Assembly: GCA_019136435.1 (NCBI GenBank)
Contig: JAGVUD010000253.1
Location: 1-37,632 of the forward strand
Origin: Armatimonadota bacterium
GTDB taxonomy: Bacteria; Armatimonadota; UBA5829; DSUL01
DNA length: 37,632 bases
Direction of reading: 5' to 3'
The position numbers and the translations under genes are program-made. Each line of letters begins with the position of its first letter. Positions within the stretch are counted from its first letter, which is position 1. Below the pieces are notes generated by a model. The model was given only the letters and a program-made list of their open reading frames with translations, ran no database searches and had not been told where the DNA came from. Positions 1 through 37,632 of the stretch are shown piece by piece.

Positions 1-726
1 CTTCGAGTCCACCGCCATCCCGTCCGGGTCGCCCGGCCCGTCGGGAGACAGATCGGCGAAAGGCTCCTTCGGCCCGAGCGTTCCGTCCGGCTTCACGGCA
101 AAGCGCAGAATGCGGTTCTCGCCCGATTCGCACACGTAGAGATGCTTCGCGTTCGCCGTAAACGCGAGGCCATTCGGGAACGCCATGCCATCGGCCACGC
201 GCGTCACCTTCCCGCTCCCCTGCTCCACCCTGTAAACACAGCCGACCGGGTTCTTCTTGTTCGACCCCACGGGATCGGTGAAGTAGAGATTGCCCTTCGG
301 GTCGAACGCGAGGTCGTTCGGTCCCTTGAACGGCTCGCCCGCGCAGTTGTCGGCGTACACTTCGCAGCGCCTGTCCGGATGCATACGGATGATGGCGTTG
401 CGACCGTGGTCGCAGACGAACATTGTTCCGTCACCGTGGAACGTCAGCCCGTTGGATTTCTTCCAGGTGAACGGCTGGTCCTGCTCGCTGGCCGACATCC
501 ATTTGCGCTCGACCGTGCCGTCGGCGTTCACTTTGCTGATCGTCTCGTCATTGCAGTTGGAGAAAAAGAGGTTCCCCCGGCCGTCGTACGCCGGGCCTTC
601 CGGAAACGACAGCCCGTCGCACACTTTGACCAGGCCGGCCTTTGCGTCAGCGGCCGCGGCAGGCCGGACGGCAAACAGCAGCACTGTGGCGGCAATCGCG
701 AAAACGAGCAGCATGAGTTTCTCCAA
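1..726 (-). CDS. SMP-30/gluconolactonase-like exported beta-propeller protein, 3' end cut off
   Basis: The reverse strand reads openly from 726 to the window edge with no stop, so the C-terminus is missing (242 codons present; the family is usually about 290-300). The protein begins with a signal peptide (hydrophobic core LLVFAIAATVLLFAV, then AAAA-D). It carries repeated six-bladed propeller motifs typical of the SMP-30/LRE family: LSFPEGPAYDGRGNLFFS near residue 36, KSNGLTFHGDGTMFVCDH, GPNDLAFDPKGNLYFTD and FPNGLAFTANAKHLYVCES. Such proteins are metal-dependent lactonases or sugar-acid hydrolases, but exported versions are often of unknown substrate. I chose TTG at 726 because AAAGGA (736-741) lies 9 bases upstream and it adds a lysine to the signal peptide; ATG at 714 is the alternative. 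It is the third gene of a leftward run of exported proteins. Confidence 0.85.
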   Translation of the reverse strand, partial: MEKLMLLVFAIAATVLLFAVRPAAAADAKAGLVKVCDGLSFPEGPAYDGRGNLFFSNCNDETISKVNADGTVERKWMSASEQDQPFTWKKSNGLTFHGDGTMFVCDHGRNAIIRMHPDRRCEVYADNCAGEPFKGPNDLAFDPKGNLYFTDPVGSNKKNPVGCVYRVEQGSGKVTRVADGMAFPNGLAFTANAKHLYVCESGENRILRFAVKPDGTLGPKEPFADLSPDGPGDPDGMAVDSK

Positions 727-814
727 CGGGTGATATCCTTTCGCGGACTGTCTCTGACACACTCTGATTGGGCGCCGGCGCGCCGAAATCCTGCCGCGGC
801 GCGGGACCTGTGCA

Positions 815-2854
815 CTAGAGCCTGACGACATCGCTGCTGCCGGGCTGAATGGCGCGGCCGAAGAGCGCCGGCGCGATGGCGAACGTGGTGCTGATGCCGG
901 TGACCTTCACCATTGTGCCCGGTGTCAGTGTGCCCGCGCCTTGCAGAATCCGTACCCCGATGTTCGGCTGCCCCGCGGTGTCCGTGCCATCCCGCAGAGC
1001 AGAACCGTCGTCAATGTAGAAATACCCGCCGCCAACCTGAGTCACCGCGCCCCGCACCGTCACCAGCAGCCCGATGTTGTTCGGGCCGTACCCGTCCGCA
1101 AAACCGGGGAGATTCGGCGCGACCGGCGCGCCGCCCAGTTCGCGCAGACCCATACAAAGCGAGCGCGGAATGAGCGCCGTCGCACTCACAGCCGGGGCCG
1201 CAAGGCAGATCACTCGCGCTCCATCTCTGGTTCCCACGACGCCGGTGACGGACATCTTCGCGGAGGGGATGACGTTGTAGAGCTGGGTCGCGGCCACGGC
1301 GATTCCGGACGAACGATCCGGCTCTTCGATCCAGAAGCCGTTTCCCACGCGCCGGGTGACGACCTTGTCCGCCACCTTCACGATGGCCGAGTCGGGGAGC
1401 GTCTTCGCCTCTCCGATGGACATGACAGGCGGCGATATGACGGTGATGCCGTCGCTGGAACCCACGGGACCATACGTCCCCTCGTCATTGCGGGCTTTCA
1501 CGTTGAAGTAGTACGTGCCCCCCACGGCCAGGGACAGCGGCGCCCGCGTGACTTCCGTCGCGAGCCCGGCGTTCATCCAGTTGCAGACGTCCGTCGCGCC
1601 CGGAGACGTGCCGATGGAGTACTGGTAGTTCGTGATCCCGGACTCGGGGTCGCTTGCGGAATACGTGCAGTGAAGCTGCGTGGCTGCTCCGGTGAACTCC
1701 CCGTCATCCGTCACGACTGCCCGGCCCGGCGCTGTATAGTCGAGGTCGTAGACGTCCCAGTCATCGAGAATGGCGACGCCCCAGCTGTTCTCGGATCCGC
1801 TTCCGCGCGCCTCCATCCTCAGCTCGAGGCCCACGCTACCGCGCAGCCACCCTGCCCAGCGCCAGACGAGTTCGTACCACTCTCCGTTGTCCATCACATC
1901 CCCCGGCGTATAGAACACGCCGTAGTTCACAGTTTCCCCGTCGACCCGCCAGTCCACCACCGTGTGCGTCGCTTCACCCGCGTACCCCTCAGTGTCCCAG
2001 CCATAGATGTGCCCGCGCAGGGTAAGCGCGCGGTATCCGGCGGTCATGAACGCGTACTGGTAGAGCGAGCTTCCACCGAGGCCCTGATGCCCGTAGCACC
2101 CCAGCGCTTTGCCCAGGTTGAAGGGCGCGGAAGGCGATCCGGGCGGGCCCAGCCAGTTGGGGCCAACAATCTGGCTTGCGCGGTCGCTCCACCAGCCCGG
2201 GGCGGCGTCCATCGAACCAACCGGGCCGCACAACTCAAAGCCCGGATTCACCAGATAGCCCTGTCTCGGCGGCCGGGGAGGGCTGATATCCAGGCTCCAG
2301 CCGTCCGCCGCCGCGATGCCCCACCCACCGCTTCGTCCGTCGGCCTGACACATGATCTCGACCTTGACTGTGTTGATGACCTGGCCGGTCCACTGTATCT
2401 CGCAGTTCACCCACTCCTTCTCGACCGTGCCCTTCGGATACCAGCCGCAACGCGCGACTACGCCGTCAACGGTGAGGCGGAGAAGCACCCGGCTGTCGGC
2501 TCCGTAGAAGCCCTTCGGGGTCCAGACCCAGGCGAAGCCGGCGAAAGTGATGGTGTACGTGCCAGGAGCAGCGACATTGACCGTCTGGCTGCCGGTGCCC
2601 GACCCGAGAGAGTCCAGGGCCTGAACGCCGACGGCCTTCAGGCCATTATAAGGGATGAGACCTTCCTGGCCGTTATCGGCGATAACAAGCAGGCTGCCGT
2701 TGTTGGACCAGTTCGGCCCGAGCGCCGGGCTGCCAGCCGCGCCGGCCAGTTCGAAGTCGCCATTGACCAGGCGATCCTCCGCCTCCGCTGGAAGCGGCGG
2801 CGTCAGGACAAGTAGAAGCAGCAGAAAGAGCAGAGCACGAAACGCGTATCCCAT
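815..2854 (-). CDS. exported multidomain carbohydrate-binding-like protein with Ig and double OB-like C-terminus
   Basis: A 679-residue protein with an obvious signal peptide (leucine-rich core, then PAEAED) and a GGAGG Shine-Dalgarno site 7 bases before the ATG. Residues about 28-190 and 197-370 are two domains opening with the pattern L-V-N-G/P-x-F-E-L, typical of CBM4/9-like jelly-roll modules. Residues about 370-470 form an Ig/FnIII-like domain containing SASDPESGI. Residues about 475-679 are two tandem OB-like modules: one with IGEAK near the start and EPDRSSGI, then one with LLVTVRGAVT, FYIDDGSA and MVKVTGI. The last 300 residues are clearly related to the C-terminus of the protein encoded at 4201-7650. 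I see no catalytic domain, so it is probably a surface binding or scaffold protein. It follows the metallohydrolase gene by 72 bases on the same strand. Confidence 0.85.
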   Translation of the reverse strand: MGYAFRALLFLLLLLVLTPPLPAEAEDRLVNGDFELAGAAGSPALGPNWSNNGSLLVIADNGQEGLIPYNGLKAVGVQALDSLGSGTGSQTVNVAAPGTYTITFAGFAWVWTPKGFYGADSRVLLRLTVDGVVARCGWYPKGTVEKEWVNCEIQWTGQVINTVKVEIMCQADGRSGGWGIAAADGWSLDISPPRPPRQGYLVNPGFELCGPVGSMDAAPGWWSDRASQIVGPNWLGPPGSPSAPFNLGKALGCYGHQGLGGSSLYQYAFMTAGYRALTLRGHIYGWDTEGYAGEATHTVVDWRVDGETVNYGVFYTPGDVMDNGEWYELVWRWAGWLRGSVGLELRMEARGSGSENSWGVAILDDWDVYDLDYTAPGRAVVTDDGEFTGAATQLHCTYSASDPESGITNYQYSIGTSPGATDVCNWMNAGLATEVTRAPLSLAVGGTYYFNVKARNDEGTYGPVGSSDGITVISPPVMSIGEAKTLPDSAIVKVADKVVTRRVGNGFWIEEPDRSSGIAVAATQLYNVIPSAKMSVTGVVGTRDGARVICLAAPAVSATALIPRSLCMGLRELGGAPVAPNLPGFADGYGPNNIGLLVTVRGAVTQVGGGYFYIDDGSALRDGTDTAGQPNIGVRILQGAGTLTPGTMVKVTGISTTFAIAPALFGRAIQPGSSDVVRL

Positions 2855-2926
2855 CTCGCATCCTCCCGAAGACTCAGGATAGCAGATGCCGGCCCTGCTT
2901 GCACCCGGCCTGCCCCGAAAGGACTC

Positions 2927-3916
2927 CTAGCGCTCCCGATGGCCGCAAACCCACACGGGCTGGGTGAGAGCCAGGCTGCCGTCGGATGCCTGGACGCGGG
3001 CCCGGACGTAGCCCTCTTCGCCCGTGAACCGGTACGCAGGCTGGAGCCCCTCGACCTCGGACAGCACTTTGCCGCCCGAGCCGATGAACCGAGTCACAAA
3101 CCCGCTCCGGCTGTCCGGGCTGATGGTGAGTGAGATTCCCTCCTGCGTGCTCAGCACGTCGCTCAGTTCCACTCCGGTGGACGCGTAGAAGTCGCCCTTC
3201 TCGATTGAGTTCATCACGTCTTCGCGGGTCAGCCGGTCTGCCTTCACGACGATCCAGCCCTTGCCCGGGCCATCGGGATGCCCCTCGGTGTACCTGTGCG
3301 CGTCGTCCGAGCAGACACCCCAGATGACTTTGCCGCCCGTTAGAAGATCGTCCCATATCGCCTCAACGGGCGGACGGCCGTTTGCCGGGTCGCCTTCGTT
3401 GTTGCAGCCCGAACCCATGTTGTACACCTCGAGCAGCGCGGCGCCCTTCACCGGGCGGATGTCGTCCACCGAGAGTCCCCACATCCAGTTCGGATGGTTC
3501 ACCTGCATAATGCCGCCGGCTTCGCGTATGTCGTCGGCCATCATCTGCATGGTCTCCGCGGGCGTGGCGCCGCGGCGCGAGTCGAGTTGCGCGCTGATGT
3601 TGAGTCCGCAGGTGTGCGTCTGCTGACCCAGAGGAATCGCGGCCAGTTCGGTCCCCGGAATCAGGATGAAGCTCTCGGTCTCGATGCCGTCAAGCTCAGC
3701 CGGGTCGGTCAGAATGTAATGGTCGGTGATGGACAGGAAGCTGTACCCGTGGTCGCGGTACCAGCGGGCGACTGCTTCCGGCGGCAGATTGCCATCGGAC
3801 TCGGTGGAGTGGCAGTGCGTATGCCCCTTGAACCAGCGCGCACGGGCGGCAGGCTGCCCCGTCATGAGCAGGGCCGCCGCGAAAAGAGCGGGAAAGGTGC
3901 GCGAGAAGAGTGCAAT
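2927..3916 (-). CDS. CehA/McbA-family PHP metallohydrolase, probably exported
   Basis: PHP-domain metal-dependent hydrolase. The metal-binding motifs are in order: HTHCHSTESDG near the mature N-terminus, SITDH, a Glu-containing LIPGTELA strand, VNHPNW and CSDDAHRY. This is the CehA/McbA branch, whose described members hydrolyse carbamate or phosphate esters, but many members next to polysaccharide genes have no known substrate. The first in-frame ATG (3865) has no Shine-Dalgarno site and would start inside a hydrophobic stretch. Reading upstream gives a complete signal peptide (ALFSRTFPALFAAALLM, then PAARA) back to an ATT codon at 3914-3916 that has AGGAG at 3923-3927, 6 bases away. No ATG, GTG or TTG occurs in frame there, so I place the start at this ATT. 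The family assignment is firm; the start and substrate are inferred. Confidence 0.85.
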   Translation of the reverse strand: MALFSRTFPALFAAALLMTGQPAARARWFKGHTHCHSTESDGNLPPEAVARWYRDHGYSFLSITDHYILTDPAELDGIETESFILIPGTELAAIPLGQQTHTCGLNISAQLDSRRGATPAETMQMMADDIREAGGIMQVNHPNWMWGLSVDDIRPVKGAALLEVYNMGSGCNNEGDPANGRPPVEAIWDDLLTGGKVIWGVCSDDAHRYTEGHPDGPGKGWIVVKADRLTREDVMNSIEKGDFYASTGVELSDVLSTQEGISLTISPDSRSGFVTRFIGSGGKVLSEVEGLQPAYRFTGEEGYVRARVQASDGSLALTQPVWVCGHRER

Positions 3917-4042
3917 TGTTGTCTCCTGTGATCCGAAGTGCGTCCCGCCATCCGAATGGTGTGTTCGGCGCGCGGAATTCTGATTCCTGTCTGTACGAAA
4001 TCATTCATTATCTGCGCAAACCGGTAATACCGCGCCTGGCAG

Positions 4043-4071
4043 TTGACTTCCGCGACTCCGCGCCGTAAACT
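4043..4071 (+). promoter_or_regulatory. sigma70-type promoter for the GHL10 glycosidase gene
   Basis: TTGACT (4043-4048), a 17-base spacer and TAAACT (4066-4071) give a good housekeeping promoter pointing at the gene at 4201, leaving a 5' leader of about 120 bases. The leader has a CCCCC/GGGGG pairing potential (around 4107 and 4162) and AAGGAG at 4184-4189, 11 bases before the ATG. I do not recognise a riboswitch in it. The rest of the 284-base gap (3917-4042) must hold the promoter of the leftward genes; no clear one is visible. Confidence 0.6.
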
Positions 4072-4200
4072 GCTAATAGTATCTTCATATCATCCCCAGC
4101 GACCTACCCCCTTTCTGGCAACTCCGGCGTGAGATCGGCTCAGAACGGGCAGAACTGCGACGGGGGCTGAAGGGACGTCATCTAAGGAGTACGTACACGA

Positions 4201-7200
4201 ATGTCACTTTTCAGGACTGCATCCCTGATTCTTGCCGCCTGCGCGATCCTTGCGATAGGGCTGGCGCAGCCGGCCGGGGCACAGGAGTACCGCGCGTTCT
4301 GGGTGGACGCGTGGGGCGCGGGTTTTCTGAACCAGAGCCAGGTTGACGCGCTCCTCGGGGTCCCCGGGGTTGCGGGCAGCCTCGGCACGATCCGCGAGGC
4401 GAACTGCAACGCGGTTATCGTGCAGGTACGTCGCCGGGCCGATGTCTGCTATCCGTCCGGAATGGGCGAACCGTATTTCAGCAGCGGGCTCTCGCCGTCG
4501 AACTTCAATGCGCTGCAGGCGATGATCAACGCAGCGCACGACACTACGGGCGGGAAGAAGCGCGTAGAAGTGCACTGCTGGCTGGTCGCATTCGCGACAG
4601 GGTCATCGAGCACGACACCCCAGACGGAGAACATCTACTGGAAGCACAACATACCCGGCGTTTCGGGTGACCCGTACCCCAACACAGTCGCCGACCAGTG
4701 GACGACGCTCAGCGACTCGGGGGCTGAGACCTCCGACAAGGCGCTCGACCCGGGCCACCCGGATTGCCTGCAGTATCTGAACGACGTCGTGATGGACATG
4801 GTCAACAATTTCGACATTGACGGCATCCATTACGACTACATCCGCTTTACCGCCAACAATCAGGGGTACAACCCGACGAGCGTGGCGCGCTACAATGCGC
4901 GGTACGGGCTTACCGGGCAGCCCGCTTCCACCAACGAGCAGTTCAAGCAGTGGCGGCGCGACCAGGTAACGGCGCTGGTGCGTAAGGCCTACGCCAACAT
5001 CCAGGCATCGAAGCCCTGGGTGAAGCACTCGGCCGCAGTGGTGACGTGGAACCCATCGCCGGCATCGTCCACGCGCGACGCGTTCAAGGCCACCCGGCCC
5101 TACTACGATGTGTATTCGGACTGGGACGCGTGGATGCAGGAAGGGATTCTGGACATGAGTGTCCCGATGACCTACTACAACCAGGCATCGCTTCCCACCG
5201 ACTTCCTGAAATGGAGCAACTTCCAGAAGGACCGGCGCGCCAACCGGTTTAACATCGTCGGTCCGGGCATCTATCTCAACTCGCTGACGAACGCGATCAA
5301 TCAGTTGAAGTCCACGCGTAACCCGTCCACCTGGAACGGCGGAATGGCGCAGGGATTCTGCGGCTACTCGTACAGGGTGCCCTACTCCGGCGGGACATGG
5401 TCGGGCTTCGCGCCGTCGCTTCTTTCTCAGGTAACACCGGCATGGGCCGATGTGCCCCAGATGCCGTGGAAGGTCTCGCCCACTGAGGGGCACATTCGCG
5501 GAACGGTGACGATTGCGGCGACCGGCAAGGCCGCCGATCACGCCATCGTAACGATGACGGGCCCCGAGAACCGCACGATGTACGTGGACGGCACGGGCTT
5601 CTATGCCTTCATTGACCTGACTCCCGGAACGTACACGCTCACGGCCACGCTCGCGGGCTATCCAAACGCGCAGAAGTCGCAGACGGTTACGCTGGGGGAG
5701 GTGACGGGGAACATGTACACGGTGGACCTGCAGCTCGGCGGCACCAGCCCCGGCGCGCCGGTCATCTCGAACGTGGCCGCATCTAACGTGACGAACAGCG
5801 GCGCAGTCATCACATGGCAGACCGATCAGGGAGCGACATCGCAGGTGGACTATGGCACCTCGACGTCCTACGGCAACTCGACCGCGCTCGACACGAACCT
5901 GGTGACGTCTCACTCGCAGACCCTGACAGGGCTTCTGCCGAAGACGCCCTACAACTTCCGCGTGAAGTCGAACAACACGAACGGAGACTCGACGTCTTCG
6001 AACTACACCTTCACGACGAGCGGCGCCCCGGCGATTTCGAATGTTCAGGTCACGAACATCCAGTCGAACAAGGCGACGATAAGCTGGTCCACTGACGTCC
6101 CGGCGGACAGCACGGTGTCGTACGGCCTGACAACGGCGTACGGGAACAACGTTTCGGACGCAGGGATGGTGACCTCGCACTCCCTCACACTGACCGGCCT
6201 GAGCGCCAACACGACCTACAACTTCAAGGTTGCGTCGCTGAACGCTTACGGCGTGGCTCAGACCGCCAATGCGACGTTCTCTACCCCCGACCCCGCAACA
6301 GAAATCGTGGTGGACAACCTCGACCCGGGCTGGGAGAACACATCGCCGAACGGCAATTCGTGGAGCGCAGGCAGTGTTGAGGCCGTGCCGAAGATCAACA
6401 CGAACTACCTCTACACCGCCGGTTCCGGTTCGCTGACGGTCGGTTCCACCACCAGAAGCTGCACATGGACGGCGGATCTGCCGCGGGCGGGTTACTACGA
6501 CATCTACGTGTTCTACCAGAAGGGCACCAACAGGAACGAAGCTGCGCCGTTCACGGCCTATTACGATGGGGGCAGCGTCGAGAGCATCCAGAATCAGAAC
6601 GCCCCGATAGCCAACCAGGGCGGCTGGTTCGTGCTTGCCGAGAACGTTCCCTGCGCGGCGGGGACAGGGTCGTATGTGGAGCTCTCCAACCTGACGCTCG
6701 ACACCAAATACGTGAGCGCGGACGCGGCGAAGTGGGTGTACAAAGGCCCGATTGACGACACCGCCCCGGTGATGGGCGTGGTCACAGACGAGAGCTACAC
6801 CACCTCCACGACAACGCTCGAGGCGTCGTGGTCGGCCAGCGATCCCGAGTCGGGGATTAAGAGCTACGAGTATGCCGCAGGAACGACACCCGGGGGTACG
6901 GACCTGAAGGACTGGACGGCGAACGGCACGAGCACCTCGGTGACGATCACGGGGCTGAGCCTCACGGCCGGTTCGACGTACTACATCAGCGCGCGCGCCA
7001 CCAACAACGCCGACATGACTTCGGCCGGCCGGTCATCGGCGGGCGTTGCCGTCGCGGTGGAGGTTCCGACCATAGGCGACGCAAAGAAACTCGCGGACGG
7101 AACGGCTGTGAAGCTCGCGGGCAAGAAGGTCTCGGCGGCAACGGCGGACTGGACGGCCGTTCAGGAGCCCGGCCGGAGCGCCGGGATACGGATCCCCGGA

Positions 7201-7650
7201 GCGTCGGGCCTGGCCGCGGGGCAGACGGTGGACCTGTTCGGCAGGCTCGCCCTGAGCGGCAACGCCGAACGGATTCTCTCGGCGCCCATGTTTGTGGCGG
7301 GCGACGAGGGAGCCGCGCCGAAGCCTCTCTTCCTCGCGCAGAGTGTGCTGCTGACAGAGCAGTTCAGCCAGCACACCCCGGGCATCTTCGGGGGTGTCGG
7401 GCTGTCGAATCAGGGGCTTCTCGTCTCGCTGGCGGGCAGGGTATTGACGGTTACGGCCGAAGGCTTCCTGCTGGATGACGGCTCGGGCTGCGTTTGCCCC
7501 GACGGAACCGGAATCAAGGTTCTTGCTCCGGGCGTGCCCGCCCAACTGCAGGGAACCTGGCAGAAGGTCACCGGCATCGCGAGCTGCTACGAGGAGAACG
7601 GGCAGATATTCCCTCAGGTGTTCATCACAAGTCTGGCCACTCTGAACTAG
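4201..7650 (+). CDS. exported GHL10 (DUF187) family glycosidase with FnIII, golvesin-like, Ig and OB-like modules
   Basis: 1149 residues with a signal peptide (ILAACAILAIGLAQPAGAQ). Residues about 25-425 are a GHL10-type TIM barrel: EYRAFWVDAWG at the N-terminus, NAVIVQVR, FDIDGIHYDYIRF and VPMTYYNQ are characteristic. Then come a carboxypeptidase-regulatory-like beta-sandwich (about 430-515), two FnIII domains (about 519-605 and 608-695, each opening with ISNV), a golvesin C-terminal-like carbohydrate-binding domain (about 700-850, with AGYYDIYVFYQKG), an Ig/FnIII domain with SASDPESGI (about 852-950) and two OB-like modules (about 955-1149, with LDDGSG and WQKVTGI). The last two sections match the neighbour at 815-2854. 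It is presumably a cell-surface or secreted polysaccharide hydrolase; the substrate cannot be read from the sequence. It is monocistronic, with its own promoter and terminator. Confidence 0.9.
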   Translation: MSLFRTASLILAACAILAIGLAQPAGAQEYRAFWVDAWGAGFLNQSQVDALLGVPGVAGSLGTIREANCNAVIVQVRRRADVCYPSGMGEPYFSSGLSPSNFNALQAMINAAHDTTGGKKRVEVHCWLVAFATGSSSTTPQTENIYWKHNIPGVSGDPYPNTVADQWTTLSDSGAETSDKALDPGHPDCLQYLNDVVMDMVNNFDIDGIHYDYIRFTANNQGYNPTSVARYNARYGLTGQPASTNEQFKQWRRDQVTALVRKAYANIQASKPWVKHSAAVVTWNPSPASSTRDAFKATRPYYDVYSDWDAWMQEGILDMSVPMTYYNQASLPTDFLKWSNFQKDRRANRFNIVGPGIYLNSLTNAINQLKSTRNPSTWNGGMAQGFCGYSYRVPYSGGTWSGFAPSLLSQVTPAWADVPQMPWKVSPTEGHIRGTVTIAATGKAADHAIVTMTGPENRTMYVDGTGFYAFIDLTPGTYTLTATLAGYPNAQKSQTVTLGEVTGNMYTVDLQLGGTSPGAPVISNVAASNVTNSGAVITWQTDQGATSQVDYGTSTSYGNSTALDTNLVTSHSQTLTGLLPKTPYNFRVKSNNTNGDSTSSNYTFTTSGAPAISNVQVTNIQSNKATISWSTDVPADSTVSYGLTTAYGNNVSDAGMVTSHSLTLTGLSANTTYNFKVASLNAYGVAQTANATFSTPDPATEIVVDNLDPGWENTSPNGNSWSAGSVEAVPKINTNYLYTAGSGSLTVGSTTRSCTWTADLPRAGYYDIYVFYQKGTNRNEAAPFTAYYDGGSVESIQNQNAPIANQGGWFVLAENVPCAAGTGSYVELSNLTLDTKYVSADAAKWVYKGPIDDTAPVMGVVTDESYTTSTTTLEASWSASDPESGIKSYEYAAGTTPGGTDLKDWTANGTSTSVTITGLSLTAGSTYYISARATNNADMTSAGRSSAGVAVAVEVPTIGDAKKLADGTAVKLAGKKVSAATADWTAVQEPGRSAGIRIPGASGLAAGQTVDLFGRLALSGNAERILSAPMFVAGDEGAAPKPLFLAQSVLLTEQFSQHTPGIFGGVGLSNQGLLVSLAGRVLTVTAEGFLLDDGSGCVCPDGTGIKVLAPGVPAQLQGTWQKVTGIASCYEENGQIFPQVFITSLATLN

Positions 7651-7679
7651 CCGGACAGGGGGAATCTCGCAGATACTGC

Positions 7680-7709
7680 GCGGGCCGGGGAAACCCGGCC
7701 CGCTTTTTT
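7680..7709 (+). terminator. intrinsic terminator of the GHL10 glycosidase gene
   Basis: A perfect 10-bp stem, GCGGGCCGGG/CCCGGCCCGC, with a GAAA tetraloop is followed by six T (7704-7709), 30 bases after the stop codon. There is no T run on the other side, so it acts only rightward. Confidence 0.95.
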
Positions 7710-7751
7710 GGCGTTGTCAGTTCGGACGGCGCAGGTGAGCCGCGAAGAGAG

Positions 7752-8573
7752 CTAAGGCTGTCTGTTCTGCGAGGACACCGCGGGATGGAACAGCTCGGCG
7801 CGCGCCTCGGGCGGCAGCAGACCGTGCGCCTGACAGCGGCGCAGGTATTCTGAGAGTCCCGCAAGCTCGCGCTCGCCGAGGTCGTAGACCATGATCTCCG
7901 AAAGATAGGCGCGCACGACCGATTCCGGAAGCCCCATCTCCGGGGCGGTCTCAGCGGTGATCGCGTCTATCTCCCGCAGCCCCGCGCTCCGGGCATCCAG
8001 CAAAATGCGGACATCGCGCTCATCCACCGCGCTTCTCCTGGCCGCCCACACGGCAAAGACGAAAGGCAGGCCGGTGAGGCTCTTCCACGCCTCGCCCAGA
8101 TCGAGGACAAACGGGGTGTCCGGGGCAATCGTCATGGCGTTGTTGCCGATGAGCAGGCATGCGTCAGCTTGCTGAAGCATGGCATCCGGGCTAGGGTCGG
8201 CCCGGACGAACTCGGGGGCATTGCCGTAAACATCGGCCAGAATCACCCGCGTGAGCGCCGCGCCGGTCAGCGAACTCGTGTCCAGCGCAACGCGGCGTAT
8301 CTGGCCGAAAGGCGCGTTGCTGAAGAGCATCACGCTCGTGACCGGCCCGTCGGTGGCGATGGAGATACCGGGCACGATGACCAGCCCCGTGCTTCGCAGC
8401 GCCTCGAAGCTGGAGACGGCGGCGATATCACACGTGCCGTTCTCGAGCCGGCGCGCGAGATCGGACGGAACGGTGTAGATCAGCTCGTATCCGGGCGGGA
8501 CATCGCGCTCGATGGAGCGGATGAGCGGCCGCACGTTGAGATAGGGAAGGCAACCGAGCACCGTACGCTTCAC
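7752..8573 (-). CDS. mqnA: MqnA-type chorismate dehydratase (futalosine menaquinone pathway)
   Basis: 273 residues, the normal size for MqnA. It opens with VLGCLPYLNVRPL, followed by P-S-D-L-A-R-R-L, CDIAAVSSFEAL, SSLTGAALTRVIL, ACLLIGNNAM and LGEAWKSLTGLPFVFAVW, all hallmarks of the periplasmic-binding-protein-like MqnA/MqnD fold. MqnA dehydrates chorismate to 3-enolpyruvoylbenzoate, the first step of the futalosine route. The start is GTG at 8573, whose first base is the last base of the upstream gene's stop codon (TAGTG), so translation is coupled to the prenyltransferase gene. No mqnB, mqnC, mqnD or mqnE lies in the window. Confidence 0.93.
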   Translation of the reverse strand: MKRTVLGCLPYLNVRPLIRSIERDVPPGYELIYTVPSDLARRLENGTCDIAAVSSFEALRSTGLVIVPGISIATDGPVTSVMLFSNAPFGQIRRVALDTSSLTGAALTRVILADVYGNAPEFVRADPSPDAMLQQADACLLIGNNAMTIAPDTPFVLDLGEAWKSLTGLPFVFAVWAARRSAVDERDVRILLDARSAGLREIDAITAETAPEMGLPESVVRAYLSEIMVYDLGERELAGLSEYLRRCQAHGLLPPEARAELFHPAVSSQNRQP

Positions 8574-9424
8574 TAGAGAATCACCAGCACATCCACAAGG
8601 GTGAGCACGAAAAGCGAGACGCTGACGATTCCGTTCAGCGTAAAGAATGCCGTGTTGACCCTGCTCTTGTCCCGAGGCGAAACCAGGCTGTGCTCCCACA
8701 CAAGAAAGAGCGCGACAAGGAACACAGCGAACATGTAGATGAGCCCCAGATTCGCAGCCTTGCCGAACCAGACCAGAAGCGCCACCATCAGCGCGTGCAG
8801 CACTCTTGATACAGCAAGCGCGTTCGCCTCGCCGATGCTGGCCGGAAGGGAAAACAGCCCGTGCTCTTTGTCGAACCCGGTGTCCTGCAGGGAGTAGATG
8901 ATATCGAACCCCGCGGTCCACGCGAGCACCGACGCGGCCAGAATGAGGCTCGGGAAGCCGATCTCGGCCCGCACCGCCACCCACGCGCCGACCGGCGCGA
9001 TGGCGAGGGCGAGGCCAAGAATGGCATGGCTCAGCACGGTGAAGCGTTTGGTGTAGGAGTATCCGAGGACGATGGCGAGCGCGACGGGGGCAAGCATGAG
9101 CGCCAGACGGTTGATCTGCCAGGCGGCCCAAAGGAACAGGGCGCACGAAGCGAGCAGCAGCGCCCACGCCTGAGCCGTGCTGACCGCGCCCGTCACAAGC
9201 TCGCGTTTCGCTGTGCGGGGGTTTGCGCGGTCGAACTCGACGTCTGCGATGCGGTTGAACGTCATCGCGGCGGTGCGCGCGCCGACCATGGCCGCCAGAA
9301 TGAGCAGGATGATGCGGCTGGAGGGAATGCCGCCGGCGGCGACAACGGCGGACATGAAGGCGAACGGCAGCGCGAACACGGTGTGCTCGAACTTGACAAG
9401 GCTTGCGAGCCGGGCCAGAGGCAA
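8573..9424 (-). CDS. UbiA-family polyprenyltransferase, probably MqnP-type
   Basis: About 283 residues and very hydrophobic, with eight or nine predicted membrane segments. The two prenyl-diphosphate/Mg motifs of the UbiA family are present: NRIADVEFDRANPRT and DIIYSLQDTGFDKEHG. Between UbiX- and MqnA-type genes it most probably prenylates the naphthoate intermediate of the futalosine pathway (the role given to MqnP), although 4-hydroxybenzoate prenyltransferases look alike. No ATG exists near the family N-terminus. I chose TTG at 9424, with GGAG 5 bases upstream; it lies 2 bases after the UbiX stop. The frame stays open far upstream over the UbiX gene, but that stretch is a shadow. Confidence 0.88.
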   Translation of the reverse strand: MPLARLASLVKFEHTVFALPFAFMSAVVAAGGIPSSRIILLILAAMVGARTAAMTFNRIADVEFDRANPRTAKRELVTGAVSTAQAWALLLASCALFLWAAWQINRLALMLAPVALAIVLGYSYTKRFTVLSHAILGLALAIAPVGAWVAVRAEIGFPSLILAASVLAWTAGFDIIYSLQDTGFDKEHGLFSLPASIGEANALAVSRVLHALMVALLVWFGKAANLGLIYMFAVFLVALFLVWEHSLVSPRDKSRVNTAFFTLNGIVSVSLFVLTLVDVLVIL

Positions 9425-9426
9425 AG

Positions 9427-10041
9427 CTACTCCTGTTCCCCCCACCCCTTTACGAGATGCTGCTCGACTCCGAGCGCCTGCAGCATGCGCGCGACAACGA
9501 AGCTCACCAGATCGTCCACGGTGCGCGGCCTGTGATAGAACCCGGGCGCGGCCGGCATCACGACGGCCCCGGCCTCCTGAAGCTCGAGCATATTTCGCAG
9601 ATGAATGGCCGAAAGCGGCGTCTCGCGGGTAACGAGGACGAGTCTGCGGCGCTCTTTGAGGCAGACATCGGCGATTCGGGCGGTGAGATCGGTCGAGACC
9701 CCGCTCGCGATTCGCCCGAGCGTGCCCATGGAGCAGGGGACGATGACCAGGCCGTCGTACCGGTACGACCCGCTGGAAGGGGGCGCGGACATGTCCGCCG
9801 CGCCCATCAGCGACACGCGGGGGGCGTAATCGCCGAGGCCGAGGTCGCGCGCGGGGTCGAAGCCCCTCAGACCCAGCTCGTGCTCGGCGACTGCAAGGGC
9901 GTTGTCGCTGAATGTGAGCCAGATGCGGTCCCATATCCGGACCGCTTCCTGAAGGAAGCGCACCGCGTAGATGGCGCCGCTCGCCCCGGTGATGGAAACC
10001 GCAAGGCGGCGCTCGGTACAGGATGGATGGTTCTCCGGCAT
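9427..10041 (-). CDS. ubiX: UbiX-type flavin prenyltransferase
   Basis: 204 residues, a usual length. It contains the FMN-binding SITGASGAIYAVRFL near residue 15, a central DGLVIVPCSMGTLGRIASGVS and RLVLVTRETPLSAIHLRNM, all diagnostic of UbiX/Pad1. The enzyme makes prenylated FMN, the cofactor of UbiD-type decarboxylases; in futalosine-pathway organisms the equivalent pair is often called MqnM/MqnL. The start at ATG 10041 removes an unlikely N-terminal extension; only a weak GGCGG lies upstream. It is the first gene of the leftward ubiX-ubiA-mqnA cluster, with 140 bases between it and the divergent M16 peptidase gene. Confidence 0.92.
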   Translation of the reverse strand: MPENHPSCTERRLAVSITGASGAIYAVRFLQEAVRIWDRIWLTFSDNALAVAEHELGLRGFDPARDLGLGDYAPRVSLMGAADMSAPPSSGSYRYDGLVIVPCSMGTLGRIASGVSTDLTARIADVCLKERRRLVLVTRETPLSAIHLRNMLELQEAGAVVMPAAPGFYHRPRTVDDLVSFVVARMLQALGVEQHLVKGWGEQE

Positions 10042-10181
10042 ACCGCCGGGGATTGTAGCACGCTTCCGGGCGGGGGCGCATATGAAAGCCGCGCGCCGGG
10101 CGGCACTGTAGCCCAAAAGGCCTGATGTGGGTAAGAATAGGTGTCAGCCGGCTGTGGCCGGGCTGCGAGAAAGGTTGCCAG

Positions 10182-12992
10182 ATGCGTTTGAGAAGACTTC
10201 CCATCATAGCCTGCCTGCTGCTGATGGCCGCCGCCGCGGCCGGGGGCGCCGGCGCCCCGGATATCCGCGAGACAAAACTGCCGAACGGGCTGACGATTCT
10301 GACGAAAGAAGTGCGCGTCGCGCCGGTAGTGTCGGTGAACATTTTCTACGGCGTGGGTTCGCGCAACGAACGGACGGGCATAACCGGGGCCTCGCACCTG
10401 CTTGAGCATATGATGTTCAAGGGCAGCAAGAATTACCCGAAGGGTCAGTTGGAAGAGCTGATCCGCGAGCGTGGAGGTGTTTCGAACGCGGCGACCTGGA
10501 CTGATTTCACCTACTACTGGGAGCTTCTGCAGAGCGACTATCTGGAACTCGCCCTGAAACTGGAAGCCGACCGCATGCGGGGAGCGCTGTTCGACCCGAA
10601 GGATCTCGCCTCCGAGATGACGGTAGTGCGCTCGGAACTGGAGGGCAACGAGAACAGCCCCGACACGCTGCTCTGGAACCTGGTCAACGCCACGGCCTTC
10701 ACCGCGCACCCCTATCAGTGGCCGGTCATCGGCTGGCGGCCAGACGTTGAGGGGATGACGCGGGACGACATCTACGGCTACTACCAGAGCCACTACGGCC
10801 CCAACAACGCAACCGTCGTGATTGTGGGCGACATTGACACCGCGCAGGCAGTGGCGCTCGTGCGGAAGCATTTCGGGGCGATCAAGCCGATACCGCAGCC
10901 GCGCAAGGTGCACACTCAGGAGCCTCTCCAGAGAGGACTGCGCCGCGCGCATCTGACGCTGGCCGGGTCTTCGGACCGCGTGCTGATGGGGTGGAAGATT
11001 CCGTCGGGCTCGCACCCGGACAACTACGCGCTCGACCTGCTGGAGCAGGTGCTCTCCGGAGGGCGCTCGAGCCGCCTGTATCAGGCTCTCGTCGAGACGG
11101 GACTGGCGACGGACGCTTACGCATATTCGGCCAGCAAGACCGACCCGTCGCTCTTCTACATGGGCGCGACCGCGCAGGAAGGCCGCTCGCACGAAGAGCT
11201 GGAAAAGGCGCTTCTGGCGGAGGCCGCGAAGATCCGGGCCGAGCCGCCATCCGAAGAGGAACTGGCGCGGGCGAAGCGGCAGATCGAAGCGTCGTTCGTG
11301 TTTTCGAACGACGACGTGCGCAGCCAGGCGCAGCTTATAGGGCACTTCGCGCACACAGTCGGACTGAAAAAACTGGCGGAGTACATCCCGTCTATTCAGA
11401 AGACAACAGCGGAGCATGTGCGGAAGGCGGCGGTGCGGTATCTCGTGGACGAGACGCGCACGGTCGGCATGTTCACGCCGAGCGGCCCTTCGGCGGCGGC
11501 CGCGGGCGGAGGCGGTCCCGCGGAGTCCGTGCAGGTTGAGCGCGAGCGCTGGAGCACGGAGGGATGGCCGCACTACCGGCCGGCTACTGCGAATGCCGCC
11601 GGGGCGGTCGGCTCCGCGGCGAAGCCCACCCCGGCCAAACCTGCGCCGAAAGCAAAGACGGCGGCTACGGCGCCTGCCCCACGTCAGCGGCTGATGAAGC
11701 CGGTCCGCACGGTGCTCGGCAACGGCATCACGCTGATCGTGCTGAGCAACCCCGCCAACCCGTCCATCAGCATAGGCGGAAGCCTGCGGGCGGGATCGTG
11801 GGCGGACGCCCCCGGCAAGCAGGGCACGGCTTCGTTTGCGGCAGCAATGCTGAAGCGGGGAACCACAACCCTGAACAGCCTGGCCTCCGCCACGGCGGTG
11901 GAGGAGATGGGGGCGTCGGTGAGCTTCAGCGCGGGCCTCGAAAACACGGGAATCGGCGGCCGATGCCTGAGCCGGGACTTCGAGAAGTGGCTGGCGCTGT
12001 TCGCGGACGCGCTGAAGGACCCGGCGTTCGCGCCCGAAGAGCTCGAGAAGCTGCGCAGGCAGGAGCTTTCATCGCTGGCGCAGGAGCGTGAGTCGCCCGA
12101 GAACCTTGCCGAGCGTGCGCTGATGAACCGGCTCTATCCGGCGGCCCATCCGTACCATCCGGGCACGATAGAAGAGAACGAGAAGTCGTACCGCGCGATT
12201 GGAGCCAGCGATCTGGAGGCGTTTCACAGCAAGCGCATGGGGCCGCGGGGGATGATCCTGACGGTGGTAGGCGACATCGAGCCGGCGCGCTGCCGCGAAC
12301 TCGTGGAGAAGGCGCTCGGCGGCTGGCGCGCTCAGAGCGACACATCCAGAGCGGCGATTGCGCAGGTGAAAGCGGCAGGCCCGGGCTTCGAGTACATCCG
12401 TGTGCCGGACAAGACCGAGACGACGGTCGCCTACGGGTGGCCCTCGGCGCTGAAGCGCTCGAGCCCGGACTACTACGCGGCGGCGGTGATGAACGACATC
12501 CTGGGCGGGAGCGTTCTTTCGAGCAGGCTGGGCAAGAAGATTCGAGCGCAACTCGGGCTCGTGTACGACGTGAGCACTGGTTTCCGGGCTTCGCTGGGAG
12601 CGGGCCCGTGGACGGCCGCTCTCGGCACCAACCCGAAGAGCGCGGCGCGCGCGGTTCAGGAACTCGAGAAAGAGATCGAGCGCATGAAGACCGCCGGTCC
12701 GACGGCGGAAGAAGTGCGGCAGGCAAGGCAGTACATAACGGGGGTGCTGTCGCTGCGGCTGGCGACCAACGCCGGAATCGCATCGTTCCTGCACTCCGCC
12801 GAGTTTCACGGTCTGGGGCTGGATTACCTGAACCAGTTCCGGACGCTCTACGGAAAGGTGACGCAGGCCGAGGTGCGTGAGGCGGCAAAGGCGCATCTCC
12901 ATCCGGAGGGCGCGACGCTGGTTGTGGCAGGCCCGGACGAGAGGTTTTCCGACGTCAGAAGCAATGCGCCCAAAGACAGCAAACAGCCATAG
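10182..12992 (+). CDS. secreted two-domain M16 (pitrilysin-like) zinc peptidase
   Basis: 936 residues starting at an ATG with GAAAGG upstream. The signal peptide RLRRLPIIACLLLMAAAAAGGAGA follows at once. The N-terminal M16 unit (about 27-490) has the inverted zinc motif HLLEH (H72, E75, H76) and the third ligand E152 at the expected distance in SELEG. A linker rich in Ala, Pro and Lys (about residues 475-505) joins it to a second M16 unit (about 510-930), which has the fold signatures (NGITLIVL, GGSVLSSRLGKKIR) but no HxxEH. This is the usual active/inactive pair, here in one chain rather than two subunits. It probably degrades peptides outside the cytoplasm. Confidence 0.92.
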   Translation: MRLRRLPIIACLLLMAAAAAGGAGAPDIRETKLPNGLTILTKEVRVAPVVSVNIFYGVGSRNERTGITGASHLLEHMMFKGSKNYPKGQLEELIRERGGVSNAATWTDFTYYWELLQSDYLELALKLEADRMRGALFDPKDLASEMTVVRSELEGNENSPDTLLWNLVNATAFTAHPYQWPVIGWRPDVEGMTRDDIYGYYQSHYGPNNATVVIVGDIDTAQAVALVRKHFGAIKPIPQPRKVHTQEPLQRGLRRAHLTLAGSSDRVLMGWKIPSGSHPDNYALDLLEQVLSGGRSSRLYQALVETGLATDAYAYSASKTDPSLFYMGATAQEGRSHEELEKALLAEAAKIRAEPPSEEELARAKRQIEASFVFSNDDVRSQAQLIGHFAHTVGLKKLAEYIPSIQKTTAEHVRKAAVRYLVDETRTVGMFTPSGPSAAAAGGGGPAESVQVERERWSTEGWPHYRPATANAAGAVGSAAKPTPAKPAPKAKTAATAPAPRQRLMKPVRTVLGNGITLIVLSNPANPSISIGGSLRAGSWADAPGKQGTASFAAAMLKRGTTTLNSLASATAVEEMGASVSFSAGLENTGIGGRCLSRDFEKWLALFADALKDPAFAPEELEKLRRQELSSLAQERESPENLAERALMNRLYPAAHPYHPGTIEENEKSYRAIGASDLEAFHSKRMGPRGMILTVVGDIEPARCRELVEKALGGWRAQSDTSRAAIAQVKAAGPGFEYIRVPDKTETTVAYGWPSALKRSSPDYYAAAVMNDILGGSVLSSRLGKKIRAQLGLVYDVSTGFRASLGAGPWTAALGTNPKSAARAVQELEKEIERMKTAGPTAEEVRQARQYITGVLSLRLATNAGIASFLHSAEFHGLGLDYLNQFRTLYGKVTQAEVREAAKAHLHPEGATLVVAGPDERFSDVRSNAPKDSKQP

Positions 12993-13075
12993 CGTTTCGC
13001 CTGCTGGCCGTACTGGTGCTTCAGGAAGCATACTGGGGCGACGGCGTTTTGCGTTGCAGCCGATGGAACTGACGA

Positions 13076-13852
13076 ATGCTCGAGATAACGCCTGCCGGTG
13101 ACAACCAGAACTGCATCGAGGCGCGCGGAGAGATGGACGCTCGCGGGTCGGCTCGCCTGCGCGAGGAGATCGCGCGGTTCTTCGAGAGCGGCCGCGGCGA
13201 TCTGCATCTGCGGCTGCAGGGCGTCGAATTCATTGATTCGACGGGGGTCGAGGTGCTGCTTGAAGCCGCGGAGATGGCGCGCGCATCTTGCCGGAGCGTG
13301 ACGCTGGTGCAGCCGAGCCAGCAGGTTGCCGCCGTTCTTTCGGCCGGAGGATACGGCACGTTGTTCGGCTATGACTACTGCGGGAGCGAGGAAGCGCCGC
13401 CGCCCTCCGAGCCGCTTGTGGACGATACGCTGGTGACGGAGACGTTCGAGGCGGAGGGGCGCGCGGAGAACATCGCACCGCTGCGCCGCGGCGTGGAGCG
13501 CTTCGCGCGGCACATGCCGTTCACGGGCCAGGAGATGGACGATATCAATCTCGCGGTGGGCGAGGCGACTGCGAACGCTCTGCGGTACGGGTGCAGGACA
13601 GGCCGGGAGCACATCCGCATAACATGCACGCGGTGCGGGCGCAGATTCGGCGTGGAGATATCCGACGCCGGAGAAGGTTTCGACCCGGAGCGCCTGCCGG
13701 TTGTGGACGCCGGCCATATGGCCGAAGGAGGCCGCGGCGTCCATTTTATGCGCTGCATGATGGACGAGGTGCACTTCCGGTTCGGGAACGGAACGACGGT
13801 GGAGATGGTGAAGTTCACCCGCGAGCAGCCGGACCGCGAGGATACTGACTGA
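13076..13852 (+). CDS. STAS domain fused to HATPase_c (anti-anti-sigma/anti-sigma type regulator)
   Basis: 258 residues. Residues 1-100 are a STAS domain with the phosphoacceptor loop FIDSTGVEVL (S55, equivalent to the regulatory serine of SpoIIAA). Residues about 115-250 are an HATPase_c_2/RsbW-like kinase domain: N-box EATANALRYG (E163, N167), G1 box DAGEGFD and G2 box EGGRGVHFM. In most systems these two activities sit in separate proteins that bind each other in partner-switching control of a sigma factor. An unusual CxxC (C184, C187) sits in the strand before the G1 box. No sigma factor or PP2C phosphatase is nearby. The start has only a weak TGGA upstream. The gene begins 83 bases after the M16 gene. 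Confidence 0.88.
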   Translation: MLEITPAGDNQNCIEARGEMDARGSARLREEIARFFESGRGDLHLRLQGVEFIDSTGVEVLLEAAEMARASCRSVTLVQPSQQVAAVLSAGGYGTLFGYDYCGSEEAPPPSEPLVDDTLVTETFEAEGRAENIAPLRRGVERFARHMPFTGQEMDDINLAVGEATANALRYGCRTGREHIRITCTRCGRRFGVEISDAGEGFDPERLPVVDAGHMAEGGRGVHFMRCMMDEVHFRFGNGTTVEMVKFTREQPDREDTD

Positions 13853-13943
13853 TCGGCCACGAAACAGACTCGCGGCCTGCACATACATATAGATACAGGC
13901 TGGCGGCGCGCGGCGTGCCCCGGCCACTTTCGGAGCCAGACAC

Positions 13944-14666
13944 TTGCCTGAGATAACACGCAACACTTCTCTCATCATGGCGTTCCTTCTGGGAGCCCTT
14001 CACGTGCTCGAGCCAGCGCACGGGCGCAGCATCGTGCATGCGCTTATCGTGGGTTCGCGGGGCAGCCGGTCGGACGTGTTGCGCTTCGGCGCGGCGGTTG
14101 TTTTCTCGCACCTGGGCGTGGCGGCGGTTCTTGCGGCGGCGGCGTGGTTCATAGGCGAGCATGTGGGCGGGGTTCTCGCGCCGATCTTCAAGGTGGCGGG
14201 AGCCGTCATCACGCTGGCGATCGGGGCGCTGATGCTCACGTGCGGCGTGGGCCAGCACACGACCTGCATGCACAAGCATCGGGGGATCGAGCAGCAGCCT
14301 GACCCGGCACACGAAGAAGCTCACGCGGCGCATATGCTGCAGGCGCACATAACCAGCCCGACGGTGCTGGGCGTGACGGGCGGGCTGATACCCTGCCAGG
14401 GAACGATTGCTCTGATCACGTACGCGCTCGGGGCGGGCAACCTCAAGGAAGCCGTGCCGCTTCTGCTCGCGTTTGCCGCCGGGCTCGGGGCGTGCCTGGT
14501 GGCGGTGGGCATGGTGACTGTGGCGAGCAAGACGAAGGCGGGCGCGGTATCGGAGCGTCTGGGGCACTCGCGCGCGCTGGCGCTGGCGCCGGGGGCGCTC
14601 GTTGCGGTGATGGGGCTGGTGGCGCTGGTCTTTTCGATACAGGAGTTCGGCGGCCCGGCGCACTGA
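13944..14666 (+). CDS. NicO/RcnA-type metal exporter, integral membrane
   Basis: 240 residues with about six membrane segments in two repeats. The first repeat has GALHVLEPAHGRSIV, close to the ALHALEPGHGK signature of NicO/RcnA nickel-cobalt exporters; the second has GGLIPCQGTIALI, like the GGLIPCP motif of the same family. Between them is a cytoplasmic loop with several histidines and cysteines (TCGVGQHTTCMHKHRG and HEEAHAAHMLQAH), probably metal-binding. It likely exports Ni2+, Co2+ or a similar cation, but the metal cannot be told from sequence. The start is TTG at 13944 with GGAG 8 bases upstream. The preceding 91 bases hold an AT-rich patch (ATACATATAGATAC, 13883-13896) that could be a promoter. 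Confidence 0.82.
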   Translation: MPEITRNTSLIMAFLLGALHVLEPAHGRSIVHALIVGSRGSRSDVLRFGAAVVFSHLGVAAVLAAAAWFIGEHVGGVLAPIFKVAGAVITLAIGALMLTCGVGQHTTCMHKHRGIEQQPDPAHEEAHAAHMLQAHITSPTVLGVTGGLIPCQGTIALITYALGAGNLKEAVPLLLAFAAGLGACLVAVGMVTVASKTKAGAVSERLGHSRALALAPGALVAVMGLVALVFSIQEFGGPAH

Positions 14667-14694
14667 GGTGCGCCATGCGCAACCCGCGATTATC

Positions 14695-14703
14695 TGATAG
14701 TAT
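14695..14703 (+). promoter_or_regulatory. possible extended -10 promoter for the lipoprotein gene
   Basis: TGATAGTAT gives an extended -10 element (TG, one base, TAGTAT at 14698-14703) about 47 bases before the ATG of the lipoprotein gene. No -35 match is found 17 bases upstream. It would separate the lipoprotein gene and its partner from the exporter gene. Confidence 0.35.
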
Positions 14704-14749
14704 GCACTTGAGGCTGTCTTCCCTCTGGACAGTCAAAGGGAGCAAACAA

Positions 14750-15202
14750 ATGGCAATACGCCGAATGTTATTCGCTGTGCTGTGCCCGCTGCTGATTGGC
14801 GGATGCGCCCTGGTGACGGACCCGGCGCCAAAGCCCGAGGGGCGGGTGCAGACGCCAGTGCAGCAGCCGCGGAGTGCACCCCAGCGGGCGCCGCAGGTAG
14901 CCGTTGACGCCGAGAAGGCGTTCACGCAGAAGATCCTGAAGGCAGCGGCCACCAACGGTGTCATCACCAAGGCGGCGATGCGGGATGGCAGCGAGCTGGG
15001 CGTGGTTCTGGGAAAGAGCGTGAAACTCGACGACATCAAGCCGCTGATGGTGTCACTGCTGAAGCAGATGCGGGTGTCGTTCCCCAACAGGGACCTGACC
15101 ATTCGGGCGTACGCGCCCAATGGCGAGCGGATGGCGACGATGAACTACGACAACAGCGCGCCAGCCGGCCAGAACGTGACCTACGATACTGCTGGTTTCT
15201 AG
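14750..15202 (+). CDS. small lipoprotein of unknown function
   Basis: 150 residues from ATG 14750, with GGGAG 7 bases upstream. The N-terminus MAIRRMLFAVLCPLLIGGC is a lipoprotein signal peptide with lipobox LIGGC (Cys19). A proline- and glutamine-rich spacer (about 25-48) leads to a small alpha/beta domain with GSELGVVLGKSVKLDDIKPLM and LTIRAYAPNGERMATMNYD. I do not recognise the family. Only 18 bases separate it from the next gene, so the two are probably cotranscribed and may act together at the cell envelope. Confidence 0.75.
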   Translation: MAIRRMLFAVLCPLLIGGCALVTDPAPKPEGRVQTPVQQPRSAPQRAPQVAVDAEKAFTQKILKAAATNGVITKAAMRDGSELGVVLGKSVKLDDIKPLMVSLLKQMRVSFPNRDLTIRAYAPNGERMATMNYDNSAPAGQNVTYDTAGF

Positions 15203-15220
15203 ACCAGGAAAGGGACGAAG

Positions 15221-15721
15221 ATGACAGAGAGATTCGGACTTGACGATGACGCTGACGTAGAAGACTTCATGACGCGTTTCTCCGACCCGGACACCTACGT
15301 GGAGCCGGAGGAGGCGACTCAGCGGTTCGGCCGTTATCTGGACGGAGGGGATCCGGATGTGCGGCGAGCTGCCAGCGCGGCACTGTCGCAGCTTGATGAC
15401 GAGCAGTTCGAGCGAGCGGCCCGCAGCATGAACGACGACGACCGCGCGGGGTTCGCCGGCGGGCTTCTTGATAAACTGGGCCAGAGCGGGCTGGACATTG
15501 GTTCGATCCTGGGAACGCTGGGGCTGTCTTCGGGCGACCCGCGCAGCATGGGCCCGGATGAGCTGAGCAAGCTGGCGGGGTATGCCCGCAAGACGGCGCC
15601 GAGGGCGCTGCGGGAGACCGCTGAAGAGCAGCCGGCGTTTATGAAGGCCCTTGGCAACCCGCTTGTGATGGGCGCGCTCGGCATGCTGGCGGCGAGGTAT
15701 CTGAGCAAGCGCAACAGATAG
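15221..15721 (+). CDS. hypothetical acidic protein with hydrophobic C-terminus
   Basis: 166 residues with no signal peptide. The N-terminal 80 residues are strongly acidic and look helical (ATQRFGRYLDGGDPDVRRAA, then LDDEQFERAARSMNDDD). The middle is glycine- and serine-rich (DIGSILGTLGLSSGD), and the C-terminus has one short hydrophobic stretch (NPLVMGALGMLAARYL) followed by KRNR, so it may touch the membrane. I do not recognise the family. The Shine-Dalgarno site is AAAGGGA before the ATG. It is the last gene before a strong terminator and probably forms an operon with the lipoprotein gene. Confidence 0.75.
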   Translation: MTERFGLDDDADVEDFMTRFSDPDTYVEPEEATQRFGRYLDGGDPDVRRAASAALSQLDDEQFERAARSMNDDDRAGFAGGLLDKLGQSGLDIGSILGTLGLSSGDPRSMGPDELSKLAGYARKTAPRALRETAEEQPAFMKALGNPLVMGALGMLAARYLSKRNR

Positions 15722-15744
15722 GCGTCTTGCGGCATTGAGCACGC

Positions 15745-15779
15745 GAAGCCCCGGGCAGCGAGTCCGGGGCTTCTTTTTT
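15745..15779 (+). terminator. intrinsic terminator after the 166-residue protein gene
   Basis: GAAGCCCCGG (15745-15754) pairs perfectly with CCGGGGCTTC (15764-15773) around a 9-base loop, followed by six T. It acts rightward only; the convergent DUF763 gene stops 5 bases beyond. Confidence 0.95.
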
Positions 15780-15783
15780 GGCC

Positions 15784-16917
15784 TCAGACGTCCGGCCAGA
15801 AAGACGCCAGCCGGCGGATGGCGGCGAGCTTGTCGGCGTTGCCCAACTTCGACGACTCGATGGCGTGCTTGAGGGTTGCGACGGTGGCGTCGTAGAGCGG
15901 GCGGTCCACCGGGTGCGGGATGCCGTCCTTGCCGCCGTGCGCGAAGGAGTAGACCGCCGGGTCGCGCCAGCTCGGCTTCGCGCCGTGCACGAGCTCCGCA
16001 ACCAGCACCAGCGCGCGCAGGGCCTTCGGGCCCATCCCCTTCACCAGCAGAAGGTCCTCGAAGCCGGACGGCTGCGACTCGTAGGCCTGAAGCAGGGTCT
16101 TTTGGAAACCGCGCGGCGACAGGTCTTCGGCCGATATCCAGTGATGCCCGGGCAGGGCGAGGGACTCGGCGCCTGCCAGCTCGGCGCTCAGCGGGCGCGG
16201 CCCCTCGCGGACGACCTGGGTCACCGCCAGCCGAGACGCCTCCGAGTCCGCCGCCACCATATTGAGCGCGCTCTTCTCTTGCGACTGGCTGGCGATGCCC
16301 GAGTGCGGCTCGTTGACGAAGGACGGCATCCGCGGCGAGAACCAGTGATACCGCCGGGCATAGCTGGTGGCATCGTTCATGCCCTGCTGCACCACACCCC
16401 ACGCGCCGGAGCGGGTGAAGCAGAACACGTGATGGTAGAGCTGATAGCCATCCTGCAGAGCAGTGTTGTCCACCTTTGCCGACAGCCTGCTGGCTTTCAC
16501 GAGCGATTCCGCGTCAAACGACACAGCGGCGGCATCGGCCAGCGAGCGAATCTGATCGGGCGTCTTGCGGGATGCGCCGCCTTTGCCTCCAGCAACGAAG
16601 AAGCCCAGGTCGTTTTCGCGGCCCTTGATGCCCTCCTTCAGCGCTCCGCATGCGGTGGTGGTGACGCCGGAGGAGTGCCAGTCGAAGCCCAGCACGCAGC
16701 CGAACGCCTGGAACCAGCGCGGGTCGGAGAGCTTCTCGAGCAGAGTCTCCGGACCGTACTCGCCGGCGATCATCTCGGCCACGCACCCCGCCAGCCCGAC
16801 CATCCTTTCGAACAGCCATCGCGGCGCTTTTCCGCTGTGCAGGGGCAGGTTCGCAACACCAGTGCGCATCAGGTTTGTAGCTCGGCGGTCATGACAGTGA
16901 GGAATTCCACGCGGCAT
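15784..16917 (-). CDS. DUF763 family protein
   Basis: 377 residues, the usual DUF763 length. Family signatures are clear: RTGVANLPLHSGKAPRWLFERM near the N-terminus, DWHSSGVTTTACGALKEGI, GGKGGASRKTPDQI and a helix-hairpin-helix-like LVKGMGPKALRALVLVAELV near residue 280. The family occurs in archaea and in bacteria, many of them thermophiles, and its function is unknown. The HhH motif and the basic surface hint at nucleic-acid binding (inference). I kept ATG 16917 because GAGGA lies 8 bases upstream; the internal ATG at 16869, where conservation begins, lacks a Shine-Dalgarno site. It lies 30 bases downstream of the M14 peptidase gene on the same strand. Confidence 0.88.
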   Translation of the reverse strand: MPRGIPHCHDRRATNLMRTGVANLPLHSGKAPRWLFERMVGLAGCVAEMIAGEYGPETLLEKLSDPRWFQAFGCVLGFDWHSSGVTTTACGALKEGIKGRENDLGFFVAGGKGGASRKTPDQIRSLADAAAVSFDAESLVKASRLSAKVDNTALQDGYQLYHHVFCFTRSGAWGVVQQGMNDATSYARRYHWFSPRMPSFVNEPHSGIASQSQEKSALNMVAADSEASRLAVTQVVREGPRPLSAELAGAESLALPGHHWISAEDLSPRGFQKTLLQAYESQPSGFEDLLLVKGMGPKALRALVLVAELVHGAKPSWRDPAVYSFAHGGKDGIPHPVDRPLYDATVATLKHAIESSKLGNADKLAAIRRLASFWPDV

Positions 16918-16947
16918 GCGCGGTGTCCTCTGCCCGATTGCCCGTAC

Positions 16948-18636
16948 CTACTCGAGCACGACTTCGGCGCGCACAAACCCGGCCCGGTCGTGCCGCGCGG
17001 TCACGCGGACTGTCTGCCCAGGCTTTGCACGCAACACCCACTGCGCCTTCAGGCGCTCGTCGGTTGCGTCGGCAGCTCCGCCGTAAGGCGAAACGTTCTT
17101 GTACGCACGTCCCTCGAGCTGGCCCACCTCCTCGCGCAGCTTGCCGGTCTCCAGTGTCGCTCCTTCCGGGAGTTCAATCTCGACCACAACCTCTCGCGCG
17201 GCCTTGCGATCCAGCGCCTGCTTCGTCACGTACGTCGGCAGCCATCCCGTGTTGCTGACAACGAGCCGCACGAGATATGCGCCGCCGCCCAGCGATTGCG
17301 CCTCCAAGCGGTCGAGCTCCAGCTTCGGCGAGATGAGGCAGTGCCAGACGAGCCACTTCGGAAACTTCGATATCTCACGCTCAAGGAGGTGCGGCGGAGG
17401 ATTGCGGAAGGCGTAGAACATATCCCATCCGCCGAGTTCGATATCGCCGAGCTGCGGATGCTTGAACGGGTACCAGTCCACGAAGGCTTTGCCCTCGAGC
17501 GTCTCGTCGCTCCACTTCAGCATCTTCAGGTCGTCCTCGAACGGGTGCTCGCGCCACCAGTCTATGAGCTTGAACTCCTCGATGCCCGCCTCGCGCTGAG
17601 GCGACCAGATCTCCACCGTCCACGCAAACACGCCCCTGTGGTCGTAGAGCCAGTCGTCGGAAACGCCGGTGATCACCTCCTTCGGGTGATACCGGAAATC
17701 GTGATAGACGGACACATTGGGATATCCCGTAAGTTCGGTGCCTTTGTCGCCGATCTTCCTGTACGTCCACAAATCCTCGGCCGGAAACGTATCGTCATCC
17801 TGGGTGCCGTACGGGCGCAGAATCGCGCCGGCGTACGTGTGAAACGCGATGCCGCCGGTGATGTTCGGGTGATTGGCTGTGAATGCCACCTGCGCGCGCA
17901 CCTCCGGCTCGCTCGTGGGATACGGGCCGGCGCCGTTCTGCTCATGCTCCGTGCGCCAGTGCGAGGGGAAGTTGCGGTTCAGATCGAGGCGTTCTTTGTT
18001 CGGCTGCATGCGAACGGTGATGCCGTCCCAGTTGTCGAGCTTGCCCTCCGGGAGAATGCGGTAGTACGTGCCGCCCGTTTCGGTGGGGTCGCGGCGCACC
18101 ATCAGCCGCGGCTCTTCGGGGTGCGCCTTCCACGGCCCGTTCGGGTCTTTGATGCGCATCGATAGAAACCGCCCGTCGCCGTCGAGGTCTTCGCGCCGCA
18201 AGCCCTCGATGGGCTCCTCGTCGTAAGGATACGGGCGAGTGCTGGAGCGCAGAAACCTGGGCCGGTCCGACAGGAAGACCTCGGGCCCGTCGGGGTTGAC
18301 GCGCGGGATGACGTAGAACGCCCGGGTATCGAGGCAGCGCGTGATGTCAGGGTCCGTTCCGTAACCTTTGAGCAGCGTCCTGATGAAGAAGAGACACGCC
18401 ATGGATGCGGACACTTCGGTGGCGTGAATGTTGCCGTCCACCTCGAGGGCGGGCTTCTCGCTGTCGGGGCCCGTGGCGAAACGGGTGATGACCGCGCACC
18501 AGATGTCGCGCCCTTCGTGGCTCTTCCCGATGGACTCCAGCTTCATAAGGTCCGGGCGCTCGGCCGCCAGGGCGAAGAGCTGTTCGGTCAGTTCGGCGTA
18601 GCGGTAGTAGGTGTCGAATCGCAGGTTCTCGGGCAT
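16948..18636 (-). CDS. M14-family zinc carboxypeptidase
   Basis: 562 residues without a signal peptide, so probably cytoplasmic. Zinc ligands H71 and E74 are in GNIHATE, the third ligand H266 in GIAFHTYAG, the substrate-binding DLNRNFP includes R222, and the catalytic Glu E342 is in FAWTVEIWSP. The M14 domain fills about residues 8-400. A C-terminal beta-sandwich (about 430-562, with YLVRLVVSNTGWLPTYV) is probably an accessory domain. The Shine-Dalgarno site GGAGGAG is immediately upstream of the ATG. It removes C-terminal residues from peptides; specificity is unknown. It heads the short leftward pair with the DUF763 gene and diverges from aconitase across 150 bases. Confidence 0.92.
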   Translation of the reverse strand: MPENLRFDTYYRYAELTEQLFALAAERPDLMKLESIGKSHEGRDIWCAVITRFATGPDSEKPALEVDGNIHATEVSASMACLFFIRTLLKGYGTDPDITRCLDTRAFYVIPRVNPDGPEVFLSDRPRFLRSSTRPYPYDEEPIEGLRREDLDGDGRFLSMRIKDPNGPWKAHPEEPRLMVRRDPTETGGTYYRILPEGKLDNWDGITVRMQPNKERLDLNRNFPSHWRTEHEQNGAGPYPTSEPEVRAQVAFTANHPNITGGIAFHTYAGAILRPYGTQDDDTFPAEDLWTYRKIGDKGTELTGYPNVSVYHDFRYHPKEVITGVSDDWLYDHRGVFAWTVEIWSPQREAGIEEFKLIDWWREHPFEDDLKMLKWSDETLEGKAFVDWYPFKHPQLGDIELGGWDMFYAFRNPPPHLLEREISKFPKWLVWHCLISPKLELDRLEAQSLGGGAYLVRLVVSNTGWLPTYVTKQALDRKAAREVVVEIELPEGATLETGKLREEVGQLEGRAYKNVSPYGGAADATDERLKAQWVLRAKPGQTVRVTARHDRAGFVRAEVVLE

Positions 18637-18732
18637 GGTCTCCTCCTGAGGGTTTCAACTGCCCGCTTCGCGAAAGTGCCCCATCTGCCCTGCCAGACAT
18701 CCGGCAGCCCGCGCCGCTCTCCGTGCATCAGC

Positions 18733-18738
18733 TATAAT
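18733..18738 (+). promoter_or_regulatory. possible -10 element of the aconitase promoter
   Basis: A perfect TATAAT lies 48 bases before the aconitase ATG in otherwise GC-rich DNA. The expected -35 position has no good match, so the promoter would be weak or activator-dependent. Confidence 0.4.
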
Positions 18739-18786
18739 CCGCTCTGTTGACTAAGCCATCCGGCACTGGGAGAGAGGTACTATCTG

Positions 18787-21489
18787 ATGAGTGACAGCTT
18801 TGGCGCGCGCCGCACGATGGCCGTTGGAGGGAAAGACTACCACATCCACAGCCTCGAAGCCCTGCAGAGCGCCGGCGCAAGGCTGGAGCGCCTCCCCTAC
18901 TGCCTTCGCATTCTGCTGGAGAACCTGCTGAGGCACGAGGACGGCGTCACCGTCACGGAAAGCGACATCCGCGCGCTCGTGGACTGGGACCCCGCCGCAG
19001 TTCCGGCAAAGGAGATCTGCTTCTCGCCCGCGCGGGTGCTTCTGCAGGACTTCACAGGCGTTCCCTGCGTGGTGGACCTTGCGGCCATGCGCGACGCGAT
19101 GGCGCGGATGGGCGGCGACCCCGCGAAGATTGATCCGCTGCAGCCCGTGGAACTGGTGATAGACCATTCGGTGCAGATGGACGAGTTCGGCAGCCCGGAC
19201 GCTCTGGGGCGCAACGTGCAGATCGAGTTCGAGCGCAATCGCGAGCGCTATCAGTTTCTGAAATGGGGGCAGCAGGCGTTCGGCAACTTCCGGGTGGTGC
19301 CCCCGAGCACGGGCATCGTGCACCAGGTCAATCTGGAGTATCTGGCCCGGGTGGTCTTCTCGACGCCGCGGGACGGCTCAGCCCCCCTCGCCTACCCCGA
19401 CACAGTCGTCGGCACCGACTCTCACACAACGATGATCAACGGCCTGGGCGTGCTCGGATGGGGCGTCGGCGGCATCGAAGCCGAGGCGGCCATGCTCGGT
19501 CAGCCCATCTCGATGCTGATTCCGCAGGTTGTGGGCTTCCGGCTCTCGGGCCGTCTGCGCGAGGGCGTGACCGCCACCGATCTGGTGCTGACGGTGACGC
19601 AGATGCTGCGCGCTAAGGGCGTGGTGGGCAAGTTCGTGGAGTTCTTCGGCCCCGGGCTGGCATCGCTGCCGCTCGCCGACCGGGCGACACTCGCGAATAT
19701 GGCCCCGGAATACGGCGCGACCTGCGGCATCTTCCCGGTAGACGGCGAGACGCTCGCATATCTCAGGGCAACGGGGCGCCCGGACGAGCAGGTCGCGCTC
19801 ATCGAGGCGTATATGAAGGAGCAGGGGCTGTTCCATACGCCGGAGACGCCGCCCGCCCTCTATTCGGATGTTGTGGAACTGGATATGGGGAGCGTGGAGG
19901 CGAGCATCGCCGGGCCGCGCCGCCCGCAGGACAGAATCCCGCTGCCGCAAGCCCGCGAAGCATTCCGCGCGGCGCTGCCGCAACTGGCAGGGCCAGCAGG
20001 CGACAGGGACGCCGGAAAGCAGATCCCGGTGACTCTGGAGGGGCAGGAGCATACGCTTTCTCACGGCAGCATTGTCATTGCCGCCATCACGAGCTGCACG
20101 AACACGTCGAACCCGTCAGTGATGCTGGCAGCGGGGCTGCTGGCGAAGAAGGCCGTGGAGCGCGGCCTGCGGACGAAACCCTGGGTCAAGACGACGCTTG
20201 CTCCCGGCTCGCGGGTGGTTACGGAGTATCTCAGGCGCTCGGGGCTGGATACGTATCTGGACGCGCTGCGGTTCAACAACGCGGGATACGGGTGCGCAAG
20301 CTGCATCGGCAACTCCGGCCCACTGCCGGAGCCGGTCTCGAAGGCCATCGCGGATGGCAGTCTCGTCGCCTGCTCGGTGCTCTCCGGCAACCGGAACTTC
20401 GAGGGGCGCATCAGCCCGGAGGTCCGCGCGAACTATCTGATGTCGCCTCCACTGGTGGTTGCCTTTGCGCTTGCCGGGCGCATTGACATAGACCTGACAA
20501 CCGAACCGCTCGGCACGGACGGCGACGGTCAGCCGGTGTATCTGCGGGACCTCTGGCCGGGACGCGACGAGATCCGGGCGGCCGAGAACGCGATTTCGAG
20601 CGGCATGTTCCGCGAGACCTACGCGCAGATATTCGAGGGCGACGAGAACTGGAGAGGCATCGCGGCGCCGCGGGGAGCGCTGTTCGAGTGGGACCCGGAA
20701 TCGAGCTACGTGCGCAACCCGCCGTACTTCGACGCCATGCCCGTGGCGCCTCCTGACAGCACGGCGGACATCGCTGGCGCTCGCGCGCTGGCCTATCTGG
20801 GCGACAGCATCACGACCGACCATATATCGCCCGCGGGCTCGATACGGGCCGCCTCTCCCGCGGGAGCCTATCTGATGGAGCGCGGAGTTCAGCCGGGCGG
20901 GTTCAACTCGTACGGTTCGAGGCGGGGGAATCACGAGGTGATGGTTCGGGGCACGTTCGCCAACGTGCGCATCCGCAACAGGCTGGCGCCAGGCACGGAG
21001 GGCGGCTTCACGACGCACATTCCGTCGGGCGAGGTGATGACCATCTACGACGCCGCCGCCCGCTACGCAGCGGAAGGCGCCCCTCTGATCGTGCTGGCGG
21101 GAAAAGAATACGGTTCGGGATCGAGCCGGGACTGGGCCGCGAAGGGGCCGTATCTGCAGGGCGTGGGGGCGGTGCTGGCGGAAAGCTACGAGCGCATCCA
21201 CCGCTCCAACCTGATCGGGATGGGCATCGTTCCGCTGCAGTTTCAGCCGGGCGAGAGCGCTGAGTCGCTGGGGCTGACCGGGCAGGAGGAGTTCGACATC
21301 GTCGGGCTCTCAGAAGGGCTCGCGGCGGGCTTCGCTTCCGGACGCACGGTGCGCGTGCGGGCGAAGGCGGCGGACGCGGTGCGCGAGTTCACGGCAACCG
21401 CCCGCATTGACACGCCGAAAGAAGCCGACTACTACCGGCACGGCGGCATACTGCAGTACGTGCTGAGGCAGCTTCTGGGCGGCGGCTGA
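18787..21489 (+). CDS. acnA: aconitate hydratase, AcnA type
   Basis: 900 residues, full length for AcnA (about 890-910). The enzyme interconverts citrate and isocitrate in the TCA cycle with a [4Fe-4S] cluster. The cluster ligands are present: C437 in [10 protein letters not shown] and C503 and C506 in [12 protein letters not shown]. Other signatures include [49 protein letters not shown] and, in the C-terminal swivel domain, [37 protein letters not shown] and [20 protein letters not shown]. The start is ATG 18787, with GAGAGG about 9 bases upstream. It is a single-gene unit, convergent with lon and separated from it by only 14 bases. Confidence 0.97.
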
Positions 21490-21503
21490 CGCGGGAACGC
21501 GAG

Positions 21504-23906
21504 TCAGGCGGCCCGGCCGCCGGCTGCGCCGGACGGCTGGCAGAGAGCGATCGCGAGCACCTCGTCCATGTGCGAAACCATGCGCAGGTCCATTTCGGAC
21601 AGCACGTGCCCCGGAATGTCCTCGAGGTCCTTTTCGTTTTCTTTCGGGAAAATGACCGTACGTATGCCGGCTCGGTGAGCAGCCAGGGCTTTTTCCTTGA
21701 GGCCGCCGATGGGCAGTATCCGTCCGCGCAGGGTGATCTCTCCCGTCATGGCCACATCCTTGCGGACGCAGCGGCTGGTGAGCGCTGAAGCAAGCGCGGT
21801 GGCCATGGTGATGCCCGCCGAAGGGCCGTCCTTGGGGATGCCGCCGGCGGGAACGTGAATGTGAATGTCGGTGCGCGCCTGGAAGCTCTCGTCAATCCCC
21901 AGAAGAGCCGCCTTCGAGCGGACGTACGTGAGCGCCGCCTGAGCGGACTCTTTCATCACGTCGCCAAGCTGCCCGGTCAGGATGAGCCCCGGCTTTTCGC
22001 TGGCCACCAGTCCGACCTCGACCGTAATGATGTCGCCGCCGAACTCGGTGTAAGCCAGGCCGGTCGCAGTCGCAACCTCGTCGGCCTCCTCGGCCTTGCC
22101 GTACTGGTAGCGCCGCTGACCCAGGTACTTGTACACGTCTCTGGCGCGGACGATGACGCGGGACTTTCGGCCGGCGGCGATCATTCTGGCGACCTTGCGG
22201 CAGATGGAGGCGATTTCGCGCTCGAGGTTTCTGACGCCCGCTTCGCGGGTGAACTCGCGGATGATGCACAGGAGAGCATCATCGTCGAACTGCAGCTTCG
22301 AGCGGGTGATTCCGTGCTGCTTGAGCTGCTTGGGCACGAGGAAGCTCTTTGCAATCTGAAGCTTGTCGTCCTCGATGTAGCCCGCGAACGGGATCACTTC
22401 CATGCGGTCGCGCAGCGCGGGCGGCACGGTATCGAGCACGTTCGCGGTGGTGATGAACATCACGTCGCGCAGGTCGAATGGAACTTCGAGATAGTGATCG
22501 CTGAAGCTGTCATTCTGCTCGGGATCGAGCGCTTCCAGAAGCGCCGCGGAAGGGTCTCCCCGGAAGTCGGCGCCGATCTTGTCTATCTCGTCGAGCATGA
22601 AGACGGGATTGCGCGACCCGGCCTGCTTGATGCCCTGAATAATGCGCCCGGGCAGCGCGCCGACATACGTGCGCCTGTGTCCGCGCACCTCGGCCTCGTC
22701 CCGGACCCCGCCCAGCGAAATGCGTATGAACTTGCGCCCGAGCGCGCGCGCGATGGACTTGCCGATGGAGGTCTTGCCTACTCCGGGAGGGCCGGCAAAG
22801 CATAGGATGGGCCCTTTGAGGCGCCCCGCCAGCTTGCGCACCGCCAGGAATTCGAGAATCCGCTCTTTCGGTTTTGCGAGACCGTAGTGGTCCTCATCCA
22901 GAATCTCCTGGGCCTTGTCCACGTCCAGCCGATCCTCGGTGGCCTCATTCCACGGCAGCCCTATTAGCCAGTCGAGGTACGTGCGGATGACGACGCCCTC
23001 CGGCGCGGCATAGGGCATCTTCTCAAGCCGGTCCACCTCTTTTTCCGCGCGTGCCTCGACATCCTCGGGCATCTTTGCCAGAGCGATTTTCGCGCGGTAC
23101 TCCTCGATTTCGGTTGTGCGCTCATCGGCCTCGCCCAGCTCCTGCTGGATGGCCTTCATCTGTTCGCGGAGGAAGAACTCGCGCTGCGAGTCGCCCATCT
23201 CCTTCTCGACGCGAGAGCGGATGGTGCGCTGAATCTCGACGATCTCAAGTTCTTTCTTGAGAATGACCGACAGCTTCTCGAGCCGCTCCTGCACGGGCAG
23301 GGTTTCGAGAAGCTCCTGCTTTTCGTCCACCCTGAGGGCAAGATACGGGATGATGCTGTCGGCGAGTTTGCCCGGCTCGTCTATGTTGATGACGTTGATC
23401 AGCACTTCCGGCGGGATGTTGCGGCCGTTGTTGACGAGCTGGTCGAACTGCCCCGTTACGCTGCGCATGAGGGCTTCCAGGTCGAGCGAATGAGACTCCT
23501 CGGAGGGCAGTGGACGGGCTCGCACCTTGAAGTACGGCTCCACTCCCAGGTACTCCGTCACCTGCACGCGGGCTATGCCCTCGAGCATTACGCGAACGGT
23601 GCCATCGGGAATCTTGAGAATCTGGATGACCTCGGCGACCAGTCCGACGGTGTACAGATCGCCGGGTTCGGGGTCCTCCACCGTCATTTCGCGCTGAGCG
23701 ACGAGCAGGATGTAGCGGTTGCGCGCCATGGCCTCGTCGAGCGACCGAACCGACTTGTCGCGCCCGACAAAGAGCGGGAACAGCATGTGCGGGAAGTAGA
23801 CGTTGTCGCGCAGCGCAAGCAGCGGCAGCACGCGCGGCAGGCGGCGCGAGCCTGCTGTCTCCGCCGGTTCCTTCTTCGTCCTGTCAGATTTCTTTCGTTC
23901 GGCCAT
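21504..23906 (-). CDS. lon: ATP-dependent protease La (LonA)
   Basis: 800 residues. It has the N-terminal substrate-binding domain ([25 protein letters not shown], about 25-230), a coiled-coil stretch (about 235-310), an AAA+ module with Walker [10 protein letters not shown] and Walker [13 protein letters not shown], and the C-terminal peptidase with catalytic S696 in DGPSAGIT and K739 in GGLKEKAL. The dyad spacing of 43 matches E. coli Lon. It degrades damaged and regulatory cytosolic proteins. The tail beyond the peptidase ends in GRAA. The ATG has no obvious Shine-Dalgarno site; it lies 56 bases after clpX, so it is probably cotranscribed with the upstream chaperone/protease genes. Confidence 0.97.
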
Positions 23907-23962
23907 TGTGTGTGGCTGCCAGGCCTTTCCGTCTTTTCAACGATGCGCGGCCCGCCGGGCTT

Positions 23963-25231
23963 TCAGCTAGCCTGCCGGAGCTGGTCCGCGGTATAGATGT
24001 CCGGATCTCTGCGCTCGCGGACCGTCTCCCCGGTCACGACACAGCGCTTGATGCCGCTCAGCGAGGGGATCTCGTACATGATGTTGAGCATCACCTCTTC
24101 GATTATGGTGCGAAGGGCCCGGGCCCCCACCCCGCGCGTGAAGGCTTCGGCGGCAATGGCGTGGAGCGCATCCTCGGTGAAGACAAGCTCGACCCCGTCG
24201 AGGTCGAAGAACTTCTGGTACTGCTTCACGAGCGAGTTCTTCGGCTCGACCAGAATCCGCACCAGCGCCTCTTCGTCCAAACCACCCAGCGTGGCGACAA
24301 CCGGAAGCCTGCCTATGAACTCGGGAATCAGCCCGTATTTCAACAGGTCGTCCGGCATAACGTGCGCAAGCACTTCGCCGATGTCCCTGTCCTTCTTCGA
24401 CTCGACAGACGCGCGGAAGCCCAGGGATGTGTCACCGAGACGGCGCTCGATGATGCTCTCGAGCCCATCGAACGCGCCTCCGCAGATGAAGAGGATATTC
24501 GACGTGTCGAGCTGCACATAGTCCTGCTGCGGATGCTTGCGTCCGCCCTGCGGAGGAACGTTCGCCACAGTCCCCTCGATGATCTTGAGGAGCGCCTGCT
24601 GCACACCCTCACCCGACACGTCGCGCGTGATTGAGGGGTTGTCGGACCTGCGGGAGATCTTGTCAATCTCGTCTATGTAAACGATGCCGCGCTCCGCCGC
24701 TTTGATCGTGTTCTGGATGTTGTCGTGCGTATCGGCGGCCTGCAGCAGCTTGAGCAGGATGTTCTCGACGTCTTCGCCGACGTAGCCGGCTTCGGTGAGG
24801 CTGGTGGCGTCGGCAATGGCGAACGGGACCTTGAGAATCCGGGCGAGGGTCTGAGCCAGGAGAGTCTTCCCGCACCCCGTGGGGCCGATGAGCAGTATGT
24901 TGGACTTTGAGAGTTCGACATCCGATGCCGCCGCGGAGTTGATGCGCTTGTAGTGGTTGTAAACGGCGACCGCAAGGACGCGCTGCGCCTTCTGCTGCCC
25001 GACAACGTACTGCGACAGAATGCGGCAGATCTCCTTGGGCTTCGGCACGGAGGCGCCATCAATGACCTGGTCTTCCCTGCCGCCTTCGCCGCGCACGATT
25101 TCGTTGCACAGTTCGACGCACTCGAGACAGACCCCGCCGTACACCCCGAGTATGAGTTTCTTTACCTGTTCGCGAGGCTTCCCGCAAAGAGCGCATCGCG
25201 AGTCGTTACGATCCAGTCCGCTTCTGGCCAA
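23963..25231 (-). CDS. clpX: ClpX, ATPase and specificity subunit of ClpXP
   Basis: 422 residues, normal for ClpX. The N-terminal zinc-binding domain has C13, C16, C35 and C38 (CALCGK and CLECVELC). The AAA+ core has Walker A GPTGCGKT, Walker [11 protein letters not shown], the GYVG pore loop ([11 protein letters not shown]), sensor regions and the ClpP-binding IGF-type loop replaced by LGF (TSLGFRA). It unfolds substrates for ClpP. The start is TTG at 25231, with GGAGG (25237-25241) 5 bases upstream; the start codon ends a run of seven T (25230-25236), a slippery tract worth noting. It lies 115 bases downstream of clpP. Confidence 0.97.
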
Positions 25232-25346
25232 AAAAACCTCCCGGCTTGGTGAGACCCGGCGCCCGGAGGCAGGACCGGCCCTGTCTCGAGCTCGCCGGGG
25301 GCAGAACTGCGCAGTCCGGCGTTCAGACGCCTCTCATCGCAATGCG

Positions 25347-25934
25347 TCAGCGCGCCGCGCTGTCGAGCACTGCGTCAACGATGCCGTACTGCTTCGCTTC
25401 TTCACCCGACATGAAGTAGTCGCGATCGGTGTCCACGGCCACCTTCTCGACCGGCTGACCGGTGTGCTTCGACAGGATATCCTGCAGGATCTTCTTTGTA
25501 AGCAGGATCTCCTTCGCCATGATGTCAATATCCGACGGCGAACCGCGGAATCCCGCGCTGCCCTGATGGATCATGATGCGCGCATTGGCGAGAGCGTGCC
25601 GCTTCCCCTTCGCGCCCGCCGCAAGCAGCACGGCCGCCATGCTGCATGCCTGACCAAGGCAGATGGTGGCGACGTCGGGCTTGATCACCTGCATTGCATC
25701 GTAGATGGCCAGCCCCGAAGTCACAACGCCCCCCGGGGAGTTGATGTAGATGTCTACGTCCTTGTCCGGGTCCTCTTTCTCGAGGAAGAGGAGCTGCGCG
25801 ACGACAACGTTGGCGACGTCGTCGTCAATCGGGGTGCCGATGAACACAATCCGGTCCTTCAGCAGGCGGGAGTAGATATCGAAGGATCTCTCGCCGCGAG
25901 CGGTCTGTTCGATGACAAACGGCATCGGGATCAT
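25347..25934 (-). CDS. clpP: ClpP, proteolytic subunit of ClpXP
   Basis: From ATG 25934 the protein has 195 residues, and the catalytic triad falls at S98 (LGQACSMAA), H123 (RIMIHQ) and D172 (TDRDYFMS), the same numbers as in B. subtilis ClpP, which supports this start. The longer frame beginning at 25979 would overlap tig. AAGGAGG at the end of tig is 12 bases upstream. It forms the tetradecameric serine peptidase that works with ClpX. The loop after the catalytic His reads [11 protein letters not shown] rather than the common PLGGFQGQATD. Only 7 bases separate it from tig. Confidence 0.96.
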
Positions 25935-25941
25935 CGCGTTT

Positions 25942-27285
25942 TCAGGCCTCCTTGTCTTCGCCTTCGCTGTCCGATCCACCGGCTGCTTCTTCCGGTGCTC
26001 GGGTCACTTCTGTGATATTGGACGCGGCGCGCAAAAACTCGAGGGTCTTGGCTGTACGGCGCCTGCGCGCGAACATCGAGCGAGCGTCCGGAGACTGCAC
26101 GAAATCCATCATATCCTCGGATGGTTCGGCCTGCGCGGAGCGGAATCGCTCGATCTGCTCGTCTATCTCTTCTTCGGAAACTTCGATGTTCTCTTTGTCG
26201 GCAATCTCCCCGAGCACCAGCCCCACGCGGATCTCGTTGTCGGCGCGCCTCTGAAGCATCTCGCGGAACTGCTCTTCGGTCATCTGCAGGTCCTCGAGAT
26301 ACTGCTGGAAGGTGCGGCCCCTGTGCTCGAGGTCGTGGAGAATCTCCCGCGCCCTGCGCGCCGTCTCGCGCTGGTGGAGCTGGGGAGGATAATGAACCTG
26401 CGACCCCTCGACGATCTGCCGCAGGATGTCGTTCTCGACCTGGTCGTCGGCAAGCTGGGCGAATGCGCGGGCGGCGCTGGATGCGATTTCGGAGCGAAGC
26501 GCCTCGACAGACTCGTAGTCGCCCAGCGTCTTGACGAACTCGTCGGTCAGCTCGGGCCGGACCTGGCGGTAGGCCTGCGTGACACTGACATCTACGTGCG
26601 TCGTCTTTCCGGCGCGTTCGGTGTCGGCCCAGTCTTCGGGATAGCTGATGTCGAACCGCTTCGTCTCGCCGGCCTTCATCCCCGTGATGTTTGCGTCGAA
26701 ATCGGGGACATTCTCGCCGATGACGGCGGCGTTGTGCCCCTGATCGCCTTGCGGCGCCCCTTCATCGTCCAGTTCCTGGATGCCGACGAAGACGTAGTCG
26801 CCGTCCTCGACGGCGTCTTCTTTGGGTTCGAGCGTGGTATGCTCACGCAGCAGGCGGTCTATCTCGCCGTCAATGAGGTCATCTGTCACCGGCCGCGCCA
26901 CGCGCTCCACGTCGAGGCCGACATACTGCCCCAGTTCCACCTTGGGCGGGAACTGAAGCAGCGCCTTGAACTTGAGCCCCGACTCGGGCGAGCATTCGAG
27001 CACCTCGACGGAAGGATCGTCCCAGAGGTCCGTCTCCTGTTCTTTGAAAACCTCTTCCAGGGCGTCGGCCATGGCGTGGTCGTTTGCCAGGTTGGTGACC
27101 CGCTCGGGGTCGAGGTAGCGTTCGAGGACGTGCATGGGGGCCTTGCCCCGGCGGAACCCGGGCACCTCAGTGCGGCTGCCGAGTTCGGCCCTCGCCTTTG
27201 TGAGCGAGGCGGCGTACTGTCCGGGCTCGATCTGTATTTCGAGCGAGGCCAGGCACGGACTTATATCTTCACGAGTAACCTGCAT
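25942..27285 (-). CDS. tig: trigger factor, ribosome-associated chaperone and peptidyl-prolyl isomerase
   Basis: 447 residues from ATG 27285, with AGAGGA upstream; a longer open frame to 27375 has no support. The N-terminal ribosome-binding domain carries the signature GFRRGKAP (FRxGKxP). The PPIase domain is about 150-240 ([11 protein letters not shown] through FDISYPEDW), and the rest is the helical C-terminal arm, ending in an acidic tail. It meets nascent chains at the ribosome exit tunnel. It is the first gene of the leftward tig-clpP-clpX-lon run, a common bacterial arrangement. A strong terminator-like hairpin lies 50 bases upstream of its start. Confidence 0.95.
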
Positions 27286-27334
27286 AGGAATCCTCTGGCT
27301 TGAGCAGTCTGCGCCCACCCCCCGGGCAATAACG

Positions 27335-27391
27335 AAAAAAACCTCGCCGCATCCGAACCTGAAGCCGACAGGCATTCGGAGACTGGCGAGG
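27335..27391 (-). terminator. compound hairpin with T7, between the tRNA genes and tig
   Basis: On the reverse strand CCTCGCC pairs with GGCGAGG (27385-27391 with 27342-27348). Inside, TCCGAA pairs with TTCGGA (27375-27380 with 27352-27357) and CCTG with CAGG (27369-27372 with 27358-27361) around a 7-base loop. Seven T follow (27341-27335). It reads as an intrinsic terminator for transcripts coming from the tRNA genes, but it ends only 50 bases before the tig ATG, so it could also be an attenuator. Confidence 0.75.
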
Positions 27392-27458
27392 CGAGAGCCG
27401 CAACCGGCGCATCAGGCCAGCAGAATGCTGATTCCCCGCGCCTTTTTCATCAGAAGTC

Positions 27459-27488
27459 AAAAAAACCCCAAACGCGGACAAATTCCGC
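27459..27488 (-). terminator. weak terminator-like element after tRNA-Leu
   Basis: On the reverse strand, 9 bases after the encoded CCA, GCGGA and TCCGC form a 5-bp stem with a 5-base loop, and seven T follow after an 8-base gap (GTTTGGGG). The gap between stem and T run makes this a poor terminator; it may be part of tRNA 3' processing. Confidence 0.3.
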
Positions 27489-27497
27489 CAGCATTCC

Positions 27498-27581
27498 TGG
27501 TGGGCGAGAGGAGACTTGAACTCCTACGCCTCGCGGCACCAGATCCTAAATCTGGCGTGTCTGCCATTCCACCACTCGCCC
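27498..27581 (-). tRNA. tRNA-Leu (anticodon TAG)
   Basis: The acceptor stem GGGCGAG/CTCGCCC closes a class II tRNA with a long variable arm (TGCCGCGAGGCGTA), anticodon loop TTTAGGA giving anticodon TAG, and T arm with GTTCAAGTC. The discriminator is A and the CCA end is encoded (27498-27500). It reads CUA and, by wobble, other CUN leucine codons. Confidence 0.95.
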
Positions 27582-27648
27582 AGGCAACCCGCGTTGGGCG
27601 CCCCGCGTTCGGCGGCCGCCGGACACGCGCGGGGCGCAAACTGGAGAA

Positions 27649-27721
<73 letters not shown>

Positions 27722-27901
27722 ACGGCCCAACCGGGCGCCGGGTTTAGCGGCGCTCGAACGGACTGAGCTGCCGGAGGCGGCCGCTGGCAACAATGCGCGT
27801 GGCGCATTAGCATAACGACGACAGCCATATGGCCGGCCTCGCTGCGTCTTTTCCTGACGCACAAGAAGCACCTGGGGCGCCTCCGGCAACGATGAACATT
27901 T

Positions 27902-27975
27902 CGCGCTTGGAGGGACTCGAACCCCCGACCCTCTGATCCGAAGTCAGATGCTCTAATCCACTGAGCTACAAGCGC
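27902..27975 (-). tRNA. tRNA-Arg (anticodon TCG)
   Basis: 74 bases with acceptor stem GCGCTTG/CAAGCGC, D arm AGCTCAGTGGATTAGAGC, anticodon stem TCTGA/TCAGA with loop CTTCGGA giving anticodon TCG, and T arm GGTTCGAGTCC. The discriminator is G and CCA is not encoded. It is the first of the three leftward tRNA genes, with a promoter about 41 bases upstream. Confidence 0.95.
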
Positions 27976-28015
27976 CCGACCGAGCCGCGGCGCCGTTACC
28001 CCTCGGGACTGTGCT

Positions 28016-28045
28016 AGTATATCAAAGAGCCATCGGCTTCGGCAA
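28016..28045 (-). promoter_or_regulatory. sigma70-type promoter of the tRNA genes
   Basis: On the reverse strand TTGCCG (28045-28040), an 18-base spacer and TATACT (28021-28016) precede tRNA-Arg by about 41 bases. It probably drives all three tRNA genes. Confidence 0.6.
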
Positions 28046-28052
28046 CAGCTTT

Positions 28053-28070
28053 TTTGCGTCAGGACGCAAA
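28053..28070. repeat. 18-bp inverted repeat next to the tRNA promoter
   Basis: TTTGCGTC and GACGCAAA are perfect inverted 8-bp arms separated by 2 bases (AG), ending 8 bases upstream of the -35 element of the tRNA promoter and 77 bases before folB. The compact dyad suits a dimeric regulator; a hairpin with a 2-base loop is unlikely. Confidence 0.45.
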
Positions 28071-28146
28071 GTCCGCGCGCGGCGCGGGATGACCATGCTA
28101 CCATGCCAGAGCAAGCGCCCGCGGAGGCGGGCCGGGCGGTGAAGAT

Positions 28147-28527
28147 ATGGACCGGATATTCTTGTCAGGCATCAGGGTCTTCGGGTTTCACGGGCTCACG
28201 GACGAAGAGCGGTCGGTCGGGCAGGTTCTGGAGGTGGACGTGGAGCTTCGCATGGACCTGCGCCACGCCGGACGCACGGACGTGCTGGAGCACTCCGCGG
28301 ACTGGACGGACGTGTACACAATCGCACGGGAGGCGGTGGCGGGAGGGTCTCATCGTCTCCTCGAAAGCCTTGCAGCCGACCTCGCGCGGCAACTGCTGGA
28401 TGCAACCAGGGCGGATGAAGTGCTCGTCCGCGTGACCAAGCCCAACCCGCCCATCGGCGGCGTCTGCGATCGCAGCGGCGTGGAGATAGTGCGGACGCAT
28501 TCGGATTCTGAACAGGACGCCGGGTGA
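28147..28527 (+). CDS. folB: dihydroneopterin aldolase
   Basis: 126 residues, normal for FolB. It converts 7,8-dihydroneopterin to 6-hydroxymethyl-7,8-dihydropterin and glycolaldehyde in folate synthesis. Signatures are IFLSGIRVFGFHGLTDEER at the N-terminus, with the conserved pterin-binding glutamate region, GQVLEVDVEL, and K98 in VRVTKPNPPIGGV, which matches the catalytic lysine. The conserved active-site tyrosine (Y54 in S. aureus numbering) is replaced by tryptophan in SADWTDVY. The start codon ATG lies just after a GTGAAGAT sequence without a strong Shine-Dalgarno site. Its stop overlaps the start of the next gene by 4 bases (GTGA). Confidence 0.9.
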   Translation: MDRIFLSGIRVFGFHGLTDEERSVGQVLEVDVELRMDLRHAGRTDVLEHSADWTDVYTIAREAVAGGSHRLLESLAADLARQLLDATRADEVLVRVTKPNPPIGGVCDRSGVEIVRTHSDSEQDAG

Positions 28528-29501
28528 GCGGCGCGCCCCCCACATTTCAACGTCTGCTGAACCTTGCGCAGGAGGGGATTCCCCTTACCCCGCGCCCCTT
28601 CGCCGAGATGGGCCGCGCCTGCGGCCTGAGCGAAGGCGAGGCGCTAGCGATGATGGAACAGGCTTACGCGGAGGGCCTGGTGCGGGAAACCAGCGCCATC
28701 TTCGACGCCGCGGCGCTGGGCTACAAGAGCACGCTTGCGGCAATGCGGGTGCCACCGGAGCGGCTGGAACGAGCGGCCGCCTGCGTGAGCCGTCACCCCG
28801 GCGTGAGCCACAACTATGCAAGGGACCACGCTTACAACCTCTGGTTCACGCTCGCCGCGCCGGGCACGGCAAATATCGAAATGGAACTCCGGCGGCTCTC
28901 GGAAGAAGCGGGGGGGTGGCCATTCCACAGCTTCCCCACGCTTAAGCGCTACAAGATCGGGGTCAGGTTCGACCTGACCGGCAACTCCGCTTCCTCCGGT
29001 TCGTCCGCGGCGGATGCTCCGTCGCCCATCGTGCTGGATGAGGAGACCCGTCGCGCAGTCCGGGCTCTGCAGGACGATCTTCCCCGTACGCCGCGCCCGT
29101 TCGCCGTTCTGGCGGCACGGGAGGCGATGACGGAAGAGCGGCTGATCGAGGCGGCCAGGCGTCTGGCGGCATCCGGCGCAATGAGGCGGCTTGCTTCGGT
29201 GGTGCGGCACCGGGCGGCGGGCTATGTGAGCAACGTGATGAGCGCGTGGGACGTGGCGGAGCACGAGATGGACCGGGCGGGCGAGGCACTGGCCGCTCTG
29301 CCGAGCGTGAGCCATTGCTACCGGCGGCCTTCGTACAGCGACTGGCCCTACGAGCTGTTCGCGATGATCCACACACGGTCGGAAGAAGCCACCGCGGCGG
29401 TGGTGAGCGAGGCGGAGTCGGCTATCACCCCGCGGCGGTATCTGCTTCTTCGCAGCGTTCGCGAGTTCAAGAAGGAGCGCATCCGGTTCTTCCGGGCCTG
29501 A
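28524..29501 (+). CDS. fused siroheme decarboxylase AhbA-AhbB (Lrp/AsnC-like)
   Basis: 325 residues made of two homologous Lrp/AsnC-like halves. The N-terminal half (about 5-155) has PLTPRPFAEMGRACGLSEGE, ETSAIFDAAALGYKSTLAAM and HPGVSHNYARDHAYNLWFTLA, like AhbA. The C-terminal half (about 170-325) has LPRTPRPFAVLA, MRRLASVVRHRAAGY and SVSHCYRRPSYSDWPYELFAMIH, like AhbB. The pair decarboxylates siroheme to 12,18-didecarboxysiroheme, for the alternative haem route or haem d1 (there called NirDL, also sometimes fused). A Ser/Ala-rich linker joins the halves. GTG at 28524 overlaps the folB stop. No ahbC, ahbD or nir gene is in the window, so the end product is open. Confidence 0.88.
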   Translation: MSGAPPTFQRLLNLAQEGIPLTPRPFAEMGRACGLSEGEALAMMEQAYAEGLVRETSAIFDAAALGYKSTLAAMRVPPERLERAAACVSRHPGVSHNYARDHAYNLWFTLAAPGTANIEMELRRLSEEAGGWPFHSFPTLKRYKIGVRFDLTGNSASSGSSAADAPSPIVLDEETRRAVRALQDDLPRTPRPFAVLAAREAMTEERLIEAARRLAASGAMRRLASVVRHRAAGYVSNVMSAWDVAEHEMDRAGEALAALPSVSHCYRRPSYSDWPYELFAMIHTRSEEATAAVVSEAESAITPRRYLLLRSVREFKKERIRFFRA

Positions 29502-29830
29502 CGGCGACGCAAAGCGGAGCATTGGCGCGGCCGCGCAACAGCCGCCCGGGAAGGGACCATCACAAGGGCTTGCGAAGACTCCAGTTGCAGGCGCAAAGAC
29601 CCGAATATTCCCATGTCATGTGCCAGCCGGATACGTGCGGCGCATTCCCCGCCATGACGGATGAATTAGAGCGGGCGGCACTTGATCGCCTGACGCAGTT
29701 GTGTCGTGACGAACGAGTCAGGAAATTGCGCTTGTTTCGCGGCGCGGAACCCGAGGAACCCTTGAACACACATTCCGTGGAGAAGAACCCATTGCACTCT
29801 GGTATGGACAGGAGGGGGAAGGAGGCGCAA
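29502..29830 (+). other. 329-base gap without a recognised gene
   Basis: This stretch is somewhat less GC-rich than its surroundings. The reading frame of the next gene stays open through it, and from ATG 29654 it would add 59 charged residues (MTDELERAALDRLTQLCRDE and so on) before the signal peptide. That ATG has no Shine-Dalgarno site and would bury the signal peptide, so I do not annotate it as coding. No clear promoter or terminator was found. Confidence 0.5.
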
Positions 29831-32800
29831 GTGACCCGCATACACTCAGCGATGATTACGCTCGCCGTGCTGACCGTCCTTTGCGGCGCGGCGCTTTCGC
29901 CGTCCCGGGCAGCCACGTTCATCGTCAACTCGCCGGCGGACACGGATGATGGTATCTGCGATGGCGTGAACTGCACACTGCGCGAAGCGATCAACTCGGC
30001 CAACGCGAACCCGGGTGGAGATGTCATTGTTTTCACGCTTGGCTCGGGCACACCCTCCATCCAGCCCGCGACGCCGCTGCCGCAGATCACGGACAAGGTG
30101 GTGATTGACGGCGGGATCGGCGGGGCAACGCGCGTTGAGTTGAACGGAGCGCTCATAGAGACCGAGGCGACCGGACTGCACCTGACATCGGCTGAGAACA
30201 CGCTGCGGTCTCTCGTCGTCAACGGGTTCAATGGCTACGGCATCGAGCTTTCCGGGGGAGGCGGCAACAGGGTTGAGAACTGCTTTGTGGGATGCAGCGC
30301 CTCCGGCATGGAAGCCAGTCCAAACCGCCTTGCGGGCATTGCGCTCACGGGGTCATCGGGCAATCTGCTGGTCAGCAACGTCCTGTCGGGCAACACGAAC
30401 TCGGGGGTTATCATCTATCAGGGCGCGGGAAACGTCATCCGGGGCAACTACATCGGAGTCGCCGTGGACGGCAGCACGAAGCTGCCGAACCAGGACGGCG
30501 TGATTCTGATTGACACAGCGAACAACGCGATCGGGGGAACTGGCTCCGCCGACGCCAATATCATTGGCGGGAACACCTCGGACGGCATTGAGATGCACGG
30601 TCTGCAGTGCAGCGGCAACAAGGTGCAGGGCAACACCATCGGCACGAACTCGAGCTGGGCCAATCTGGGCAACGGAGACGACGGCGTCGAGTTGAACATG
30701 GCGGCCCGATGCAACTCGATTGGCGGCGCAAACGCATTCGAAGGCAACGTGATTGCTTTCAGCGGCGCCAGTGGAGTCGAGATCGCCTCGACGTGCGTTG
30801 ACAATGTGATTCAGGGCAACTCGATTACGTCCTGCGGCCTCCTCGGCATTGACCTTGCGCCCATCGGCGAGGTGAACCCCAACGACGACCAGGACACGGA
30901 CACGGGCGCCAACGAGATGCAAAACTACCCCGTGCTGTCCAGCGCCGTGGCGTGGTTGGGCGGCATGACCATCACCGGATCCCTGAGCGGACAGCCCCTG
31001 CAGAGCTATTATCTCGAGTTTTTCACAAATGACGTGTGCGGCCCCGAGGGCGTGGGATTCGGCAGGACTTATCTCGGCTCATTCCGCCTGTCGGTGGATG
31101 AAAACGGCGCGGGACCGTTTCAGGCGGACTTCGCGACGAGGACACCCGGCTCTCTGGTAACAGCCACCGCAACCGACGCGAAGGGGAATACGTCGGAGTT
31201 CTCAGCGTGCTGCCCCGTGGAGAGGATCATCCGCGTTCAACAGAAGGCCACGCGCGACCCGGTGATGGTTGGTGGCTCGGTGGGGCGCAAGTTCTCGCTG
31301 TGGGGGTCTGTGATCCCGATCGACGAGAACAGCTTCCGGCTCAGCGACGGTTCGGGCGTTACCGTGCTGGTTGACGCCCCCGGGCATGGCATGCAGCCGG
31401 GCGCTTTCGCGCGGGCGGAGGGCACGCTTGACGTCAGCGCCGGGGAGTCCCTGCTCGCCAGCTCGGCCGGACATATTGTGACGCAATCCGACCTTCTGCC
31501 GCCCCAGATCACCGTCAGCAGTCCTTCCGTGGAGCGCACGCGCTTCGGGCCCGTTGACTTCCTGATCACATATGAAGGCGCTCAGATGATCACTCTGGGT
31601 GACGGTGACGTCGTCCTTCACAAGACAATGACCGCGGATGGAGTCGCGCAGGTTCTGCCGCACGGCCCAAACACGCGGCTTGTGAGGATCAGCGACACGA
31701 CGGGCGACGGGGCGATCTCCATAGAGATACTGCCGGGAACGGCGGTGGACAACTCAGGAAACGTTGCTTTGGGTACCACCCCGAGCGCGGGCGTCGTTGT
31801 GGATAACACGCCGCCCTCCGTGACGATAACCGGACCCTCGGTGCAGACCACAAGCGGCGGCCCGGTTGACTACGTTGTGAACTACGCCGGGGCCGCGCGC
31901 ATTACGCTTGGCCTTAGCGATGTCACCGTGCACGCGACAGGTGACGCAACCGGGTCTGTGAGCGTGTTCGGGAGCGGGCTGCTTGCACGAACGATCAGGC
32001 TCTCTGGCACCGAGGGGAACGGCACCCTGGCGATATCGGTGGCGGCCGGCACCGCGGCCGATTCGCTCGGCAACTCGGCGCTTGCCGCCGGCCCGAGCGA
32101 CCCGGTGCAGATCGTAACGCCGCCGACGGAGATAACGATCGGCGATCCCTCGGTGTTCCACACCAACACCGGCCCGGTCGTCTATCCGGTTCACTACACC
32201 TATGCAACGGTGATCACGCTCAGCGAGGCGGACGTAACCCTCAATAAGACGGGGACCGCGGATGGAACCGTCACAGTCTCCGGCTCCGGCATCTACGACC
32301 GCGAGGTGACGATTTCGAACGTCACGGGGGACGGCACGCTCGGCATCTCGCTTGCGGCGGGGACGGCGAGCGGATCTGGCGGGACAGCCTCCGAAGCCGG
32401 CCCCAGCACACCCTTCAACGTGGACAACGTGGCCCCCGGCATCAGCGTGAGCGCGCCATCCGCCGCTCTGACAAACACCGGACCCGTGACGTTCGATGTG
32501 ACGTACGCCAGCGCGGATGCTGTCACGCTGGCGAACGAAGACGTCACTCTCCTGAAGACCGGCACGGCTGACGCGGCCCTTGAGGTGAGCGGCAGCGGCA
32601 CGGAATCGCGGACGGTGACGCTGTCTTCGATTACCGGTGACGGGACGCTTGCGATTGCCATCGGCGCGGCCACGGCCTCGGACCTCGCCGGAAACCTTGC
32701 GCCTCAGGCGGACGCAAGCGCGGCGTTCGAGGTGGACAACACCGCCCCGGCCGTTGAGATCGGTCAGCCGAGCGTGGCGATTACGAACAGCGGCCCCGTC

Positions 32801-33994
32801 ACCTTTGCCGTCACCTTCACAGGCTTCAGCGCGACGACGCTCACTGAGGCTGACATCACACTGCACAAGACGGGCACCGCGGACGCGACGCTCGCGCTGA
32901 GCGGTTCGAGCTCCGATTACACAGTGACGCTGTCCAACACGTCCGGCGACGGGACATTGAGCTTCTCCATCGCAGCCGGCACGGCCGTGGACGCCGCGGG
33001 GAACCTGGCGGCCGCGGCGGGGCCGGGAGCGGAGGTGACGATTGACAATATCGCGCCCGCAATCAGCGTGAGCGGGCCGTCGAAGACGCTCACGAACACG
33101 GGCCCGGTGACGTTCACGGTGACCTACACCGGCGCGGACATCATCACGCTGAATCCCTCCGACATCACGCTCAACAAGACGGGAACTGCGGACGCGACGG
33201 TTGAGGTGAGCGGAGACGGCAGCACGACACGAACGGTGACGCTGCACGCGATCACAGGCGACGGGACGCTCGGCATCAGGGTCAATGCGGATTCGGCCTC
33301 GGACTTTGCCGGCAACCTTGCCCCGGCGTCCAATGCAACCAGCACGTTCGCTGTTGACAACACCCCGCCGGTAGCGATCATCAGCAACCCGAGCAAGTAT
33401 CTGACGACCGCCGGGCCGATCGTCTACACCGTGACCTACCAGAACTACAGCAGCATCAGTCTGACTCCGGCGGACATCATCCTGAACAAGACGGGCACGG
33501 CGGACGGGACGGTGACGCTGAGCGGTTCGACCGCAGTGCGGACTGTGACCATCTCGAACGTCACGGGCGACGGCACTCTGGGCATATCGGTGGCCCCGGG
33601 AACGGCCGTGGACACGGCTGGCAACCTGGCGCCCGCCGCCGGACCGAGCAACACGTTCACGGTGGACAACACACCTCCGACAATCACGCTGACGGGCCCC
33701 TCGGTGCCGTCAACCATCTCCGGTCCGGTGGACTTCCGCGTTACGTATGGCGGGTTCAGCAACATTTCGCTGTCAGCGGCGAATGTGACCATCAACAAGA
33801 CAGGCACGGCGACGGGCAGCGTCTCCATACTGTGGCTGTCGGTGAGCGAGCGGATGATCCGGGTGCACACGATCTCAGGCAACGGCACGATCGGGGTCTC
33901 GATAGCCCCCGGCACAGCCATTGACTGGGTATATCTGACCGCTCCGGGCGCCGGCCCGAGCGCGACGGCTGTCGTGGGCAGCGGCAATCCTTAG
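29831..33994 (+). CDS. giant exported CSLREA/beta-helix protein with eight Ig-like repeats
   Basis: 1387 residues from GTG 29831, chosen because GGAGG lies 5 bases upstream and a signal peptide follows at once (MITLAVLTVLCGAALSPSRA). Next is a CSLREA domain (FIVNSPADTDDGICDG, NCTLREAINSANANPGGD; about 30-75), then a right-handed beta-helix of NosD/parallel-repeat type (about 110-350, repeats such as GNVIRGNYIGV and NKVQGNTIGTN), an FnIII-like segment, one OB-like module (about 462-555) and eight tandem Ig-like repeats of about 104 residues to the end. It lacks an LPxTG, PEP-CTERM or type IX sorting signal. It is probably a secreted or surface adhesin or polysaccharide-binding protein; no catalytic motif is evident. 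Confidence 0.87.
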   Translation: MTRIHSAMITLAVLTVLCGAALSPSRAATFIVNSPADTDDGICDGVNCTLREAINSANANPGGDVIVFTLGSGTPSIQPATPLPQITDKVVIDGGIGGATRVELNGALIETEATGLHLTSAENTLRSLVVNGFNGYGIELSGGGGNRVENCFVGCSASGMEASPNRLAGIALTGSSGNLLVSNVLSGNTNSGVIIYQGAGNVIRGNYIGVAVDGSTKLPNQDGVILIDTANNAIGGTGSADANIIGGNTSDGIEMHGLQCSGNKVQGNTIGTNSSWANLGNGDDGVELNMAARCNSIGGANAFEGNVIAFSGASGVEIASTCVDNVIQGNSITSCGLLGIDLAPIGEVNPNDDQDTDTGANEMQNYPVLSSAVAWLGGMTITGSLSGQPLQSYYLEFFTNDVCGPEGVGFGRTYLGSFRLSVDENGAGPFQADFATRTPGSLVTATATDAKGNTSEFSACCPVERIIRVQQKATRDPVMVGGSVGRKFSLWGSVIPIDENSFRLSDGSGVTVLVDAPGHGMQPGAFARAEGTLDVSAGESLLASSAGHIVTQSDLLPPQITVSSPSVERTRFGPVDFLITYEGAQMITLGDGDVVLHKTMTADGVAQVLPHGPNTRLVRISDTTGDGAISIEILPGTAVDNSGNVALGTTPSAGVVVDNTPPSVTITGPSVQTTSGGPVDYVVNYAGAARITLGLSDVTVHATGDATGSVSVFGSGLLARTIRLSGTEGNGTLAISVAAGTAADSLGNSALAAGPSDPVQIVTPPTEITIGDPSVFHTNTGPVVYPVHYTYATVITLSEADVTLNKTGTADGTVTVSGSGIYDREVTISNVTGDGTLGISLAAGTASGSGGTASEAGPSTPFNVDNVAPGISVSAPSAALTNTGPVTFDVTYASADAVTLANEDVTLLKTGTADAALEVSGSGTESRTVTLSSITGDGTLAIAIGAATASDLAGNLAPQADASAAFEVDNTAPAVEIGQPSVAITNSGPVTFAVTFTGFSATTLTEADITLHKTGTADATLALSGSSSDYTVTLSNTSGDGTLSFSIAAGTAVDAAGNLAAAAGPGAEVTIDNIAPAISVSGPSKTLTNTGPVTFTVTYTGADIITLNPSDITLNKTGTADATVEVSGDGSTTRTVTLHAITGDGTLGIRVNADSASDFAGNLAPASNATSTFAVDNTPPVAIISNPSKYLTTAGPIVYTVTYQNYSSISLTPADIILNKTGTADGTVTLSGSTAVRTVTISNVTGDGTLGISVAPGTAVDTAGNLAPAAGPSNTFTVDNTPPTITLTGPSVPSTISGPVDFRVTYGGFSNISLSAANVTINKTGTATGSVSILWLSVSERMIRVHTISGNGTIGVSIAPGTAIDWVYLTAPGAGPSATAVVGSGNP
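31502..33970 (+). repeat. eight tandem Ig-like coding repeats
   Basis: Units begin near 31502, 31811, 32123, 32432, 32744, 33053, 33364 and 33675, about 310 bases each. The shared pattern is: P-x-I-x-V-x-x-P-S, then N-T-G-P-V-x-F-x-V-T-Y, I-T-L, D-V-T-L-x-K-T-G-T-A-D, a V-S-G-S-G turn, R-T-V-T, T-G-D-G-T-L-G-I-S, A-A-G-T-A, A-G-N-L-A and V-D-N-T-A-P. The central units are most alike; the first two and the last are more diverged. Confidence 0.9.
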
Positions 33995-34023
33995 GGATGT
34001 AGCCCTGACTGACAGGAATGAAC

Positions 34024-34051
34024 GGGCGCCGGGCTACTCCGGCGCCCTTTT
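34024..34051 (+). terminator. intrinsic terminator of the giant repeat protein gene
   Basis: GGGCGCCGG (34024-34032) pairs with CCGGCGCCC (34039-34047) around a 6-base loop, followed by TTTTCTCTT. The stop codon of the convergent gene (34034-34036 on the reverse strand) lies inside the loop. Confidence 0.9.
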
Positions 34052-34717
34052 CTCTTGGACGGCGGGAATCTCGGCAAGCGAAGCGTCATCGAACCAGACC
34101 GTGCCGTGGACGAAGTGGTGGTGGAGGTACACTTTGGCGAACGCGGCTTCGGGCGGCGCGTCACCCTCGGCGAACACCTGCTTCCAGCCGTGGCTGCCAA
34201 AGTTGGGGCGATCGGTTTCGGGCTCTCTGGTCTCGCTGACAAACTGGCCCTGCGAATCGAGCCAGTAGATGCCCAGGCGGAACCACTCCCAGGCGTCGGT
34301 CAGCCCCCGGATTCGCACCCAGACGCTGGCGCGGTAACGCGCACCCGGCCTGATGAGCCCCGGCGCGGTCGTCTGGGCGATGGCCTGCAGCCCGAGTTCC
34401 GTCGGGGCAGGGTGCCTCTTCTCTCCGGCGCCATCAACGCTGAAGCAGTATCCCCCACCCTCGATCCAGCGGTAATGGTAGCCGTGGCAGGTCATGCGCT
34501 GCGAGAAAAGGCCGGAATGCCTGAACGCTGAATCCAGGCAGTAGATCTCGGAATGCTCGCCGCCGCAGACGGTCTCCCACCGGATTCCGACTCCGGGCTG
34601 CGACCCGTCCCAGCCGCCGTCGCCGTCCTCGAAGCCGCCGGAGACAAGCAGGTTGCCCGGCCCGTGGGCCACGCAAGGGGTGATGGCGCACACGAGCGCC
34701 CAGACAAGGGCGCACAT
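34034..34717 (-). CDS. small exported carbohydrate-binding-like protein
   Basis: About 227 residues from ATG 34717. The N-terminus CALVWALVCAITPCVAHG looks like a signal-peptide core and ends near a plausible cleavage site. The mature part is one jelly-roll domain of CBM4/9 type: NLLVSGGFEDGDGGW at its start, RYRASVWVRIRG in the middle and HGTVWFDDASLAEIP at its end, the usual order for this fold. It has no catalytic module. The start is uncertain: the frame is open to GTG 34816, which would add FRALSFRSPLRAF with positive charges, but would overlap the divergent gene, and none of the candidates has a Shine-Dalgarno site. It may bind the sugar handled by the neighbouring glycosidases. Confidence 0.7.
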   Translation of the reverse strand: MCALVWALVCAITPCVAHGPGNLLVSGGFEDGDGGWDGSQPGVGIRWETVCGGEHSEIYCLDSAFRHSGLFSQRMTCHGYHYRWIEGGGYCFSVDGAGEKRHPAPTELGLQAIAQTTAPGLIRPGARYRASVWVRIRGLTDAWEWFRLGIYWLDSQGQFVSETREPETDRPNFGSHGWKQVFAEGDAPPEAAFAKVYLHHHFVHGTVWFDDASLAEIPAVQEKRAPE

Positions 34718-34794
34718 GGGGAATGCCCGAAGCGGACTTCGGAAGGAGAGGGCCCGGAACCAGTCGAAGGGTGTTGATAACGGGGGAAATCGCA

Positions 34795-36543
34795 ATGTCT
34801 TTAGCCAGCCTTTCACTTATGCTTGTTTTCGCTCTTGCCGCATCAACTCCTGCGGACGCTGCGAAGCACAAGGCCGCCGCGCCGACGGGCGAAGTGCGGC
34901 TGTCCGGCGCAAAAGCGGGCGACGGCAAGGACGACACGGCGGCTCTGCTGCAAGCTCTGGACAAATGCAAACAGACCGGCGCAAAGAGGCTGGTCTTCCC
35001 CAAGGGGCGCTACGACTTCTTCGCGGGAAGCAACCCGGGGAACGCGGGCACGCTGTTCATTCTGGACGGAATTCGCGGCCTGACGATTGACGGCGGCGGG
35101 TCGGAACTGACGTTCCACGGCATGACCGGGGCCTTCTATATCGCGAACTCGCAGGGGGTGCGGTTCGTGAACATGACGCTCGACTGGGACGCGGGCGCGC
35201 AGTCGGTGGGAACGGTTGTCGCCACGGCGGAAAAGTCGTTCGACGTGAGGGTGCTGGACGAGTTCCCAGTCAAAGGCGGCGAGCCAGTCGAGGCGTTTAT
35301 GGACTTCGACCCGAAGACCCGGCTGCCGATGAAGGGCGGGGTGGACTCGTACTACAACACCGAGTCAACGGAACTGATCGCACCCCAGACTCTGCGCGTG
35401 AAAGTGCGCAACCCGGTGGAGATGAAGGTTGGCGTGCTGGCGGTGCTGAGGCACAAGGTGTACGGCCCGAGCGCGTTCGTCTTCGACCGGTCGCGCGACT
35501 GCGGCATCTCGGACGTGACGATTTACGGCGTCCCGGGCATGGGCTGCATCGGAAATGTCTGCATGAACATGACGCTGGAGCGCTTCCGCGTGAGGCTGAA
35601 GCCCAGGACATCCCGGCTGGTCTCGGCGAGCGCGGACGCAACGCACTTTGGCGGGTGCAAAGGAACGATCAGCATCAGGGACTGCCTGTTCGAAGGGATG
35701 GGCGACGATGCTGTGAACATCAAGTCCGGGCTGTATCTCTCGGTGCGCGAGAAGGTGGACGATCGCACCGTGCTCTGCCAGCACAACCTGAAGATGGCAA
35801 ACCTGCCCGACCCCGGCGACAGGATGGAGATGTCGCACGTTGAGGATCTGATCCCGTACGCATCGGGCGAGGTGGAGTCGGCGGAGATGGCGGAGGGCGA
35901 GAACGTGCACAGAGTGCGGTTCAAGTCGGCGCTGCCAGCGGACCTGAAGGTGGGCGACGTTCTGGGCAATGCATCCAGGGTCCCGTCGGTGCGGATTTCG
36001 AAGGTCAGCGTGCGCAACAATCGCGCGCGGGGGTTTCTGATTCAGACGCGCGACGCGATCATCGAAAACTGCAAGTTCGAGAACTGCACGGGCGGCGGCG
36101 TGTGGGTGATGACGGAGGTCGTGCACTTCTTCGAGTCCATCGGGACGCGGGATGTGGTCGTCCGGAACAACACCTTCAAGAACTGCAACTACGGGGCGGC
36201 GCGGGGCGAAGGAGTGCTGAGCGCATTCGCCTACCTGAAGGACTTCGCGATGCCTCCGCGGCCCGGCGTGCACAGGAACATCGTTTTCGAGAACAACACG
36301 ATAGACGGGTCGGCGAACTGCGGCATATTCGCGGCGGGGGTGGAAGGACTCCGGATCGCCGGCAACACGATTCGCAATGCCTGCCAGAGCCCCACGAAAC
36401 CCGAAGGGAGCGCGGCGATGTGCATAATGAACAGCAGCGGCGTTGCGGCAGTGAACAACCGGATTGATGCGTCGAAACAGGGGCCGGGCTTCCGGGAGGC
36501 AGTGCGGAACATCGGTGGCGGGAAGTCAGTCACGAACCAGTAG
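34795..36543 (+). CDS. exported GH110-like right-handed beta-helix glycosidase
   Basis: 582 residues from ATG 34795, with GGGGGA upstream. The signal peptide (LASLSLMLVFALAASTPADA) is followed by a pectate-lyase-like opening (GDGKDDTAALLQALDKCK, LVFPKGRYDFF) and a long parallel beta-helix. The segment SADATHFGGCKGTISIRDC then LFEGMGDDAVNIKSG strongly recalls GH110 alpha-1,3-galactosidases. Three aspartates, D281, D304 and D305, have the spacing (23 residues) I remember for the GH110 active site. The motif following the DD pair is NIKSG rather than the NVHGTY I expect, so the substrate may differ. It is probably an exo-glycosidase acting outside the cytoplasm. It is 25 bases upstream of the rhamnosidase-like gene, likely an operon. 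Confidence 0.82.
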   Translation: MSLASLSLMLVFALAASTPADAAKHKAAAPTGEVRLSGAKAGDGKDDTAALLQALDKCKQTGAKRLVFPKGRYDFFAGSNPGNAGTLFILDGIRGLTIDGGGSELTFHGMTGAFYIANSQGVRFVNMTLDWDAGAQSVGTVVATAEKSFDVRVLDEFPVKGGEPVEAFMDFDPKTRLPMKGGVDSYYNTESTELIAPQTLRVKVRNPVEMKVGVLAVLRHKVYGPSAFVFDRSRDCGISDVTIYGVPGMGCIGNVCMNMTLERFRVRLKPRTSRLVSASADATHFGGCKGTISIRDCLFEGMGDDAVNIKSGLYLSVREKVDDRTVLCQHNLKMANLPDPGDRMEMSHVEDLIPYASGEVESAEMAEGENVHRVRFKSALPADLKVGDVLGNASRVPSVRISKVSVRNNRARGFLIQTRDAIIENCKFENCTGGGVWVMTEVVHFFESIGTRDVVVRNNTFKNCNYGAARGEGVLSAFAYLKDFAMPPRPGVHRNIVFENNTIDGSANCGIFAAGVEGLRIAGNTIRNACQSPTKPEGSAAMCIMNSSGVAAVNNRIDASKQGPGFREAVRNIGGGKSVTNQ

Positions 36544-36568
36544 CGCCAAACAACTGAAGGAGATTCGT

Positions 36569-37632
36569 ATGGACTGGCAGGCACGTTGGATATGGTCACG
36601 AGGCGAGGAGAACCCCTGGAACTACTGGCTCTCGGCGCGAAAGAGCTTTTCGCTGAAATCAACGCCACAGAGCGCTCTGATTCGGGTGACGGCGGACACG
36701 CGGTACGTGCTGTGGGTCAACGGCGAGCGTATCGGCCGGGGGCCGGTGCGGGCCTGGCCCGCCCACTGGCGCTATGACACCTACGACCTGAGCGGGCGGC
36801 TGAAGCAGGGCGAAAACGTGATCGCGATCCTCGTGCTGCACTATGGCATCGGGACGTTCCAGTCGCTGCCCACCCGCGGCGGGCTGCTGGCGCAGGTGGA
36901 AGCGGACGGCGAAGTCGCGGCGGCGACCGATGACACATGGAAGGTGCGCGAGCATCCGGCGTACTCGCGAGTGAGTCCGAGGATCACCTGCCAGCAGGCA
37001 TGGGCCGAGGTGTACGACGCGCGAGAGGACGACGGCGGCGCGGACTGGATCGGCGCGGACTGCGACGACAGCGCGTGGGAGTCGGCGGTGACGGTAGGCG
37101 CTGTGGGATGCGATCCGTGGAAGGAGCTTCTCCCGCGCGACATCCCGTTTCTCACGGAAGAGCCGATCTACCCCGTCAACGTTCTGGAGGCGCGGACGGT
37201 GCGCGCTCCACAGACGGTGTGGGCCTTCGATTTGCGGCGCAATCTTCTGCCGGGAGTCGTGGACGCGAACCCGCACGCGCTTTGCGGGCTGGTGGCGGCC
37301 TCGGTTGTTGCGGAACGGGCGGCCGATGTGACGCTCTCCTGCCCGCGCCCGGGCAACTACGCGCCCGGAATGCTGCGGGTGAACGGCCGAGACGTCGAGC
37401 GCGAGGAGGGCACGCGTCTGCCGTTCGAGCACGGGTCCACGTTCCGGTTCAGGCTGGAGCCAGGCGAGAACCTGCTGGTGTGGGATGTGACATGCTCCAT
37501 CCACAGTTGGAGCGCCGCGTGGGTGGTCGAGGCGGACGAGGCGATCACGGAGCAGGCGAGCATTCTGGGCAAAGGCCCGTGGGTGACCTTCGGGCCGTTC
37601 GAGACAACGGACGACCCGGCCTTCCAGCAGGT
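36569..37632 (+). CDS. alpha-L-rhamnosidase-like protein (N-terminal part, cut by window edge)
   Basis: An open frame from ATG 36569, with AAGGAG 6 bases upstream, runs to the window end (354 codons). No signal peptide is present. The first 130 residues form the N-terminal beta-sandwich of GH78-type rhamnosidases: ARWIWSRGEENPWNYWL, ALIRVTADTRYVLWVNGERI with GRGPVRAWP, and YDTYDLSGRLKQGENVIAILVLHYG. More beta-sandwich follows (DDSAWESAVTVG, VWAFDLRR). The catalytic (alpha/alpha)6 barrel would lie beyond the window, so activity cannot be confirmed; related N-terminal modules also occur in other glycosidases. It follows the GH110-like gene by 25 bases. Confidence 0.8.
   Translation, partial: MDWQARWIWSRGEENPWNYWLSARKSFSLKSTPQSALIRVTADTRYVLWVNGERIGRGPVRAWPAHWRYDTYDLSGRLKQGENVIAILVLHYGIGTFQSLPTRGGLLAQVEADGEVAAATDDTWKVREHPAYSRVSPRITCQQAWAEVYDAREDDGGADWIGADCDDSAWESAVTVGAVGCDPWKELLPRDIPFLTEEPIYPVNVLEARTVRAPQTVWAFDLRRNLLPGVVDANPHALCGLVAASVVAERAADVTLSCPRPGNYAPGMLRVNGRDVEREEGTRLPFEHGSTFRFRLEPGENLLVWDVTCSIHSWSAAWVVEADEAITEQASILGKGPWVTFGPFETTDDPAFQQ

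Follow-up and report, generated by a model that had tools for sequence, protein, structure and literature searches.

Why do two neighbouring genes, whose exported products have unrelated N-terminal parts, end in the same way, and what might this shared end do after export? The genes lie on a contig (JAGVUD010000253.1, assembly GCA_019136435.1) of an Armatimonadota bacterium of UBA5829, which in GTDB is a class of its own (PMC8957277). The whole stretch of DNA that we analysed, 37,632 nucleotides, is called the window below; the genome that it comes from amounts to 3.43 Mb in 548 contigs and is 81% complete. Genes A and B are divergently transcribed and separated by an ORF on the minus strand (2927-3865), and both start with a clear Sec signal peptide. 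Their features are the following.

815-2854, minus strand: gene A, exported 679-aa protein with a signal peptide, two NGDFE-type repeats, an Ig/FnIII domain and the double-OB module at the very C-terminus
1454-1744, minus strand: Ig/FnIII-like domain of cassette A (SASDPESGI, GTSPGATD)
818-1453, minus strand: double-OB module of cassette A, reaching the last residue of the protein (profile match, E 3.2e-65)
4201-7650, plus strand: gene B, exported 1149-aa GHL10 protein with a signal peptide, GHL10, CarboxypepD_reg, two FnIII, Golvesin_C, Ig and the double-OB module
4390-5229, plus strand: GHL10 glycoside-hydrolase-like domain of gene B (PF02638, E 6e-32)
6751-7041, plus strand: Ig/FnIII-like domain of cassette B (SASDPESGI, GTTPGGTD)
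7072-7299, plus strand: first barrel of cassette B (OB1), with five strands; its profile shows a relationship to the YgiW/BOF family
7300-7416, plus strand: connector between the barrels of cassette B, strongly conserved (consensus LGG...PGV.GG.GLNNIG, here VGLSNQG)
7417-7626, plus strand: second barrel of cassette B (OB2), with five strands and the DDGS turn; its profile weakly matches OB domains that are RPA14-type or nuclease-associated

The ORF between the two genes encodes 312 aa and is PHP-type metal hydrolase-like by eye; a Pfam search at 1e-5 gave no match. Elsewhere in the window we noted three clustered tRNA genes (Leu, Lys, Arg; 27498-27975, minus strand) and a 1582-aa beta-helix/NosD-like protein (29246-33994, plus strand) containing a lone weak OB2-like unit at 31280-31447 (E 0.004). 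Lone OB2-like matches also occur in several further ORFs of the genome.

A first-pass annotation of this DNA had described a cassette, an Ig domain followed by two OB-like modules, shared by both proteins and sitting on glycosidases. We observed that the C-terminal 309 and 299 residues of the two proteins align from end to end (blastp E 2e-34, with 35% identity and 52% positives), with a Smith-Waterman score of 370 versus 42 ± 6 for shuffles. Compared separately, the Ig parts and the OB parts both show significant similarity. The N-terminal parts, as claimed, are unrelated, with a score of 44 versus 44 ± 6 for shuffles. The motifs named in the annotation are all present, except that the forward copy, that of gene B, ends in QKVTGI and not in VKVTGI. 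The mention of glycosidases holds for gene B, whose GHL10 domain scores 111 bits against a curated PF02638 cut-off of 27.9, but not for gene A, in which a Pfam search found no domain; its two NGDFE-type repeats, which are part of this silence, look jelly-roll-like by eye.

The annotation had also considered that the two regions could adopt different folds. The AlphaFold2 models of both cassettes, for which the input alignment had 65 members (mean pLDDT 95.7 for cassette B and 92.4 for cassette A), show instead the same order, one Ig/FnIII-like domain and then two OB-type barrels. In cassette B the predicted strands are 119-130, 134-138, 145-149, 159-168 and 174-183 for OB1 and 224-234, 238-242, 255-258, 270-282 and 285-292 for OB2, mostly with a pLDDT above 90; these are two five-stranded barrels with the strand order of the general OB fold. 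Foldseek searches of the PDB with both models returned FnIII proteins, for the first domain only, and the OB assignment of the barrels comes from strand order and profiles. The core module is about 200 aa long and comprises the two barrels and their connector. Polar residues (K, Y/E, R, ER, NN and D) are conserved and clustered in OB1, the connector and OB2, and they belong, with the connector (LGG..PGV.GG.GLNNIG), to the best conserved positions, the conservation of the connector being exaggerated because the relatives in the 65-member alignment were retrieved via a pattern inside it.

When profiles were compared, the OB1 half matched BOF/YgiW (PF04076) in 4 of 27 members (best E 4.4e-5, range to 6e-5) and the module profile matched YgiW (PDB 1nnx) in the same half with an E of 0.0076. 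The OB2 half gave a weak match, E ~0.01, to RPA14 and to an endonuclease/exonuclease/phosphatase-domain protein, with the same DDG turn, and the OB1 and OB2 profiles match each other (E 3e-6). By these profiles the module appears to be related in fold to BOF/YgiW, without being filed as a BOF member. VisP, a Salmonella relative of YgiW, was reported to bind peptidoglycan (PMC5636140); by analogy, this may be taken as a lead to the ligand of the module, not as a test. Neither Pfam nor NCBIfam has a family covering the full module of ~200 aa, and our literature search found no paper describing it. The module is an undescribed domain family.

How widely is it used in this genome? A search with cassette B gave 89 matches, and a search with a 27-member profile gave 115, corresponding on the retrieved contigs to 109 module copies in 99 ORFs, some of which are contig-end fragments, so that the number of genes is somewhat lower. 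The annotation had left room for a genome in which no other protein ends with the module; on the contrary, there are ~99 carrier ORFs, in which it is mostly C-terminal. The earlier observation is thus real and larger than first described, and genes A and B are two ordinary members of the carrier set. Among the 87 ORFs with a real stop, the module lies within 30 residues of the protein end in 79 and within 10 residues in 73, and in complete ORFs it is C-terminal in 53 of 56 cases, where uniform placement would give 5.7. The other 8 of the 87 extend well past it. Internal copies are found right behind the signal peptide or upstream of an FGE-sulfatase, metalloprotease or GDSL hydrolase domain, and two proteins carry triple tandem copies. 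At one locus (L037, contig C364), three carrier genes adjoin each other, two with triple tandem modules, one of these modules' hosts at the locus being an arabinofuranosidase-like protein. Immediately N-terminal to the module, about 20 of the ~99 carriers have an Ig/FnIII domain, which is an optional part of the cassette and is not essential.

Of the 66 carrier ORFs that start within their locus, 52 have a signal peptide by a simple rule, versus 95 of 305 other long ORFs. The N-terminal parts of the carriers are highly diverse, with 82 sequences matching 141 Pfam families. Carriers inspected singly include GHL10, GH5, arabinofuranosidase and phosphodiester glycosidase; other enzyme passengers are subtilase, GDSL lipase, N-acetylmuramoyl-alanine amidase, phospholipase D-like, alkaline phosphatase and metallophosphatase, and WD40, beta-propeller, Laminin-B, NosD and CBM-like repeats also occur. 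What the passengers have in common is export, not substrate.

This bears on the main rival to a role in attachment, namely that the OB pair acts like a carbohydrate-binding module (CBM), binding an external polysaccharide or other polymer and keeping the enzymes on their food and not on the cell. OB folds are named for oligosaccharide/oligonucleotide binding, glycosidases and CBM-like repeats are found among the carriers, the internal copies adjoin catalytic domains, and the family-level clade UBA5829 was reported to be rich in glycoside hydrolases (PMC9671151). However, subtilase, alkaline phosphatase, amidase, PLD and WD40 passengers have no common substrate, and the C-terminal placement is stronger than a CBM requires. 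We consider this explanation rather unlikely, while a serious one.

We then surveyed the class and the phylum. In the class, 24 of 28 genomes hold at least 22 module copies each (up to at least ~76), and four have none, G008, and G009, G013 and G025 (84-99% complete; two genera, two families). In the rest of the phylum, 7 of 263 genomes have one match each (E <= 1e-10). The module is again C-terminal in 79 of 93 ORFs from 79 loci of other genomes, the remaining 14 continuing well beyond it. Named records with the module are from Armatimonadota, including UBA5829, with one record labelled Abditibacteriota; the wider contig scan relied on one peptide pattern, which rare divergent copies in other phyla could escape. 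The scan of viral contigs gave a single locus, L213 (IMGVR_UViG_3300050581_000179), encoding an NlpC/P60-Ig-double-OB protein; the surroundings of this gene look bacterial, and L213 is probably bacterial DNA in a viral collection. Several 'PPVISYQGKLMQP' exported proteins are encoded beside it. The survey, with its ~99 carriers in one genome, at least 22 copies in 24 of 28 class genomes and single copies in 7 of 263 others, favours the suggestion of the first-pass annotation that the cassette may serve for anchoring or for binding a polymer, as a unit specific to this lineage. The annotation's idea of an exchange between the two neighbours had to be given up. In the tree, cassettes A and B are not sisters (distance 3.1 versus a genome-wide median of 3.3), and their nearest relatives lie in other parts of the genome, on C482 and C457 for A and on C219 for B.

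Two GHL10+CarboxypepD_reg proteins were seen outside the class; one (L206) ends in a divergent module plus a hydrophobic basic tail and the other (L208) in one OB unit plus a type I dockerin. In the genomes of family f28, each with a single full module copy, the module occurs once, internally, in proteins of 2,200-3,300 residues (L214, L215, L217), and a conserved stretch several hundred residues long comes after it; a scan of L214 gave CARDB, NIDO and FnIII domains. These out-of-class architectures suggest that the pairing of GHL10 with OB units seen in gene B may predate the class, and that other proteins may have acquired copies of the module from a source of this kind. The divergent copies on these GHL10 enzymes, which possess a hydrophobic tail or a dockerin as well, also suit a CBM-like function; as these relatives pair the module with another possible anchor, it need not anchor there.

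A further explanation is that the module is a neutral structural appendage, a stable C-terminal cap that spread by gene fusion and duplication and has no specific ligand. Its copies are indeed highly divergent, with about 25-40% identity, and it is optional in related proteins, since GHL10 proteins from two zero-copy genomes terminate in a different domain. Strong conservation of the polar residues and of the inter-barrel connector across these copies, and the retention of dozens of copies across the class, make such a neutral role very improbable.

The annotation had also raised a sorting signal. The class could have a dedicated machine for export across the outer membrane, with the module as its C-terminal secretion signal, in a role like that of the T9SS CTD. 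Dozens of diverse Sec-exported proteins carry the module at the C-terminus, in a diderm (Omp85 is present in 28 of 28 class genomes), it is confined to one class, and four class genomes have no copy, as expected if tag and machine vanish together. A purely C-terminal signal nevertheless fits poorly with copies placed right after the signal peptide or before FGE-sulfatase, metalloprotease and GDSL domains, and with the two proteins carrying triple copies. In addition, the NCBIfam models of T9SS (Por-secretion) CTDs matched none of the 27 module members, and no machine was identified; SprA_N was found in 0 of 28 class genomes, a result to be read with the fact that 14 control genomes were equally silent. 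A cleaved sorting tag is less likely because of the internal copies, the triple tandems and the absence of any tail, and we regard a sorting role as improbable.

We therefore return to attachment, for which the distribution of dockerins is of interest. No module-rich genome has more than 2 dockerins, whereas in 41 other genomes of the phylum there are 5 to at least 21 of them and never more than a single full copy of the module. The distribution of type I dockerins across Armatimonadota is very uneven, most genomes outside these 41 having 0-2 matches. The contrast fits one attachment device replacing another; it is a single evolutionary contrast, and the mutual exclusion may stem from a single event.

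Non-covalent attachment looks most likely to us because one terminal pair of barrels, occasionally in triple copies, is found on dozens of unrelated exported proteins that have no further anchor, and we hold with about even confidence that the module is a non-covalent C-terminal attachment unit. It is nearly always the last domain on ~99 ORFs with 109 copies, its carriers are enriched in signal peptides, and it expanded within one class, in whose module-rich genomes dockerins are few. In 73 of 87 ORFs the protein stops within 10 residues of the module, which leaves no room for another C-terminal anchor, and passengers without a common substrate suit a location tag better than a substrate-specific CBM. 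Conserved polar residues cluster in both barrels and the connector, and both barrels resemble OB families, OB1 being like YgiW, whose relative VisP binds peptidoglycan according to the report cited above. On the other side, OB folds bind nucleic acids and proteins too, sequence cannot separate secreted from surface-held proteins, and no ligand, receptor or partner gene was identified. The survey of neighbouring genes gave no module-specific family; the commonest one, general prepilin/DUF1559-like by eye, was seen at no more than 11 loci, with 9 members adjacent, so a dedicated neighbour gene was rejected.

In the mechanism that we propose, the cassette would be a mobile exported unit, with the two tandem OB barrels and their conserved connector as its core and the Ig/FnIII domain as an optional spacer. 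After export, the module would bind non-covalently a ligand common to the class, the candidates being peptidoglycan, a glycan of the cell surface or matrix, or a receptor in the outer membrane. Enzymes and adhesive proteins would thereby be retained on the surface of the cell or on one common polymer, in a mode of action like that of SLH domains or dockerins elsewhere, and triple copies could provide avidity.

Because the module is an unannotated domain family found on a large share of the proteins exported in an uncultured class, dozens of 'hypothetical' surface proteins per genome become recognisable at once, and there is a concrete handle on how these diderm bacteria retain proteins outside. 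The four class genomes without the module offer a ready comparison for a partner search and, if it is an attachment domain, the module could be used to tag proteins for surface display or to immobilise enzymes.

The module can be compared with several known families. The BOF proteins YgiW, YdeI and VisP (PF04076, TIGR00156; PDB 1nnx) come close to it through the OB1-half matches given above and are likewise exported OB proteins, but they are single free periplasmic domains, whereas the module consists of tandem barrels ending large proteins and is not covered in full by BOF. With the OB domains of RPA14 and extracellular nucleases (PDB 8c5y, 9sf8; PF01336) it shares the DDG turn aligned with the OB2 half, at weak similarity, and the endonuclease/exonuclease/phosphatase domain was not seen among the carriers scanned singly. 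PEP-CTERM, MYXO-CTERM (PMC11980579) and LPXTG are likewise lineage-wide C-terminal tags on exported proteins, but their tails consist of a transmembrane helix and a basic tail; tags of this type were rejected, since module proteins stop at the barrel. Type I dockerins and SLH domains resemble the module in their C-terminal position, unrelated passengers and possible repeats, and in other families of the phylum dockerins fill such a role in comparable numbers; the module has no sequence or fold relation to them, and no cohesin-like or SLH-ligand-like partner was identified. The T9SS CTD is a short single Ig-like domain. Like the module, it is a C-terminal domain common to dozens of diverse exported proteins in one lineage; the module, in contrast, has 200 aa and two OB barrels, is sometimes internal or in triple tandem, and is not strictly C-terminal (8 of 87 ORFs in this genome and 14 of 93 in relatives run well beyond it), and we rejected a T9SS-type tag on the lack of a CTD match and on the internal and tandem copies. 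More tentatively, the class may possess a surface-display system of its own, in which a tandem-OB domain on up to ~100 exported proteins per genome would address one receptor or polymer and which would have been lost whole in at least two genera; its domain would parallel T9SS CTDs and dockerins, with a fold unrelated to theirs.
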